From assembly GCF_000798815.1 (NCBI RefSeq), contig NZ_JTLD01000016.1:1-64000 (forward strand): a stretch of 64,000 bases of DNA, in the 5' to 3' direction. This DNA comes from Alistipes sp. ZOR0009. Its GTDB lineage: Bacteria; Bacteroidota; Bacteroidia; Bacteroidales; ZOR0009. Shown piece after piece: positions 1-64,000 of the stretch. Under the pieces are notes generated by a model. That model was not told the DNA's origin and searched no databases. It saw only the letters and a list, made by a program, of their open reading frames with translations. The first letter of the stretch is position 1, and each line of letters starts with the position of its first letter. Made by a program: the position numbers and the translations under genes.

Positions 1-123
1 CGGAGTCCCGTTCTGCCCATCCGAGCTTCTGACGGCCAGCCCGGAGTCCCGTTCTGCCCATCCGAGCTTCTGACGGTCAGCCCGGAGTCCCGTTCCATCC
101 ATCCGAATCTCTGACGGCGAACT
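1..123. repeat. 41-bp tandem repeat array, three units, truncated by window edge
   Basis: Three consecutive units of 41 bp start at 1, 42 and 83. Each begins CGGAGTCCCGTT and carries a CTGACGG core near position 30. Units 1 and 2 differ at one base; unit 3 is more diverged in its middle. The array is GC-rich and has no open reading frame of its own. It probably continues to the left of the window. It lies about 130 bp upstream of the gene starting at 251. There are no unique spacers, so it is not a CRISPR array. Confidence 0.9.
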
Positions 124-250
124 TCCGAAGGAGAGCGTTACCGTAGAGCTGTGAAAACATGTTGCAAAACATAGTTTTTGCGCATTGTTTTGTTTGACTT
201 TCTGCATAATGTTTTGGAAATTTAACTAAAACTAAAACAATAGCTAGCAT

Positions 251-976
251 ATGGAAGAGATTAAAGGTTCGTATTTAAGCAGCTTACGCGTAAACGAGCA
301 AATAGGCTTGCTAAAGCAGGTGATAACAATATTGAGAAAGTTTAACGTAAGCACCCTGGAGCTGGAGGCCGAACTTTTACGGCTCGAGGGCAGCACCGAT
401 CAGTTCGAAAAATCGACATCGGTACTAAGCGAAAAGGAGAAAACCTTGGAGCTGGAGGAGGCCGACGGAGTGGTTGACGCCTTTGTGTCGAGCATGAAGG
501 GGTATCTTAAATCGTTGGCTCGTAACCCTAAGCCAGAAAAGAACCAGCCGGCAGGCTACCTGTTGGGGATATTTCAGCAGCAGGGGTGGGAGGTGGAGGC
601 GCTTCCTTACGAGGCCGAGAGTGCGGTTATTAGCAAGGTAGATGGCATATTTAAGTCGAACGCTGCGGCGGCAAAGGCGCTAAAGGATGCCATGGCGGAA
701 CCGTTTTGGGACGATGTTATGGAGGCTGAAGCAAAATTCCTGGAGATACAGCAAAAGCGGGTGGTATCGGCAGCCGAAAAGGCTACGGTTATGTCTTCGG
801 TGGTGGCGCGTCGTGAGGCGCAGAATGCCTGCAAGGCGCTTTTCAAAAAGATAAATGCCTTTGCTACGGTTTCGCCTAAGCCAGAGTACGGGCAGATGAT
901 AAATCAGATAAACGAGATAATAGAAGGAAAGCGAGCTCAGCTTCTTGCTCGGCATACGCTAGCAGGAAAGAAATAG
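251..976 (+). CDS. Hypothetical cytoplasmic helical protein (possibly DUF6261-like)
   Basis: This 241-residue protein has no signal peptide or membrane segment. It is rich in Ala, Glu, Lys and Leu and should be almost entirely helical, with coiled-coil potential at residues 40-70 and 150-180. No catalytic motif is visible. Its length and composition resemble the Bacteroidota-specific DUF6261 family, but I cannot confirm membership. It stands alone behind the 41-bp array and is followed by a terminator. The ATG at 251 follows an A-rich stretch with no strong ribosome binding site, which is usual in this phylum. It resembles the unknown protein at 46696 in style (soluble, helical, behind a structured intergenic region), but no sequence identity is evident by eye. 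Confidence 0.7.
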   Translation: MEEIKGSYLSSLRVNEQIGLLKQVITILRKFNVSTLELEAELLRLEGSTDQFEKSTSVLSEKEKTLELEEADGVVDAFVSSMKGYLKSLARNPKPEKNQPAGYLLGIFQQQGWEVEALPYEAESAVISKVDGIFKSNAAAAKALKDAMAEPFWDDVMEAEAKFLEIQQKRVVSAAEKATVMSSVVARREAQNACKALFKKINAFATVSPKPEYGQMINQINEIIEGKRAQLLARHTLAGKK

Positions 977-998
977 TATTCATAAAGGTTTATTTAAA

Positions 999-1028
999 GG
1001 GTCGCGCAGGGATGCGAGGCCCTTTTTT
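999..1028 (+). terminator. Intrinsic terminator of the first gene
   Basis: Imperfect stem GGGTCGCGC / GCGAGGCCC followed by a run of six T. It lies 23 bp after the stop of the gene at 251. Confidence 0.65.
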
Positions 1029-1283
1029 ATGCCAACGCTAAGCCGGCGGGTAGGTAGCATACCTCCCGCGTTTCGCTAATTAGTCCCCATTGGCACCCAT
1101 TTTTACCGAGGCGCTTAGCAAGGAGGCAAGGTGTATGCGCGCCGATGTACGTTGCTAGGCGCTGGGTGCATGCGCCACAACGCAGCTTGGTTAGGCGGTT
1201 GCTAGCGGGCAAGCTGCGTCCTAAGTAGCAGATGTTGGGCGGGAGGGCAGAGAGGCTGGCAGCTCCCTTCCTGTTGAAAATGA

Positions 1284-1309
1284 AAAAGGCGCCCCGAAGA
1301 GCGCCTTTT
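1284..1309 (-). terminator. Intrinsic terminator of hcp
   Basis: Perfect stem AAAAGGCGC / GCGCCTTTT with an 8-nt loop, 20 bp beyond the hcp stop. On the minus strand it ends in a T run. It could also work on the plus strand. Confidence 0.85.
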
Positions 1310-1329
1310 GCTGGATTAAAAAGGTATCA

Positions 1330-2976
1330 TTATGCTAAGAATAGCTTCATGTCTTCGTCTACGGTTTGAATACCCGCTATACCAAAGTTCTCAACAAGCA
1401 CCTTAACCACGTTTGGAGATAGGAATGCAGGGAGGGTTGGCCCTAGGTGGATATTCTTAACGCCAAGAGCAAGGAGTGCTAGCAGCACGATTACAGCCTT
1501 CTGCTCGTACCAGGCAATGTTGTACGCAATAGGTAGCTCATTTACATCCTTCAGCTCAAATACCTCCTTCAGCTTAAGGGCAATTAGCGCTAGCGAGTAG
1601 CTGTCGTTACATTGGCCTGCATCTAGCACGCGTGGTATACCTCCGATATCGCCAAGCGGAAGCTTGTTGTAACGGTATTTGGCGCAGCCTGCAGTTAAGA
1701 TAACGGTATCCTTTGGTAGCTTTTCGGCAAACTCGGTGTAGTAGCTGCGGTCTTTCATACGTCCGTCGCATCCGGCCATTACAAAGAACTTGCGGATAGC
1801 GCCCGACTTAACGGCTTCTACCACCTTGTCGGCAAGGGCAAAAACTTGCGCGTGGGCAAATCCACCAATAATTTCACCTTCCTCAATCTGTACCGGTGCT
1901 TGGCATCTCTTGGCGTGCTCAATGATCTTCGAGAAATCTTTAGGGCTACCGTTCTTGCGTCCTTCAATATGGATTGCCCCCTCTAAGCCAGCCGATCCGG
2001 TGGTGTAGATTCTGTCGGTGTAGGTTGCCTTATCGAGCGGTGGAACAATACAGTTGGTGGTAAAGAGGATTGGTCCGTTAAAGGTTTCGAACTCGTCGCG
2101 CTGCTTCCACCACGAGCTACCGTAGTTTCCTACAAAGTGGCTATACTTTTTGAACGCTGGGTAGTAGTTGGCTGGTAGCATTTCGCTGTGGGTGTACACG
2201 TCTACGCCGGTACCCTCGGTTTGTGCCAGCAGCTCCTCCATATCCTTTAGGTCGTGACCGCTGATAAGGATGGCAGGGTTATTTCTGGTTCCGATGTTTA
2301 CCTTGGTTATTTCTGGATTGCCGTAGCGGGTGGTGTTGGCCTTATCGAGAAGGGCCATGGTGGTTACGCCGCATTCGCCAGTTTCGAGCGTTAATCCTAC
2401 TAGCTCGTCGGCGCTGATATTTTGACGGCAGGTTTTAGCCAGTGCACCTTGGATAAAGGTGTGTATTTTCTCGTCTTCGAAGCCTAGGTTGGCAGCATGC
2501 TCGGCGTAGGCGGCAAGCCCTTTTAGACCAAATATGATAAGCGACTTAAGAGAGCGAATATCTTCGTTGTCGGATAGCGACATGATGCCTGCCTTCAAGG
2601 CTTCCTCTGCAAAATGCTCGGGACTGGCGGTCCAGGTAACTTCGTACACCTTTGGAAGTGGAATTCCCATCGAGTTGCACTCCTTCAAAAGGTTCTTCTT
2701 TAGCTCAAGTCCTTTAATAATACGGTTGGTGATGGCCGTGTCGTCGAAGTTGGCGTTGGTGATGGTGCAGAACAGCGCATCAAGGACAAACTTGTCTGCA
2801 TCAATATGCCTGTGCCCTTTGGCATGCAGCTCGGTGTGGATAATGCTTATTCCCTTGGTAACAAAAAGAAGTAAGTCTTGCAGGTTGGAGGTGCTAGCGT
2901 CTTTACCGCATACCCCTTTAATGGTACAGCCAGTTCCTTTAGCGGCCTCTTGGCATTGATGACAGAACATGTTCAT
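1330..2976 (-). CDS. hcp: Hybrid cluster protein (hydroxylamine reductase / NO reductase)
   Basis: Hcp reduces hydroxylamine to ammonia in vitro and acts mainly against nitric oxide in vivo; it is cytoplasmic. The 548-residue protein has the N-terminal cubane ligands C5, C8, C17 and C23 in the C-x2-C-x8-C-x5-C spacing typical of anaerobes (class I). All seven ligands of the hybrid 4Fe-2O-2S cluster are visible in family context: H241, E265, C309, C403, C431, C456 and E491. Their spacing follows the Desulfovibrio protein. Length is normal. The gene runs in the same direction as the ferredoxin-like gene upstream (3144-4031), separated by 167 bp that contains a palindrome (3034-3048). It is therefore probably co-regulated with that gene by the adjacent Crp/Fnr protein but may have its own promoter. 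Confidence 0.97.
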
Positions 2977-3033
2977 AGCTTTGGTTTTTTAATAAGAATT
3001 GATAGTTGATTTGCCCCTTAACGGGTTTAGTTA

Positions 3034-3048
3034 ACAGTTTTAAACTGT
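3034..3048. promoter_or_regulatory. Candidate operator upstream of hcp
   Basis: The palindrome ACAGTTT-T-AAACTGT has perfect 7-bp arms and lies 58-72 bp upstream of the hcp start. It could bind a dimeric regulator. It does not match the palindrome between the ferredoxin and regulator genes, and no clear TAnnTTTG element follows it, so the assignment is weak. Confidence 0.4.
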
Positions 3049-3143
3049 AGATAAGTTAAGCTAATTAGCCCCAAGTGTCAAGTTTTTTTAAGAAAATGAT
3101 GGAAGAAAAAATATTTTTTATTTCACCTTCTAAGCATCATGTT

Positions 3144-4031
3144 CTAAATCCACTGGGCGCCGAGGATTTCGCCCTGTATGCCCACTTCTACAACCTTTAT
3201 GGGGATGTTTCGTTGGGCATTGTTGCGGGCTAGCTGAGCCATTTGTACCAGTCCTCCGCAGCAGGGAACTTCCATGCGCATTACGGTGATGGTGTCAACT
3301 TCAGCGTTATCTATCAGGGCAGTGATTTTCTGAACGTATACCTCCTTGTTGCTATCGAGCTTGGGGCAGGCTATGGCTAGCGTTTTTCCTTGCAGATGCT
3401 TGGCGTGGAAGTTGGCTAGCGCGTAGGCTACGCAGTCGGCCGCAAGTAGCAGGTTGGCTCCTCTAAAGTGCGCTGCATTGGGGTTGATTAGGTGCAGCTG
3501 CACCGGCCAGTGGGTTAGCGCCGAGGGCTGGTTGCTGTCGGCTGTCTCCATGCTGGCCATTTTGGGGGCAAAGCTGCGGGCTGCAGCGCCTGGACATCCT
3601 CCGCCTGCATGGTGGTGGTGCATGGGAGCCATGGTGGCCTTGGGTTTTTGCTTCAGCGAGTCGATAACCTCGTTTACGTCGAAGGGAATGGTTTGCTCGT
3701 TTTGGCGGAGGTAGCCAAATGCTTGGCGCAGAAATTCAGTTTCGTTGTGATCGAGCAGGTGCTGTAGGTGGGCCGTAACCACGTTCTTGCCGTTGGGTAT
3801 CATCTCAATGATGGTAGCCACCTCGTCGTATGCCTCGGCTTCACGTTTTTCGATGGTGATGGCCCCTACTGGGCACGTTCCGATGCAGGCGCCTAGGCCA
3901 TCGCACATCAGCTCGCTAACAAGGGTAGCCTTACCGTCTATGAGCTGTAGAGCTCCCTCGTGGCATCCGGTTATGCAGTTTCCGCAGCCGTTGCAAAGTT
4001 CTCTGTCAATTTTAACAATGTCGCGTATCAT
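3144..4031 (-). CDS. Ferredoxin-like 4Fe-4S protein of the hcp locus
   Basis: It probably delivers electrons to Hcp or senses redox state; this is inferred from position. From the chosen start the protein has 295 residues. A first cluster motif has C13, C16, C19 and C23. A second has only C43, C49 and C53 because the second position is Leu (CDGLGAC), a pattern common in this family. A central linker carries four consecutive His and a GGGCPG motif near residues 135-145, and the C-terminal half has a VPCCGG motif and a C-P-K-L segment, both possible metal sites. The open frame reaches 4070, but ATG 4031 is preferred: it follows the purine-rich AAAAGAGA, and the predicted -7 element (4068-4075) overlaps the longer start. 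Confidence 0.85.
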   Translation of the reverse strand: MIRDIVKIDRELCNGCGNCITGCHEGALQLIDGKATLVSELMCDGLGACIGTCPVGAITIEKREAEAYDEVATIIEMIPNGKNVVTAHLQHLLDHNETEFLRQAFGYLRQNEQTIPFDVNEVIDSLKQKPKATMAPMHHHHAGGGCPGAAARSFAPKMASMETADSNQPSALTHWPVQLHLINPNAAHFRGANLLLAADCVAYALANFHAKHLQGKTLAIACPKLDSNKEVYVQKITALIDNAEVDTITVMRMEVPCCGGLVQMAQLARNNAQRNIPIKVVEVGIQGEILGAQWI

Positions 4032-4067
4032 GGTATCTCTTTTTATTCTTGTTTGATCTTGATGATG

Positions 4068-4075
4068 CAAACGTA
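4068..4075 (-). promoter_or_regulatory. -7 promoter element of the ferredoxin gene
   Basis: On the minus strand this reads TACGTTTG, a match to the Bacteroides -7 consensus TAnnTTTG. There is no TTTG at -33; the palindrome at 4097-4112 occupies that region instead. Confidence 0.6.
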
Positions 4076-4096
4076 CGGCGTTGCAGCCGTCAAGTC

Positions 4097-4112
4097 TGTA
4101 CCATATGATACA
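4097..4112. promoter_or_regulatory. Shared Crp/Fnr-type operator of a divergent promoter pair
   Basis: The sequence TGTACCATATGATACA is a 16-bp inverted repeat with one mismatched base pair. Its centre (4104.5) lies about 30 bp from the first base of the -7 element on each side (4075 minus, 4135 plus). With a start site about 7 nt beyond each element, the centre would sit near -42 to -44 of both promoters, the usual place for class II activation by Crp/Fnr proteins. The regulator encoded at 4224 is the obvious ligand. This is inference from geometry. Confidence 0.6.
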
Positions 4113-4134
4113 AACTCAAAACATTTTTAATTGT

Positions 4135-4142
4135 TAACTTTG
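4135..4142 (+). promoter_or_regulatory. -7 promoter element of the Crp/Fnr gene
   Basis: TAACTTTG matches TAnnTTTG exactly. No -33 TTTG is present at the usual distance, as expected of an activator-dependent promoter. A start site near 4149 supports ATG 4224 over the TTG at 4152, which would be almost leaderless. Confidence 0.6.
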
Positions 4143-4223
4143 GGTTGCTGATTGTTTGACGTCTGGGGCTTCCTACAATGGAAGGTGGATAATCGGTCGG
4201 CGGTTACTTCTAAATTGGCAAGT

Positions 4224-4892
4224 ATGAACTATATGGTGCTTTCTCGTTGTCCTCTTTTTCAGGGTGTTTCGCCCGAGGCGTTGGAAATGCTGCTGGGGCA
4301 ATACCCTTTTTCGGTTAAGTCGTACGTCAGGGGGGCTGTGTTAGCCTCTCGCGACGATGTATACTCCAGCCTAATGGTGGTTGTTGAGGGTAGCGTTAAG
4401 GGGGAGATGGTAGACCATTCGGGGAAGGTGGTAAAGATTGAAGATATTGCGGCACCTAGACCCATTGCCCCCGCCTTCCTGTTCGGTCAAAATAATCGTC
4501 TGCCGGTTGATGTGGTTGCCAACGATGTGGTAAAGGTGGTGGTAATTCCTCGATCTTCGATGGTGGGAATCATGCAGTCGAGCTCGCAGGTGCTTACCAA
4601 CTATCTCGATATGATGTCTAATCGGGCGACATTTCTTTCCAATAAGCTCTACTTCCTTTCGTTTAGGTCGATTAAGGAGAAGCTGGCGCACTATATCTTG
4701 GAGCTTTCTAAAAACCAGCTACGCGCATTTACCCTGCCTATGGGGCAGCAGGAGTTGGCCGACTACTTTGGGGTTACCCGTACGTCGTTAGCCCGCGTCT
4801 TTGCCGATTTCGAGCGAGATGGCTTGGTCTCGTTTGATAGACGAAACGTTACCATACTGGATAGGGGCGGGTTGCTGGGATTGCTAAAGTAA
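4224..4892 (+). CDS. Crp/Fnr family transcriptional regulator (HcpR-like)
   Basis: The 222-residue protein has an N-terminal cyclic-nucleotide-binding-like beta barrel (about residues 10-120), a long dimerisation helix, and a C-terminal winged helix-turn-helix with the recognition region QQELADYFGVTRTSLARVF at about residues 173-191. It lacks the N-terminal Cys cluster of Fnr, so it does not carry an Fnr-type 4Fe-4S cluster. Divergent orientation from the ferredoxin-hcp genes suggests the role of HcpR-type regulators, which activate hcp under nitrosative stress in several anaerobes. The longest frame starts with TTG at 4152; ATG 4224 gives the usual family length. A second ATG lies at 4233. 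The effector (haem, NO or another) cannot be read from sequence. Confidence 0.85.
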   Translation: MNYMVLSRCPLFQGVSPEALEMLLGQYPFSVKSYVRGAVLASRDDVYSSLMVVVEGSVKGEMVDHSGKVVKIEDIAAPRPIAPAFLFGQNNRLPVDVVANDVVKVVVIPRSSMVGIMQSSSQVLTNYLDMMSNRATFLSNKLYFLSFRSIKEKLAHYILELSKNQLRAFTLPMGQQELADYFGVTRTSLARVFADFERDGLVSFDRRNVTILDRGGLLGLLK

Positions 4893-4896
4893 AGCG

Positions 4897-4925
4897 ATGC
4901 CCGCACTAGAATCTAATGCGGGCAT
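4897..4925. terminator. Convergent hairpin between the regulator gene and mazG
   Basis: Perfect 9-bp stem ATGCCCGCA / TGCGGGCAT with an 11-nt loop between two converging genes. There is no strong T run on either side, so it may act as a weak bidirectional terminator. Confidence 0.6.
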
Positions 4926-4944
4926 TCCGGTATATGAATATGCC

Positions 4945-5718
4945 TTAATCGAACTTTTTAGCCTCTTCCCAAATCTCGTTCATTTCATCGAGGGTCATCT
5001 CCTTTAGCGAGCGTCCCTTTTTTATGGTATTTTCTTCGAGGTAGGTAAAGCGCTTGATGAATTTTCTGTTTGTTTTTTCAAGTGCCGATTCTGGGTCAAT
5101 GTCGTATAGCCTTGCAGCGTTTACTACAGAAAAGAGCAGGTCGCCAAACTCCTTCTCCATTTTTTCTCGGTTCATCTGCTCTATTTCGTGGCGCAGCTCG
5201 TTTAGTTCCTCCTGCACTTTATCCCACACTTGGGTGCGCTCTTCCCAGTCGAAACCTACGGCTCGTGCTTTCTCCTGAATTCGGTTTGCCTTGATTAATG
5301 CAGGTAGCGCTGATGGCACGCCCGAGAGCACGCTTTTATTGCCATCTTTCTCCTTAATCTTAAGCTGCTCCCAATTCTGAATAACCTGTGCGGCGTTGGC
5401 AACCTCCTCCTCCCCAAAAACGTGAGGGTGGCGGTAAACAAGCTTATCGCAAAGGGCATTTATTACATCCTGAATTTCGAACCACTCCTTTTCGGAGGCC
5501 ATTTTGGCGTAGAACACCACATGAAGAAGAATGTCTCCTAGCTCCTTTTTTATGTTGGTAACCTCCATCGTGTTGATGGCATCTATCAGCTCGTAGGTTT
5601 CCTCTATGGTGTTGCTGCGGAGGCTTTCGAAGGTTTGTTCCCTATCCCAAGGGCATTTTTCACGCAGCTCGTCCATGATGTTGAGCAGGCGTTCAAAACT
5701 TTGTAGCTTATCGTTCAT
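4945..5718 (-). CDS. mazG: Nucleoside triphosphate pyrophosphohydrolase MazG
   Basis: MazG hydrolyses nucleoside triphosphates to monophosphates and pyrophosphate and clears non-canonical or excess nucleotides. The 257-residue protein has the full two-domain layout. The first Mg-binding motif is EETYE at 39-43 with ELGD at 59-62. The second is EELNE at 170-174 with EFGD at 190-193. The N-terminal KCPWDREQTFESLR segment is typical. It starts 13 bp after the stop of the gene upstream (5732-6511) and is probably translated from the same transcript. Confidence 0.96.
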   Translation of the reverse strand: MNDKLQSFERLLNIMDELREKCPWDREQTFESLRSNTIEETYELIDAINTMEVTNIKKELGDILLHVVFYAKMASEKEWFEIQDVINALCDKLVYRHPHVFGEEEVANAAQVIQNWEQLKIKEKDGNKSVLSGVPSALPALIKANRIQEKARAVGFDWEERTQVWDKVQEELNELRHEIEQMNREKMEKEFGDLLFSVVNAARLYDIDPESALEKTNRKFIKRFTYLEENTIKKGRSLKEMTLDEMNEIWEEAKKFD

Positions 5719-5731
5719 TTGTCTTGTATTT

Positions 5732-6511
5732 CTACGGGTTGTAAAAGTTGATACGTACGGCCGAGCTGATGTCTAGATTCAGCAGTGTGGCTATTCTCCC
5801 CTTGTTCTGTGCAATTTCTAGGTGACCTGCCGAGTTGAAGATGGCCACAAAGTCGCCAGCTTCTACCTCCGAGTATGCCTCTGATACCTTGCTTACCTTG
5901 TAGCGGTTGCTTTGTACCAGTATATCGTAGCGTCGCCCCTTTCCAACTCGATCAAAGTCATTTCGGGTAATGTTGGTAACGATGTTGCCAAAGGTGTCGA
6001 TGTAGATGACATTGCCTAAAATAAAGGAGCTGTCTATGGTTGGCAGTAGCATCGGCATTCTGTTGATTGCACTCTTTTCGGCCCCTATATTTAAGATGGG
6101 TTCTCCTGCTGCAAGTGCCGCTGTGGCATCAGCTATTGGCATCAGCGCGTTAAACCCGTTGCCGAAGTTTTGGTATTCGATGCTTACCACCGCATCCGGC
6201 TCCTCATCGCAAATGAGGCCAAGCACGCCGTTATCCGCAGATACAAAAAAGTGCCCTGCATAGCTAACGGCTACAATTGGTTTTCGAAGAGATGGTTCGC
6301 TATCTACCGCAACAATATGCACCGTCTTTTCGGGGAAGTGTTGGTACATACCTCGTACAATGTACGCCGCGGCTTGCAGCTGAAATGATGGGATATGATG
6401 GGATACATCGATTAGGGCAACAGCAGGATTCCTTTTGAGAATCTCCCCTTTAAGGGCCGCCACGTAGTAGTCGTGCCGTTCCCAATCGGTAGTGAGTGTT
6501 GCTATTGCCAT
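5732..6511 (-). CDS. SAM hydroxide adenosyltransferase family protein (DUF62)
   Basis: Members of this family cleave S-adenosylmethionine with hydroxide to adenosine and methionine; the fluorinases and chlorinases are specialised relatives. The 259-residue protein starts with the family motif ATLTTDWERHDYYVAALKG and later has SADNGVLGLI and the C-terminal substrate region YIDTFGNIVTNI. The open frame extends to 6568, but the 19 extra residues are polar, unlike family members, so ATG 6511 is preferred. It is the first gene of a two-gene unit with mazG. Halogenase activity is not implied. Confidence 0.88.
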   Translation of the reverse strand: MAIATLTTDWERHDYYVAALKGEILKRNPAVALIDVSHHIPSFQLQAAAYIVRGMYQHFPEKTVHIVAVDSEPSLRKPIVAVSYAGHFFVSADNGVLGLICDEEPDAVVSIEYQNFGNGFNALMPIADATAALAAGEPILNIGAEKSAINRMPMLLPTIDSSFILGNVIYIDTFGNIVTNITRNDFDRVGKGRRYDILVQSNRYKVSKVSEAYSEVEAGDFVAIFNSAGHLEIAQNKGRIATLLNLDISSAVRINFYNP

Positions 6512-6730
6512 TCTATTAGTTAAGAAACTGTTGGATTTATGTTGTGGTTGCTGCTTATTGACTATCAAATTTAAGAAGATATTCTTAACAAATATTGATC
6601 GGGGGCTACTTTCAGCAATTTATATGAAAAGGGAAGGGGCAAACTTAAAAAATAGGCGCTCGTTTACAGCCATTTTTGCTACCTTCGTCGTGGCTTAATG
6701 CCTTAAATATTGAACTATTTACAGGAACTA

Positions 6731-7498
6731 ATGGAGTTAAACGTTAAAAATCCGCTTGTATTCTTTGATCTAGAAACTACGGGCATTGACTTTGTAAAGG
6801 ATAGAATTGTTGAAATCTGCATATTAAAGGTAATGCCAGGTGGCAAAACCGAGGTGAAAACGCGAAGAGTTAACCCGACGATACATATTCCGGCCCAATC
6901 TACCGCCATCCATGGCATAACCGATGAGGATGTAAAGGATTGTCCTACCTTTAAGGAGGTGGCAAAATCGTTGGTGCAGTACGTGGAAGGATGCGATTTT
7001 GCAGGCTATAACTCGAATAAGTTCGACCTGCCGCTATTGGCCGAAGAGTTTATTCGGGCGGATATTGACTTTGATCTTAAGAAGCGCAAGTTTATTGACG
7101 TGCAGACGATCTTCCATAAAATGGAGCAACGTACGCTTGCCGCAGCCTATAAGTTTTACTGCGATAAGGATTTGGAAAACGCGCATAGCGCCGAGGCAGA
7201 TACGGTAGCCACCTACGAGGTGCTTAAATCGCAGCTTGATAGGTATTCTATTCTTCAAAATGATATCGATTTTCTTTCTGAATTTTCGGCTAAGACTCGC
7301 AATGTCGATTTTGCAGGGCGCATCGTTTTAAACGAGAAGGATGTTGAGGTATTCAACTTCGGTAAGCACAAGGGGCGTCCTGTAGTGGATGTTCTATCTT
7401 CGGAGCCCGGCTACTACGCTTGGATGATGAATGGAGATTTTCCGCTTTACACCAAAAAGGTGCTTACTCGTATTAAGCTAAGTATGATGCAAAAGTAG
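6731..7498 (+). CDS. DnaQ-like 3'-5' exonuclease with ExoX-like C-terminal domain
   Basis: A DEDDh-type exonuclease that removes nucleotides from DNA or RNA 3' ends. From ATG 6731 it has 255 residues. D13 and E15 lie in FFDLETTG (Exo I), D99 in YNSNKFDLPLL (Exo II), and H152 and D157 in HSAEAD (Exo III), so the active site is complete. The last 60 residues contain FGKHKGRPVVDVL and a WMMNGDFP segment, the small domain seen at the end of ExoX-like proteins. The open frame begins at a TTG (6710), but the ATG gives the normal N-terminus. It lies 11 bp before the next gene, so the two form an operon. Confidence 0.88.
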   Translation: MELNVKNPLVFFDLETTGIDFVKDRIVEICILKVMPGGKTEVKTRRVNPTIHIPAQSTAIHGITDEDVKDCPTFKEVAKSLVQYVEGCDFAGYNSNKFDLPLLAEEFIRADIDFDLKKRKFIDVQTIFHKMEQRTLAAAYKFYCDKDLENAHSAEADTVATYEVLKSQLDRYSILQNDIDFLSEFSAKTRNVDFAGRIVLNEKDVEVFNFGKHKGRPVVDVLSSEPGYYAWMMNGDFPLYTKKVLTRIKLSMMQK

Positions 7499-7509
7499 CT
7501 TTCAATAGC

Positions 7510-8124
7510 ATGAAAATTATTTGTATAGGTCGCAACTATATAGACCACGCAAAGGAGTTAAATAACCCAGTGCCTTCCGAGCCTGTCTTTTTCTTAAAGC
7601 CAGACACGGCGTTGCTACGCAACAATGCCCCATTCTTTTATCCTGCATTTTCGAAGGATGTTCACTACGAGGTTGAGCTGGTTATTAAAATAAGTAAGGT
7701 AGGACGAAGCATTGGAGAGAAGTTTGCTTCGCGTTACTATAGCGAGGTTGGTTTAGGTATCGATTTTACGGCTCGTGACCTTCAACAACGTTGTAAGGAG
7801 CGTGGCTTACCTTGGGAGATGGCAAAGGCTTTTGACTTTTCGGCTCCGTTAAGTAGCGCTTTTTTGCCGATCGACAACATTGAGTCTGTGAGTAGCATTC
7901 CTTTTTCCTTGCTTAAGAATGGGGAAGTTGTTCAACAAGGTAATTCAAGCGAAATGATTTTCTCTGTAGATCGTATAATCTCGTACGTTTCGCAATTCTT
8001 TACGCTAAAAATAGGTGATTTGATATATACGGGAACTCCTGCAGGTGTAGGTCCTGTTCAAATAAATGACCGCCTGCAAGGTTACATTGGCGATACGCTG
8101 ATGTTTGACTTTGAGGTAAAGTAG
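7510..8124 (+). CDS. Fumarylacetoacetate hydrolase (FAH) family protein
   Basis: FAH-fold enzymes act on beta-dicarbonyl substrates: acylpyruvate hydrolysis, oxaloacetate decarboxylation or tautomerisation, or catechol-pathway isomerisation. The 204-residue protein is a single FAH domain. It starts MKIICIGRNYIDHAKEL. The metal ligands are E54 and E56 in HYEVELV and D85 in GIDFTARD, and the substrate-loop motif YTGTPAGVG is near residue 178. Its small size favours the FAHD1-like oxaloacetate or acylpyruvate group over the two-domain isomerases. It follows the exonuclease gene by 11 bp. Confidence 0.9.
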   Translation: MKIICIGRNYIDHAKELNNPVPSEPVFFLKPDTALLRNNAPFFYPAFSKDVHYEVELVIKISKVGRSIGEKFASRYYSEVGLGIDFTARDLQQRCKERGLPWEMAKAFDFSAPLSSAFLPIDNIESVSSIPFSLLKNGEVVQQGNSSEMIFSVDRIISYVSQFFTLKIGDLIYTGTPAGVGPVQINDRLQGYIGDTLMFDFEVK

Positions 8125-8150
8125 GAGGAGCGATCGCCGAATCGAATAAA

Positions 8151-8204
8151 AGAGGTGCTATGGGTAAAATTTGAAAGATGATTTTGCAGGTAGCACTTCT
8201 CGTT
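8151..8204 (+). terminator. Possible terminator hairpin after the FAH gene
   Basis: Ten-base arms AGAGGTGCTA and TAGCACTTCT pair with one G-T, with a 30-nt loop, followed by CGTTTTA. It lies 27 bp after the FAH stop. The loop is large, so efficiency is doubtful. Confidence 0.45.
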
Positions 8205-8284
8205 TTACAGCATCCTGTAGTGCCATAATAGCCGCTGGCATGTCATACGAAATGCTGATTACTGCCATCAAAAAAGAAGAAAAC

Positions 8285-8338
8285 TGTCAATTTGTCTGTA
8301 TTTGCCTTTTGGCATAAGTATTGACATATCTCTGTCAA
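8285..8338. promoter_or_regulatory. TGTCA/TGACA-rich control region of dnaK
   Basis: Three TGTCAA or TTGACA half-sites (8285-8290, 8321-8326 and 8333-8338) lie within 90 bp of the dnaK start. The first two form an inverted pair and the last repeats the orientation of the first. No canonical TAnnTTTG element is present. A similar TGTCAT pair lies upstream of the NTPase gene at 16373. This may be a stress-regulator site, but no protein can be named. Confidence 0.4.
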
Positions 8339-8372
8339 ACGAACAAAAGTAAACTGATTAAAAATACATACT

Positions 8373-10292
8373 ATGGGTAAAATCATTGGTATCGACTTAG
8401 GAACAACTAACTCTTGCGTATCTGTAATGGAAGGTAATGAGCCAGTTGTAATTCCAAATAACGAAGGTAAAAGAACCACTCCATCGGTAGTTGGTTTCAC
8501 AGAAAATGGAGAAATTAAAGTTGGAGATCCTGCTAAACGTCAGGCTATCACTAACCCACATAAGACTATCTACTCTATCAAGCGTTTCATGGGCGAAACC
8601 TACGAAGAAATTCGTAACGAAATTCCTCGTGTACCATATACCGTAGAAAAGGGTGAGAACAATACCCCTCGAGTAAAAATTAACGATAGACAATATTCAC
8701 CACAGGAAATTTCTGCCATCGTTCTTCAAAAAATGAGAAAGACGGCTGAAGATTACCTTGGACAGGAAGTTACTGAAGCAGTTATTACTGTGCCAGCCTA
8801 CTTCAACGACTCTCAGCGTCAGGCAACAAAGGAAGCTGGCGAAATTGCAGGACTTAAAGTTCGTCGTATCATCAACGAGCCAACTGCTGCAGCGCTTGCT
8901 TACGGCTTAGATAAGAAGGGGCAAGATATGAAGGTTGCCGTATTCGACCTTGGAGGTGGAACCTTCGATATCTCGATCCTAGAGTTGGGTGATGGCGTAT
9001 TTGAGGTAAAGTCGACAAACGGTGATACGCACCTTGGAGGTGACGATTTTGACAACCATATCATCAACTGGTTGGCAGAAGAGTTCATGTCTGAAAATGC
9101 AAAGGTTGATCCACGTAAGGATCCAATGGCTCTACAACGTTTGAAGGAAGCTGCCGAAAAGGCTAAGATTGAGCTTTCGAGCACAACCTCTACCGAAATT
9201 AACTTGCCATACCTTATTCCTGTTGATGGTATGCCAAAGCACTTGGTTCGTACGCTTACTCGCTCTAAATTCGAGCAAATTTGCGACGATCTTATCCGTA
9301 GGGTGATTGAACCATGTAGAATTGCGCTTAAAGATGCTGGACTTTCGGCTTCTGAAGTTGATGAGGTGATTCTTGTTGGAGGTTCAACTCGTATTCCTGC
9401 AGTTCAAACTGAGGTTGAGAAGTTCTTTGGAAAAGCTCCTTCTAAGGGTGTTAACCCAGATGAAGTTGTAGCTGTAGGTGCTGCTATTCAAGGTGGTGTG
9501 CTTTCTGGAGATGTTACCGATGTACTTCTTCTTGATGTTACGCCTCTATCTCTTGGTATCGAAACAATGGGTGGTGTTATGACTAAGCTTATTGACGCTA
9601 ACACTACGATTCCAACTCGTAAGTCGGAGACATTTACAACAGCTGCAGACAACCAGCCTTCTGTAGAGATTCACGTGCTTCAAGGCGAGCGTCCTTTTGC
9701 CCGTGACAACAAAACCATCGGTCGTTTCTCTCTTGATGGAATTCCTTCTGCACCACGTGGTGTACCTCAAATTGAGGTTACTTTTGATATTGATGCGAAT
9801 GGTATCCTACACGTAACGGCTAAGGATAAAGCTACAGGTAAGGAGCAAAAGATTAGCATTACAGCATCATCAGGTCTTACTGACGACGAAATTAAGCGTA
9901 TGCGCGAAGAGGCTAAGGCCAATGAAGAGGCAGATAAGCAAGCTCGCGAGAAGGTTGATAAGCTAAATCAGGCTGATTCTCTTATTTTCCAAACCGAAAA
10001 GCAGCTTAAAGAATTTGGTGATAAGATTCCTGCTGACAAGAAGAAGGATATTGAAGATGCGCTAGCGAACCTTAAAACAGCACATTCAAGTCAAGACATT
10101 GCTGCGATAGAAGAGGCTACACGTGTTCTAAACGAGCACTGGAATGCTGCATCTCAGCAAATGTATAATGCAGGTGGACAGGCTGGGCCTCAAGGTGGCG
10201 AGCAACCAGAAAACGCTGGTGCTGGTCAAAACGCCAACAACGGAGGTAAGGATGGTTCTGTTACTGATGTTGACTTCGAAGAGGTTAAGTAA
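8373..10292 (+). CDS. dnaK: Chaperone DnaK (Hsp70)
   Basis: ATP-dependent chaperone that binds exposed hydrophobic segments together with DnaJ and GrpE. The 639-residue protein is full length. It has the phosphate 1 motif [11 protein letters not shown] at the start, the [11 protein letters not shown] and [14 protein letters not shown] motifs of the nucleotide-binding domain, the [11 protein letters not shown] start of the substrate-binding domain, and a helical lid. It ends in a Gly/Asn/Gln-rich tail and DVDFEEVK, like other bacterial DnaK C-termini. dnaJ and grpE are not adjacent. Codon use is notably regular, as expected of a highly expressed gene. Confidence 0.99.
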
Positions 10293-10310
10293 TTTTGATC
10301 GATATATAAG

Positions 10311-10337
10311 AAAAGCCCCGTAATAGGGGCTTTTTTA
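10311..10337 (+). terminator. Intrinsic terminator of dnaK
   Basis: Stem AAGCCCC / GGGGCTT with a 6-nt loop and a T run, 20 bp after the stop codon. Confidence 0.9.
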
Positions 10338-10378
10338 TTATAAGGTGTTGCTATCTTAGCAATCTTAAAAAGAGGAAT

Positions 10379-11170
10379 ATGAGGTTGATGTTAGCTTTTA
10401 TTGGTGGTCTGCTTTTCATTTCAGTGGGGGCAGTGGCGCAGCAGGATACTGTTTTTAATCAAATAGGCACCAGCGGAAAGAAGAATGGTTGGTGGAAAAA
10501 GTATTATCCAGATAGCACCGTGCAGTATATAGCCCAATTTAAGAACGATAAGCCGGTTGGCACAGTTAAGCGCTATTTTCCGAATGGGAAATTGCAGTCG
10601 TTGTTGATTTATCAAGAAGGCAATGATGCTGTTAAAGCACAAATGTTTAGTCGAGTAGGAACTCTTCTGGCAGAAGGCAGCTACGTGAAAAATAGAAAAG
10701 AAGGACAATGGAAAACTTATCGCCCTGATGGTTCAGTTTTTTATGTTGATGCCTATAAAGATGGAGTTAGGGAGGGGGCCTGCGATGGATTTTACCCTAA
10801 TGGAGCACCAATGTATAAATATAAGTACGTTGGAGGTAAACGTGTCGGGTATGGAATACAGTACCATGAGAATGGGGCTATGATGGAAGAGGTCGTTTAC
10901 AATGCCGAAGGGAAACCTAATAGCTTTTTTAGAGCATTTTACGATAGTAATGCAAAGAGGATTGAAGGTAAATATGTAAATGGTGAAAAAGAAGAAGAAT
11001 GGATTACCTACAATGAGGATGGATCTGTTTTTTCGAGGGTAATGTATAAGAATGGTTACCCCGAAATAACTGATGATATGGTCAAAAAAGAAACAGAGAT
11101 GCTTCGGACTTACTCTAAAATGAAAGGAAAAATAGAAGAGCCAAGCGAAGCGAATATTAGTAGGGAGTAA
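10379..11170 (+). CDS. Exported MORN/YwqK-type repeat protein
   Basis: The 263-residue protein has a signal peptide (residues 1-20, ending VGAVAQ) and then about seven repeats of a 20-25 residue unit with the pattern G-x-W-x-x-Y-x-x-[DN]-G (for example EGQWKTYRPDGSV and NGEKEEEWITYNEDG). This is the YwqK/MORN-variant repeat. Such proteins fold as an open beta-sheet; their function in Bacteroidota is mostly unknown. It is followed after 44 bp by the subtilase gene and could be co-transcribed. A GAGGAAT sequence just before the ATG is a possible ribosome binding site. Confidence 0.82.
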   Translation: MRLMLAFIGGLLFISVGAVAQQDTVFNQIGTSGKKNGWWKKYYPDSTVQYIAQFKNDKPVGTVKRYFPNGKLQSLLIYQEGNDAVKAQMFSRVGTLLAEGSYVKNRKEGQWKTYRPDGSVFYVDAYKDGVREGACDGFYPNGAPMYKYKYVGGKRVGYGIQYHENGAMMEEVVYNAEGKPNSFFRAFYDSNAKRIEGKYVNGEKEEEWITYNEDGSVFSRVMYKNGYPEITDDMVKKETEMLRTYSKMKGKIEEPSEANISRE

Positions 11171-11214
11171 ATTTGTTAAATAGTAAAAACTCTTATAACT
11201 TGTATGAAATTTAG

Positions 11215-12837
11215 ATGCGAGTTATGAGAGTTTTTTTTGTTAGCCTCATTTCGTTGTTAATTATTCCAAATATTACATTAGGAACAACCTATTTTGTAAC
11301 GTTTAAGTATAAAAAGTCGGTTGGGTATTCTATCTCAGACCCGAGTAAGTATTTGACCGCTAAATCTATCGAACGAAGGTCGAAACAACGAATTACAATT
11401 GATTCAACAGATTTACCTGTCAGCCGAGATTATGTAGCTGCAGTACAAAGTAAAGTAGGAAAGGTGCTTTATACCTCTAAATGGCTTAATGGAATTTTGG
11501 TCGAGGCTACTACAGAGCAGGCAAATGGTCTTTTTACATTGGATATGGTAAAGGATGTTGATGTGGCGTATGTTGCATTATCCAGTCAGGTAAGCCAAAA
11601 ATTGGACGACCCGTACGATTTTGGAAATCCAGGACAAAGCACTGGGAGTGTTTATGGAGAAGCCTTTGAGCAAGTAAATTTAATTAAGGGGCAGTATTTG
11701 CATTCCAAAAAGTTTAAAGGAAAAGGAATAACTGTTGCAGTTATAGATGCCGGATTTGAAAATTATGAGGGGCTTTCTGTATTATCAGGCATGAGATCTA
11801 ATGTTGTTGATTCTTATGACTATATCGCTAAATCAAACTTTCTTCGTGCTTCGGATGCTCATGGAACAAAAATACTATCGCTTTTAGCAGGTGTTAATGA
11901 GGGGCTATTCTATGGCTCCGCTATTGACGCAAGCTATGCTTTATACATAACCGAATCGAATCAATTTGAGCAAAAGGTTGAGGAGTATACCTGGTGCTTG
12001 GCCGCAGAGCGGGCTGATAGTATTGGAGTTGATATTATTACCTCTTCCTTAGGATATTCTAAGTTTGATATAGCTTCGATGAATCATACCGTTGCAGATT
12101 TATCTAAAAATAGGGCTCCCGTATCTGTTGCTGCCGGTTTGGCGGCAAAAAAGGGTATTCTTACCGTAATATCAGCAGGTAATGAAGGCAATAAGGCTTG
12201 GGGAGTAATAACGTTTCCGGCTGATGCCCCAGATGTAATCTCAGTTGGCGCTGTAACCAATGTTGGACGATTAGGTATATTTAGTTCTGTTGGCTTACCC
12301 AATACCACAAAACCAGAGGTTGTTTGCATGGGGGTTGCAACCTCGCTGGTTGATGCAAACGGGAATATTGTAAAGGGGAATGGAACTTCTTATGCAACTC
12401 CTCAAATTGCAGGTTTTGCAGCATGTTTGTGGGAGGCCTTCCCGAAGGCTACGGCATTAGATATTAGGACTGCAATTTTAAAATCTTCCTCAAATTATGC
12501 TGTACCAAATAACCAAATCGGATATGGAATTCCTGATTTTGAAAAGGCTTACTTGTCGTTGTATCAGGATTATCCAACAAAAGATCCGGTGGTGAGTATT
12601 GGCCCGAATCCTTTTTCAACCCATTTTACGATTCAAACAACAACCGCATTTACAGGGTTAGGACAGTATTACATATATGATTTGCAGGGGAGGCTGCTTA
12701 TGCTAGGAACTCTTAATTTTAATAGAGGTGTTGCTCTGCTAAGCGATCTTGGAGGGTTGGATTCTGGACTTCATCTATTTAAAGTTATATTTGAAGGCGT
12801 AAATGTTACGTCTAAAATTATCAAGTTGGCTGATTGA
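11215..12837 (+). CDS. Subtilisin-like serine protease with T9SS sorting domain
   Basis: A secreted S8-family peptidase of 540 residues. It has a signal peptide (about 1-23) and a pro-region (about 25-130). The catalytic triad is complete: D178 in VAVIDAGF, H216 in SDAHGTKILSLLAG and S392 in NGTSYATPQIAG, with oxyanion N323 in SAGNEGN. The last 85 residues (from about 455) form a type A sorting domain with SIGPNPFSTHF and the closing KIIKLAD, so it should cross the outer membrane by the type IX system. A second in-frame ATG lies at 11224. The stop overlaps the xseA start, which places this protease gene at the head of the exonuclease VII genes. Confidence 0.92.
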   Translation: MRVMRVFFVSLISLLIIPNITLGTTYFVTFKYKKSVGYSISDPSKYLTAKSIERRSKQRITIDSTDLPVSRDYVAAVQSKVGKVLYTSKWLNGILVEATTEQANGLFTLDMVKDVDVAYVALSSQVSQKLDDPYDFGNPGQSTGSVYGEAFEQVNLIKGQYLHSKKFKGKGITVAVIDAGFENYEGLSVLSGMRSNVVDSYDYIAKSNFLRASDAHGTKILSLLAGVNEGLFYGSAIDASYALYITESNQFEQKVEEYTWCLAAERADSIGVDIITSSLGYSKFDIASMNHTVADLSKNRAPVSVAAGLAAKKGILTVISAGNEGNKAWGVITFPADAPDVISVGAVTNVGRLGIFSSVGLPNTTKPEVVCMGVATSLVDANGNIVKGNGTSYATPQIAGFAACLWEAFPKATALDIRTAILKSSSNYAVPNNQIGYGIPDFEKAYLSLYQDYPTKDPVVSIGPNPFSTHFTIQTTTAFTGLGQYYIYDLQGRLLMLGTLNFNRGVALLSDLGGLDSGLHLFKVIFEGVNVTSKIIKLAD

Positions 12838-14240
12838 TGGAGCATCTTTCGTTATATGAATTACAGCAGAGAATAAAAAGTAGCCTAGAGACAGCCTTTC
12901 CGCTTCCTGTTTGGATTGTAGCGGAAATTAGCGAGTTGAAGGTGAACTACTCTGGGCATTGTTATCTTGAGCTGATAGAGAAGGATAATGCTGATAGTGT
13001 TAAGATTAAAGCAAAGGTAAATGCCAATATATGGGGAAACAAGTTTAGGCTGCTTAAAACTTATTTCGAAACGACGACAAGAATTGGGCTTACAGAAGGT
13101 TTAAAAGTTCTGATTAAAGTAGACGTTAGGTTTCATGAAATTTACGGTTTAAGTCTTAATATCGTGGATATTGATCCTGCTTTTACTGTTGGTGAAATGA
13201 AGTTGCAGCGCAATCTTGTTATCCAGCGTTTGATGGAGGAGGGGATAATTGACTTGAACAAGGAGTTTGATCTTCCTAAGGTTCCACAGCGAATTGCCGT
13301 TGTTTCATCTGCATCTGCTGCAGGATATCAGGATTTTTGCAACCAGTTGATGTCAAATGCTTTTGGTTATACTTTTTTGATTGAACTTTTCCCATCTGTT
13401 ATGCAGGGGAATGAGGCTGAGTTATCTATAGTTGCTTCATTGGAGGCTATCTTTAGGAGGCTCGAGGACTTTGATCTGGTGGCAATTATTAGAGGAGGAG
13501 GTTCCCAAAATGATTTAGCTTGTTTTGATTCTTATAATATTGCTGCAAATGTTGCTCAATTTCCGCTACCTGTTATTACCGGAATTGGTCACGATAAGGA
13601 CGAAAGTGTTACAGATATTGTCGCTCGTACAAGTTTTAAAACACCTACGGCAGCTGCTGCTTTCTTGATTGATATGGTGGCGGAATTTGAGGATGAACTA
13701 CTTCGTTGTGCAGGAGAGATTAGCTACCATGCACGCAATCTTATCCAAGAACAGAGGATGGCTACGATGGATGTCGAATTTCATTTGCTCGATTGTGTAA
13801 AAACAATCGTTTCTGATTCTAAGTTTAATTTGGACTCCTTGGTTTATGGTATATCAAAGGGAGTTAGAGGGAAGCTGCTTATTCAGCAGCGGTTTGTAGA
13901 CAGCTATCTTAACCGAGTGGATAAGGCGACTGTTCGGTTGATAAATGCAAAAACGGACAATCTCGTACGATATAAAAATGCCGTTTTAAGCAATGCAAAG
14001 TTAAGAATGATGGAGCAATCTCATTATTTGGAAAATCTGCTTGTTCGCATCGAATCTTCAAGTCCTCAGGAAATTCTAAAAAAAGGGTATTCTTTGACTC
14101 TTTTTGAAGGTAAGATTGTGAGGGACGTGTCGGAGCTGAAGGGGAAGGAGTTGGAAACGCTATTAGAATCAGGTCGAGTAGTTAGTGCCGTTAAAGAAGT
14201 CGAAAATATAAATCCGTTGATATGGCAAAAAAAGAGTTAA
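12837..14240 (+). CDS. xseA: Exodeoxyribonuclease VII large subunit
   Basis: XseA with several XseB subunits degrades single-stranded DNA from both ends. The 467-residue protein begins with the OB-fold domain (LSLYELQQRIKSSLE to about 100). The central nuclease domain has VVSSASAAGYQDF, AIIRGGGSQNDLACFD and the conserved ITGIGHDKDESVTDIVA, followed by TSFKTPTAAA. A long coiled-coil C-terminal half follows. The ATG overlaps the subtilase stop by one base (TGATG), a translational-coupling arrangement. A TTG three bases upstream is in frame but unlikely. Confidence 0.97.
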   Translation: MEHLSLYELQQRIKSSLETAFPLPVWIVAEISELKVNYSGHCYLELIEKDNADSVKIKAKVNANIWGNKFRLLKTYFETTTRIGLTEGLKVLIKVDVRFHEIYGLSLNIVDIDPAFTVGEMKLQRNLVIQRLMEEGIIDLNKEFDLPKVPQRIAVVSSASAAGYQDFCNQLMSNAFGYTFLIELFPSVMQGNEAELSIVASLEAIFRRLEDFDLVAIIRGGGSQNDLACFDSYNIAANVAQFPLPVITGIGHDKDESVTDIVARTSFKTPTAAAAFLIDMVAEFEDELLRCAGEISYHARNLIQEQRMATMDVEFHLLDCVKTIVSDSKFNLDSLVYGISKGVRGKLLIQQRFVDSYLNRVDKATVRLINAKTDNLVRYKNAVLSNAKLRMMEQSHYLENLLVRIESSSPQEILKKGYSLTLFEGKIVRDVSELKGKELETLLESGRVVSAVKEVENINPLIWQKKS

Positions 14241-14422
14241 CTTACAATGATGCGTTAGAGGAATTGAAAGGAATCTTACAGCGTCTTGAAGGTCAGGAGG
14301 TGAACATAGATCAGATTGCTACAGATGTGAAGCGTTCATCGGAATTGATAAAGTTTTGTAAGGAAAAACTTCGTAAGACAGAGGAGGAGGTTGATACAAT
14401 TCTTCGGGATATGAAGGAATAA
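14222..14422 (+). CDS. xseB: Exodeoxyribonuclease VII small subunit
   Basis: The 66-residue helical protein has the XseB pattern LTYNDALEELKGILQRLE, then SSELIKFCKEKL and KTEEEVD. It pairs with XseA. Its start overlaps the end of xseA by 19 bp, so translation is coupled. A strong terminator follows the stop. Confidence 0.95.
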   Translation: MAKKELTYNDALEELKGILQRLEGQEVNIDQIATDVKRSSELIKFCKEKLRKTEEEVDTILRDMKE

Positions 14423-14450
14423 AAAAGAGGTCCTAATGGACCTCTTTTTT
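14421..14450. terminator. Bidirectional terminator between xseB and aspA
   Basis: Perfect 12-bp stem AAAAAGAGGTCC / GGACCTCTTTTT with a TAAT loop. It serves both converging transcripts and begins in the xseB stop codon. Confidence 0.93.
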
Positions 14451-14452
14451 TG

Positions 14453-15916
14453 TTATTTCAGCTTCGTGATTTTACGAGGTTGAATCATGTTTTCTGGTTT
14501 TAGAATGTTGTCTAGCTCGTCCTGAGAAAGGAGGCCTTTTTCAAGTACTAAGCTGTATACACTCTTTCCTGTTTCAAGAGCTTCTTTGGCAACTGCTGTA
14601 GAATTCTCATAACCAATGTAAGGATTAAGAGCAGTTACAAGGCCAATTGAGTTATGAACAAGGTTACGGCAGTGCTCAACGTTTGCTGTAATACCTTCAA
14701 CGCACTCTTCTCTTAGCGTACGCATTCCATTTCTCAGAAGTTCGATCGACTCGTGGATGCTATACACAATGATAGGTTCCATTACGTTAAGCTCAAGTTG
14801 ACCGGCCTCGGCAGCCATTGTTACGGTAAGGTCGTTACCGATAACCTTAAATGCGATTTGGTTTACAACTTCAGGAATAACTGGGTTTACTTTACCTGGC
14901 ATAATTGATGAACCTGGTTGCTTTGGAGGTAAGTTAATTTCTCCAATTCCAGTTCTTGGACCAGATGAAAGAAGTCTTAGATCGTTACAAATCTTTGAAA
15001 GTTTGATTGCAAGACGTTTAAGTGCAGATGAGTACATTACAAATGCTCCGGTGTCTTGAGTTGCTTCAACTAGGTTTGCTGCTTGCACAAGAGGCAACTC
15101 TGTGATGCGAGCAAGAATTTTGGTTACTAGTGGAGCGTAGTCAGGATCAGAGTTAATTCCTGTACCAATTGCAGTTGCTCCCATGTTGATTTCATGGAAT
15201 AACTTAACGTTTTGTTCCAGCCTGTCAATCTCTTCGGAAAGAGTTACAGCGTACGCCTCAAACGCTTGTCCCAAAGTCATAGGAACAGCATCTTGGAGCT
15301 GCGTTCTTCCCATTTTGATGACATCCTTAAACTCAACACCCTTTTGGCGGAAAGCATCAATAAGCTGCTTCAGCACTTCGATAAGCTCGCGGTTGCTGAA
15401 TACTACAGCAAGCTTTACCGCTGTTGGGTAAGCGTCGTTTGTAGATTGGGATAGATTAACGTGGTTGTTGGGGTGAACAATTTTGTATTCGCCCTTTTTT
15501 TTGCCCATAGAAACTAGCGCCATGTTGGCGATAACTTCGTTGGCATTCATGTTGGTTGATGTTCCGGCGCCACCTTGAACCATGTCTACAATAAAATGCT
15601 CGTTCAACGAACCCGATTTTACTACTTTACATGCTTCTGCGATTGCATCCTTAATGCTAGGCTCTAGCAAACCAAGCTCGCAGTTCGCTTCTGCTGCAGC
15701 TTCTTTTACAAGAGCAAATGCTTCAATAAGTTTTGGGAAAAATTTTAGCGTTACACCGCTTATATTAAAATTCTCAAGACCTCTTAAAGTTTGGACTCCA
15801 AAAAATGCTTCTACAGGCACTTCTTTGTCTCCAAGCAAGTCGTGTTCAGTTCTTGTTTTCCCAGAAAATGGGATATTTACATTTTGAGAACTGAGTTTGG
15901 CAAATAAGCTTTCCAT
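14453..15916 (-). CDS. aspA: Aspartate ammonia-lyase
   Basis: Aspartase converts L-aspartate to fumarate and ammonia and can feed fumarate respiration in anaerobes. The 487-residue protein has the N-terminal TRTEHDLLGDKEVP, the substrate-site segments GAGTSTNMNANEV and HPNNHVNLSQSTND, and the superfamily signature GSSIMPGKVNPVIPE near residue 330. The EHDLLG and length favour aspartase over class II fumarase, whose start motif differs (TxxDTMG). The first 15 residues are non-conserved, so translation could start slightly later, but no other ATG precedes the TRTEHD motif. It is transcribed alone. Confidence 0.93.
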   Translation of the reverse strand: MESLFAKLSSQNVNIPFSGKTRTEHDLLGDKEVPVEAFFGVQTLRGLENFNISGVTLKFFPKLIEAFALVKEAAAEANCELGLLEPSIKDAIAEACKVVKSGSLNEHFIVDMVQGGAGTSTNMNANEVIANMALVSMGKKKGEYKIVHPNNHVNLSQSTNDAYPTAVKLAVVFSNRELIEVLKQLIDAFRQKGVEFKDVIKMGRTQLQDAVPMTLGQAFEAYAVTLSEEIDRLEQNVKLFHEINMGATAIGTGINSDPDYAPLVTKILARITELPLVQAANLVEATQDTGAFVMYSSALKRLAIKLSKICNDLRLLSSGPRTGIGEINLPPKQPGSSIMPGKVNPVIPEVVNQIAFKVIGNDLTVTMAAEAGQLELNVMEPIIVYSIHESIELLRNGMRTLREECVEGITANVEHCRNLVHNSIGLVTALNPYIGYENSTAVAKEALETGKSVYSLVLEKGLLSQDELDNILKPENMIQPRKITKLK

Positions 15917-16372
15917 GCTTTACCCTCCAGTTTATACGTAAAATAAAGTTCGGCAAAGATACGAAATCTTTGTTGCCATTGCACAATTGAATTTTAAGTT
16001 TATTGGGTTAATTATTGTTTGAATTGTAAGTGTTATTCCAGTTTTCGCTTTTAAACCGTAATACGAAGTGTCGTGTTGTGGTATTCAGGATGAACTGAAA
16101 GCAATGAGGTTTCAGGATGTGTAACTAAAGAAATTGGATGATTGTGTCAGAGATAGGGATGTTGGTAAAAACAACGCTTTTTGGTGTGTGTTACTTGTTC
16201 ACTGCCCCTTTTTTGATGAATATCTGATTTATAACTGTGCCTAAAAAATATATATTCACCAAAAAGCGTTGTTATTGGGACAAAAGTATGTTTTGAGAAA
16301 AAAACGTGCAAATGTCATCGCTGTCATTTTTTTTTGTCTATCTTAGAGTTGCTGTAATCAACGTTATGAAGG
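15917..16372. other. AT-rich intergenic region before the NTPase gene
   Basis: This 456-bp stretch separates the divergent aspA and NTPase genes. It contains the 104-bp inverted-repeat element at 16170-16273 and two direct TGTCAT motifs at 16313-16318 and 16322-16327. A TATCTTAG (16339-16346) is one base from the -7 consensus. The part nearest aspA (15917-16169) shows nothing else I can support. Confidence 0.6.
16170..16273. repeat. 104-bp element bounded by perfect 17-bp inverted repeats
   Basis: The left arm AACAACGCTTTTTGGTG (16170-16186) and the right arm CACCAAAAAGCGTTGTT (16257-16273) are exact reverse complements. They enclose 70 AT-rich bases without coding capacity. Size and terminal repeats fit a miniature inverted-repeat transposable element (MITE). 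No clear target-site duplication flanks it, so a large stem-loop regulatory structure is the alternative. Confidence 0.65.
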
Positions 16373-18901
16373 ATGTTGGAAAGACTAAAGGCTAGGGTAG
16401 AAGAGGAGTTTGGAGAAAAGATAACAACTGTAAAGCATTGTCAGATTTTATCCGAATCTATACGCGATAAATGTGGTGGTACTGTAAGCGAAACTACGCT
16501 TAGGCGTCAGTGGAACTTGCTATCAAAAACGTCAAAACCATCGCTTCATACATTAAATTTGCTATCCCAGTATGTCAATTATGAATCTTGGGATGATTTT
16601 CTTGCGAAAAATTCGAAAGTAGAAGCAAGCCGCGATGAAGTTTTTCAGTGGCATTTAGGTAAGCAAAATGCAGAGAAGTACTCTTTAGGTTCTGTTAACT
16701 ATTTATTTAAAAGAGCAGGGATTGCCGCAGAGGATGTTATAAAACGCTACTTTGTGGACGATAGCATTGGTGCTCTGCTTGACTCTAACTTTAAGGCAAC
16801 AGCATTAGTTGGACCTGGTGGATATGGGAAGTCTTTGGGAATGGCCTCGTGGGTATATCGCCATGTTAAAAAGCGGCGGTTTGAAGACAGTATCATATTT
16901 TTTATAAATGGTAGCCAGGTTGATGGCCTTTATAATTCGAGCGTTTCCATAGCGAGTTGGCTCTCAACTCAAGTCTTTCGTACAGGCGATAATGTATTTG
17001 CTAATAACGATTACCTCTCCAATCGCCAGTTTATCCTGATTGTTGATGCATTGGATGAAATTGATAGTACGCTTACAAAATCGAATACTTTCTTTAAAAA
17101 GCTGGTAGATTTTATCGGAACCTATGAGAATGTAAAGGTTGTCGTTTCTGCCCGAACTAGCGTATGGTCAAGAGAGTTGGTTTATGAAATTTTGGGACAC
17201 GAAAGTTCGCACTCCCAGTGGATGGGGTTGATAACTAATCCGCTAAATGGTGATGCAACAAATCTACCTCCTTTGAATTACAAGGAAATTCAGGATGTTT
17301 TAGATAATCAGATCAATAAAAAAAATAGGAAAAAGAAGATTATTGTCGATCACTTAAATTTTGCGCTAAAGGAGACTGTTTCGCATCCGTACATGCTTAA
17401 AATATTTGTCTCTATCTATTCTGAAGAGATGCTCTTGCTGCAAAATTACAATGATTTGATTGATGAATTTGTAAGCCGAGAGATTGTAAATTCGAAGTGG
17501 GCTGCGGAAAAGTTGGATATCATAAACTTTATTCTTAAAAGCCAGGATTATGGTAAGCGGTTGCAGCCTGTAAAGAAGAACGACTTAAAGGATAAGTACC
17601 CCGTTCATTTACGGAAAAACGGGAACTATTTTGCCGCCTATGAGCATCTGCTCGCTTTTGGTATTTTGTCTGAGGAGACGGTCGAAAATCGATTTAAAAA
17701 CATGGTGACTCAAGTCGATTTTTCGCACTCCAACCTTAGGGATTTGCTTATTATTAGGTACGTTGTAGAACGGAATAATGGTGTAGATTTCAACTTGTTC
17801 AAGATTGTTGATCAGGAATACTGTAATTCAGACTTAAAGGTTCGCATTGTCAATGGGCTGTATGCTTTAGCTTATTCAGAAAACAACTTCGATGCTTTAA
17901 AAGACTTTTACTCGCTACCTCCCTCTATTACTTTGGATAAGGATATTCTTAGAGCAAGCATTTTTCAGTTTAGATCGGATAGGCCAATTCAGAGCTTGCT
18001 GATTAAGGAGTATGGAAAATATACTGCTGCAAAAGAAAATCTTACGAATAACATTTTTGATTTTGATGGGCTAAATACATCGTTTAATAAAATGTTGGAG
18101 ACGCTTCTTCCTTTGGCCAATACGCCGAATGAGCGGATTTACTGCTTAGCAGGACTGGCAATTTCCAACGCGCAGCTTCTTAAATACGACGACTTTTTAG
18201 GGTTATCTGCCGACTTATTTGATATTAAGGTTGACAAAACGATTGGCACTTATTCGTTAATTATCTACGGTATTTGGAAGATTTACTATGCATATATTCT
18301 GCATAATAAGGAGTACATCGCTTCTTTGCTCGATGATTTGCATCGGGTCGAAGAGTTTTACGTGGCTAGGTATGAAAATAAGACGTTGGCAAGAGTAAAC
18401 TTCTACTTAGAAATTATACCACACCTACTTCTTTTTAAAGATTCGAGGCGTGCAAACTCTCTATTGCAGTCTTTTTCTGACATTTCCCTACCTAAAGTTA
18501 TTGATGATCCTAAAACATTAATGGCAATTGATTTATACAAGAAGTTGTGTAACGAAGAAAATGGCGTATTAAAGGAACTAACTCCTTTCGAATCGTTTAC
18601 TTTAGAGCGTCAGATCAACTCGTTGTCGTTGAACCAAAGTTATATTAATAGAATTTGTGCTTATGTTTTGCTGGCCTACAGCTGTTTAAGAATGAACGAT
18701 CAGGAGAAGTTTATGTACTACTACAGAAATGCTCTTGAAATATCGGGAAACTGCAAGTACAAGTTGGCAGAGGTTGCTCTTCTTAAATATTTAGCGAAGA
18801 TACTAGCCGAGGTTAATCTACACAAAGAAGCACAAAGCTTTAGAGACTACTCCGTAACGTTGGTAGAGCGTCATTTCGAAAATTTCTATGATTTGGTATA
18901 G
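16373..18901 (+). CDS. STAND/NACHT-type NTPase with N-terminal HTH-like domain and helical-repeat C-terminus
   Basis: The 842-residue protein has three visible parts. Residues 1-80 form a helical DNA-binding-like domain with SETTLRRQWNLL and SLHTLNLLSQYVNYESWDDF, a module seen at the N-terminus of varied Bacteroidota proteins. Residues about 140-430 form an NTPase core: Walker A GPGGYGKS at 147-154, Walker B ILIVDALDEID at 221-231 with the LDE form typical of NACHT, and a sensor-like VVVSARTS at 257-263. The rest is helical and resembles TPR or similar repeats near the end. There is no signal peptide or membrane segment. STAND NTPases act as ligand-triggered switches; some defend against phage and some regulate transcription. 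No effector nuclease or toxin domain is visible. The gene stands alone and ends 2 bp from the convergent lipoprotein gene. Confidence 0.72.
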   Translation: MLERLKARVEEEFGEKITTVKHCQILSESIRDKCGGTVSETTLRRQWNLLSKTSKPSLHTLNLLSQYVNYESWDDFLAKNSKVEASRDEVFQWHLGKQNAEKYSLGSVNYLFKRAGIAAEDVIKRYFVDDSIGALLDSNFKATALVGPGGYGKSLGMASWVYRHVKKRRFEDSIIFFINGSQVDGLYNSSVSIASWLSTQVFRTGDNVFANNDYLSNRQFILIVDALDEIDSTLTKSNTFFKKLVDFIGTYENVKVVVSARTSVWSRELVYEILGHESSHSQWMGLITNPLNGDATNLPPLNYKEIQDVLDNQINKKNRKKKIIVDHLNFALKETVSHPYMLKIFVSIYSEEMLLLQNYNDLIDEFVSREIVNSKWAAEKLDIINFILKSQDYGKRLQPVKKNDLKDKYPVHLRKNGNYFAAYEHLLAFGILSEETVENRFKNMVTQVDFSHSNLRDLLIIRYVVERNNGVDFNLFKIVDQEYCNSDLKVRIVNGLYALAYSENNFDALKDFYSLPPSITLDKDILRASIFQFRSDRPIQSLLIKEYGKYTAAKENLTNNIFDFDGLNTSFNKMLETLLPLANTPNERIYCLAGLAISNAQLLKYDDFLGLSADLFDIKVDKTIGTYSLIIYGIWKIYYAYILHNKEYIASLLDDLHRVEEFYVARYENKTLARVNFYLEIIPHLLLFKDSRRANSLLQSFSDISLPKVIDDPKTLMAIDLYKKLCNEENGVLKELTPFESFTLERQINSLSLNQSYINRICAYVLLAYSCLRMNDQEKFMYYYRNALEISGNCKYKLAEVALLKYLAKILAEVNLHKEAQSFRDYSVTLVERHFENFYDLV

Positions 18902-18903
18902 GC

Positions 18904-20520
18904 TTAGTTTCTTGTTTTGTAGACTTTCTTGAGGTAGAGATAGTTCATCGGATTAGGTTCTAAGCCATGGATGTTAGTCTTTACAAATCGTACAGCTTTA
19001 TCAAAGTATAGAGGAATACATGGCGTTTCGTTTGCTAAGATGGCGCTCATTTTTGCAAATGTTGCAGCTCTTGCTTCTGAAGTCTGCGTGAATGACAGTT
19101 CGTATAGCTTATCAAATTCCTGATTCTTGAAGCGTGTATAGTTTGGTCCATTAGGACTTTCGTTTTTTGAGTAGAATAGGGCCATGTAATTTTCTGGGTC
19201 GGGATAGTCCGCGATCCAAGATCCCCTGAAAAGAGGTAGCTTTCCTGATGCCATTTGCTGGCGGAATGAAGGTCCAGGAACAACATCAATTTCGATATTC
19301 AGCCCTAAAAGCGACAAATCGTGCTGTATGAACTCTATCAAATCGACATAATCCTCCGTTGTAGTTATTGTGATGGTCGAGATTCCTTTTCCATTGGGAT
19401 GTCCAGCCTTTCTTAATAGTTCTGCAGCAAGAGTGGGGTTGTAGGCGTAGGGTTTCTCTGTATATCCTAGGCCGGGAATTGAGGTTGGGACAATGCCACT
19501 TTCTGCAGCAGTTGCAATATTCTTTCGAAGGTGCTTTAGCATTTTATGCCTATCAAAGCCAACTGCAATCGCTTTTCGAACAAGCGGGTTCATTAAAGGA
19601 TGATTGGAGGCTAGGTTTTGAGTCACCCCTAGGTATTCGCTGTTTAGGTAGGGCGATTCAAGCATCTTTATCCTACTTTTATACTTGGGGTTTAACTTTC
19701 CTGAGTTGGTGATAATCTCGTCTTTGGTAGATTGGTTAACGCCAGAGATAAAGTCTAAACTTCCCCTTATGAACTCCATAAATTCAGAGTACTTATCGGT
19801 AATGAAGGATATGTTGATTGCATTTAAGTAAGGTAATCGTTTCCCATTACCATCAAATTCGAAGTAGTTGGGATTCTTTACCAGAACCAGCATTTCTCCT
19901 TCTCTCCACATTTTAAACTTGAAGGGGCCAGTCCCAACGGGGTGCTTGCGAAAATCATCCTTATAGATGCTGATAGCCTCGTGAGGCACAACGTATGCAA
20001 CAGGCATTGCCAGCATTCCTAGGAAGTAGGGGGCTGGTTTGGTTAACTTAATCTGTAGTGTTGAGTCATTTAATGCGAAGAAACCGTTGCTGTAGAACGT
20101 AGTATCGATGCCGGAAAACACCCATCGGCTGGGGGAGGCAACTTTGTCGTCGAGCACACGATTAAAAGAGTACACAAAGTCTGCAGCAGTAACTCGCCTT
20201 CCTTTTCCGTTGGGAAAGGCTGGATCGTCGTGGAAGGTTACGTCTTTGCGGAGGTGAAAGGTGTAGATTAGCTTATCGGCGCTGGACTCCCACGATTTAG
20301 CAATGGCCGGTTCTACCGCGAGGCTGTCGTTAAGCTGCACAAGCCCGTTAAAAATTTGAACGGTAGGCCATATGGTTGGAAGGTTGGTGGCAAATGCTGG
20401 GTCGAGGGTGGCTATTCCTTTAGATTCGTTGAATCGGAGAACATCGTATAGCTCGCTCTTTTTGTTGGAGCAACTAAAAAGGCTAATAGCCAGCGCAAAT
20501 AGGAGGAATTTCTTTATCAC
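18904..20520 (-). CDS. Peptide ABC transporter substrate-binding lipoprotein (SBP family 5)
   Basis: A 538-residue OppA/DppA-like binding protein. Residues 1-17 form a lipoprotein signal with the lipobox LFSC, so Cys17 is the probable lipid anchor. Family features follow: LDPAFATNLPTI, IFNGLVQLND, the AADFVYSFNRVLD motif and HPVGTGPFKFKMW. It should bind oligopeptides or a similar substrate in the periplasm. No permease or ATPase genes are adjacent, so it must work with components encoded elsewhere. Its stop is 2 bp from the stop of the convergent NTPase gene with no terminator between them. Confidence 0.9.
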   Translation of the reverse strand: MIKKFLLFALAISLFSCSNKKSELYDVLRFNESKGIATLDPAFATNLPTIWPTVQIFNGLVQLNDSLAVEPAIAKSWESSADKLIYTFHLRKDVTFHDDPAFPNGKGRRVTAADFVYSFNRVLDDKVASPSRWVFSGIDTTFYSNGFFALNDSTLQIKLTKPAPYFLGMLAMPVAYVVPHEAISIYKDDFRKHPVGTGPFKFKMWREGEMLVLVKNPNYFEFDGNGKRLPYLNAINISFITDKYSEFMEFIRGSLDFISGVNQSTKDEIITNSGKLNPKYKSRIKMLESPYLNSEYLGVTQNLASNHPLMNPLVRKAIAVGFDRHKMLKHLRKNIATAAESGIVPTSIPGLGYTEKPYAYNPTLAAELLRKAGHPNGKGISTITITTTEDYVDLIEFIQHDLSLLGLNIEIDVVPGPSFRQQMASGKLPLFRGSWIADYPDPENYMALFYSKNESPNGPNYTRFKNQEFDKLYELSFTQTSEARAATFAKMSAILANETPCIPLYFDKAVRFVKTNIHGLEPNPMNYLYLKKVYKTRN

Positions 20521-20591
20521 TTTGTAAGATTGCTGCTTTTGTAGCCAAAGATATTAAAAACGGCACGTTTGGCAGCCGCTTAACTGAAATA

Positions 20592-20620
20592 AAAACGCCC
20601 ATCCATTGGACGGGCGTTTT
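20592..20620 (-). terminator. Intrinsic terminator of the YbjQ gene
   Basis: Stem AAAACGCCC / GGGCGTTTT with inner CCA-TTGG pairing, 13 bp beyond the YbjQ stop on the minus strand. Confidence 0.88.
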
Positions 20621-20632
20621 GCTATAATCATC

Positions 20633-20947
20633 TTACAATAGTCTAACAGCAGTGCCGCTTACCGAAACCATAAGCATACTTTGTCCAATTGTTTCGTAGT
20701 CGATGTCAATTCCTACGACAGCATTGGCTCCTTTACGCTGTGCATCTTCAATTACTTCGCGAAGGGCGGTATCTTTGGCTTCTTTTAAAACCTCTTCGTA
20801 CGAGGAGGATCGTCCGCCAACGATGTCCCTAATTCCTGCCATGAAGTCTCTGAAAATGTTGGCTCCAATCACGGTTTCGCCTGTTACAATGCCGAGGTAT
20901 TCAACAATTTGACGTCCCTCGATGGTTGGGGTTGTGCTTACAATCAT
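20633..20947 (-). CDS. YbjQ family (UPF0145) heavy-metal-binding-like protein
   Basis: The 104-residue protein matches the YbjQ family along its length: [21 protein letters not shown] at the start, [20 protein letters not shown] in the middle and [13 protein letters not shown] near the end. Members form pentamers; the family is annotated as metal-binding from structure, but no metal ligands are obvious here and the function is unknown. It is a single-gene unit transcribed toward its own terminator. Confidence 0.93.
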
Positions 20948-21040
20948 AGTTTTAGAATTGTATTTAGCGTAAAGTTAGCAAATCTTTTGGATGAATAGTA
21001 GCGATTCTGGTTATACGCTTGGCGTTTATTGGCTTCTATT

Positions 21041-21072
21041 TTTGAAGAAACCGCTTTAGGTGATTAACTTTG
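21041..21072 (+). promoter_or_regulatory. Canonical Bacteroides-type promoter of mutS2
   Basis: TTTG at 21041-21044 and TAACTTTG at 21065-21072 are separated by 20 bp, an exact match to the -33/-7 consensus. Transcription should start near 21079, downstream of the GTG at 21060, so that GTG cannot be the start codon. Confidence 0.8.
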
Positions 21073-21092
21073 CGGTACTAAAAAGAGAGAAA

Positions 21093-23564
21093 TTGATTTA
21101 CCCTAACAATTTTGAGGATAAAGTTGGCTTCGACCGTATTCGTCAGCTAACCGAACGTTACTGCGCAACCGAATTGGCAAAAGATAAGCTCCGTTTATCG
21201 ACCTTTTCGACCAGCTACGAGTGGATTATCCGTGAGGTTAATCTGGTGGAGGAGTTGCGGCAGATACTGATGATGGAGGAAGGATTTCCTCAGTCGGGAT
21301 ATGTAAATGTGGATAACCTTTTAAAGAAGCTCAATATCGTTGGCACGTTCCTCGATTCGGAGGAACTGGTGCTGCTTCGTAGCGCTTTGGAGGTTGTAAA
21401 TGCAATTGTGTCATTCCTGAATAATACGGAAGAGGGCAAGTATCCTTACCTGCTAACCATGTCGGAAGGTATAACTAGCTTTCCGCAGGTTGTTGCCGAT
21501 ATCGATCGTATCATCGACCGGTTTGGCCGGGTAAAGGACAACGCTTCTCCGAAGCTCCAAGAAATTAGAAGGGAGATACATGCCAAGGAGTCTCAAATAT
21601 CTCGGCGCATGGCAGCCATTCTTAAGCACGCGCAATCGGAAGGCTTTGTAGAGGACGATGTTCAGATATCCATACGCGAAGGACGCCCCGTGATTCCTGT
21701 AAGCGCCGCCAACAAGCGCAAGATTCGTGGCTTTGTGCACGACGAATCGGCTACGGGAAAAACTTTTTACGTGGAGCCTATCGAGGTGGTGGAGCTCAAC
21801 AACGAAATTAAGGAGCTGCATTACGACGAGCGCCGCGAGGTGATTGCCATCTTAACGGCCTTTGCCGATAAGCTGCGTCCGATGCTTCCCGATTTAATGG
21901 GGGCTATAGATTACATGGCCACCGTAGATTTTATCAAGGCTAAGGCAAAGTTGGCCCTCGATATCGATGCGGTAAAGCCCATTTTGGTAGACTATCCAAA
22001 CTTGAGCTGGCGAAACGCCAAGCACCCCATACTGACGTTAACCTTGCGCAAGGAAGGGAAAACGGTTGTCCCTTTAAATATCGAGCTAACCAAAGAAAAC
22101 CACCTGCTGCTTATATCAGGGCCCAACGCTGGGGGTAAGTCGGTTTGCCTAACCACGGTGGGGTTGCTGCAGTACATGCTTCAGTGCGGCTTTCTGGTGC
22201 CTCTGTCCGAGATTTCTGAAATGGGAATTTTCGAAAGCCTATTTATCGACATTGGCGATGAGCAAAATTTGGAGAACGACCTAAGTACCTACAGCTCGCA
22301 CCTTCTTAATATGAAGATGTTTTTGCGTGGGATCAGCGATAAGTCTATAATTTTAATTGACGAGTTTGGATCGGGAACAGAGCCTACAGTAGGAGGTGCC
22401 ATTGCCGAATCGTTGCTCGGGCAGTTTGTTGAAAAGAAAACCTTTGGCGTTGTAACCACCCACTTCTCCAACTTAAAATACTATGCTGCCGAAACAAAGG
22501 GCATCGTAAACGGTGCGATGATGTTCGATGTGCATAAGATTCAACCGCTGTTTAAGCTCGAAATGGGAAAACCAGGCAGCTCGTTTGCCTTCGAGATTGC
22601 CCGTAAGATTGGCTTACCCGAAAGCGTGCTGGCTTCGGCTGCCGAAAAGGTGGGCGACGACTACGTGAATATGGAAAAGCAGCTGCGACAAATTGCTCGC
22701 GACCGTAACTACTGGGAGAGCAAGCGTGATAAAATTAAGCGCAACGAGAAGCGTTTAGAGGAGCTGGTTGAAAAGTACGAGAAGGATCTTTCTGAAATTA
22801 AGGATTTACGGAAGGATGTGGTGGATAAGGCGCGGCAGGAGGCTAAGGGCATCCTATCCGAAGCCAACAAGAGCATCGAGCGTACCATTCGCGAGATAAA
22901 GGAAAGCAACGCCGAAAAGGAGAAAACCCGTATTGCACGCCGCCAGTTTGAGGAGGCAAAGGAAAAGATAGAGGAGGATGCCTCGTCGGAGGATGAGCGT
23001 ATTGCCCGAAAGATGGAGCAGCTTCGTTTACGGCAGGAGCGCAAGGGGAACAGGGCCGACTCAGCACCAAAGCCCGAGGCCAAGAAACCTCAAAAGCCGC
23101 TGGAACTTGGCGACAAGGTAAGGCTAAAAGGGCAGGACGCCGTTGGTGAAATTACCCAGCTTTCTGGAAAAACCGCAACGGTTGCCTTTGGGCATATCTA
23201 CACCTCCGTTAAGATCGACAAGCTGGATAGAGCCTCGAACGCGGAGTTTCAGCAAAAGATCAGGGACGACCGTAAGGTTTCATCGGCTGTTGTAGAAATG
23301 GGAACCCGTCGTAACAACTTTAAGAGCAATGTCGACTTGCGCGGTATGCGTGCCGATGAAGCGCTGGAGATTGTTCGTGATTTGGTAGACGAGGCCATCA
23401 TGCTCAGCATCTCCGACCTCAGAATTTTGCATGGTAAGGGGAGTGGCATTCTGAAGCAGCTCATTCGCGATTACCTAAAAACGGTTGATCTTGTAAAAAC
23501 GATGGGCGACGAGCGCGAGGAGCTCGGTGGAGCAGGTATAACCATCGTAAAGTTGGATGTCTAG
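21093..23564 (+). CDS. mutS2: Endonuclease MutS2
   Basis: MutS2 is a MutS-family ATPase with a nuclease domain that suppresses homologous recombination or rescues collided ribosomes, depending on the species. From TTG 21093 it has 823 residues beginning MIYPNNFEDKVGFDRIRQL, the usual family N-terminus. A GTG start at 21060 lies upstream of the predicted transcription start. Walker A GPNAGGKS is at about 343-350 and Walker B ILIDEFGSGTEP near 418-430. A long coiled coil precedes a KOW-like segment and the C-terminal Smr nuclease domain (VDLRGMRADEAL, RILHGKGSG). There is no N-terminal mismatch-recognition domain, which separates it from MutS. Confidence 0.95.
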   Translation: MIYPNNFEDKVGFDRIRQLTERYCATELAKDKLRLSTFSTSYEWIIREVNLVEELRQILMMEEGFPQSGYVNVDNLLKKLNIVGTFLDSEELVLLRSALEVVNAIVSFLNNTEEGKYPYLLTMSEGITSFPQVVADIDRIIDRFGRVKDNASPKLQEIRREIHAKESQISRRMAAILKHAQSEGFVEDDVQISIREGRPVIPVSAANKRKIRGFVHDESATGKTFYVEPIEVVELNNEIKELHYDERREVIAILTAFADKLRPMLPDLMGAIDYMATVDFIKAKAKLALDIDAVKPILVDYPNLSWRNAKHPILTLTLRKEGKTVVPLNIELTKENHLLLISGPNAGGKSVCLTTVGLLQYMLQCGFLVPLSEISEMGIFESLFIDIGDEQNLENDLSTYSSHLLNMKMFLRGISDKSIILIDEFGSGTEPTVGGAIAESLLGQFVEKKTFGVVTTHFSNLKYYAAETKGIVNGAMMFDVHKIQPLFKLEMGKPGSSFAFEIARKIGLPESVLASAAEKVGDDYVNMEKQLRQIARDRNYWESKRDKIKRNEKRLEELVEKYEKDLSEIKDLRKDVVDKARQEAKGILSEANKSIERTIREIKESNAEKEKTRIARRQFEEAKEKIEEDASSEDERIARKMEQLRLRQERKGNRADSAPKPEAKKPQKPLELGDKVRLKGQDAVGEITQLSGKTATVAFGHIYTSVKIDKLDRASNAEFQQKIRDDRKVSSAVVEMGTRRNNFKSNVDLRGMRADEALEIVRDLVDEAIMLSISDLRILHGKGSGILKQLIRDYLKTVDLVKTMGDEREELGGAGITIVKLDV

Positions 23565-23669
23565 CTTGTTTTGTTTAGGGTAAAACCCTGTAAGGATCAG
23601 GATCGCGTTGCCTCTTTTTTCGGGTAACGGAGATATGTATAGCGAAATTGATTTAACGAAGAGATAGAA

Positions 23670-23706
23670 AAGGGCCCCACTCTAGCATTTCCTAGAATGG
23701 GGCCTT
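23670..23706. terminator. Bidirectional terminator between mutS2 and the CDF gene
   Basis: A 13-bp stem GGCCCCACTCTAG / CTAGAATGGGGCC with one G-T pair, flanked by A and T runs. It serves both converging genes. Confidence 0.88.
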
Positions 23707-23722
23707 TCTTATTCTTTTCGCT

Positions 23723-24709
23723 TTACGGATGGTGCCGTTTGCTGCTGGATACATTCTCTGCCGTCCACTCTACTCTTTTCCGTAGTTCGGATTGGCGGTT
23801 TTGGCAGCTCTCTACCTCGCAAATAGGGCAGGCCTTAGCATGACAATCTTCGATATGAACGCTAAATTCTACCTGCTCGCCGTACTTTTCGAAGGCTAGG
23901 CACTCCAGCGCGTTGGCCTCGTAGTGCGCCTCCTTTACGGTAATGTACCAAGGTACAGTAAGGTGGCAGTCGATATGGTACACCGCGCCGTACTTTACTA
24001 TGCGGAGGTTGTGCAGGTCTACCCACTGCCTGTGCCGATGCTGGTTAAGGTGCTCTACCAGCTCCTCTATGAGCTTCATATCTGCCTCGTCCATGATTCC
24101 GGCAAGCGCATGGCGAACAATTTTTATCCCTTGGTAAATAATTAGTAGCGCAAAGATGATGGCCGTTGTGGCATCGAGCCAAGCCAACCCTGTAAACTTT
24201 AAAATAACTAGCCCTACAATGATTCCTACGGTGGTGTAGGTGTCCGATTGAAGGTGCTTGCCGCTGGCAACCAGCGCTAACGAGCTATTTTTCTTCCCTC
24301 GCTTAACGGCAATGCTCCCAATTACGTAGTTTACGATAGCCGAAAAGAGTACGAGGTAAATTCCATAGTCGAGCTGGGCTAGGGGAGTTGGGTTAAAAAG
24401 CGCGTTTACCGACTTGTAAATAATGGCAACCCCTGCAATGGTAATGAGCGCTCCTTCTATCCCTGCCGAAATGAACTCCACCTTTCCGTGACCGTAGGGG
24501 TGGTTTCGGTCTTTGGGTAACGACGAAAGGTAAAGGCTGTAGAGGCCAACGAAGCCCCCAATCACATTTACGATACTCTCCATTGCATCTGTAAAGATGG
24601 CTATGGAGCCTGTGATGTACCAAGCAATAAACTTGATGACAAATAAGCTTACTGCAACTACGGCAATAAGTTTTTGATAGTTGTAGTTTTCCTTCGAGGT
24701 TGCCTGCAT
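23723..24709 (-). CDS. Cation diffusion facilitator (CDF) metal exporter
   Basis: An inner-membrane antiporter that exports divalent metals such as zinc, iron or cobalt. From ATG 24709 it has 328 residues with six membrane helices in the first 200, the HPYGHGKVEF motif between helices 2 and 3, the HLQSDTYTTVG motif in helix 5, and a cytoplasmic C-terminal domain. The helix 2 site reads DAMES where zinc exporters usually have DxxHD-like residues, so metal choice is uncertain. The tail carries a Cys/His cluster (DCHAKACPICEVESC) that may bind metal. The open frame reaches 24757, but that codon overlaps the promoter at 24728-24758, so the internal ATG is preferred. Confidence 0.9.
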   Translation of the reverse strand: MQATSKENYNYQKLIAVVAVSLFVIKFIAWYITGSIAIFTDAMESIVNVIGGFVGLYSLYLSSLPKDRNHPYGHGKVEFISAGIEGALITIAGVAIIYKSVNALFNPTPLAQLDYGIYLVLFSAIVNYVIGSIAVKRGKKNSSLALVASGKHLQSDTYTTVGIIVGLVILKFTGLAWLDATTAIIFALLIIYQGIKIVRHALAGIMDEADMKLIEELVEHLNQHRHRQWVDLHNLRIVKYGAVYHIDCHLTVPWYITVKEAHYEANALECLAFEKYGEQVEFSVHIEDCHAKACPICEVESCQNRQSELRKRVEWTAENVSSSKRHHP

Positions 24710-24727
24710 GCCTAGGGGGATTTTAGG

Positions 24728-24758
24728 CAAAGATAGGTTAACTGCTGTTATAGACAAA
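24728..24758 (-). promoter_or_regulatory. Canonical promoter of the CDF gene
   Basis: On the minus strand TTTG (24758-24755) is followed after 19 bp by TATCTTTG (24735-24728). The predicted start site near 24721 leaves a leader of about 12 nt before ATG 24709. Confidence 0.8.
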
Positions 24759-24790
24759 GAATTTAGCCCTTATCGAGAGGAATGATGCCG

Positions 24791-24819
24791 CTTGATAAGC
24801 ACAAAATATTATAACTTTG
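24791..24819 (+). promoter_or_regulatory. Probable promoter of the HAD phosphatase gene
   Basis: TAACTTTG at 24812-24819 matches the -7 consensus exactly. CTTG at 24791-24794 is a weak -33 element at 17 bp. The leader to ATG 24956 would be about 130 nt. Confidence 0.5.
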
Positions 24820-24955
24820 CTCCGTTTTTTGATTTGGTATAAGGTTTGCAAAAGAGTTTTGGATTTTAATCATCATTCTTACCGTTGGTATACCTGAAAT
24901 TTTTTAAGAAGAGCAACTGCTATGCTTGGTAAAAGGGCATAGCTACTAAACTATT

Positions 24956-25765
24956 ATGGCAATGAACTACCGCATGCTAGTCCTAGATATGGACGATACC
25001 TTGCTTACAGACGATCATAAAATATCGGAACGAAATAGAGACTTACTGCTTAAGGCCCAGGAGAAGGGCGTTAAGGTGGTGCTTGCTTCGGGAAGGCCTA
25101 CCCCTGCAATGGTTGGCTACGCCAAAGAACTGCAGCTCGATAGGTTTGGCTCGTACATCATCTCCTTTAACGGGGCTGTTATTACCGACATGTCGAACAA
25201 CCAGCAGATATTTGAGCGCACGCTTACCACCGAAGAGGTGCACAGCCTGCACGATTTTAGCTTGATGCACAATGTTCACATTATCACCTACTCCAACAAG
25301 GGGATTATATCAGAGAGCGAGTCGGAGTTTATTAACATCGAAAAGAACCTAACAGGGCTGCCATTAAATCTGGTTCCTTCGTTTAAGGATGAGGTTAACG
25401 AGCCTACCGTTAAGTGTATTCTTCTTGACGATCCCGAGCGCCTGAAAGGGGTTGAGCGGGTTCTGAAATCGGAACGAAAAGACCTAAGCGTTGCTTTCTC
25501 AAAGCCGTTCTTTTTAGAGGTAATGCCTCAGGGAATTGATAAGGCCGCAAGTATAGAGGTGTTGGCAAAGAAGCTTAACATTGCGCAGGAACAAATTATT
25601 GCTGTGGGCAACGCCGGTAACGACCTCTCCATGATAGAGTATGCTGGCTTGGGTGTTTGGGTTGATAACGTAACGCCCGAACTTAGAGATAGGGCAGACT
25701 TTATTGTCGCCTCCAACATGAACGACGGCGTGGCCGAAGTGGTAGAACGGTTTTTATTAAATTAA
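24956..25765 (+). CDS. Cof-type HAD family phosphatase
   Basis: A 269-residue HAD hydrolase of subfamily IIB; members dephosphorylate sugar phosphates or cofactor intermediates such as FMN and HMP-PP. Motif I is LVLDMDDTLLTDD with the nucleophile Asp at residue 11. Motif II is VLASGRP, motif III uses the Lys in the C-terminal core (GIDKAASIEVLAKKL), and motif IV is VGNAGNDLSMIEYAG. The usual DxMND of motif IV reads NAGNDLSM, an acceptable variant. The substrate cannot be predicted. A second ATG two codons in would serve equally. Confidence 0.92.
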   Translation: MAMNYRMLVLDMDDTLLTDDHKISERNRDLLLKAQEKGVKVVLASGRPTPAMVGYAKELQLDRFGSYIISFNGAVITDMSNNQQIFERTLTTEEVHSLHDFSLMHNVHIITYSNKGIISESESEFINIEKNLTGLPLNLVPSFKDEVNEPTVKCILLDDPERLKGVERVLKSERKDLSVAFSKPFFLEVMPQGIDKAASIEVLAKKLNIAQEQIIAVGNAGNDLSMIEYAGLGVWVDNVTPELRDRADFIVASNMNDGVAEVVERFLLN

Positions 25766-25780
25766 GCACTCCATAATCTA

Positions 25781-25814
25781 AGCGCTGCTCTCTTCTACGA
25801 GCGGTGCTTTTTTA
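25781..25814. terminator. Bidirectional terminator after the HAD gene
   Basis: Stem AGCGCTGCTC / GAGCGGTGCT with one mismatch and one wobble, an 8-nt loop and a T run that overlaps the stop codon of the convergent gene at 25812. Confidence 0.75.
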
Positions 25815-26360
25815 TTTCTCCTCGCTTTTTTTGTTGATGAGTTTGCTAATGGCACCTATAAACCAGGTGTAGAAGTTGTCGTAGATGATGCCGCCAAGCA
25901 GGCAGATGAAAACTACCGTAATGGGCTTAAGCGGAATGTTTTCGCCCGTTAGTAGCATGGGGATGGAGTAGGATATTCCAAGAATAACCACGCCGATAAT
26001 GGCGCCATGAGCGGTAATGAGCAGCAGGTTTGCAGTTTGGTTCAGCTTCTGCTTAGCCCGTATGGTGTCGTTAATAACTCGGCCAATGGCCCCCACAACG
26101 CCAAACGCCATTGCCGTAATAATAAAGCTAACACCTGTAGGGATATGCTGGGTGTAAGGAAAAACCTTAAGGATAAGACCGTACTGGCGTACCATTCGGT
26201 ACAGCTCGTAGTTGTGGTAGGTGGTTCCCTTGTACTCCACCTCCTTTTTTTCGAGCTTAAGGGCGTTTTCGTACATCTGCTCGTTTTGGAGAATCACGTA
26301 TCCGCCCGTTCCGAAGTAGAGCGCGGCAATAAAAATAAGGAAGAAGGCTGCTGTTTTCAT
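25812..26360 (-). CDS. Hypothetical integral membrane protein
   Basis: The 182-residue protein has about four hydrophobic segments: residues 4-24 (could also be an anchor), 75-95, 110-132 and 143-165. Residues 25-70 form a polar, charged loop probably on the periplasmic side. It ends in a Lys/Glu-rich cytoplasmic tail (KLINKKSEEK). I recognise no family. It is the last gene before the shared terminator. Confidence 0.7.
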   Translation of the reverse strand: MKTAAFFLIFIAALYFGTGGYVILQNEQMYENALKLEKKEVEYKGTTYHNYELYRMVRQYGLILKVFPYTQHIPTGVSFIITAMAFGVVGAIGRVINDTIRAKQKLNQTANLLLITAHGAIIGVVILGISYSIPMLLTGENIPLKPITVVFICLLGGIIYDNFYTWFIGAISKLINKKSEEK

Positions 26361-26477
26361 TATTTATGGTGCTGTTTGTTGAGTGGATGCACTTTGGTGC
26401 TGGCTCGCACTATCAAAACAGCGCTTTTTTTCAGTTTGTTCGTTTGGAGGCTCAAAAAGTTGCAGGGCTGTCGTTGC

Positions 26478-26921
26478 CTACGGTATCTGCATGTAGGTAA
26501 GGTTGCTCAAAAATCCGTTGGCTTTGTAGAAATCGATAGTTTTCTGGTTCTCCGATGCAACGTAAAGCCCAATTTTGCAGCATCCATTCTGCTTTAACCA
26601 GCTTACGTGGCGGCTTAGCAGCTGCTTCCCGATTCCTTGTCCTCGTAAGGTTTCGAGAACATGAAGCGACACAACTTCACCCTCGCCGTTTTCGTACTCG
26701 GAGATGCAGTAGCCTACTACGGTATCGTTTTGCGCTGCTACGGTTATCTTATACTGCTTCTGCTTGCTGGCAAAAAGCGACTGCATGCGCGCTTCGAAGC
26801 TCAGGTTTAGGTACTGACTTTTGAAGTGTGGCTCCATTGCCGCGAGGTAATCGCGGTTCCTTATCCAAAGCTCTTTTATGATACTTACTTCGTTGGGTAG
26901 GATTTCTTTATAGGTAACCAT
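26478..26921 (-). CDS. GNAT family N-acetyltransferase
   Basis: A 147-residue GCN5-related acetyltransferase. The acetyl-CoA motif is VVSLHVLETLRGQGIGKQLL, with the R/Q-x-x-G-x-G/A loop RGQGIG, and motif B is GLYVASENQKTIDFYKANGF. The acceptor substrate is unknown. The open frame starts at 26981, but the 20 extra residues are unlike the family and overlap a promoter-like TACCTTTA, so ATG 26921 (MVTYKEILPNE) is preferred. Confidence 0.88.
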   Translation of the reverse strand: MVTYKEILPNEVSIIKELWIRNRDYLAAMEPHFKSQYLNLSFEARMQSLFASKQKQYKITVAAQNDTVVGYCISEYENGEGEVVSLHVLETLRGQGIGKQLLSRHVSWLKQNGCCKIGLYVASENQKTIDFYKANGFLSNLTYMQIP

Positions 26922-27031
26922 GTCTTTTGTTTTAGGATTTATACTAAAGGTAGCGATTTTGTATAAATAAAATACCAGCACCCTGTTGGCAGAACGCTTT
27001 GAGGATGCTGGTACTTTGCTTACGACCTAAT

Positions 27032-27949
27032 TTACTCGGTAAACAGCGATTCGTTGCTAATCGTCATAGGAATGGTCATCTCATTAGGTAGCTTCGCGCT
27101 GGCTTTTACCAACGCTTTTCCATTCATTGTTTGACTTGTTTGGGCTTGAATTGTCCAACCTGTATTTTTGTCAACCTTAAAAAGAGAAGCTACTTTTCCT
27201 TTTAAATCGTACTTTATAGGAAAACCGTTGATTAAGGTGTAATCGTTACTGGGTGAGGATTGAATGTCTGAATTACCCGCTATAATATAGTACTCCTTAT
27301 TCGACTCTTTTAGCTCGTACTTGTTTTGCAATTCTGCTTTTATATTTGTTTGGAGCTCGCTTTTGTTAGTCCATTTGTCTCCAACCACAACCTCCTTTTC
27401 TGGAAATATGGCAGATAGCATCTCGATGTTTCCTTTAATGGAGTTTTCGCCAAACGATTGGGTGACTTGTGCCTTAATCTGCTCCTTTTGCTGGTCGGAA
27501 AGTTGGGGGAAGCTGTCGAAGATGTTGTTGTATAACGAATTTAAGTTTCGTACCTCCATAACTTTACCCTGTTGCGACAGCTTTATTTCAAATGGCTTAT
27601 CCTTCATCTTGCTAAAGATAGAGGAAACAATGTCGTTAGGATTGTTTTTCTCCGAGCTAAATTCAAGTACTTGGGCTGGCGTGCTTATGCTCATCGCTAG
27701 GCTCGAAAATCGAACCTCCATGTTGTATTCGGAGTTAACAATGTCGAGCACCTTAAAGGTTGTTTTGGCCGACATGCTCATGTTTATAGCGTTAGGTTGC
27801 CCATTAATGGTTTGGTTAATCGCTATTTTCGATGTTTGATTTTGGGTGTAGGTTTCTCCCTTACGTAGCTTAAGTCCGAGCTTTTCCGCTTGACCATAGC
27901 AGAGGCTCGCGGCTACTGTTGCAAGAACAATGCAGCAAAATTTTTTCAT
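27032..27949 (-). CDS. Exported protein, possibly DUF6263 family
   Basis: The 305-residue protein has a signal peptide (residues 1-20, cleavage after CYGQA). The mature part has LRKGETYTQNQTSKIAINQTINGQ, an IFPEKEVVVGDKWTN segment and many beta-strand-like stretches. This layout matches periplasmic or surface proteins of Bacteroidota annotated as DUF6263, whose function is unknown. Without a database search the family name is tentative. It is a single-gene unit. Confidence 0.7.
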   Translation of the reverse strand: MKKFCCIVLATVAASLCYGQAEKLGLKLRKGETYTQNQTSKIAINQTINGQPNAINMSMSAKTTFKVLDIVNSEYNMEVRFSSLAMSISTPAQVLEFSSEKNNPNDIVSSIFSKMKDKPFEIKLSQQGKVMEVRNLNSLYNNIFDSFPQLSDQQKEQIKAQVTQSFGENSIKGNIEMLSAIFPEKEVVVGDKWTNKSELQTNIKAELQNKYELKESNKEYYIIAGNSDIQSSPSNDYTLINGFPIKYDLKGKVASLFKVDKNTGWTIQAQTSQTMNGKALVKASAKLPNEMTIPMTISNESLFTE

Positions 27950-28040
27950 GTAAAACTATTCTTATACGTCGATGGTTATTTTTCTAGATCGTTTTATCTA
28001 GCCTTTGTTTTTAGTTTACTTAGCAGCTGGCGCTATTTGC

Positions 28041-28508
28041 CTACTTTAATCCCTTCTTGTACTCCACTATTTTAAAGAAATCGGCTAGCTGCGCTGGGCA
28101 ATCGATGCTTAGTATTAGCGGAATGAGCTTACCAATGGGCTTGCTAGCAGCAAAGGTATCCTTTATCGACTCTTCGATATCCAGCAGTGCAACTCCCTCC
28201 ATGTTCCTCTCTGTAAAGTAGAAGGAGGTCTTTACGAATCCTTCCCATACCGAAAGCCAGAATACGGTCTTCTTCTTAAAGATAACCTTACAAAGCCACG
28301 CCTTACCATCCTTGTAGTAGTTCCACTCTGGAGTTAGCAGGTAGGTGTTGGTGGCGGTGCTCATCAGCTCTGCAAATGTGGGGTAGCATTCTCCTAGCAC
28401 CTGTTCTAATACTTCGGGTGTTGGGACAATTTGCTCGTCGCGAAGTAGCATTGTTTCCATACTGATAGTAGCAAAAGGGTTGGTATGCTTATTAGTTAGG
28501 ATGGCCAC
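28041..28508 (-). CDS. DUF3788 family protein
   Basis: The 155-residue protein has the family core: a W-x-Y-Y-K-D-G-K-x-W-L-C-K-V stretch followed by KKKTVFWLSVWEGFVKTSFYF. Function is unknown. The small soluble protein lies in a run of accessory genes (YciI-like, acetyltransferases) with varied sensor or modification folds. A start at M17 (28460) or M20 is also possible. Confidence 0.82.
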   Translation of the reverse strand: MAILTNKHTNPFATISMETMLLRDEQIVPTPEVLEQVLGECYPTFAELMSTATNTYLLTPEWNYYKDGKAWLCKVIFKKKTVFWLSVWEGFVKTSFYFTERNMEGVALLDIEESIKDTFAASKPIGKLIPLILSIDCPAQLADFFKIVEYKKGLK

Positions 28509-28534
28509 GCCTTGTACTTGGTGACCGCTGCTTT

Positions 28535-28825
28535 TTACTTGTTTTGTACGAAGCTCATTTCTTGGCAGGTCATGCTAGCCACAAATTCGGTTATCTCGTA
28601 GCTGGCTACCCCATGAATGTAGAAGGGATCTTCCTTTACGATGTCGTCGAGCTGCGTACGGCTGGCCGCATTGGCAAGTATTACACCTCCCGTGCGAGGA
28701 ACTTTTCGTCCTGATGCCAGAAAGTTACCCAGCGAGTAGTGCTTTTTTAGGAATGCAACGTGCGCATCGAGGTGGCTATCTACCGTTTCGAGCGGTGCTG
28801 TGTAGGTTAAGGATACAATGTACAT
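28535..28825 (-). CDS. YciI family protein
   Basis: The 96-residue protein has a single ferredoxin-like YciI domain: MYIVSLTYTAPLETVDSHLDAHVAFLKKHY, GNFLASGRKVPRTGGVILAN and the DPFYIHGVASYEITEF segment. The conserved His (H22 in DAHVAFL) and Asp are retained. Family members have been linked to dehalogenation or antibiotic-like chemistry, but most have no known role. It lies 26 bp upstream of the DUF3788 gene, so the two probably form one unit. Confidence 0.9.
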   Translation of the reverse strand: MYIVSLTYTAPLETVDSHLDAHVAFLKKHYSLGNFLASGRKVPRTGGVILANAASRTQLDDIVKEDPFYIHGVASYEITEFVASMTCQEMSFVQNK

Positions 28826-28953
28826 GTTTTTTTACCTTATATTTTGCTCTAAAGATACCTATCTTTTTGTAATGTAGCGTGGCTGTAGAATTTTGCGGGG
28901 TGATGGCTGCAGGGGGTGTGCTCATAGGCTGGTATAACTGCGTTAACCCTGCG

Positions 28954-29376
28954 CTATTCGGTAAAACCCTTGTCTTTCATACCCTCTATATTAGTAAAGA
29001 GGGCCATTCCTGTCTTCATTTTTCTGAATTGAGCCTTTTCGTAGAACCGTTCTTTCCCGGGCGAAGCGTATAGAATAAAGCTGCAGTCGGGGCATTGCTG
29101 AACGATGCTCTCTAAAATTAGCTTCCCAATACCCTTTCCCTGATACGATGGCAGGACGGCCACGTCGTAGATCGCGGCTTGGTATGCTCCGTCGGAGATG
29201 GCCCTTCCAAAGCCCACCATTAGGCTGCCATCAAAAACAAATACAACGGCTTGGCTGTTGCTAAACGCCTTTTCGTGGATGTGGCTTTGGTGATAGCCCA
29301 TTCCCACTAGCTTTAACGTTTCCACCACTTGGTTCCAGTCGATGTTTTGAATGCTGTGCTGTAGGTGCAGGTTCAT
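28954..29376 (-). CDS. GNAT family N-acetyltransferase
   Basis: The 140-residue protein has the acetyl-CoA motif YDVAVLPSYQGKGIGKLILESI and motif B FILYASPGKERFYEKAQF. The N-terminal half contains VFVFDGSLMVGFGRAISDG, the usual beta-hairpin of small GNAT enzymes. Substrate unknown. It lies 128 bp upstream of the YciI gene. Confidence 0.88.
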   Translation of the reverse strand: MNLHLQHSIQNIDWNQVVETLKLVGMGYHQSHIHEKAFSNSQAVVFVFDGSLMVGFGRAISDGAYQAAIYDVAVLPSYQGKGIGKLILESIVQQCPDCSFILYASPGKERFYEKAQFRKMKTGMALFTNIEGMKDKGFTE

Positions 29377-29504
29377 GTGTAAGGTGTTGGGTTGTAAACT
29401 CCGAGTAAAGTTAGCTTCTAAAAATAAATAAAAAGGGGTTTCCTGTAGGAGTTTTTGCTGGTAGTATGCAAAAAACGGGCATATAATGGCATGTAGGGGG
29501 CTTT

Positions 29505-29538
29505 TACCTTTGGGGTTAGCTTGCTATATGGAGCTAAC
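29505..29538 (+). promoter_or_regulatory. -7 element followed by a start-proximal hairpin
   Basis: TACCTTTG (29505-29512) matches TAnnTTTG exactly. Three bases later comes a stem GTTAGCT (29515-29521) / AGCTAAC (29532-29538) with a 10-nt loop, which would form the 5' end of a transcript. No -33 TTTG is visible. If real, the downstream array and the gene at 29898 lie on this transcript. Confidence 0.45.
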
Positions 29539-29550
29539 GTCCCAGTAAAT

Positions 29551-29727
29551 TTCTTCGTTGTCTCTTCTCTTCGATGGTATTTCGCGTAAAATTTCTTCGT
29601 TATCTCTTCTCTTCGATGGTATATCGCGTAAAATTTCTTCGTTGTCTCTTCTCTTCGATAGTATATCGCATAAAATTTCTTCGTTGTCTCTTCTCTTCGA
29701 TGGTATATTGCGTAAAATTTCTTCGAT
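29551..29727. repeat. 42-bp tandem repeat array, four full units and one partial
   Basis: Units start at 29551, 29593, 29635, 29677 and 29719, each with TTCTTCGTT, TCTCTTCTCTTCGAT and a TATATCGCGTAAAAT-like end. Units differ at one to three bases. The period is exactly 42 bp, so overlapping reading frames stay open on both strands; these are not genes. Confidence 0.92.
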
Positions 29728-29897
29728 ATAGGCTGAATTTACAGGGATTAGGGTTCGTTTTTATGGTCGATGAAGGTCGTTTAAGGAGATGCCCAAATTT
29801 TTTGAAAAAAAGTGGCCTCAAAAAATTACCTTTTTAAAACAACCAATGTTTAATAGTATAGACAATAATATTGTTTAATATTTAAAGATCTAATACT

Positions 29898-30392
29898 ATG
29901 AACAAACCTTTGTTCAATCCTCGTTTTTTGGACGATGATTTTGAAAATGTACTGAAGGAGCTAACTGCATTGGAAGCTCTGACGAAAGGAAAGTTAGATT
30001 CATTCACTCCTGCAGAGCGTAGGCGCTACGGGAAAACTGGGAATAGTACCATGGAGTGGGCTTCCCGTATTCTAGAGTATATGGATCAAAATAACGATTT
30101 TGTTCCATACCTTCTCGATAAGGAGGAGTACAGGCGTAAAATTGAGCTGCACAAGGGTATGCGTCCAATAATTAATCGTCTTAGAGCGTTATTGGAAAAC
30201 TGGGAAGATACCGAGATGATGATTAAGTTTGATATTGATTCAAGTGCACGGAGCTACTATCAAAATATAAAGATGTTAGCTTCTAAGAATGCGCCTCATG
30301 CACAAACCATATTCGACGATCTTTCTACTCGTTATGCCAACCTTGGCCGTAAGGAGATTACCGAAGAACCAAAGGAATCTACAAAGAATTAG
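29898..30392 (+). CDS. Hypothetical small helical protein
   Basis: The 164-residue protein is rich in charged residues and should be mostly helical. It has no signal peptide, membrane segment or known motif. Recognisable patterns are LFNPRFLDDDFENVLKEL near the start and TPAERRRYGKTGNSTMEW around residues 38-55. The C-terminus (EEPKESTKN) is probably disordered. I do not recognise the family. It lies 170 bp after the 42-bp array and ends before a strong terminator. Confidence 0.7.
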   Translation: MNKPLFNPRFLDDDFENVLKELTALEALTKGKLDSFTPAERRRYGKTGNSTMEWASRILEYMDQNNDFVPYLLDKEEYRRKIELHKGMRPIINRLRALLENWEDTEMMIKFDIDSSARSYYQNIKMLASKNAPHAQTIFDDLSTRYANLGRKEITEEPKESTKN

Positions 30393-30536
30393 CTGTTCGA
30401 TCTACTTAACGGGAGCTTGATTTAAGCAGATAAGGGGAGGGTAGTGGCCTATCATCCCTGCGTAGGCCGGGATCTGGTGGGCATGGTATCGCTAACTTTC
30501 ATCCTGTTTTCTTAGATTCAAATCGCGTTACCTATA

Positions 30537-30576
30537 AAAATGCACCTTACCGCAATGGTCAAGGTGCATTTTTATT
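30537..30576. terminator. Bidirectional terminator
   Basis: Perfect 12-bp stem AAAATGCACCTT / AAGGTGCATTTT with a 12-nt loop, between two converging genes. Confidence 0.9.
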
Positions 30577-30611
30577 TTTCTTTTATGGTAGATGGTGCTA
30601 TTTTCTGCCCT

Positions 30612-31583
30612 CTAGCAGCTTGCTATAGCGCTCTCCTTTTTTGCTTCTTTTCTTTTTGTGCCCTTAAAGCAGTCGCCCAGTACGCATACGCTGGCAGGTA
30701 GCACTTCGGCAGTTACGGGCGCGTAGCCAACTACCTCGCCGTCTACCTCCATGGGCAGCTCCCTGTTATGGGCATTTATGGTTGCTTTTTTGGCCGATAT
30801 ATACTTTACTTTTGGATGGCTAATGGGCTTTGCCTTACGGAGAAAGCCTACGAGCTTTATGAAGTCGAACGACGAAACATCCTCGATAACTACCAGATTT
30901 AGCAGTCCATCGTCGAGCTTTGCGAGGGGCGCAATACCTAATCCGCTACCAAAGTAGCGGCCATTGGCAAGGCAAACGCATTTTACCTTTCCCGTGTACG
31001 ACTCTTGGTCGGCCTCTAAGAAGATGGAGTGGGGCTTGAGAAAGAAAAGCGCCTTGACTGCAGCAATGGAGAATGCCAAGCTGGCGCCAACGTACTTCGA
31101 TATTTTTCCTACGGTAATCAGGGTGTCTGGTCCTATGCCCACATCGGCTATGTTGTTAAAGTAGCGGCTTGCTGCTTGTCCCTTGCCATCGCAGTAGCTT
31201 ACCTTCACCACATCGATGGGCTTGCACTGCGAACCGATAACCTGCTTGTACAGGTTAGATACCGACGACGAGGCGCCTACTGTGCGCGCAAAGTCGTTGC
31301 CTGTGCCCCAGGGTAAAATTCCAACAATAACGCCTTGACGCTTTTCGATGGGCATTTGCATTACCCCGTTTATCACCTCGTTTACAGTACCATCGCCGCC
31401 TACCGCAACTACGTAGCTGTAGCCAAGGTCTATGGCCGTGCGCGTTAGCTGCTCTGCACTTCGGTAGCCAGTGGTAAACAGGAATCCGACATCATACTTC
31501 TCGCTAAAAGTTTCCTTAATATTCTCCTTCAGCCTCTCCAACCCTTTCTTTTGCGAGTTTACTATAAAGCAGATCTTATCCAT
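30612..31583 (-). CDS. Diacylglycerol kinase family lipid kinase
   Basis: A cytoplasmic, membrane-associated kinase that phosphorylates diacylglycerol or a related lipid, recycling it to phosphatidate. The 323-residue protein has the catalytic GGDGT at 62-66 in VVAVGGDGTVNEVING, followed by GILPWGTGNDFARTVG, the nucleotide-binding signature. The C-terminal beta-sandwich has LANGRYFGSGLGIAPLAKLDDGLL and ends in a basic tail. Substrate may differ from DagK, since family members include sphingosine-type kinases. It is transcribed alone. Confidence 0.92.
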   Translation of the reverse strand: MDKICFIVNSQKKGLERLKENIKETFSEKYDVGFLFTTGYRSAEQLTRTAIDLGYSYVVAVGGDGTVNEVINGVMQMPIEKRQGVIVGILPWGTGNDFARTVGASSSVSNLYKQVIGSQCKPIDVVKVSYCDGKGQAASRYFNNIADVGIGPDTLITVGKISKYVGASLAFSIAAVKALFFLKPHSIFLEADQESYTGKVKCVCLANGRYFGSGLGIAPLAKLDDGLLNLVVIEDVSSFDFIKLVGFLRKAKPISHPKVKYISAKKATINAHNRELPMEVDGEVVGYAPVTAEVLPASVCVLGDCFKGTKRKEAKKESAIASC

Positions 31584-31600
31584 AGGTTAAATTAATGTGG

Positions 31601-31608
31601 CAAAAGTA
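31601..31608 (-). promoter_or_regulatory. -7 element of the lipid kinase gene
   Basis: On the minus strand this reads TACTTTTG, an exact TAnnTTTG match 17 bp before the start codon. A start site about 7 nt beyond it leaves a very short leader. No clear -33 element. Confidence 0.5.
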
Positions 31609-31714
31609 GTAGTTTCTTCGAAAATCGGTGAACGATAAATAATTTAATCCTAATTTTACTAGGCGAACCCAGCAGCGTGTTTCGCTAAATTTATCCAACT
31701 TCTACCTTGTCTTC

Positions 31715-32605
31715 ATGGATAGCAGGCATCAACAGGTTAAGAGCTACACTTTTGCAGATCTGAAGCGGAATAGTGCAGAATTTGCACTAAAGCGCATTGA
31801 GGATATCTACAAGGCCTCGGAAGGCATGGTGGATAGCCCTCATCGGCACGAGTACTACTCGGTAATTTTTATCGAGAAGGCAAAGGGAAAGCACCTGGTT
31901 GATTTTGCCGAGTACGAGCTCGAAGATGCAACGCTCTACTTTATTCAGCCCGGGCAGATGCATCAGCTCTCGTTTACCGAGGAGCCTAGCGGTTGGATGG
32001 TCGTATTCACCCCCGAGTTTCTGCTGCACAACTCCATTCCCTGCCAGCTTATCGACGACATATACCTATTTAACAACTACGGACAGTCGCCCCCGTTGCG
32101 TATCAACGAAAGGGATGTGGCGGTTTACCGTGGGCTAATAGAGCAGATGTGGCAGTACAGCACTTCGCTAACCAAGTACACTAACGATGCGGTTGGTGCC
32201 CTCGTAAAGGTGCTTTTAATACAGAGCAACAACCACTGCTCGCTGAAAAAGGAGGGGAATCCGCAGTTGCAGGAGGTGGGTAACCAGCTGCTTAGAGGGT
32301 TTAAGCAGCTCGTAGAAGCGCATTATGCCACCAAGCACATGGTTGCCGACTACGCCGACATGCTGGCCATTACGGCCGACTATTTGAATAAAACGGTGAA
32401 GTCGCTTACCGGCAAGTCGGCCAAAGAGCATATTCAAAGCCGCTTGATAACCGAAGCAAAGCGTCGGCTGCTCTTTAGCGAGGTAAGCAATAAGGAGCTA
32501 TCCTACGAGCTTGGCTTCGATGAGGCAGCCCATTTCAACAACTTTTTCAAGAAAAACGCAGGGGTAACCCCCTCCGAATTTAGAATTTCGGCGCGTCAGT
32601 CCTGA
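31715..32605 (+). CDS. AraC family transcriptional regulator
   Basis: The 296-residue protein has an N-terminal cupin sensor domain (about residues 30-150, with HRHEYYSVIFIEKAKGKHLV and LYFIQPGQMHQLSF) and a C-terminal double helix-turn-helix (residues 195-292) with MLAITADYLNKTVKSLTGKSA and ELGFDEAAHFNNFFKKNAGVTPSEFR, the AraC signature. It is likely the regulator of the pirin and DoxX genes that follow in the same direction, a common arrangement, but this is inference. The ligand is unknown. Confidence 0.93.
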   Translation: MDSRHQQVKSYTFADLKRNSAEFALKRIEDIYKASEGMVDSPHRHEYYSVIFIEKAKGKHLVDFAEYELEDATLYFIQPGQMHQLSFTEEPSGWMVVFTPEFLLHNSIPCQLIDDIYLFNNYGQSPPLRINERDVAVYRGLIEQMWQYSTSLTKYTNDAVGALVKVLLIQSNNHCSLKKEGNPQLQEVGNQLLRGFKQLVEAHYATKHMVADYADMLAITADYLNKTVKSLTGKSAKEHIQSRLITEAKRRLLFSEVSNKELSYELGFDEAAHFNNFFKKNAGVTPSEFRISARQS

Positions 32606-32657
32606 TTTTTGCAATCATATCCCTGATTTCTTTACCGCGTAGCCTTTTGCCTCGCCG

Positions 32658-32665
32658 TATCTTTG
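32658..32665 (+). promoter_or_regulatory. Probable -7 element of the pirin-doxX unit
   Basis: TATCTTTG matches the consensus. The start site would lie near 32672, about 120 nt before the pirin ATG. No well-spaced -33 TTTG is present, which suits regulation by an activator such as the AraC protein. Confidence 0.4.
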
Positions 32666-32792
32666 CATCGTAAACATCAGATAGCATGATGTTCGCGATG
32701 ATAGATTAGGCGATTTCTTTGTTGGCGCAGCATTGTTATAGGCAAATGCAGCATCGGCAAAAGAAAGCGGTAAACCCAAAAAGGAGGGCAAC

Positions 32793-33506
32793 ATGAAAAC
32801 GGTACTACACAAGTCGGAAACAAGGGGGCATGTCAACCACGGCTGGCTGGACACCTATCACACCTTCAGCTTTGCCAGCTACTACAACCCCGAGCGTATT
32901 CATTTTGGGGCGCTACGTGTCCTAAACGACGACTGGATAAAGAGCGGCAACGGCTTTGGTATGCATCCGCACGATAACATGGAAATTATCACCATTCCAC
33001 TCTCTGGCGTGCTGGAGCATAAGGATAGCATGAAGAACAGGGCGGTGATTAAAAGCGGCGAAATTCAGGTTATGAGCGCTGGTACCGGTGTTTTTCATAG
33101 CGAGTTCAGCCAAAAGGACGAGGGCGATGTGAGCCTGCTACAGATATGGGTTATTCCTAACAGGCGTAACGTAACGCCACGCTACGATCAGCTCGAAATC
33201 TCCTTGCTTGCCAAAGAAAATGAGCTCTACCAGATTCTGTCTCCTAACGAGGATGATGAAGGCGTTTGGATTCACCAAAATGCTTGGTTTCATATGGGAG
33301 ACCTGAGCGAGGGTTGGCAAGGAACCTACACCCTAAAAGGTGAAAAGAATGGAGTTTACGTTTTCGTCATTGAGGGGGCAATTGAGGTTAACGGAGAGTC
33401 GTTGGAAACTAGAGATGGCCTAGGCGTGTGGGAAACAGAGTCTATCGAAATTAAATCATCATCAGCATCAAAAGTTCTTTTGATGGAGGTGCCAATGCAA
33501 GTATAA
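32793..33506 (+). CDS. Pirin family protein (YhhW-like)
   Basis: A 237-residue bicupin. The N-terminal cupin carries the metal ligands in GFGMHPHDNMEIITIPLSG and GVFHSEFSQ (two His, a third His and a Glu). The start has the family signature HGWLDTYHTFSFASYYNPER. Bacterial pirins of this group include quercetin 2,3-dioxygenases; the natural substrate here is unknown. The start follows AAGGAGGGCAAC, an unusually good ribosome binding site for this phylum. The gene lies 18 bp before doxX. Confidence 0.93.
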   Translation: MKTVLHKSETRGHVNHGWLDTYHTFSFASYYNPERIHFGALRVLNDDWIKSGNGFGMHPHDNMEIITIPLSGVLEHKDSMKNRAVIKSGEIQVMSAGTGVFHSEFSQKDEGDVSLLQIWVIPNRRNVTPRYDQLEISLLAKENELYQILSPNEDDEGVWIHQNAWFHMGDLSEGWQGTYTLKGEKNGVYVFVIEGAIEVNGESLETRDGLGVWETESIEIKSSSASKVLLMEVPMQV

Positions 33507-33524
33507 TAGTAACAACTTAATACA

Positions 33525-33977
33525 ATGATTAAAAAGTTTTTATCGACAGATCAGCAGTCGTATGCGCTGCTAGCAGTACGCGTTGCTTTAGGGGTAGTTC
33601 TTTTACCTCATGGGATGCAAAAGGCGTTAGGTATGTTTGGCTGTTATGGCTTTAGCGGAACGGTAGGCTTCTTTGGGCAAATGGGCATACCCGCTATTGT
33701 GGCAACGCTGGTAATTATGGCAGAGTTTTTAGGGAGTGCCGCTCTTATCTTAGGCTTTGGAACCCGTTTTATGGCAGCATCCATCTTCGTTACGATGCTT
33801 GGGGCGATGGTTATGGGAGGCCATCTTCAGAACGGTTTCTTTATGAATTGGTTTGGCAACCAGGCTGGCGAAGGAGTTGAGTTCTTTATCCTTGTTTTTG
33901 GCTTAGCGATTGCTTCGTTGGTAGGGGGTAGCGGACGATTCTCCATCGATAACCTGATATCGAAAAGGTTGAAGTAA
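33525..33977 (+). CDS. DoxX family membrane protein
   Basis: The 150-residue protein has four membrane segments and the DoxX pattern ALLAVRVALGVVLLPHGMQK, then FLGSAALILGFGTRF. Family members sit in the inner membrane and are linked to thiol or redox stress, but their reaction is not known. The pair with pirin, controlled by an AraC regulator, is a frequent arrangement in Bacteroidota. It ends before a strong terminator. Confidence 0.9.
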   Translation: MIKKFLSTDQQSYALLAVRVALGVVLLPHGMQKALGMFGCYGFSGTVGFFGQMGIPAIVATLVIMAEFLGSAALILGFGTRFMAASIFVTMLGAMVMGGHLQNGFFMNWFGNQAGEGVEFFILVFGLAIASLVGGSGRFSIDNLISKRLK

Positions 33978-34012
33978 AAAAGAAGAGCGCTTAGTTAAGC
34001 GCTCTTCTTTTT
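33976..34012. terminator. Bidirectional terminator between doxX and gyrB
   Basis: Perfect stem AAGAAGAGCGCTTA / TAAGCGCTCTTCTT with a 2-nt loop centre and A/T runs on both sides; serves both converging genes. Confidence 0.9.
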
Positions 34013-34015
34013 ATA

Positions 34016-36019
<2,004 letters not shown>

Positions 36020-36052
36020 TTATGTTTGTTCTACTATTTCTCTCATAAAAAT

Positions 36053-36088
36053 TCCTGCCATAGTTAATCCTAGTTAACATTGGCAGGA
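36053..36088 (-). promoter_or_regulatory. Start-proximal hairpin in the gyrB leader
   Basis: Arms TCCTGCCA (36053-36060) and TGGCAGGA (36081-36088) pair over 8 bp and an inner GTTAA / TTAAC adds 5 bp. The transcript predicted from 36096-36103 would begin at the base of this stem. On the minus strand it is followed by ATTTTTA, so it could protect the 5' end or act as a weak attenuator. Confidence 0.6.
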
Positions 36089-36095
36089 TTACATG

Positions 36096-36103
36096 CAAAT
36101 ATA
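36096..36103 (-). promoter_or_regulatory. -7 promoter element of gyrB
   Basis: On the minus strand it reads TATATTTG, an exact TAnnTTTG match. The predicted start near 36089 gives a leader of about 82 nt. The -33 region is poor. Confidence 0.55.
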
Positions 36104-36215
36104 ACATTTTTATCCTTATGGTGAACCTTATTTCGTCTGTTTAAGGATAAACTTCGCTGCTAGTTATGAATTACTTAACGTTTGGTTGTTTCATTTTTTT
36201 TGGATGGAAGGAAAC

Positions 36216-36251
36216 AAAAATCCCAGGCACGCTTTGAATTGTGCCTGGGAT
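36216..36251 (-). terminator. Intrinsic terminator of the barrel-TPR operon
   Basis: Perfect 11-bp stem ATCCCAGGCAC / GTGCCTGGGAT with a T run on the minus strand, 25 bp after the stop of the barrel gene. Confidence 0.92.
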
Positions 36252-36275
36252 ATGTAGATGGTTGTTTATGAGTCT

Positions 36276-37955
36276 TTAGAACGAGTAGCTAACGCCAACC
36301 ATTCCGTTAACGCCGTAAGCTGGATAGAGGTAGTAGGTGTCGTAGCTGCTGTTAAAAATATTGTTGATGTTGATAAACGCATTTAAACGCCTCGTAAAGG
36401 AGTATTCGCAGCCAATATTGGCATCGACAAATGATTTTAGCTTAATAGGTGTCGTAATTGTTGGGCCAATGTTTTTAGCGTAGCGATTGCCGATGGCGAA
36501 AATCGATGCAGAAAACTTCAGCTTTTGGCTATGTCGGTACGATGCGTTTAAAGCCATCTCGAAGTTTGGCATTCCCCAAGCTTTTTCCTCGTTATCTAGC
36601 GAGTAGTTAAAGACTTCGGCACGGGCTCCAATTTCGAGGTAGTTCTTTACCGCTACGGCAACTTCTCCTCCAAAGGTTGTCTTTTGGATATCGTCGTAAA
36701 TTACGTTGAAGTTGTTGTAAAGATTTCTTTTGGCGGTTTTGTTGTAGTGGTTGATGAAGAAATATTGGTGGTCAATTAGCTCGTAGCCTCCCCAAACATT
36801 GTAGGATACTGATGCGCTAACGTTCCCTTTTATTCCTCCTGTAAGCACCATTTTGTGTGCAGTATTTTCGACATACAGGCTTGGTAACACAAATGGGTTC
36901 TCGGTGGTAATCTTTTTGTAGGAATTAACCTCCAAATAGCCTCCGATTTTTATGTAAGGAACAAAGAAGTTGCCTGCTGCGTCGATGGTGAGGTGCCCAA
37001 CAGGAAAGAAGTAACTTTTCCCGTTAACTCCCCACGAATCGTTGGTGAAGTTCACCCCGATGGAGGCCGTGTAAATATCGCCGTACTTTTTTAGCATGGG
37101 AGCGATGGATACAACCGTATTCGAAACGGTATCGAAGGAGCCAGACTTTCCGATGTGGAGGATGTTTAGCCCAACACCCATGTAGTCTTTTGGGAAAAAC
37201 TTGTAGACTTCTCCGCCTACATTGAAATGATTTTCCACAAAGTCTGCCTTGTCATTGTAGTAGTCGTACGCCACAAAGCCTTTGTAGTTAATGTGAGTCG
37301 AGTCGAGGTAAAATGATTTTATGCCTAAATCAACTCGCACGTTGTTGAAGTATTGGGTTAGCGAGTCCTTATTAAAGCTGTAATCTTTGTTCTTGGGATC
37401 GCTGTAGTTAACTCCGTAGAATAAGTTTTTATTGCGGGTATAGCTAACACCCCCATTAAGTATGGCCTTGTCGAAGATTTTCTTTCCGAAGATGGCAACT
37501 TGGTTTTTGGAGTTGTTGGTGTTAACATCGGGACCATTTTCCAATCCAACTTTTCCGGTTGATGCTCGGTGGTTGAAGTACATTCCGTAGCTGTATGCCT
37601 CGTTTCGTGGGCTGTTGTAGTAGATGTCGAATAGCGTCGACATGTAGTTGCCAATGCCACCACGAATGTAAAAGTTGTATAGGTCGGGCTTGGGCTCGGC
37701 CACGAGCTTAGCCGCAGGAATTTGTTTAACAGGGAATGAGCTCTCGAGCGGCTTTGAGAATATCGAATACTTAAAAGTTGGAGCCAACTTTAGCGTATCG
37801 GTAATCTTGGGCATAATATTGAGCTTCGAAGCATCGTTGATGGTGGGCTCGTAAGCACGAGATACCTCAACCTGCTTGTTCAAATCTTTATTCTCCTTTT
37901 GCGCCATGGCGGTTAGCGGCATCAGCGCAAGTAAAGTGTATATAATTTTTTTCAT
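36276..37955 (-). CDS. Plugless TonB-receptor-like outer membrane beta-barrel protein
   Basis: The 559-residue protein has a signal peptide (1-18, MPLTAMAQ) and then VEVSRAYEPTINDASKLNIMPKITDT, a conserved pre-barrel segment of unclear role. From about residue 92 (YNFYIRGGIGNYMS) it shows alternating beta-strand patterns to the end, closing with GVSYSF, the terminal Phe expected of an outer membrane barrel. There is no TonB-receptor plug domain or TonB box, so this is not a normal transporter. It follows the TPR gene by 8 bp in one operon, which suggests the two work together in the envelope. Confidence 0.82.
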   Translation of the reverse strand: MKKIIYTLLALMPLTAMAQKENKDLNKQVEVSRAYEPTINDASKLNIMPKITDTLKLAPTFKYSIFSKPLESSFPVKQIPAAKLVAEPKPDLYNFYIRGGIGNYMSTLFDIYYNSPRNEAYSYGMYFNHRASTGKVGLENGPDVNTNNSKNQVAIFGKKIFDKAILNGGVSYTRNKNLFYGVNYSDPKNKDYSFNKDSLTQYFNNVRVDLGIKSFYLDSTHINYKGFVAYDYYNDKADFVENHFNVGGEVYKFFPKDYMGVGLNILHIGKSGSFDTVSNTVVSIAPMLKKYGDIYTASIGVNFTNDSWGVNGKSYFFPVGHLTIDAAGNFFVPYIKIGGYLEVNSYKKITTENPFVLPSLYVENTAHKMVLTGGIKGNVSASVSYNVWGGYELIDHQYFFINHYNKTAKRNLYNNFNVIYDDIQKTTFGGEVAVAVKNYLEIGARAEVFNYSLDNEEKAWGMPNFEMALNASYRHSQKLKFSASIFAIGNRYAKNIGPTITTPIKLKSFVDANIGCEYSFTRRLNAFININNIFNSSYDTYYLYPAYGVNGMVGVSYSF

Positions 37956-37963
37956 CGTTCGAT

Positions 37964-40900
37964 CTACTTTTGGATAACCTCTACTGGCGCTTGCGGTACA
38001 TTTTGCTTAGCCTTTTCTTGGGCATCGATTGCTTCGAGCATCTTCTTGGCTTCGTCTAGAATGCCATCATCCTTGATGCCGTATCCGTCGATAACGCTTT
38101 GGATGGTTGCCTTTGCTTGGAATGCGTCATCTTTGTCGATGTACGTCTTGCCAAGAAGAAGGAAGCTCTTTCCTGTCCAGTATTGGTATGGGGTATTCAT
38201 ATTGGCGAAGTCGAAGACCTCTTTTTCTACCTCGTCAAATTTCTTTTGCTCGTAGGCTATCTGCGCTTTCATGTACTTGGCTTCGGCACCTTCTTTTGTG
38301 CGAACGTTGGTGGCTATTTGAGCAAATTCTGCGGCAGCTCCGTCTAAGTTCTTGAGCTCGTAAAGCGCTTTTGCTTTAGTGTAGTGTGCTTCGCGGGCAA
38401 GTTCGACCGATACCTTGTCTGTAGAAATAAGCGCGGTGGCAGCATCAATGGCGTGCTGGAGCTGCTTTAGCTCGTTTGCCGATCGCATCATTCCGGTACG
38501 GGCTGCTAGAAGCGTTGTATTTTGCTCTGCATTTACCTCCAACTTTTCGAATGCGGTGTAAGCCTCTTTGTAGTTCTTTAATCCGAAGCTGATGTCGGCG
38601 TACTTGCGTAGCGACTTTTCGGAGAACTTATTTTTGGGCATTTCGCTAATGATTTTGTATGAGGCTGCAGCATCAGCCATATTGCCCGAACGTTCTTGGC
38701 AATCGGCTAAATAGTTGTACGAGTTTAGCACAAAATCTCCATTAGGGAAGGTGGTAATATATTTCTTGAAGCCGGGGATTGCCTTGGCACAGTCGTTGGC
38801 TAGGTATGCACGTTCTGAGGCGGTGTACATCAGCGAATCTTTTTCCGCCATGCCAATCGTTACATCCTTTCCAATCTTTTGCGCATAGGTAAAGTAGGAA
38901 TCTACGTCGTTTTGGTCGATGTAGATTTCTTTGATTCCTAGTAGCGCATTCTTAGCCTCTACCGTTCCAGGAAATCCTTCTACAACCTGCTTGTAGTAAT
39001 CGAGCGCTTTTTTCTCGTTGTTTTTGTTAATGTTGATAAGCCCTAACTCTACAAGTGTTCTTACGTAGTAAACCGATCCTTTTTGGGTGTCGATCAGCTT
39101 TTGGAAAGTTTCCTCAGCCTTGTCGAACTGCTCTATTTTGGTGTAGGTCGTTCCTATTTCGAAGAGGGCATCATCAACGTAGGTAGAGCGAGGGTGCTTT
39201 TCTATCAGGGTGTTCATCGACTCAATTTTCCTTTCTGGTCTGTCTACCAAGCCGAGCGTAAAGCTGCGCTGGAATAGCGCATAGTCAGGATCTGAAGCGT
39301 TGAGCGCATACGACTTGTCGTAAGCCTCTACTGCAGGCCAGTACTTGCGTTGGTAAAAAAGGATATCTCCAATACGGTTGTAGGCATCGGCAAGGGCTGG
39401 CTTTGACGGTACTTCGGAGAAGTTGGTGTACTTACGGAACCAGCTCATGCTGGCATCGTACTCTTTGGTTTTGAAGTAGCTGTAGCCAAGCCCATAGTGT
39501 GCCAGCTTGTACTCTGGCTGCTCGAAGGAGCCAGCTGTAAGTAGGTAGCTGTTGTATGTTTTTTGAGCTTCGTCGTATTCGCCAAGGCGGTAAAAGCATT
39601 CACCTTTCCAGTATAAAGCTAGCGCAGCTAAGGAACGGTTATAGCTCGAGTTGTCTAGCGAGAGGTTGAAAGAGGTTACTGCTTCTTTGAAGTTTAGGTT
39701 TTGGAAAAGTTCCAATCCTCTGTAGTAGGCTAAACGTTGTATGGCCGACTTTGTCTTGATATCCTGCTTTTTTATCTTTTGAAGCGACTCTAGCGCAGCC
39801 TTATAGTTTTTGGTATTGGTGTAGGCAATCATCAGGTACTCGTACGCTTCGTCAACACGAGGATTATCGGGGTATTTGGCTATATAGTTGTTAAATGCAG
39901 TGATGGCCTCATTAAAGGGGTTGAAGTTCAGCTCGAAGGTTAGCTTTGCAAAGTTGAAAAGCGCATCCTCCTGTATGTCCTTATCGAAGGTCATTTTGGC
40001 AGCCATACTAAATGCCTGTAGCGCTTTTTGCTTATTATTAAGCTGCATTTGGCTATAGGCTAGGTGGTAGTAGGCGTTTTGGCTCAACGAGTCGTTACCA
40101 GAAACGATACGCTCGAAAGATTCTACAGCTTTAGCATGGTTGTTCGCTTTAAAGTTGATAAATCCGATAAGGTAGCTATCTTCTCTGGTTAAGTTTTTGG
40201 TTTCATCTGCGTACCTATTGATGTAGGGTAACGCCGATGGGTACATCTTAAGGCGGTAGTACGACTCTCCAATGATACGAGAGATCTCGGCAGAGCGGGC
40301 TGGGGTCGAAGTCTCTAGAAGTTTAGGCCCGATCTCCACCACCTTTTCGTAGTTGCGCTGTATGTAATGTATCTGAACGATATAGTATGGCGCAATGGGG
40401 CCAAATGACTCATCGTTTATCAATGTTTCAAAACCTTTTAGAGCGGTGGTGTAGTTTTTTTCCTCGTAAGCAATTTGCGAGTAGTAGTACATCGCTGGCG
40501 AAGAGTACTGGTTTTCTACATCCTTAATGGCGGCAAAATTCTGAGCGGCTAAACTTTTGTCGTTTGTATAGTAGTAGGAAAGTCCGCTTTTAAAGTAGTA
40601 CTCGCAGCGGTCGTTGAAACCAAGGGCGTTCTTTTCTACCCGACCGAACCAGTAAATTGCGTCTTTGTAGCTCTTTTGGGTGTAGTACAGCTTCCCAAGT
40701 TCAAAGCAGGCGCTGTTTACCTTCTGATTTTCGGGGTAGTGCATTACGAAGTTGCGTACTTCGCGTTCAGCATCCTTGTTTTCGAGGTGGATGCCGCACA
40801 TTGCCTTGTAGTATTCGGCGGTTCCTTTAAGCATTGTGTTTTTTTTGCCTATCAGGCTAAGATAATCCTCGAACACATGCTGGGAAGACGCATATTTACC

Positions 40901-41038
40901 CTTTTCATACAGCTCGACACCTTGGCGGTACAAGCGTTCCTCATTCTTGTTGATTTGGGTAACCTGTCCCACGCTCTGAAATGCTACCAGCATCAGAACA
41001 AGCAGTGGGAACCATCTTTTAGTTAGGGTTTTTGCCAT
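37964..41038 (-). CDS. Large periplasmic TPR protein
   Basis: The 1024-residue protein has a signal peptide (about 1-24, VAFQSVGQ) and more than twenty tetratricopeptide repeats through its length (for example YEKGKYASSQHVFEDYL and AYNRIGDILFYQRKYWPAVEAYDKSYALN). It forms a long helical solenoid, probably a periplasmic scaffold; some regions resemble the tol-pal-associated YbgF/CpoB type. It is the first gene of the operon with the beta-barrel protein. Such a TPR-plus-barrel pair recurs in Bacteroidota without a defined function, as far as I know. Confidence 0.85.
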   Translation of the reverse strand: MAKTLTKRWFPLLVLMLVAFQSVGQVTQINKNEERLYRQGVELYEKGKYASSQHVFEDYLSLIGKKNTMLKGTAEYYKAMCGIHLENKDAEREVRNFVMHYPENQKVNSACFELGKLYYTQKSYKDAIYWFGRVEKNALGFNDRCEYYFKSGLSYYYTNDKSLAAQNFAAIKDVENQYSSPAMYYYSQIAYEEKNYTTALKGFETLINDESFGPIAPYYIVQIHYIQRNYEKVVEIGPKLLETSTPARSAEISRIIGESYYRLKMYPSALPYINRYADETKNLTREDSYLIGFINFKANNHAKAVESFERIVSGNDSLSQNAYYHLAYSQMQLNNKQKALQAFSMAAKMTFDKDIQEDALFNFAKLTFELNFNPFNEAITAFNNYIAKYPDNPRVDEAYEYLMIAYTNTKNYKAALESLQKIKKQDIKTKSAIQRLAYYRGLELFQNLNFKEAVTSFNLSLDNSSYNRSLAALALYWKGECFYRLGEYDEAQKTYNSYLLTAGSFEQPEYKLAHYGLGYSYFKTKEYDASMSWFRKYTNFSEVPSKPALADAYNRIGDILFYQRKYWPAVEAYDKSYALNASDPDYALFQRSFTLGLVDRPERKIESMNTLIEKHPRSTYVDDALFEIGTTYTKIEQFDKAEETFQKLIDTQKGSVYYVRTLVELGLININKNNEKKALDYYKQVVEGFPGTVEAKNALLGIKEIYIDQNDVDSYFTYAQKIGKDVTIGMAEKDSLMYTASERAYLANDCAKAIPGFKKYITTFPNGDFVLNSYNYLADCQERSGNMADAAASYKIISEMPKNKFSEKSLRKYADISFGLKNYKEAYTAFEKLEVNAEQNTTLLAARTGMMRSANELKQLQHAIDAATALISTDKVSVELAREAHYTKAKALYELKNLDGAAAEFAQIATNVRTKEGAEAKYMKAQIAYEQKKFDEVEKEVFDFANMNTPYQYWTGKSFLLLGKTYIDKDDAFQAKATIQSVIDGYGIKDDGILDEAKKMLEAIDAQEKAKQNVPQAPVEVIQK

Positions 41039-41318
41039 TGACTTGAAAATAGATTCAGCCTAAAAATAGGAAGTTTTAACCTAACTTCGAGCATCTAGCA
41101 TATTTTTATGTTTCATATCTCCTAAATCCATTTATTTATTTTTTATTTTGTAAATGAATGTGAACTAAAACATTTGCTATTTTTGGAGGATGAATAGAAA
41201 AGGAGTGCTGAACGGTTGTTTTTACCTCTGTAATCCTTAACTGTACTATATTTCAAACGGTTAATTCGATGTGCTTTAAATTTGATTTTGGCATCCGATT
41301 TATGAAAAATTGATAAAC

Positions 41319-42023
41319 ATGGCTCTTAACACAATCATTGAAATAAAGGATGCTACCATTTATCAGGGTAGCCACAAGGTACTTGGTAACGTAAATTTTG
41401 AGGTGGAAAAGGGGCAGCTGGTGTACCTTGTAGGTAAGGTGGGCAGCGGAAAATCGAGTTTGATAAAAACGCTTACGGCCGAATTAAAGCTCAAAGAGGG
41501 TGAGGCTACTGTATGCGACTTCGATTTGCGCCGAATAAAAAGTAAGGATGTTCCGAAGCTTCGTCGAAAAATGGGGATTGTTTTTCAGGATTTTCAGCTG
41601 CTAAACGATCGTACTGTTCGTCAAAACTTGGAGTTTGTGCTTAAGTCTACGGGTTGGAAGCAAAAGTACGACATCGAAAAGCGCATTAATGATGTGCTCG
41701 AAAAGGTGGGGATGCAGTATAAGGACTACAAGTATCCATTTCAGCTTTCGGGCGGCGAGCAGCAGCGTATTGTAATTGCTCGCGCGCTATTAAATGAGCC
41801 GGAGGTGCTTTTGGCCGATGAGCCTACTGGAAACCTTGATCCGAAAACTTCGGAAGAGATAATGAAACTGCTACTGGAGATTAGCATTACGGGGTGCACC
41901 GTAATTGTGGCAACCCACAACTATACGCTTCTGCGGAAGTTTCCATCTCGCATTATTCGTTGTGAGGAGGATGCCATCAAGGATATTAACTGCGAAAATG
42001 AGCTTGCTGCATTGGAGCAGTAG
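41319..42023 (+). CDS. ftsE: Cell division ATP-binding protein FtsE
   Basis: FtsE is the ATPase of the FtsEX complex, which regulates peptidoglycan hydrolases at the division site. The 234-residue protein has Walker A VGKVGSGKSSL, the Q-loop region VFQDFQLLNDRTVRQNL, the ABC signature LSGGEQQRIVIARAL and Walker B LLADEPTGNLD. The FQDFxLL and LDPKTSEEI sequences match FtsE more than LolD. ftsX is not adjacent, as often in this phylum. The open frame begins with TTG at 41310 but ATG 41319 (MALNTIIEI) is preferred. Two TAnnTTTG-like motifs (41178 and 41277) lie upstream without good -33 elements. Confidence 0.88.
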   Translation: MALNTIIEIKDATIYQGSHKVLGNVNFEVEKGQLVYLVGKVGSGKSSLIKTLTAELKLKEGEATVCDFDLRRIKSKDVPKLRRKMGIVFQDFQLLNDRTVRQNLEFVLKSTGWKQKYDIEKRINDVLEKVGMQYKDYKYPFQLSGGEQQRIVIARALLNEPEVLLADEPTGNLDPKTSEEIMKLLLEISITGCTVIVATHNYTLLRKFPSRIIRCEEDAIKDINCENELAALEQ

Positions 42024-42043
42024 TTCTTTCATTATAAAATTTA

Positions 42044-42074
42044 AATGGTTCTCTGTGTGGGAGCCATTTTTTTT
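42044..42074 (+). terminator. Intrinsic terminator of ftsE
   Basis: Stem AATGGTTCTC / GGGAGCCATT with a short loop and a long T run, 20 bp after the stop. Confidence 0.85.
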
Positions 42075-42110
42075 GCATTTTGAAGATCAGACCAATTTTA
42101 CTGAAAATAA

Positions 42111-42144
42111 AAAAAGCCATCAGCATTGTTGCCGATGGCTTTTT
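42111..42144 (-). terminator. Intrinsic terminator of the amylase gene
   Basis: Stem AAAAAGCCATC / GATGGCTTTTT with a T run on the minus strand, 20 bp beyond the amylase stop. Confidence 0.88.
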
Positions 42145-42163
42145 ATTTAGGTCTAGCTAGAGG

Positions 42164-44008
42164 TTAGTTAACTTTTAGTACGGCGCCCCATTTGCTGTTG
42201 ATTTTTAGATCTAAGGCTCCGTTTTTAGAGGTGTATGTTTTTTCGTTTAGCAAATCTTTTGCTTTATTTCCTCCTAACTTGATGTTGATGCTTTGTTTTT
42301 TAGAGGAGTTGTTGAGTATTACAATGGTTCTCTTGCCCTTGTAGATGCGTTCGAAAGCAAAAATATCTTTCTTATTGTCGGCTATTAGCGTTTTGTATGT
42401 GCCGAGCTGCAGCTCTGGATTGGAGTTACGGATAGCAATCATTTTTTTATAATGTGTTTGCAAATCCTTATTTATCTCCACCTTGTCAGGTGTGTGTGTG
42501 CTTCCATCTACTCCGTATACTTCGTTTGCGTATTTTATGTCTGGCCAAATCATTGGTTTACGGCAATCGGGGTCGTTACCTCCCCACATCCCGATTTCGT
42601 CGCCGTAGTAAACCATCGGAGCACCAACATATGTCATTTGCATTATCACGAATAGTTTTTGTAGCGCTAAATCGTTCGAGGTTGGTTTGCGGGTGCTGTA
42701 TTTTGGATTTTGAGCTGCTTGAGATTTGCCAAAGTAGGTTCCCCAGTCGCGGAATTGTCCAACGCCCCTGTTTACTATATGCGATCCAATACGATTGGCG
42801 TCGTGGCTACCAAAGAGGTTTTGGGTGACGTAGGCTACGCCTTGTGGGTACATCTCTCGCATCTGTTTTAGTTTTGCATCGAACTGGGTAGCGTTGATGC
42901 GCATAGAATCGGGGTTGAAGAAGAATTCTGAGCAGGTGAATGCAAAGTTGTAGTTCATTTCTCCATCAAACTCATCGCCTTGCATGTAAGGTTTTACTTT
43001 TTCAGGCGTATCTACGATTTCGGCCGTGAGGTAGGCTTGAGGGTTGATCGCGCGAACTTCCTTTCTCCATTCCTTCCAAAACGGATGAGCAACGCAGTAA
43101 GCTACATCTAGCCTCCAGCCATCTATCCCGTTTTCAATTCCTTGATTTTTTGGATTCATCCAGCGATGGGTTGCTGCAAATACGTAGTCTCTTGGACCTT
43201 TTACAAGGCCATTTTCGTCTTCTCTAAGTTCTGGTAACGACTTCACGCCAAACCAACCAACATAGTCGAACTTTGTTCCTTTGGTGCTGTCGTCAAACGA
43301 TTTTACGGTAAACCAGTCTTTGTAGGGCGATTTTTCTTGGTTTTTCTTTAAATCTTGAAACGCAAAACTATTTGCTCCAAGATGGTTGAAAACGCCATCG
43401 AATATGATGCGAATCCCCCGTTTGTGAGCCTCCTTAATTAGCTTAAGCGTGAGCTCATCAGCCTTAGTCCACACCCAGGTTGCAGGGTTAAGCGGATTTT
43501 CTGTGGCTATAAGCTTACGGTCACCCTCTGGGTCAGGGCCAAAGTTCGGATCAATATGGTGGTAGGACGCACCATCGTATTTATGATGAGACGGAGAAGC
43601 AAAGATAGGATTGAGGTAGATAGCGTTGAATCCCATATCCTTTATGTAGTTTAGCTTATCGATAACGCCTTGCAAGTCGCCTCCATAACGACGACGTAGG
43701 ATGTGCTTCCAGAGTTCAGGCTCGCTGTTTGCCTTCTCGTAGGGTTGTTGCTCGTACCAATCGCTACCCCAAGGGTGAACCTGCCAGTGGGATGGTAGCT
43801 CTGAAGGATCTGCTCCCTTAATATCGTTTAGGGTTGGGTCGTTTGATGTATCTCCGTTGCGAAAGCGTTCGGGGAATATTTGGTACCATACGGCACTTTT
43901 TGCCCATTGTGGTACAAATTCCTTGGTGGCTGCAGGTTGCTGCGCAGAGGTTGCCTGTGCAAGCATTACCAGAAGAGCCGAAAATGAAAGATATGCCTTT
44001 TTCATCAC
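42164..44008 (-). CDS. Exported alpha-amylase family glycoside hydrolase (GH13, neopullulanase-like)
   Basis: Hydrolyses alpha-glucans or maltodextrins in the periplasm. The 614-residue protein has a signal peptide (1-22, QATSAQ). The GH13 catalytic residues are all present: nucleophile D301 (GWRLDVAY), acid/base E330 (LTAEIVD) and D403 (GSHDANR), with IIFDGVFNH as the first conserved region. The GGDLQGVIDKLNYIKDMGFNAIYLNPIF segment matches cyclomaltodextrinase/neopullulanase types. The C-terminal beta domain is about 90 residues. No SusC/D genes are adjacent, so it is not in a starch utilisation locus in this window. Confidence 0.92.
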   Translation of the reverse strand: MMKKAYLSFSALLVMLAQATSAQQPAATKEFVPQWAKSAVWYQIFPERFRNGDTSNDPTLNDIKGADPSELPSHWQVHPWGSDWYEQQPYEKANSEPELWKHILRRRYGGDLQGVIDKLNYIKDMGFNAIYLNPIFASPSHHKYDGASYHHIDPNFGPDPEGDRKLIATENPLNPATWVWTKADELTLKLIKEAHKRGIRIIFDGVFNHLGANSFAFQDLKKNQEKSPYKDWFTVKSFDDSTKGTKFDYVGWFGVKSLPELREDENGLVKGPRDYVFAATHRWMNPKNQGIENGIDGWRLDVAYCVAHPFWKEWRKEVRAINPQAYLTAEIVDTPEKVKPYMQGDEFDGEMNYNFAFTCSEFFFNPDSMRINATQFDAKLKQMREMYPQGVAYVTQNLFGSHDANRIGSHIVNRGVGQFRDWGTYFGKSQAAQNPKYSTRKPTSNDLALQKLFVIMQMTYVGAPMVYYGDEIGMWGGNDPDCRKPMIWPDIKYANEVYGVDGSTHTPDKVEINKDLQTHYKKMIAIRNSNPELQLGTYKTLIADNKKDIFAFERIYKGKRTIVILNNSSKKQSINIKLGGNKAKDLLNEKTYTSKNGALDLKINSKWGAVLKVN

Positions 44009-44150
44009 TATTATAGTTTGGCTTATGCTGTAAACTTCTACAAGTATAGGTATAACAGTGCAACTGAGAAATGGGTTGTATAGGATATGGTATAAACGTA
44101 AGGGGAACTGTTGTGTAAAGCTATTTTGGAGGTATATAATGCGCTATTAG

Positions 44151-44184
44151 CAAAAACGGATGGCTTCAAAGAAACCATCCGTTT
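44151..44184 (-). terminator. Intrinsic terminator of the nucleoside permease gene
   Basis: Perfect 10-bp stem AAACGGATGG / CCATCCGTTT with a T run on the minus strand, 22 bp after the stop. Confidence 0.85.
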
Positions 44185-44205
44185 GTATAAGCTATTATGA
44201 TAATC

Positions 44206-45459
44206 CTAGTGAGCTGCGCTAAGCTGCTCTTCTGGGTTATGCTTGTGCTTGAAGAATAATGCGAATAGAATGGCAATTGTTAGCGAGTAGATCGCAAATG
44301 TTAGCCAAATATGGTGCCAATCTTTCACCCCATCGTGGGTAAAATATTTGTCGATTAGATATCCGCTGGTGAGGCTACCAAATATGGCGCCAAAGCCGTT
44401 GGTCATCATCATAAATAGCCCCTGTGCGCTTGATCGGATAGAGGCGTCGGTGGTTGTTTCTACGAATAGCGAACCGGAAATGTTGAAGAAATCGAACGCC
44501 ATACCGTATACAATACATGAAAGGATGATCATCCAGAGATTAGCCTGTGGGTCACCGTAAGCAAATAGGCCAAACCGGAGAACCCAAGCTAGCATGCTTA
44601 TTAGCATTACGTTCTTGATTCCAAATCTTTTTAGGAAGAAGGGGATAGCAAGGATGAATAGCGTTTCGGATATTTGCGAGATAGACATGATGATGGTGGA
44701 GTACTTAACCACAAACGAGTCGGCATATTTTTCGATGTGCCTAAAATCGTCGAGGAACGTATCTCCGTAGGCGTTGGTTAGCTGTAGCGCTGCTCCCAAA
44801 AACATGGAGAAGATGAAGAATAGCGCCATTTTATAGTTGGCAAATAGCTTAAACGCATTGAGTCCAAACGTTTCTACCCACGATTTGCTGCTCATCTTAT
44901 TGGGCTGAGGAGGACATTTGGGGAGCGTAAACGAAAAGAGGAATAGAACCACCGAGGCTGCTGCCGAAATGTAGAACTGCATTTCTGTAGCCTTGCTGCC
45001 TGATAGGTTAACCACCCACATAGCGACTATAAAACCAATAGTACCCCAAACTCGAATGGGAGGGAACGATTTAACTACATCGTAACCGTTGCTTTTAAGC
45101 GCATTGTAGGCAATAGAGTTGGATAGGGCAATGGTTGGCATGTAGAAAAACATCGCAAAAAGCATCACCAGAAAAAAACTCTCCGGATTACCAGTAAGGG
45201 TTAAGCCGAATATGAACATTCCGCTCAGCAGATGCACTACCCCGTAAAGCTTTTCGGCATTTATCCAGCGGTCGGCAATAATACCTATTAGGGCTGGCAT
45301 AAATATCGAAGATATTCCCATGGTGGAGAATATGGCGCCAAATTCAGAACCACTCCACTGCTTTGTAGCAAACCAGTAGTTTGCAATGGTAATTAGCCAT
45401 GCACCCCAAACAAAGAATTGGAGAAAGCTCATTACCGTCAAACGATTTTTTATTCCCAT
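44206..45459 (-). CDS. Nucleoside:H+ symporter family MFS transporter
   Basis: An inner-membrane permease of 417 residues with about 12 membrane helices. It resembles NupG/XapB: the start MSFLQFFVWGAWLITIANYWF, GIIADRWINAEKLYG between helices 2 and 3 (the MFS loop) and PPIRVWGTIGFIVAMW. The C-terminal half has YGMAFDFFNISGSLFVE and SSAQGLFMMMTNGFGAIFGS, also family features. It should import nucleosides with protons. It is not grouped with nucleoside-catabolism genes here, and stands next to the inclusion-body gene. Confidence 0.88.
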   Translation of the reverse strand: MGIKNRLTVMSFLQFFVWGAWLITIANYWFATKQWSGSEFGAIFSTMGISSIFMPALIGIIADRWINAEKLYGVVHLLSGMFIFGLTLTGNPESFFLVMLFAMFFYMPTIALSNSIAYNALKSNGYDVVKSFPPIRVWGTIGFIVAMWVVNLSGSKATEMQFYISAAASVVLFLFSFTLPKCPPQPNKMSSKSWVETFGLNAFKLFANYKMALFFIFSMFLGAALQLTNAYGDTFLDDFRHIEKYADSFVVKYSTIIMSISQISETLFILAIPFFLKRFGIKNVMLISMLAWVLRFGLFAYGDPQANLWMIILSCIVYGMAFDFFNISGSLFVETTTDASIRSSAQGLFMMMTNGFGAIFGSLTSGYLIDKYFTHDGVKDWHHIWLTFAIYSLTIAILFALFFKHKHNPEEQLSAAH

Positions 45460-45589
45460 ATAGATTGATTTCTTAATGATCGTAAAAACTGTAAAGGGGT
45501 GCTAAAATTAGTAAGAAAAAGTTCTCGACAATGGGGTGGCGAAAAAATTTATGTAAATAATTATTTGAAATGTGTAGATCATTACAAAA

Positions 45590-45620
45590 TAAAAAAAGAG
45601 CCTCTATACGTGAGGCTCTT
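45590..45620 (-). terminator. Intrinsic terminator of the AidA/PixA-like gene
   Basis: Perfect 9-bp stem AAGAGCCTC / GAGGCTCTT with a T run on the minus strand, 22 bp beyond the stop. Confidence 0.88.
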
Positions 45621-45642
45621 AGGTATGCTGTTCGTGAAAGGA

Positions 45643-46224
45643 TTAGTTCTTTACGGTGATTGAAGGATCCCATGCAAAGTATCCGTATAAGGATTGGTTG
45701 CCGTCTCCATCTCTCTTGTAAAGGCCAAAGTGGCAGCTGTAAGCTTCATGACCAGGATTGTCTATTCTTGCTTCGGTACTCCAGAACGACTGATTGGTAT
45801 ATGTTGCAGGAACAAACGTTTTAGGAGTTGGCATAGCAGACATTTTGGTGTCAATAATATTTCTTACGTAATCGTCATCAAAGACATGATCGCCATTTAG
45901 GTACTTAATTTTGTAAAGAATTACGCTATTGTCAAAGTTGTTGGACTCTGAAACGGCGCTCCAATGAATAGGTTCTCCAACTTGTGCCTTAATTTCAAGA
46001 TCCCCAGTACCAGATCCAACAACGGTTTGGCTTCTTGTGGCAACCATGTAGGCGTAGTTGTGCTCTATCCATGTAGGATTGTTAGGATCTTGACTTGGAG
46101 TCTTTTTGTCATTGATAATGGAATCTGTATCTATTATCATGTTGATAAATACAGTGTTTAACGAGCTATTTAATACGACTTGATCTAGCACCTCTTGAGT
46201 GCCTGTTTGATTGTTTTGTCCCAT
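45643..46224 (-). CDS. AidA/PixA-family inclusion-body protein
   Basis: The 193-residue protein matches the AidA/PixA family by motif. IIDTDSIINDKKTPSQDPNNPT is followed by the YMVATRS segment, GDLEIKAQVGEPIHWSAVSESNNFDNSVILYKI and the closing FGLYKRDGDGNQSLYGYFAWDP. PixA forms cytoplasmic crystalline inclusions in Xenorhabdus, and AidA is quorum-sensing-regulated in Burkholderia and Ralstonia; neither has a known enzymatic role. There is no signal peptide. In Bacteroidota it is a scattered accessory gene, so transfer is possible. It is transcribed alone, with its own terminator. Confidence 0.85.
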   Translation of the reverse strand: MGQNNQTGTQEVLDQVVLNSSLNTVFINMIIDTDSIINDKKTPSQDPNNPTWIEHNYAYMVATRSQTVVGSGTGDLEIKAQVGEPIHWSAVSESNNFDNSVILYKIKYLNGDHVFDDDYVRNIIDTKMSAMPTPKTFVPATYTNQSFWSTEARIDNPGHEAYSCHFGLYKRDGDGNQSLYGYFAWDPSITVKN

Positions 46225-46495
46225 GTGTATACTACATCCAATAAATGCCTACTCTTTGGCTTTTCGGCTTCTGCCACCTCGTTTTTTGGGGAATGGGGCT
46301 AAACCCTCGCTGCAGCTGTTAGTATCATGATGATCAAATTTATGGGACCTTATTCGTAATGTCAATGTAGGAAGTAAACATTAGCTTGCAGTAAGTAGTA
46401 ATTCACAAAGCGCACGTATTCAGCGGTCGATTAAGAAGGCGTTGTCCTTTTTATATAGATTAAGACTACGCTTTTTTTTATCAGGATATAAGGGC

Positions 46496-46563
46496 TAACT
46501 TTGTTCAAAATCGTGCTACAGTATTGTGTAGCGGGGGGGCTAGCCGTATAGCCTCGGCTTTTA
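46496..46563 (+). promoter_or_regulatory. Promoter and structured leader
   Basis: TAACTTTG (46496-46503) is an exact -7 match. A transcript starting near 46510 would begin with a perfect stem GCTACA / TGTAGC (46515-46532, 6-nt loop). A second stem AGCCG / CGGCT (46542-46559) is followed by TTTTAG and could act as a weak terminator or attenuator. The 30-codon frame starts 28 bp later. The -33 region is poor. Confidence 0.5.
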
Positions 46564-46587
46564 GATAAATTTTAAAAACTCAATTTT

Positions 46588-46680
46588 ATGAAAACGTTAA
46601 GAACAAATCTCGCTTTGGCCAAGGATGGCTTTGGCCCACAGGGCCATATTCGTTTGCTCATCAGCCAGCAATATTTCTAA
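46588..46680 (+). CDS. Putative 30-residue small protein or leader peptide
   Basis: ATG 46588 opens a 30-codon frame ending TAA at 46678-46680. It encodes MKTLRTNLALAKDGFGPQGH followed by IRLLISQQYF, with no signal peptide. It lies inside the predicted leader and stops 15 bp before the gene at 46696. The DNA of codons 15-21 forms a perfect stem TGGCCC-ACA-GGGCCA. It could be a real small protein coupled to the next gene, or a leader peptide whose translation alters that stem. There is no direct proof of translation. Confidence 0.45.
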   Translation: MKTLRTNLALAKDGFGPQGHIRLLISQQYF

Positions 46681-46695
46681 CTAAATTTTTTCATC

Positions 46696-47388
46696 ATGAC
46701 CAAATTAAGAAACAGCGAGGTAATTCCTGTTGCGGAATTGGCCTCTAAGCATTTACAAAGCGATATTAGCCATTTTAGGGCATTCTCAAGCTCGTTTACC
46801 AACGATTACGTTGCGAAGTTCAACCAGTCTATAGAAGAACTTCGACCTCAGGTTAACCCACCAGAGCTTAGCCTTAAGATTTTTGAACTCAAGAAAAAAT
46901 ACCATTCAACGCTTCATGAGATTAGAACGAAGCTAACTGCCATCGACGACATGTGCCTGCTGTACAAGAATAGGCTGGTTGTTCCGCGCGGACAATTCAG
47001 AATTTACGAGGTGCGTCGCGAGGTACGTAAAGAAAATATTAAAGGGGTGTATTCTGGATTAGAGGCCACTTTTATGGCCATTCGGAAGAACATGCTGAAG
47101 TTAGAAAGCGTTGGGTTTAATAATTTGCTTATCGAGGAGTTGGACGATTTGCGGAAGCAGCTGCTTTCGATAAGTAAGGAGCTGGATGGCTTAGTTGCTC
47201 AGCAAAAGGAACTCTTTGCGTCTAACCAAGAAAAGATATCACAGCTTCAGTCTCAAGTTTCTTTTATCAATAAGTATGGGAAGCTGGTGTTTCGGAATGC
47301 CGATCCTCAGAGGCGGGAGGTGTACACCATGGCTCATGCCATAAATGAGGTTCGCTCTCAGCAGCGGGCTATGCTTAAGTCCGAATAG
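46696..47388 (+). CDS. Hypothetical coiled-coil protein
   Basis: The 230-residue protein is cytoplasmic, lacks cysteine-rich or catalytic motifs and should be helical. Residues 55-90 and 145-185 have heptad patterns (LRKQLLSISKELDGLVAQQK and SQLQSQVSFINKYGK). No family recognised. It lies behind the structured leader and small open frame and is followed by a strong terminator. The organisation is like that of other lineage-specific proteins in this window. Confidence 0.75.
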   Translation: MTKLRNSEVIPVAELASKHLQSDISHFRAFSSSFTNDYVAKFNQSIEELRPQVNPPELSLKIFELKKKYHSTLHEIRTKLTAIDDMCLLYKNRLVVPRGQFRIYEVRREVRKENIKGVYSGLEATFMAIRKNMLKLESVGFNNLLIEELDDLRKQLLSISKELDGLVAQQKELFASNQEKISQLQSQVSFINKYGKLVFRNADPQRREVYTMAHAINEVRSQQRAMLKSE

Positions 47389-47422
47389 CCGACATATTTC
47401 CAATCAACATAAGTTAAGTTAA

Positions 47423-47450
47423 GTAGAGCAGCTTTGCTTTGGTGCTCTAC
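47423..47450 (+). terminator. Hairpin after the unknown gene
   Basis: Perfect 8-bp stem GTAGAGCA / TGCTCTAC with a 12-nt loop, 35 bp after the stop; the following T run is offset (47461 on). Confidence 0.5.
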
Positions 47451-47541
47451 CGTAGCGCTATTTTTTGCTGGTAGTGTACAAGGCGCCATGGTGGCATCGG
47501 AGCATTGCTTGTAATGCTGTTTTCGAAGTGTATAGTGTGAG

Positions 47542-47572
47542 GGGAGGCTGCGTGAGCAACCTCCCTTTTTTA
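47542..47572 (+). terminator. Intrinsic terminator on the plus strand
   Basis: Stem GGGAGG-TGC / GCA-CCTCCC around a GTGA loop, with bulges, followed by TTTTTTAT. It probably ends the transcript from 46496. Confidence 0.75.
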
Positions 47573-47587
47573 TTAAAGCATGAAGGA

Positions 47588-48508
47588 TTACTTAAATATC
47601 TCTCGGTTTAGGATTTTGCTGAATTTTTCGGCACCCGACGAATTCAGGTGGTCGTTGTCGTAAAAATCTGGTAGTGCAAACCGAGGGTCGGTAAAGTAGC
47701 TGAAGTAGCGGCAGTGATGCTTGCCGGTAATGTAGGCTTCCGCCTGACTATTTTTCTTCACGATGGTGCTATCTATGTGCCTATAGTAGGTGGGGAGGAC
47801 AGGAGGCGTTATAATTATAGGTGTTATATTCCTTTTCTGGAGTTGGCTTATAAGACGCTCTAAGTCTCTTACGTTCTCGTTAAACCGCTTTACCTTGTAG
47901 CTTTGCGTATGAAATTCAGCCCTTTTACGTCCTAGGCTGTCGCTTATTCTTGTATTGGGATTGGCCGATGTAAGCCCAACGAAACCATTGGATTTAAATC
48001 CATCGACAAGGTTGGTTTGAAATCCATTTTCAAGGTACTTAAGCGACATCTGTGGAGTGTACAGAAAAAGTTTGCTGTATCTTTTGATGTCAACCTGATC
48101 GAGTTCAGGGTAAGAGATATCCCAAAATTGGGAGTAGTAGTAGTCTCTCCAGCTCTCTATTCCATCATGCATTTGGGTTCCCAACGAAAAGTAGGATAGG
48201 GTAATTACGACGTACTTCAGTTTCGGCATTTTGTCAACATGCGAGAGAGTTAACCGGGTATCGTAGAAAAGGGTTTGGCTAATGTTGCTAAGGTTAAAGC
48301 CTTTTAGGTCGAAGTAGTCGGGATTAATCCCGTAGGTGGCCTGCGACGATCCCAAGACCAGAACCTCAATCGACTTCATCTGCTTTTCCAGACATTCTTT
48401 TTTGTAGGTATAGCTGTTGTTTATTCGGCCTAGGCTATACTCCATGTACGAAAAAAAGATTACTAGCGGCAGTAGGAAGTATAGCGATCTTAAAAGAAAC
48501 TTTTGCAT
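47588..48508 (-). CDS. SGNH-like protein of an O-acetylation pair
   Basis: The 306-residue protein has an N-terminal membrane anchor (residues 5-24). It carries GDSL/SGNH-like blocks: block I EVLVLGSSQATYGINP (the second Ser is the likely nucleophile, near residue 55) and block V NDHLNSSGAEKF with Asp and His near 287-290. This matches AlgX/AlgJ-like or DltD-like partners that accept or transfer acetyl groups in the periplasm. It follows the MBOAT gene by 12 bp, so the two make an O-acetylation system. No polysaccharide cluster surrounds it, and the acceptor is unknown. Confidence 0.82.
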   Translation of the reverse strand: MQKFLLRSLYFLLPLVIFFSYMEYSLGRINNSYTYKKECLEKQMKSIEVLVLGSSQATYGINPDYFDLKGFNLSNISQTLFYDTRLTLSHVDKMPKLKYVVITLSYFSLGTQMHDGIESWRDYYYSQFWDISYPELDQVDIKRYSKLFLYTPQMSLKYLENGFQTNLVDGFKSNGFVGLTSANPNTRISDSLGRKRAEFHTQSYKVKRFNENVRDLERLISQLQKRNITPIIITPPVLPTYYRHIDSTIVKKNSQAEAYITGKHHCRYFSYFTDPRFALPDFYDNDHLNSSGAEKFSKILNREIFK

Positions 48509-48520
48509 TCTAGTAGGTCG

Positions 48521-49975
48521 TTAGAATTGGAAGTAGATAAATTGGCGATTCTCAAAAACGCCTAGGAAGATGATTGCGAGGATTACACCATAGTAAACAG
48601 CCCATCTAACGTATGCCGGTTTTTGAACAAAAATATCCGAAAGGCTTTTTTTGCTTTGCACGTAGTGTACCGTTTCGAGGAAAATAATGAGCAGTATGGA
48701 TAGCGCAAAGTCGTTCTTCTTTAACCCCATGCTTTCGAGTACAGGTTGGTTGTTTATCAGCTGGTGCACCACATCTGGAATGCCCGTAAATATGTGCTTT
48801 ACGATATAGAACGCGGAGTCGACGCTGTTGGCTCTAAAAAATATCCAAGCAAAGGCTACTAGGACAAAGGTGCTAATGGTAGATATGATAGGAACCTTAT
48901 CTATGCGTAGCAGCTGGTTAAAGCGGTCTCTGTACTTTTGGGTTATTAGACCAAAAACAAGGTAAAAGCCATGTAGCGCTCCCCAAATTACGAAAGTCCA
49001 GTTTGCTCCATGCCATAGTCCGCTTACCAGAAATACGATGAACAGGTTAAGATACCAGCGAGGAACCGTCACGCGGTTTCCTCCTAGCGTGATGTAGAGG
49101 TAATCCTTAAACCAGGTGGATAGGGAGATGTGCCAGCGCTTCCAAAATTCGTGCACGCTTTTAGATTGGTACGGCTTGTCGAAGTTGGTCATTAACTTAA
49201 AGCCCATGATACGCGCAGCCCCTAAGGCCATGTCCGAATATCCCGAGAAGTCGCAGAAAATTTGGAAGGTAAAGAAGACGGTGGCTATGATAAGGCTTAA
49301 GCTATTATGCTGTTCGGGGTTGTTAAATACGGTGTCTACCGCAATGGCAAGCCTATCTGCAATAACCACTTTTTTGAACAAACCCCAAGCCATTAGGCGT
49401 AGGCCGCTCATTACCCTATCGTAGTCGAAGTCGTACTTTTCTCTAAACTGATGGAGCATATTTTGGGGACGCTCGATGGGGCCAGCAACCAGCTGCGGAT
49501 AGAACATAACGTACAGCGAGTAGATCCCAAAATGTCGTTCGGCTTTTTGATGCCCTCTGTAAACCTCGATGGTGTAGCTCATAGCTTGGAAGGTGTGGAA
49601 CGACAGCCCTACGGGTAGTAGTATGGATAGGTAGGGGATGGGGTTCGATGCTCCAAAGCCATGAAGCAGAAAGGAGAGGTTCTCGTTGATAAAGTTGTAG
49701 TACTTAAACACCGCCAGTACGCCAATATTGGCTACAAGGCTGGCAACTAAGAATAGCTTGCGCCGTTTCCCTTTACTCTTCTCTATAAAGATACCTGCAA
49801 AGTAGTCTATCACTATGGTGCCACCCAGTATAATAATGTAGATTGGGACAAAGGCCATGTAAAAGTAGCAGCTGCTGATGAGCAGCAGTAGCCATCTCCT
49901 ATTATGGGGTAGGGCAAAGTATAGCGATGTAACAATGATGAAAAAGAGCAGGAAATGAAGCGAATTAAAGAGCAT
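48521..49975 (-). CDS. MBOAT family O-acyltransferase (AlgI/DltB-like)
   Basis: A polytopic membrane protein of 484 residues that moves acyl groups from a cytoplasmic donor across the membrane. It has about 11 membrane helices. Conserved family segments are PVGLSFHTFQAMSYTIEVYRG, EFWKRWHISLSTWFKDYLYI and VSGLWHGANWTFVIWGALHG, whose HG His is the likely catalytic residue. The open frame reaches 50146, but ATG 49975 (MLFNSLHFLLFF) gives a hydrophobic N-terminus and normal length, and the promoter element at 50083-50090 lies inside the longer frame. It is followed by the SGNH gene. Confidence 0.93.
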   Translation of the reverse strand: MLFNSLHFLLFFIIVTSLYFALPHNRRWLLLLISSCYFYMAFVPIYIIILGGTIVIDYFAGIFIEKSKGKRRKLFLVASLVANIGVLAVFKYYNFINENLSFLLHGFGASNPIPYLSILLPVGLSFHTFQAMSYTIEVYRGHQKAERHFGIYSLYVMFYPQLVAGPIERPQNMLHQFREKYDFDYDRVMSGLRLMAWGLFKKVVIADRLAIAVDTVFNNPEQHNSLSLIIATVFFTFQIFCDFSGYSDMALGAARIMGFKLMTNFDKPYQSKSVHEFWKRWHISLSTWFKDYLYITLGGNRVTVPRWYLNLFIVFLVSGLWHGANWTFVIWGALHGFYLVFGLITQKYRDRFNQLLRIDKVPIISTISTFVLVAFAWIFFRANSVDSAFYIVKHIFTGIPDVVHQLINNQPVLESMGLKKNDFALSILLIIFLETVHYVQSKKSLSDIFVQKPAYVRWAVYYGVILAIIFLGVFENRQFIYFQF

Positions 49976-50082
49976 AAAACATTCTAGTTTCTGGTTGTTT
50001 CTTGTTTTAGTTTTTTGCGGAAGCTTATGCCGCAGGTAAATTAAATAGTTGTAGGAATGGTTTTCTGATAAATTTTGCGGGG

Positions 50083-50090
50083 CAAAAGTA
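50083..50090 (-). promoter_or_regulatory. -7 element of the MBOAT-SGNH unit
   Basis: On the minus strand TACTTTTG matches the consensus. The transcript would start near 50076, about 100 nt before ATG 49975. The -33 region is poor. Confidence 0.5.
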
Positions 50091-50159
50091 GTAGATTTTT
50101 TGAGATATTTTTCAGCTGATGAAAACTCATTTTTGGCGTATTGCATTAGCCTATAATGA

Positions 50160-50194
50160 GAGAGAGGGGCATCTGTAGCGAATGCTCCTCTCTC
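50160..50194 (-). terminator. Strong hairpin downstream of nrdG
   Basis: Arms GAGAGAGGGGCAT and ATGCTCCTCTCTC pair over 13 positions with one wobble and a 9-nt loop. The T run after it on the minus strand is weak, so termination is possible but not certain. Confidence 0.5.
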
Positions 50195-50296
50195 CTTGTT
50201 TTAAAAGTACAACGAACAAGCTGCTGCTTTTTTCTGCTACATGGGCTCTACGATGCCTTAAGGTCGATTTTATCTTTTTAGGCTGTGGTCGTGCTG

Positions 50297-50932
50297 CTAG
50301 CTGGCGGCATAGTTGGCTACTACGTCGGCCTCCCTAAAATGCTGTATTTTGTAGGGGGCCTTCCCTTCTAAGAATGCTTTGATCTCTGCCATATCCTCCT
50401 CGCTGTGGAGCTTGGGGATTTGAGTCGTTCTAAATTCGTAGGGCACCCTGTTCTGTTTTAGTACCGTTATGGAGCGTAGCACATTCCGAAACACATCTTC
50501 GTTTATCGGTGTAATCTGCTGGTAGCGGTTGTGCTGCGGCACCGACTTTACGTCCATGGCAACATAGTCCACCAACCCATCGTTTATAAGCGACTCCAGT
50601 AGCGCTGGGTTGGTGCCGTTGGTATCGAGCTTTACGGGGAACCCCAGCTGCTTGATCTCCACAATAAATTGCCGAAGACCTGCGTGCATTGTCGGTTCGC
50701 CGCCGGTTACGACTACACCATCTAGCCAGCTTTTACGGCTGGCTAGGTAGCTCATTACCTCGGTGTAGGCGATGCGTTGTGCTTGCCTAATCAGCTTAGG
50801 TATTACCAGCGAGGGGTTGTGGCAGTAGCCACATCGGAAGTTGCAGCCTTGGGTAAAAACTACCGCGGTGAGCTTCCCTTCCCAGTCTATCAGGCTCTCC
50901 TTTTGTAGCCCTCCAATTCTGATGGCCTCCAT
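50297..50932 (-). CDS. nrdG: Anaerobic ribonucleoside-triphosphate reductase activating protein
   Basis: A radical SAM enzyme that installs the glycyl radical on NrdD. From ATG 50932 it has 211 residues. The [4Fe-4S]-SAM motif is C30-x3-C34-x2-C37 (CNFRCGYC), with the GGEP motif VVTGGEPTMH and an LDTNGTN segment. It starts one base after the nrdD stop, so the two are coupled. The open frame extends to 50974 inside nrdD, but the internal ATG is the better start. It is typical of pflA-like NrdG proteins of anaerobes. Confidence 0.93.
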   Translation of the reverse strand: MEAIRIGGLQKESLIDWEGKLTAVVFTQGCNFRCGYCHNPSLVIPKLIRQAQRIAYTEVMSYLASRKSWLDGVVVTGGEPTMHAGLRQFIVEIKQLGFPVKLDTNGTNPALLESLINDGLVDYVAMDVKSVPQHNRYQQITPINEDVFRNVLRSITVLKQNRVPYEFRTTQIPKLHSEEDMAEIKAFLEGKAPYKIQHFREADVVANYAAS

Positions 50933-50933
50933 G

Positions 50934-53051
50934 CTAGCTCGCTGTGGTGGTTTCAAAAAGCTTTCTGTCGGCAAACTCCTGCTGCTTGCCCAGGTTCCAC
51001 TCGCTTACAGGGCGCATGTAGCCCACAATTCGGCTGTACACCTCGCTCTTGCTTCCGCATGTGGGGCACTCGAAATGCTCGCCTTGGAGGTAGCCATGCG
51101 AGGGGCAGATGCTAAAGGTGGGAGAGATGGTGATGTAGGGCAGCCGGTAGCCGCTGGTGATTTTCCTTACCAGATTTTTGGCCGCTGCAGCCGTCATACC
51201 GCTATCTCCGGTAAATAGGTGCAGTACGGTACCGCCGGTGTACAGCGTTTGCAGCTCGTCCTGATGGTTAAGCACCTCGAACATATCCGAGCTGTAGCCT
51301 ACAGGCAGCTGGGTAGAGTTGGTATAGTAGGGTTCTGCGCCTTGCTGCTGCTGCTTATGGTTGGCCACCAGTATTTCGGGATGCAGGTTGACGTCCATCT
51401 TGGCGAAACGGTAGGCGGTACTCTCGGCAGGGGTTGCCTCTAGGTTGTAGATGCTGCCTGTTTGCTCCTGAAACTGCTCTAGCATGAGCCTCATAAAGTG
51501 CATTACCTGCTTGGAGAAGGCTAGCCCATCGGGATGCGCAATCCCTTTTCCGAGGAAGTTCAGGCAGCATTCGTTCATCCCGTTGATGCCGATGGTGGAG
51601 AAGTGGTTGCTCCAGTAGCAGCCAAACCGTTGGTGTATGTGGCGCAGGTAGTACTTCGAGTAGGGGTAAAGCCCATTCTCGGTATGGCGTTCAATCACCT
51701 TTCTCTTTATTTCGAGGCTCTCCTTGGCCAAGGTCATGTAGTACTCTAGGCGGTCGAAAAACTCCTCCTCGGTTTTCGACTCGTAGCCGATGCGCGGAAG
51801 GTTTAGCGTCACCACGCCCACCGAGCCGGTAAGCGGATTGGCGGCAAACAGCCCGCCACCACGGCGGTTAAGCTCCCGCTTGTCGAGGCGAAGGCGGCAG
51901 CACATGCTGCGCACGTCGTCGGGCTTCATGTCAGAGTTTACGAAGTTGGAGAAGTAGGGGATACCGTACTTGGCGGTCATCTCCCAGATGCCCTCGTACT
52001 CGCTGTTGTTCCAGTCAAAGTCGGGGGTGATGTTGTAGGTAGGTATGGGGAACGAGAAGAGGCTGCCCGCGGCATCGCCCTCGCTCATCACCTCGGCAAA
52101 TGCCTTGTTAAGCATGGTTACCTCGTGCTGAAAGTCGCCATACACGCACTGCTGCAGCTCGCCAGCGTAGGCAACGGCCTCGTCCTTCAGGAATTCGGGC
52201 ACCACCAAATCCATCGTTATGTTGGTAAATGGGGTTTGGAATCCTACCCGCGTAGGCACGTTGAGGTTAAAGAGAAACTCCTGTAGGGCCTGCTTCACCT
52301 GCGCGTAGTCGAGCTCGTCGAAACGGATGAAGGGCGCCAGCAGCGTGTCGAAGTTGGAGAAGGCCTGCGCGCCGGCGGCCTCGCCCTGCATGGTGTAGAA
52401 GAAGTTTACCACCTGCCCTAGGGCCGTTCTGAAGTGCTTTGCCGGCTTGCTCTGCGCCTTTCCGGTAACGCCTCTAAATCCAGTTAGCAGCAGATCCTTC
52501 AGGTCCCAGCCCACGCAGTATACGCTCAGGAACCCCAAATCGTGGATGTGCATGTAGCCCTGCTTGTGCGCGCCCGATACGCTCTCGGGGTAAAGCTTGT
52601 TGAGCCAGTACTGCGAGGTGATAACCGTAGAGATGTGCTGGTTGAGCCCCTGCAGCGAGTAGCCCGAGTTGGCGCTCTCCTTGATTCTCCAGTCCTGGAG
52701 GTTGAGGTACCCGTCCATCACCTCGATGTTGGTAAGCAGCTCCTTGGTGCTGCGCAGCTCCTCGTGCTTCTTACGGTAGAGCATAAAGGCCTTCAGCAGG
52801 TCGAACTCGCCATGCACAAACAGCGTTTTCTCGATGCAATCCTGCACCTGCTCCACGTGGGGAGTCTCCTTCTCGCACACCTCCACCAGCAGGCGGATGG
52901 CGCTTTGGCTGAGGTTGTACGCGTGCTTGGGGTTAACCTTGCCCGAGGAGCCCATCGCCTTAAGGATGGCATTCTCAATCTTACTTGCTTTAAAAGGAAC
53001 CTGCTCGCCATTGCGCTTTACAATGGTCGTAAAGAGTAGATCACCATTCAT
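50934..53051 (-). CDS. nrdD: Anaerobic ribonucleoside-triphosphate reductase (class III)
   Basis: Makes deoxynucleotides without oxygen, using a glycyl radical. The 705-residue protein starts with an ATP-cone allosteric domain (about 8-100). The barrel follows, with GSLFSFPIPTYNIT and SMCCRLRLDKREL, the latter containing active-site Cys. The C-terminal Cys4 metal site is CPSHGYLQGEHFECPTCG, and the radical Gly is G677 in RIVGYMRPVSEWN. The upstream leader contains a cobalamin riboswitch and terminator, so expression should fall when B12 is abundant. nrdG follows by 1 bp. Confidence 0.96.
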   Translation of the reverse strand: MNGDLLFTTIVKRNGEQVPFKASKIENAILKAMGSSGKVNPKHAYNLSQSAIRLLVEVCEKETPHVEQVQDCIEKTLFVHGEFDLLKAFMLYRKKHEELRSTKELLTNIEVMDGYLNLQDWRIKESANSGYSLQGLNQHISTVITSQYWLNKLYPESVSGAHKQGYMHIHDLGFLSVYCVGWDLKDLLLTGFRGVTGKAQSKPAKHFRTALGQVVNFFYTMQGEAAGAQAFSNFDTLLAPFIRFDELDYAQVKQALQEFLFNLNVPTRVGFQTPFTNITMDLVVPEFLKDEAVAYAGELQQCVYGDFQHEVTMLNKAFAEVMSEGDAAGSLFSFPIPTYNITPDFDWNNSEYEGIWEMTAKYGIPYFSNFVNSDMKPDDVRSMCCRLRLDKRELNRRGGGLFAANPLTGSVGVVTLNLPRIGYESKTEEEFFDRLEYYMTLAKESLEIKRKVIERHTENGLYPYSKYYLRHIHQRFGCYWSNHFSTIGINGMNECCLNFLGKGIAHPDGLAFSKQVMHFMRLMLEQFQEQTGSIYNLEATPAESTAYRFAKMDVNLHPEILVANHKQQQQGAEPYYTNSTQLPVGYSSDMFEVLNHQDELQTLYTGGTVLHLFTGDSGMTAAAAKNLVRKITSGYRLPYITISPTFSICPSHGYLQGEHFECPTCGSKSEVYSRIVGYMRPVSEWNLGKQQEFADRKLFETTTAS

Positions 53052-53090
53052 ACTTACATTTTTTTGAAAGTGGATAAATGGTAACTCGCG

Positions 53091-53123
53091 GGAAAATAAA
53101 AAGTACTTGGAAGTGCAAGTATT
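53091..53123 (-). terminator. Riboswitch-controlled intrinsic terminator before nrdD
   Basis: On the minus strand AATACTTG and CAAGTACT form a stem with a CACTTC loop, followed by TTTTTATTTT. It lies between the cobalamin riboswitch and the nrdD start, 40 bp upstream of the ATG, the position expected for a transcription-terminating expression platform. Confidence 0.75.
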
Positions 53124-53154
53124 CTATCGCCTTTCACCCGAAAGCTACGAATGT

Positions 53155-53310
53155 TTGGTATCTGGCAGGTCTTCTGACTCGCTCCTCTATTGGTACCTTC
53201 CCATTCGTCCGAACAGTGGTGCATGCCAACGAGTATGATGGAGCTTACAGCTACGGGGATAGTCTTGGATTTTCACCAAATTCCCTATTAATCCATAGAT
53301 GGAACCAAAT
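53155..53310 (-). promoter_or_regulatory. Cobalamin riboswitch upstream of nrdDG
   Basis: On the minus strand it shows AGGGAATTTGGTG near the start, then TATCCCCGTAGCTGTAAGC in the core, and the B12-box motif GTCAGAAGACCTGCC at the end. Order and spacing fit the adenosylcobalamin riboswitch class. Ligand binding should favour the terminator at 53091-53123 and shut off nrdD. Such riboswitches are known to control class I or III ribonucleotide reductases in genomes that also carry the B12-dependent class II enzyme. Confidence 0.93.
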
Positions 53311-53680
53311 ACTAAGTAAAGGTAGGCAATAAGGTCCCCTCCGCGCCACCCCTACTGGTTGGAAGTTATGAACAATTGGCCGTTACGGTTCTGTGCGATT
53401 TCGTATTTGCCTGCTATGTCGTGCGTTATCCTGTTGATAATTTTTGTAATCGCGCTATTCGGCAGGTGGTATGGCGGGATTTGTGGGTTGATGTCGCCCG
53501 CCTAGGCCACAGCTGCTCGTCCCTTTTGGCAGCCTGTTTGCCCGTGGCTTTTGGTGTGGATGGATAGTTTTGGGGATGCCGTAGCCCGCAACCGAGATGC
53601 CACCCGATGCTCCTGCCGTTACCCTCCGGGTGGCGCCCATTCTTTTACTGACAAGTTGGCATGACTAATGCGTTCGGTCT
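53311..53680. other. Non-coding stretch between riboswitch and tandem array
   Basis: This region should hold the nrdDG promoter, but no exact TTTG/TAnnTTTG pair is visible. Open frames here (for example 53376-53567) have low-complexity or atypical composition and no family resemblance. I cannot support a gene. Confidence 0.5.
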
Positions 53681-54047
53681 GCTCACTTCTGTAGGAAAAA
53701 TGGTCGCCAACGGCTCCGTGATCGTTTTTCCTGTAGGATTTGCCCTCCCGTAGTGCTCCGTGATCATTTTTCTTGTAGGATTTGCCCTCCCGTAGTGCTC
53801 CGTGATCGTTTTTCCTGTAGGATTTGCCTTCCCGTAGTGGTCCGTGATCGTTTTTCTTGTAGGATTTGTCATCCCGTACTAGTCCGTGATCATTTTTCTT
53901 GTAGGATTTGCCATCCCGTAGCACTACGTGATCATTTTTCCTGTAGAAGTGAGCTGAACGTACGGCTCCGTCACCTCACTTCTGTAGAAGTAAGCCAACC
54001 GTACGGCTCCGTCATCTCACTTCTGTAGAAGTAAGCCAACCGAACGG
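53681..54047. repeat. Composite 41/42-bp tandem repeat array, nine units
   Basis: Units start at about 53681 (partial), then 53718, 53760, 53802, 53844, 53886, 53928, 53970 and 54011 (partial). The middle units are 42 bp with GTGATC, CTGTAGGATTTGCC and CCCGTAGTGCTCC. The outer units use a 41-bp variant, GTCATCTCACTTCTGTAGAA and AAGCCAACCGTACGGCTCC. The unit at 53928 is a hybrid, starting as one type and ending as the other. There are no spacers. A 14-residue periodic open frame on the minus strand is an effect of the 42-bp period. Confidence 0.92.
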
Positions 54048-54080
54048 GTGGGGGACTCTCTTTTTTTATCCCGAAAAGCC

Positions 54081-54225
54081 GTAGAGACGCATTGTATGCG
54101 TCTCCGGTAATGCGGTTCCTTTAGTACGGTACTTCTTCTTTAGGGTATTCTAGGGCAATTCGTCGATCCCGGAAGGTGGCGTCCCTGCGGATTGAAGTGG
54201 CGCATTGCATGCGTCTTCGGTAATG
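54081..54225. repeat. Pair of palindromic repeats
   Basis: The first copy (54081-54112) has the perfect palindrome GAGACGCA-TTGTA-TGCGTCTC followed by CGGTAATG. A diverged copy at 54194-54225 has GGCGCATTGCATGCGTCTTC followed by CGGTAATG. The shared palindrome and tail suggest a REP-like dispersed repeat family. Similar GAGACGCA palindromes are common in other bacteria, but I cannot test dispersal here. Confidence 0.65.
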
Positions 54226-54233
54226 GACAGCAT

Positions 54234-54270
54234 AAAAAAGCCGCACATCAGCAGGGCTAATGTGCGGCTT
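54234..54270 (-). terminator. Intrinsic terminator of the efflux operon
   Basis: Stem AAGCCGCACAT / ATGTGCGGCTT with an 11-nt loop and TTTTTTA on the minus strand, 78 bp beyond the TolC-like stop. Confidence 0.9.
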
Positions 54271-54347
54271 CCATCATTGGCAGTGTTGGATAAATGCTGA
54301 GCTGTTTAGGTCGTCTCAGCAGGCTCTGTTCTATCTGTAGCTATCTT

Positions 54348-55676
54348 CTAAAGCGTAATTGGCGTACCGTGGTAGTAGTCTAGCAGCTTGGTTCGGAAAA
54401 TGAACTCGTAGCGAGCCTGCGCCAGCTCCGATTGCGAGGTGGCCAGGCGCTTCTTGGTTTCGTTCATCTCAAACGAGGTCGATTTACCTGCGTTGAACTT
54501 CTCCTGCGCGTACTGGAAGGCTACGGTTGAGGCTTCCAGCGCCTGCTTGGCCGAGGTAAAGTTTTCTTTAGCCGAGAGCGCGTTGTAGTAGGCCTGCTGC
54601 ATATCCTTAAAGAGCGTCTTCTTGGCGTTAACCAGGGCCAGCTTCTGCTGATCCTGCTCTATGCGGGCTAGGTTTACGTTGTTGCGGCTTTCGAATCGGT
54701 TAAATATGGGGATGTTTAGCTGCAGCCCAACCACCTTTTGCCCTTGGTTCTTGATTTGCGTGGCAAACGAGGTGTTGCTGGTGTTAAACACGTTGTAGTA
54801 GTTGTTGCCGTACGATGCCACCGCGCTTAGCGAGGGGTAGTAGGCCGCTTTGGCCATCCTGATGTACTCTTCGGATGCTTGTATGCGGTACTCGGCGGCC
54901 TTTACGGCTGGGCGAATGGCGTAGGCTTGCTCCACATTGCCCGACGAGAGGGCGGCTACGCCATCTCCGTTAATTGCAATGGCCTCGGCATTGGGTGTCT
55001 CCACGTCAAAACTTTCGATGGAGGGGAGCTCCAGCAGCTGTGCCAGGGTTAGCTGGGCTACCTTTAGGTCGCTATGCGCCTTGGTGAGCGAGTACTCCTC
55101 CTTGGCCAGCTGCGCCTTACTCTCAAACTCCTCCGAGCGGGGGAGGCGTCCTCCGGCTACCAGCTCCACGGTTTTTTGTACCTGCAGCTTGCCTTGGGCC
55201 ACATTCTCCTCGGCTACCTTTACCAGCTCCTTGTTGTATAGCACCTGGAGGTAGGCTAGGGTTACCTGTATGGTAATGTCGTCGCCCATTTGGTTGATAT
55301 CCTCCATGGCAGCCTTAAGCGACCACTCGGTGTACTTTACGCGGCTGTTGATGTAGCTGCCCTGGTAAATGGGGGCGTTGGCGCTAATCCCAAAGGTGGT
55401 GGTGGCGGTATTCTGGTTGAGGTAGGTGTTGTTTGCCCCAATCGACCTACCAAACGAAAAATTCTGGTTGAGGTTGGCTCCTAGGTTGGGCAGACGGCTG
55501 TTCTTAGCCGTGTTCGCCTGCACCTCGGCCGTTCGCATGTCGTTGGTACGGCGCTGCACATCTATGTTTTGCTTCTTGGCGTGGTCTATGCATTTGCTAA
55601 GGCTCCACTGCTCCTGTGCTTGGGTGGTGCCAGCCGCTACCAGGGCCAGCATCAGCGCTGCTATTTTTAGTTTCAT
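54348..55676 (-). CDS. TolC family outer membrane protein
   Basis: The outer membrane channel of the export operon. The 442-residue protein has a signal peptide (1-20, AGTTQA) and the two-fold TolC repeat with long helices, beginning WSLSKCIDHAKKQNIDVQRRTND. The SIGANNTYLNQNTATTTFGIS region is a barrel strand pair. It lacks an obvious lipobox, so it is of the TolC rather than NodT/OprM lipid-anchored type. It is the last gene of a five-gene operon with the adaptor and ABC genes. Confidence 0.92.
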   Translation of the reverse strand: MKLKIAALMLALVAAGTTQAQEQWSLSKCIDHAKKQNIDVQRRTNDMRTAEVQANTAKNSRLPNLGANLNQNFSFGRSIGANNTYLNQNTATTTFGISANAPIYQGSYINSRVKYTEWSLKAAMEDINQMGDDITIQVTLAYLQVLYNKELVKVAEENVAQGKLQVQKTVELVAGGRLPRSEEFESKAQLAKEEYSLTKAHSDLKVAQLTLAQLLELPSIESFDVETPNAEAIAINGDGVAALSSGNVEQAYAIRPAVKAAEYRIQASEEYIRMAKAAYYPSLSAVASYGNNYYNVFNTSNTSFATQIKNQGQKVVGLQLNIPIFNRFESRNNVNLARIEQDQQKLALVNAKKTLFKDMQQAYYNALSAKENFTSAKQALEASTVAFQYAQEKFNAGKSTSFEMNETKKRLATSQSELAQARYEFIFRTKLLDYYHGTPITL

Positions 55677-55754
55677 CTGATATCTTTTTAGTAGGGTTAG
55701 ATGCCCGCTGCACGGTATCGGTAGTGCTGCTACCTCTACCGCGCGGGTGCAGGC

Positions 55755-56867
55755 TTACTTCTTCTTATCGTCCTTCTTAATAAGGGCTCCCTTCAGCTTA
55801 TCCTTTGCGGTTAATCCCGATACCACCTCTATGTTGATACCATCCGATAGCCCCAGCTTTACGGCCTTGCGGCTAAACTCCTGCTCCTTGCCATCCTTCT
55901 TTAGAAGGTTTACGTAGGCGGTATCCTTCACAAATTCTACCACGCTTTCGGGGATGTTGAGCACCCTGTCGCGCTTGTCGAGCACAATTTCGGCGTTGGC
56001 GCTGTAGCCTGCACGAACGTAGATGTTTTCGGGGATTTTGGTGGCTGCCTTAATCTCGAATAGGATGGCTCCATTTTCCTCTACGCCTTTAGGCGAGATG
56101 TACTCGAGGTTGGCCTCAAACTTTTTATCCTGTAATGCGCCCATGGTGATGGTAAGGGGCATGTTCTCCCTTATTTTACCCACCTCGGTCTCGTCTATCT
56201 TGCCCTTAAAAATCATGTCGCGCAGGTTGGCGATGCTGGCAATGGTGGTTCCCTCGTTAAAGTTGTTGGATTGGATTACCGAGTTTCCAACCTTTACCGG
56301 CACGTCTAGGATGGTTCCCGATACGGTTGCACGAATCTGGGTGGTGCTGTAGCTGGCCGACTTCTTGGAGATACCTTCGCGAATGATGTTCAGCGCGTCG
56401 ATGGCATTTTCCTTGTCCTCCTTGGCCTTCTTTAGGCTAAACTGCGATTTCAGGAAGTCTTCCTTAGATACCACTCCCGAGTTGTATAGCTTATTTACGC
56501 GGTTGTAGTCGTCCTGCGCTTGGTCTAGGGTGATGTCGGCCTGGTTTACGCGGCTCTCGGCTTGGTTAATCTGCACCATTTCGGGGATAACTTTTACCTT
56601 GGCAATCACTTCGCCAGCGGTAATCTTCTCGCCAGCATGCTTGTATATTTCGGTGATGATACCCGATATCTGTGGCTTGATGAGCACCTCGTTGCGGGGT
56701 TCTATCTTCCCGGTTGCAATGGTTTTGCGCTCTATTTTCCCAATTTTAGGCGATACTATTTCGAATCGATCTTTGGCTGGGTTGGCCTTCTTCCAAAGGA
56801 ATACAAACGTAGCAACTAGCAGAATAGCTATGAATGCTATGAAAAGGATGCGCTTTACTTTTTTCAT
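55755..56867 (-). CDS. MacA-like periplasmic adaptor protein
   Basis: The membrane fusion protein of the exporter. The 370-residue protein has an N-terminal membrane anchor (about 7-25), the lipoyl halves (KPQISGIITEIYKHAGEKITAGEVIAKVKV and TVSGTILDVPVKVGNSV), a helical hairpin (about 85-165) and beta-barrel and membrane-proximal domains to the end. It bridges the inner-membrane ABC permeases and the TolC channel. It lies 79 bp upstream of the TolC gene and 43 bp after the second permease. Confidence 0.93.
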   Translation of the reverse strand: MKKVKRILFIAFIAILLVATFVFLWKKANPAKDRFEIVSPKIGKIERKTIATGKIEPRNEVLIKPQISGIITEIYKHAGEKITAGEVIAKVKVIPEMVQINQAESRVNQADITLDQAQDDYNRVNKLYNSGVVSKEDFLKSQFSLKKAKEDKENAIDALNIIREGISKKSASYSTTQIRATVSGTILDVPVKVGNSVIQSNNFNEGTTIASIANLRDMIFKGKIDETEVGKIRENMPLTITMGALQDKKFEANLEYISPKGVEENGAILFEIKAATKIPENIYVRAGYSANAEIVLDKRDRVLNIPESVVEFVKDTAYVNLLKKDGKEQEFSRKAVKLGLSDGINIEVVSGLTAKDKLKGALIKKDDKKK

Positions 56868-56909
56868 TGTATTTAAATTTTTACTTGTTTCTTTTTCGGT
56901 TTACAAACG

Positions 56910-58178
56910 CTATTCGTCTCGCAGTGCGTCGATGGCCTTTATTTGAAGGGCCTTTCGGGCTGGCACCAGTCCTGCTAGCAAGCCTGCGCCTACCAGCACC
57001 ACCATTGCCACAATGGCCAGGTCGAGACTAACCTGTGGGTTTACAAAAAATGCCGGGTCGTTGGGGTCTGCGGGTTGTGCCGAAATAAGCGTATCGACAA
57101 TATTCATGACAAATACCCCAAAACTTAACCCTCCAATACCCGCAATGAGGGTAAGCACGGTGCTCTCGAGCATTATTTGGCTTAGGATGTTGAGCGGAGT
57201 TGCTCCAAGGGCGCGGCGTATGCCAATTTCTTGGGTTCGCTCGCGTATGGTTACCATCATGATGTTGCTTACGCCAACAACGCCTGCAAACAAGGTCCCA
57301 AAGCCTACAATGATAATTAGCACCTTAATGCCTAAAAAGAGGTTGGCAAACATCTTAAACTGGCGCTCGAGGTTGATGCCAGATACCGCATCGGGATCGG
57401 TGGGGGCTATGCTGTGCTCCTTTTTTAGAATGTCCTTAATCTTCTCCTCCACAACGGATATCTCGATGTTGGGCTTAGAGGTTACCGCCAAAAGGTGCAC
57501 CTGGTCGCCATAGTTGTAGGCCAGCTGCATGGTGGTGAATGGTAGCACCACGCTTTGGTTCATCCTTCCGTTAATGTTGATTTGGGTTAGTGCTCGTACT
57601 ACGCCAATTACGGTGTAGTAAATGCCGTTTACCTTAACGGTGGTTCCTATGGGGTTTTCTCCAATTCGGTAGAGGTCTTCGTACACCTTTTCGCCAAGTA
57701 CCACTACCTTCCTTTTTTGGATAATGTCTATATCGTTGATGAATCGCCCGTATAGAATCTCTGGCTTATCAATTTTCGCGTAGTCGGGGTTCAACCCTTT
57801 GATGTTGTACGATCCCGACTTATCGCCGCGTATGGTATTCTTGGGTGTGCGGCTACCGCCAAAAAGCATTGGCGAAACCAGCTCCACTTCGGGAACCTTA
57901 CTTTTGATAATCTCAATGTCGTTGGTCTTCATATTCCACGAGCGTCCTTTCCGGAACCCCTTGTAGGGTTCGGTGGTATTGTTGGCCCAGTAAAATATGG
58001 AGTTGGTTGCAAACCCTTTGATGCCATTCATGATACCGTTCTGCATGCCGTTGCCCGAGCCGTACATCACTACCAGCATGAAAATCCCCCAAAAAACGCC
58101 GAAGGCTGTAAGGGTGCTTCGCATCTTGTTGCGGGTGATGGTGTCCCATATCTCCTGCCATCTATCTAAATCGAACAT
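56910..58178 (-). CDS. MacB-like ABC transporter permease
   Basis: The 422-residue protein has the MacB/FtsX layout: an N-terminal membrane helix (about 22-42), a large periplasmic MacB_PCD domain, and three C-terminal helices (about 275-405) with GVVGVSNIMMVTIRERTQEIGIRRALGATP between them. The ATPase is a separate protein. A close relative (58200-59453) precedes it in the operon, so a heterodimeric permease is likely. Substrate unknown; MacB-type exporters carry peptides, lipopeptides or antibiotics. Confidence 0.92.
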   Translation of the reverse strand: MFDLDRWQEIWDTITRNKMRSTLTAFGVFWGIFMLVVMYGSGNGMQNGIMNGIKGFATNSIFYWANNTTEPYKGFRKGRSWNMKTNDIEIIKSKVPEVELVSPMLFGGSRTPKNTIRGDKSGSYNIKGLNPDYAKIDKPEILYGRFINDIDIIQKRKVVVLGEKVYEDLYRIGENPIGTTVKVNGIYYTVIGVVRALTQININGRMNQSVVLPFTTMQLAYNYGDQVHLLAVTSKPNIEISVVEEKIKDILKKEHSIAPTDPDAVSGINLERQFKMFANLFLGIKVLIIIVGFGTLFAGVVGVSNIMMVTIRERTQEIGIRRALGATPLNILSQIMLESTVLTLIAGIGGLSFGVFVMNIVDTLISAQPADPNDPAFFVNPQVSLDLAIVAMVVLVGAGLLAGLVPARKALQIKAIDALRDE

Positions 58179-58199
58179 AGCGGTTTCGTTTTTGGTGGA

Positions 58200-59453
58200 T
58201 TATTCTGCTCGTAGAGCTTCTATCGGTTTAACGGATACGGCTCTTTTGGCAGGAACGTAGCCTGCAATCAGTCCTGCAATAATTAGGATTCCGAGAGCGC
58301 TAAGGATAATGCCTACGTCAACCGTTGGATTTTTGAAGATAACGTTCCCCGATTCCGATGGCTGCTGGTCGATCACAAAGCTAATTGCCTCGGTTATTGC
58401 AATGCCAAAGAGCATCCCGAAGTATCCGAACGTGGAGGTAATGAGCACCGATTCGATGAGGATCAGCTTAATGATTGAGCCAGGTGTGGCTCCAAGTGCC
58501 TTGCGGATGCCAAACTCCTTGGTGCGCTCCTTCACGGTAATTAGCATGATGTTGCTTACGCCTACAATCCCCGCTATCAGGGTTCCAATGCCTACAATCC
58601 ATATAAATAGGGAAATGGCGTTGAATATGCCCATGGTTTGAATGTAGTTTTGCGAGTTGTTCCATATTCCAAGAGCGCTTCGGTCTTCGGGATTGAAGGT
58701 ATGGAGGCTGGCAAATCCCTTGCGGATGGTTGTGTTGTACTCCTCGTTTTCGTCGGCCGTTTTTAGGCTCGATGCAGATATGATGATACCATCGTACCCT
58801 TTCTCCCCAAAGTTGTAAATTGCCTTAGCAGTCGAAATGGGGATGTATCCTTCGCGCGAGTCGTTGCCGGTTGAGTATTTTACTACGCCAATAATCTTAT
58901 ACATTACGTTGTTGACGTTGACAAATTTTCCTACCGGATTTTCGTTTGGGAATAGCACATCCTTTATTTTTTCGTTGATGGCCACCACCTTTCGCTCCTC
59001 CCTAATATCCATAAGGTTGATAAAGCGTCCCATTCCGGGTAGCACTTCAATACCTTCGAGCGATGCGTAGTTGGTGGTTACTCCCAAAAGCGGGTAGGTT
59101 CCCGTTCTGTTGCCATTCGAGAAGGAGGCGTTCTCCGAGGGGTAAAACTTGTAGGCTATGGTATCAACGTATGGAAGCTGCTTCTCTGATAGGAAGATGT
59201 CTTTTTCGTTCATCTTCATTCTTTTGCCGCTCTGGTAGCCGCCGTAAGCCATCGAGGTGGTTCCTGGCCATAGGTAAATGGCATTCTTCGATTCGCTGGC
59301 AAAGTTGGAAGTTACGCCATTGCTTAGCCCATTTCCGGATGCAAGAAGAATGATCAGCATGAAGATGCCCCATGCAACCGCAAAGCCTGTGAAAAATGTC
59401 CTTAGCTTGTTCGCCTTTATGGTGGACATTATCTCTTGCCATAAATCTAGCAT
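58200..59453 (-). CDS. MacB-like ABC transporter permease
   Basis: The 417-residue protein has the same FtsX-domain layout as the next gene, with MIMLITVKERTKEFGIRKALGATPGS in the C-terminal half (GVSNIMLITVKERT motif). The two paralogues share only part of their periplasmic domains, which suits a heterodimer. It lies 6 bp after the ATPase gene and 21 bp before the second permease. Confidence 0.92.
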   Translation of the reverse strand: MLDLWQEIMSTIKANKLRTFFTGFAVAWGIFMLIILLASGNGLSNGVTSNFASESKNAIYLWPGTTSMAYGGYQSGKRMKMNEKDIFLSEKQLPYVDTIAYKFYPSENASFSNGNRTGTYPLLGVTTNYASLEGIEVLPGMGRFINLMDIREERKVVAINEKIKDVLFPNENPVGKFVNVNNVMYKIIGVVKYSTGNDSREGYIPISTAKAIYNFGEKGYDGIIISASSLKTADENEEYNTTIRKGFASLHTFNPEDRSALGIWNNSQNYIQTMGIFNAISLFIWIVGIGTLIAGIVGVSNIMLITVKERTKEFGIRKALGATPGSIIKLILIESVLITSTFGYFGMLFGIAITEAISFVIDQQPSESGNVIFKNPTVDVGIILSALGILIIAGLIAGYVPAKRAVSVKPIEALRAE

Positions 59454-59459
59454 GGTGCC

Positions 59460-60131
59460 CTAGTTTTGGGTGATCGATTCTATGATGCCGTCTCTGAGCC
59501 TTATGACCTTATCTGTTTTTTCAGAAACTGCTTTTTCGTGGGTTACGATAATCATGGTCATCCCTTTCTGATTTACATCTTTTAGGATTTCCATCACCTC
59601 CTCCGAGGTTTTGCTGTCCAGCGCGCCGGTTGGTTCGTCGGCAAGTACAATTTGCGGATTGGCAATAAGCGCCCGTGCAATAGCTACCCGCTGCTTTTGG
59701 CCTCCCGACATTTCGTTGGGCATATGGTGCGCCCACTCCTTCAACCCGAGCATGTCCAAATACTCCATCGCCATGATGTTGCGCTTTTTTCTTCCCACTT
59801 TTTGGTAGTAAAGAGGTAGAGCAACATTCTCCATGGCATTCTTAAAGTTAATAAGGTTGAATGATTGAAAGATGAACCCAATCATTTGATTGCGATACTC
59901 CGCTGCTCTCTTTTCGCTAAGGTTGCTGATTAGAACGTCGTTCAGCTTGTAAGCCCCCGTGTCGTAGTTATCCAGTATTCCCAGAATGTTGAGGAGGGTA
60001 GATTTTCCAGAGCCTGAGGCTCCCATAATCGAAACAAAATCGCCTTTGTGAATATCTAAGTCAATACCTTTTAAGACATGTAACGGACTACCGTTGAAGT
60101 ATGTCTTGTTGATTCCTTCGAGTTTTATCAT
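59460..60131 (-). CDS. MacB/LolD-type ABC transporter ATP-binding protein
   Basis: The ATPase that drives the two permeases. From ATG 60131 it has 223 residues. Walker A is GASGSGKSTL, the signature MSGGQKQRVAIARAL and Walker B IVLADEPTGALD. The H-loop is IVTHEK. FNLINFKNAMENVALPLYY is the Q-loop region of MacB-type ATPases. The longer frame to 60158 lacks family similarity. First gene of the export operon. Confidence 0.94.
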   Translation of the reverse strand: MIKLEGINKTYFNGSPLHVLKGIDLDIHKGDFVSIMGASGSGKSTLLNILGILDNYDTGAYKLNDVLISNLSEKRAAEYRNQMIGFIFQSFNLINFKNAMENVALPLYYQKVGRKKRNIMAMEYLDMLGLKEWAHHMPNEMSGGQKQRVAIARALIANPQIVLADEPTGALDSKTSEEVMEILKDVNQKGMTMIIVTHEKAVSEKTDKVIRLRDGIIESITQN

Positions 60132-60353
60132 AACCTGGTTCCGTAATTTTAGCACCAATAAGACGTCTGTGCGCAGTAAAGGTTACAAGTTAAAACACGA
60201 GATTTTTGTTGATAGCCGTAAAAATGGATGTAAAAAAGATTAAATGGCTATTTTATAGTAGTTTTAAGTAATTTGTTTTAGGTTACGAACTCCCTTTTTT
60301 GTGTAGTTGGCTGTTAGCTTAGCGTGTATTTCGGTAGTGCTTTCTTTGCTGTA

Positions 60354-60381
60354 AAAGAAAAGCCCGAACGTGTCGGGCTTT
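60354..60381 (-). terminator. Intrinsic terminator of dapF
   Basis: Stem AAGCCCGA / TCGGGCTT with a 5-nt loop; on the minus strand followed by TTTTCTTTT, beginning 3 bp from the dapF stop. Confidence 0.85.
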
Positions 60382-60383
60382 TT

Positions 60384-61175
60384 TTATAGGTTGATACTTC
60401 CTTCGAATACTTTTTCAGCAGGTCCTGTAAGCCATACGTTCTTGAAGGTGTTGTCTTCTGTCTTTTCAAAAGACACAGAGAGATAGCCTCCCATAACCTC
60501 TACGTTCCATTCGTTTTGGTCGCTTTCGAGGAAGAGCGCGGTGGCAATGGCCGCAGCAGTGGAGCCCGTTCCGCAAGCTAGCGTTTCATCTTCAACGCCA
60601 CGCTCAAAGGTTCTAACGAATATTTCATCTTCAAATATCTCTACAAAGTTGACATTTGTGCCGTTGGGCATGAAGGTTTCGCTGTTTCGGATGGCCTTAC
60701 CCTCTTCGTAAACATCCATTTCTTCTAAATCTTCAACAAAGGTAACGTAGTGTGGCGATCCTGTATTGATGAAGTAGTAGTCTTCATGCTCTTCAATTTG
60801 GGTAACGTCTATCATTTTTAGGCGTACAAGCACCTCTCCATCTTCGTCAGAGAAGTGAGCCTCGTGCAAGCCATCAATGCTGTTGAAAACAACTTTTTCG
60901 CCGCTTCCTAACCCCAGCGATTTGGCAAATACCGAAATGCAGCGGCCTCCATTTCCGCACATGGTGGATTCTTTTCCATCCGAATTGAAGTAGCGCATGA
61001 AAAAGTCGTGGTCGTCATCATTTTCGAGGAGCATTAACCCATCTGCTCCAACTCCAAAATTTCTGTCGCAAAGGAATTCAACGGTTTCTGTTGCTGGCTG
61101 AAACTTTCCGTCACGATTGTCGATAACTACAAAATCGTTTCCTGCACCTTGGTATTTTACAAAATTTACTCCCAT
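60384..61175 (-). CDS. dapF: Diaminopimelate epimerase
   Basis: Converts LL- to meso-diaminopimelate for lysine and peptidoglycan synthesis. The 263-residue protein has the two catalytic Cys: C73 in MCGNGGRCI and C201 in ETLACGTGSTAAA. The N-terminal FVKYQGAGNDFVVIDN is the family start. Length normal. Many Bacteroidota use the aminotransferase route to LL-DAP, which still needs DapF. It is transcribed alone. Confidence 0.97.
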   Translation of the reverse strand: MGVNFVKYQGAGNDFVVIDNRDGKFQPATETVEFLCDRNFGVGADGLMLLENDDDHDFFMRYFNSDGKESTMCGNGGRCISVFAKSLGLGSGEKVVFNSIDGLHEAHFSDEDGEVLVRLKMIDVTQIEEHEDYYFINTGSPHYVTFVEDLEEMDVYEEGKAIRNSETFMPNGTNVNFVEIFEDEIFVRTFERGVEDETLACGTGSTAAAIATALFLESDQNEWNVEVMGGYLSVSFEKTEDNTFKNVWLTGPAEKVFEGSINL

Positions 61176-61458
61176 CGTCTCAACTTTTTTGATGTTACTA
61201 AGTTAACCTTTTGCCCGAAACTAGGGTGACGAGGGCTTTTTCTTTGAGTTAATCTGTGTTAGAGTTATTCTTGCACATAATATTTCCCGCAACAGGTTAG
61301 TTATTATGCTAGTTGTTTTGGCAAACCTTTTGATTATATCACTAATGCTGTGGTTTTGCAGCTTCTATCTGTAGTTGTGCCAAAATGTTATTGTAAGATG
61401 CCTTTTTGACAGAAGTAGCAGCATCTAAATATGAGTGTTAATTAAAAATCAATCACAA

Positions 61459-62916
61459 ATGAAAAGAAGACATTTATTAGGGTTTCTTGTAGCAGCGCTA
61501 GTTGGTGGTGCAATCTCTTCAGTTTTGGTTGTAAGCATCATGCAAAAGAACTTTGTAAAAACTCAAGATCTTTTCGACCCTTCGCTGAAGTATGTTTCAA
61601 ATCAAAGTGGAGGAAGTGCTGGTGCCCCCAACTTTACCTATGCAGCCGACCAGACTATCCATAGCGTGGTTCACGTAAAAACGTATTCCTCTCAAAGGGA
61701 GGCTCCTGATCCGTTATTGGAGTTTTTCTTTGGATATCGGCAGGAGCCTAGATCTCAGGATCCGACACCTAGAGGGGCAGGCTCTGGCGTAATTGTAACA
61801 AAGGATGGGTATATTGTTACCAACAACCACGTGATAGAGGATGCCGAAAAAATAGAGGTCACTTTAAATGACAAGAGAACTTATCAAGCAAAAGTTGTTG
61901 GTGCAGATCCCAATACGGATATTGCACTATTGAAAATTGACGAGAAAAATTTGCCTTTCATCAAAATGGGAGATTCCGATAATCTTCGGGTTGGTGAGTG
62001 GGTTATTGCAGTTGGGAACCCTTTTAATTTAACTTCTACCGTTACGGCTGGTATTGTTAGCGCTAAGGGCCGTAATTTTCCTGTTCGTCGAGATGGAAAT
62101 CCGTTTAAAATTGAATCGTACATTCAAACGGATGCTGTCGTAAATCCAGGAAATTCAGGCGGCGCTTTGGTGAATACTGATGGTGAACTCGTCGGCATTA
62201 ATACGGCCATATACACTCAAAATGGAGTTTTTAATGGCTACTCTTTTGCTGTTCCTGTGAGCATTGTAAAAAAGGTTATTTACGATTTAATGGAGTACGG
62301 TTCTATCCAGCGGGCATTTCTAGGGGTTAGCATGAGCGAAATCACCTCAGAAACCTACGATGAACTTAAGCTGAAGGAAGTTGTTAAAGGTGTTTACGTT
62401 GCCGCTGTTAATGAAGGTGGTGCAGCAGCAGATGCAGGCGTGAAAGCGGGAGATATTATTACTGCCATTAATAATGAGGAGATTAACTCTATATCTCAGG
62501 TGCAAGAGCAAGTTAGCAGATATCGTCCAGGAGATAATGTAGAAATTTCTGTAATTCGTGATGGAAAAGTGAAACAATTTAAGGCGACTTTACGTAAAAC
62601 AGCGGGTGGAGGAATGATGGAGGTCGCCGAAAATGGCTACTACTCTATCCAAGGTGCCACATTTGCCAATGTTAGCCCACAATTGAAGAATAGCCTAAGG
62701 CTGAGGGGCGGAGTTCAGATAGTTGACCTTAAAGATGGATTGTTAAAGTCACAGGGAATTCGAAAAGGGCTTATCATATTACGCATAAATAGAGTAGCAA
62801 TTAGCAGCGTTGAGAATCTCGCTGAGGTGTTTGCTACTGCTAAAAAGAATCAGGTAGTGACCATTGAAGGCGTTTATCCAAATGGTTTGCAGGCTTTTTA
62901 TAGCATTGGCATGTAG
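61459..62916 (+). CDS. HtrA/DegP-like serine protease
   Basis: A periplasmic quality-control protease and chaperone. From ATG 61459 it has 485 residues. An N-terminal signal or anchor covers residues 7-27. The triad is H124 (TNNHVIEDA), D154 (PNTDIALLK) and S233 (VVNPGNSGGALV). A PDZ domain covers about 270-370, with a second, less regular PDZ-like region near 385-480. The frame begins with GTG at 61435 but the ATG (MKRRHLLGFL) is preferred. It is followed 42 bp later by the sigma factor gene in the same direction. Confidence 0.93.
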   Translation: MKRRHLLGFLVAALVGGAISSVLVVSIMQKNFVKTQDLFDPSLKYVSNQSGGSAGAPNFTYAADQTIHSVVHVKTYSSQREAPDPLLEFFFGYRQEPRSQDPTPRGAGSGVIVTKDGYIVTNNHVIEDAEKIEVTLNDKRTYQAKVVGADPNTDIALLKIDEKNLPFIKMGDSDNLRVGEWVIAVGNPFNLTSTVTAGIVSAKGRNFPVRRDGNPFKIESYIQTDAVVNPGNSGGALVNTDGELVGINTAIYTQNGVFNGYSFAVPVSIVKKVIYDLMEYGSIQRAFLGVSMSEITSETYDELKLKEVVKGVYVAAVNEGGAAADAGVKAGDIITAINNEEINSISQVQEQVSRYRPGDNVEISVIRDGKVKQFKATLRKTAGGGMMEVAENGYYSIQGATFANVSPQLKNSLRLRGGVQIVDLKDGLLKSQGIRKGLIILRINRVAISSVENLAEVFATAKKNQVVTIEGVYPNGLQAFYSIGM

Positions 62917-62958
62917 TTTGTTACGAGTAAAACACAACACACAAAGGTTTATAATTTC

Positions 62959-63819
62959 ATGAGACAACTTAAGATCACCAAATCGATCACTAACAGAGAG
63001 AGCGCTTCGCTAGACAAGTACCTACAGGAAATTGGAAAGGAAGAGCTAATCACTGTTGAGGAAGAAGTTGAATTGGCGCAACGGATCAAGAAAGGCGATC
63101 AGGTAGCCCTAGAAAAGCTTACCCGTGCTAATCTTCGTTTCGTGGTATCGGTAGCAAAACAGTACCAAAATCAGGGGCTCAGCCTACCAGACCTTATCAA
63201 CGAGGGAAACCTTGGGTTGATTAAGGCTGCTGAAAAATTTGATGAGACTCGTGGTTTTAAATTCATTTCTTACGCGGTTTGGTGGATTCGTCAGTCTATC
63301 CTTCAGGCTCTTGCAGAGCAATCGCGTATTGTACGTTTGCCTTTGAACCAGGTTGGTTCTTTGAATAAGATTAACAAGGCATTTGCAAAGTTTGAGCAAG
63401 AAAATGAGCGTACTCCATCACCAGAAGAGTTGGCCGATGCGCTGGATCTTCCAAAAGAAAAAGTGTCTGATACGCTAAGAGTTGCAGGTCGTCACGTTTC
63501 TGTTGATGCTCCTTTTGTTGACGGAGAAGACAACAGCCTTTTGGACGTTCTTATCAACCCTGACTCTCCAAATGCCGATCGTAGCCTTATCAATGAGTCG
63601 TTGGTAAAAGAAATTGAGCGTGCTTTGGCAACTCTTACTGATAGAGAGAGAGATATTATTCGCCTTTTCTTTGGAATAGGATGTAGCGAGATGACTCTCG
63701 AGGAAATTGGTGAGAAATTTGGACTAACACGCGAGCGCGTGCGACAAATTAAAGAGAAGGCGATCCGTCGTCTTCGTCATAGCACCCGTAGTAAGCATCT
63801 TAAGAGTTTTCTTGGATAA
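62959..63819 (+). CDS. rpoD: Primary sigma factor (RpoD/SigA family)
   Basis: The housekeeping sigma factor, of the short type of Bacteroidota. The 286-residue protein has no region 1.1. Region 1.2 is [21 protein letters not shown]. Region 2 contains [38 protein letters not shown] and [17 protein letters not shown] (2.3-2.4). Region 3 lies around 115-170, and the region 4.2 helix-turn-helix is [28 protein letters not shown]. The -33/-7 motifs in this window match what this type of sigma recognises. It may be co-transcribed with htrA. Confidence 0.97.
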
Positions 63820-63840
63820 ATCGTTACTAAAAAAAATGAA

Positions 63841-63864
63841 GCCCGCCACTCCAGCGGGCATTTT
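63841..63864 (+). terminator. Intrinsic terminator of the sigma factor gene
   Basis: Stem GCCCGC / GCGGGC with an 8-nt loop followed by ATTTTA, 21 bp after the stop. Confidence 0.75.
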
Positions 63865-63873
63865 ACATTGTAT

Positions 63874-63905
63874 AAAAAAAGGCATCTAAAACAGATGCCT
63901 TTTTT
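63874..63905. terminator. Bidirectional terminator between the sigma gene and the last gene
   Basis: Perfect stem AGGCATCT / AGATGCCT with A and T runs on both sides and a 5-nt loop. Confidence 0.88.
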
Positions 63906-63924
63906 ATGTATTGAACTTAATAAC

Positions 63925-64000
63925 CTATTCGTTTTTACCGCAATCACATTTTTTTGCCTTGTTGTTCACATCCTTGTACTCAATTTCTAAGCTTTTGTTG
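63925..64000 (-). CDS. 3' end of an unidentified gene (partial)
   Basis: On the minus strand an open frame entering from the right edge ends in TAG at 63925-63927. The visible tail is NKSLEIEYKDVNNKAKKCDC followed by GKNE, with an alternating Lys/Glu and a CDC motif. It directly follows a bidirectional terminator, which fits a real convergent gene. Too short to identify. Confidence 0.5.
   Translation of the reverse strand, partial: NKSLEIEYKDVNNKAKKCDCGKNE

Follow-up and report, generated by a model that had tools for sequence, protein, structure and literature searches.

What does a 30-codon frame do that stops just short of a gene, and does it do anything at all? This question is raised by a locus in the window (the whole stretch of 64,000 nucleotides of Alistipes sp. 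ZOR0009 DNA that was analysed), where a TAnnTTTG box, two predicted stem-loops, the short frame, 15 nt of sequence and a gene for a 230-residue protein follow one another on the + strand (Table 1). The frame lies where the earlier note had described it, 15 nt before the gene. When first-order Markov random sequences of matching composition are generated, ∼5% of them contain a frame of 25 codons or more that ends as close to the gene, so the frame by itself is no proof of function; the observation rises above chance because the frame is conserved in a second genome of the genus, G002.

Table 1. Features of the leader and gene in the window (nt, nucleotides; G002, second genome of the genus).
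Feature	Position	Strand	Remark
Promoter-like stretch AAGGGCTAACTTTGT	46490..46504	+	contains TAnnTTTG box TAACTTTG, 46496-46503
Leader stem-loop 1, 7 pairs	46514..46533	+	predicted fold; sequence not conserved in G002
Leader stem-loop 2, 7 pairs	46536..46555	+	predicted fold; not flagged as terminator
Four T after leader stem-loop 2	46559-46562	+	
Leader frame MKTLRTNLALAKDGFGPQGHIRLLISQQYF plus TAA, 30 codons	46588..46680	+	shares reading frame with the 230-residue gene
Hairpin A within leader frame, 8 pairs	46617..46636	+	predicted; possible in G002 too
Hairpin B within leader frame	46632..46646	+	predicted; exclusive with A; present in G002 too
T-rich 15-nt spacer, frame stop to gene	46681..46695	+	46679-46693 match G002 at 14 of 15 bases
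Gene for 230-residue all-helical protein	46696..47388	+	function unassigned

Among 60 related genomes, a close orthologue of the 230-residue gene was found only in G002 (54% identical); three matches in G041 were weak and distant. G001, the other genome of the genus, shows neither the gene nor the leader peptide, though distant paralogues of the gene are present. At the G002 locus, a TAnnTTTG box and a structured leader precede a frame of 31 codons (MRKMLNTKNRWAKDDFGRTGLLYLLLSKQYF), which ends 21 nt ahead of the gene. Aligned with one another, the peptides are identical at 16 of 30 residues, with a single one-codon difference in length, and their conserved blocks lie in the middle and at the C-terminus. 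The best ungapped match between the upstream DNA of the two loci, 46569-46679 in the window, is the frame. Non-conservation of peptide and stem, one half of what the earlier note had named as evidence against its reading, is not what we find: G002 retains the peptide, the stems within the frame and the spacing from frame to gene. This favours the reading of a small frame whose translation is coupled to that of the gene. The immediate neighbours look different, being PixA-like and nucleoside-transporter genes upstream in the window and other frames in G002 (by eye in the latter); in both, an amylase-like frame can be seen by eye no more than a few kb from the gene, and a partly shared neighbourhood is possible. 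The PixA-like inclusion body protein gene (45643-46224, - strand; Pfam PF12306) has an Rfam DUF805b RNA motif (46246-46277, - strand; 41.8 bits) 21 nt upstream of its start. We also considered the frame as a stop-codon readthrough extension of the gene; this is unlikely, as one stop separates the two frames in the window and three do so in G002.

Comparison of the two genomes indicates that the stretch occupied by the frame is under selection. Between the window and G002, synonymous change in the gene has reached saturation (pS 0.86); unconstrained DNA should therefore look random, and the 61 identical bases among the 93 of the frame imply selection. This case for conservation is drawn from two sequences only, those of the window and G002. 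When an equal number of changes was placed at random (100000 trials), the frame remained intact from ATG to stop in 3.4% of trials, the observed similarity score was reached in 1.4%, and both occurred in 0.137%. An amino-acid score test that leaves aside start and stop gave a moderate signal for the frame: P was 0.024, or 0.038 when run from the G002 side and 0.050 once QYF was dropped. For each of ten gene segments of 29 codons, P was 0.002 or less. Selection on the frame is likely to act partly at the amino-acid level. Differences in the frame are spread nearly evenly over codon positions (9, 10 and 12 of 29, as compared with 89, 61 and 143 of 230 in the gene), and selection at the RNA level therefore probably contributes.

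These figures bear on an alternative in which the frame encodes a free-standing small protein, a stable 30-residue product working alongside the helical protein, perhaps by binding it, with the hairpins incidental. A non-synonymous constraint equal to that of the neighbouring gene (pN 0.29 vs 0.31) and the conserved blocks of the peptide would be expected of such a protein. Nevertheless, the flat distribution of changes over codon positions argues against it, as does the kept spacing of hairpins for which it has no need; furthermore, the peptide matched no family in Pfam, NCBIfam, PADLOC or PHROGs, a weak argument for so short a sequence. We consider this alternative unlikely.

The stem that the earlier note had seen inside the frame is there, although as two competing forms. 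Three GGCC blocks lie inside the frame, equally spaced in the window and G002; hairpin A pairs the first with the second and hairpin B the second with the third, so that the middle block is common to both and the two predicted hairpins are mutually exclusive in either genome. Eight pairs of A are possible in both, of which the best G002 fold uses seven, and two window/G002 changes within stem A preserve pairing. At equilibrium B dominates (pair probability 0.81 in the window and 0.95 in G002), A remaining below 0.1 in both. The gene start is predicted to be partially paired in both genomes, with differing partners, and no consistent fold that hides it was found in the comparison of window and G002. 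A long-range pairing between frame start and gene start was rejected, because it appeared in one minimum-energy fold only and was lost when folding began at the presumed transcript start.

An element that works as RNA only, in which the conserved stretch acts through hairpins A and B while the frame is open merely as a by-product, would account for the even spread of changes over codon positions, for the lower synonymous divergence of the frame than of the gene (0.57 vs 0.86), for the equal spacing of the GGCC blocks and for the preserved pairing at both changes in stem A. Such an element would leave to coincidence that the frame is intact from ATG to stop in both genomes, an outcome of the 3.4% class (0.14% with the score). 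Moreover, the RNA of the frame shows no exceptional stability (z -0.48 in the window, -1.59 in G002), and Rfam covariance models at the gathering score gave two matches in the whole window, neither within 46490-46700. We regard this alternative as distinctly unlikely. Elsewhere in the window, a cobalamin riboswitch (53147-53324, - strand; 113.3 bits) lies upstream of a 705-residue frame (50934-53051, - strand), which we take to resemble an anaerobic ribonucleotide reductase.

Upstream of the frame, the case for a promoter is weaker than the earlier note had it. TAnnTTTG is given as the -7 consensus of sigma-ABfr in a passage of PMC7366714, and the note's 'consensus promoter' is a box of this kind. 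However, such boxes are common in the window (67 found vs 58 expected; 15 of 100 shuffles have as many), no -33 TTTG was seen by eye ahead of this one, and a sigma-70 scan (46200-47600) gave no site on the + strand ahead of the gene. The empty scan is expected if, as the same passage has it, the consensus of the phylum is TAnnTTTG. The G002 counterpart of the promoter-like stretch, AAGGGCTATATTTGT, lies at -226 to -212 from the G002 gene; the match between the two has a segment score of 11, where the best score averages 10.0 over 300 Markov-random pairs, and is not significant alone.

The leader segment ahead of the frame, 46504-46587, has a predicted folding energy of -24.6 kcal/mol (z -3.02), a stability reached by 3 of 200 shuffles and consistent with the two stem-loops described before, and the 5' piece of the G002 leader has a z of -4.79, a value that includes some bases upstream of the presumed transcript start. 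Over the full leader up to the gene start, 46504-46710, the stability is ordinary (z -1.40) and was matched by 20 of 200 shuffles. Hairpins are present at the 5' end of both leaders, with differing sequences. The 'T run' that had been reported after the second stem comes down to four T, and a terminator scan did not flag that stem in the window. In G002, a 15-pair hairpin followed by T8 (L003 2366-2331, - strand) lies between promoter box and leader frame and is flagged as terminator-like, in contrast to its window counterpart; early termination in the leader at this hairpin is possible in G002.

The peptide appears confined to a narrow lineage. In its own genome it occurs at this place only. 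A model built from the G000 and G002 sequences found, among 295 genomes of the order, only those two below E 0.01 (next E 0.026). Among 395 genomes of the class, the peptide search gave G000 and one weak match (E 0.0068) that lies inside a 343-residue frame. No peptide match was confirmed in viral contigs, where the in-frame DNA pattern was without match as well, and the leader DNA had no match in plasmids. Short frames do occur upstream of many relatives of the 230-residue gene; by eye, none encodes a peptide like that of the window, either at 12 paralogues within the genus or at 20 loci from other genera, in a survey that leaves out L064, L034, L008-L010, L039-L041, L045-L051 and L066-L070 and in which L031 and L013 are the same gene. 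We found no publication on the leader peptide with the terms and in the collection searched. A leader peptide of known kind in a narrow lineage is the probable description.

The product of the downstream gene is modelled with confidence (mean pLDDT 90.3) as an all-helical protein, for which a Foldseek structure search against the PDB returned no match at E 0.001 or better. The best VIA-align row was a LemA protein (Z 12.1, 121 residues, rmsd 2.6); as this score is within the range usual for helical models, no function was drawn from it. Pfam DUF948 matched at E 0.00014, under its curated cut-off, and family databases otherwise gave only matches that were likewise under curated cut-offs or weak. 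Sequence profiles place the gene as a divergent member of a Bacteroidota helical-protein family. A seven-row profile found members in 12 of 395 genomes of the phylum at E 1e-5 and, at E 0.1, 7, 6 and 7 matches in G000, G001 and G002, respectively; a two-row profile found 12 of 393 genomes of the order at E 1e-10, G000 and G002 included. The gene had no match in phages or plasmids, and none was confirmed in genome contigs or viral contigs.

Distant relatives of the gene are adjoined by degenerate tandem arrays with a period of ∼21 nt or multiples. Within 600 nt upstream, arrays occur at 12 of 20 relatives in other genera (L033, L035, L036, L037, L042, L043, L072, L073, L075, L076, L078 and L081), and within 600 nt downstream at one. 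Among the 12 genus paralogues, the corresponding numbers are none upstream and seven downstream; all downstream arrays, the one in another genus included, are at L053, L054, L055, L056, L058, L061, L065 and L074. Unit sequences vary between most loci, while the period remains near 21. Neither the window gene nor its orthologue in G002 is flanked by an array. None of 13 unrelated control loci of ∼3 kb has one; among blocks of 600 nt, 3 of 106 from the window and 1 of 31 from L007 contain one. The count leaves out L013/L031 (187 nt upstream only), L034, L008, L009, L039-L041, L045-L051, L064 and L066-L070; at L033, L035, L043 and L075 the start used is not a start codon, and their 600-nt stretch is somewhat shifted. 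Because the loci were not randomly drawn and the controls come from other genomes, the association is a lead rather than a result. The uncharacterised helical family, whose genes often have ∼21-nt arrays beside them, may matter more than the leader itself. Within the window, tandem repeats with a period of ∼42 nt or multiples lie at 29547-29725 and 53710-54047.

Taken as a whole, the sequence evidence suggests that the 30-codon frame probably encodes a genuine small leader peptide, of a kind already known, rather than being a frame that arose by chance. A chance frame with chance stems in a 5' untranslated region, for which the ∼5% frequency in random sequences, the commonness of the box and the use of two sequences only can be cited, is very improbable: the conserved frame sits at the corresponding position in G002, and its conservation exceeds what saturated synonymous divergence would leave. 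We prefer the reading that the frame and the 230-residue gene share one mRNA, in which the frame is translated as a leader peptide and coupled to the gene; we judge the chances of this reading to be about even. A promoter near 46496 would give rise to a two-gene mRNA with a structured 5' end; ribosomes would translate the short frame into the 30-residue peptide and, 15 nt on, the helical protein. Ribosomes that end the leader frame would feed or unmask the next start, the position of the ribosome in the frame might pick hairpin A or B and thereby set translation of the gene, and the nascent AKDxFG...QYF peptide would perhaps slow the ribosome. The most specific form of this, a genus-restricted nascent-peptide switch in which the conserved AKDxFGxxG...LLxSxQYF peptide slows its own ribosome, selects A or B and so controls a helical-family gene, is a slim prospect. 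The earlier note had proposed either an attenuation unit or a small protein co-translated with the gene beside it. Of these two, it is the coupled small frame that is favoured; strict attenuation finds no support in the window.

Transcription attenuators of the trp/his type combine a short leader frame with mutually exclusive hairpins that it overlaps. The window frame resembles them in that it overlaps the predicted hairpins A and B. It differs in two defining features: neither the window nor the G002 peptide contains a run of control codons, and in the window no T-run terminator lies in the interval from frame to gene (46680-46696). The terminator scan flags only 46625-46647 and 46632-46646, both in-frame, with the tail TATTCGTTTG and no T run. 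An attenuator of this type is therefore not supported at the window locus.

The resemblance to the leaders of ermC and tetQ is in layout, with a short leader frame and alternative hairpins shortly upstream of a gene; for tetQ of Bacteroides, a passage of PMC5418344 reports translational attenuation through a leader frame and alternative hairpins. Unlike these, the window gene is not known to be a resistance gene, and no consistent fold that would hide its start was found. Long 5' UTRs of Bacteroides thetaiotaomicron contain short frames reminiscent of leader peptides, which their authors describe, in the relevant passage, as not validated (PMC7366714). The window frame is likewise a small frame in a Bacteroidota leader; in contrast to those, it is conserved in two species, 15-21 nt before the gene. 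It thus brings cross-species conservation and testable parts to a phylum whose leader frames that passage notes without validation.
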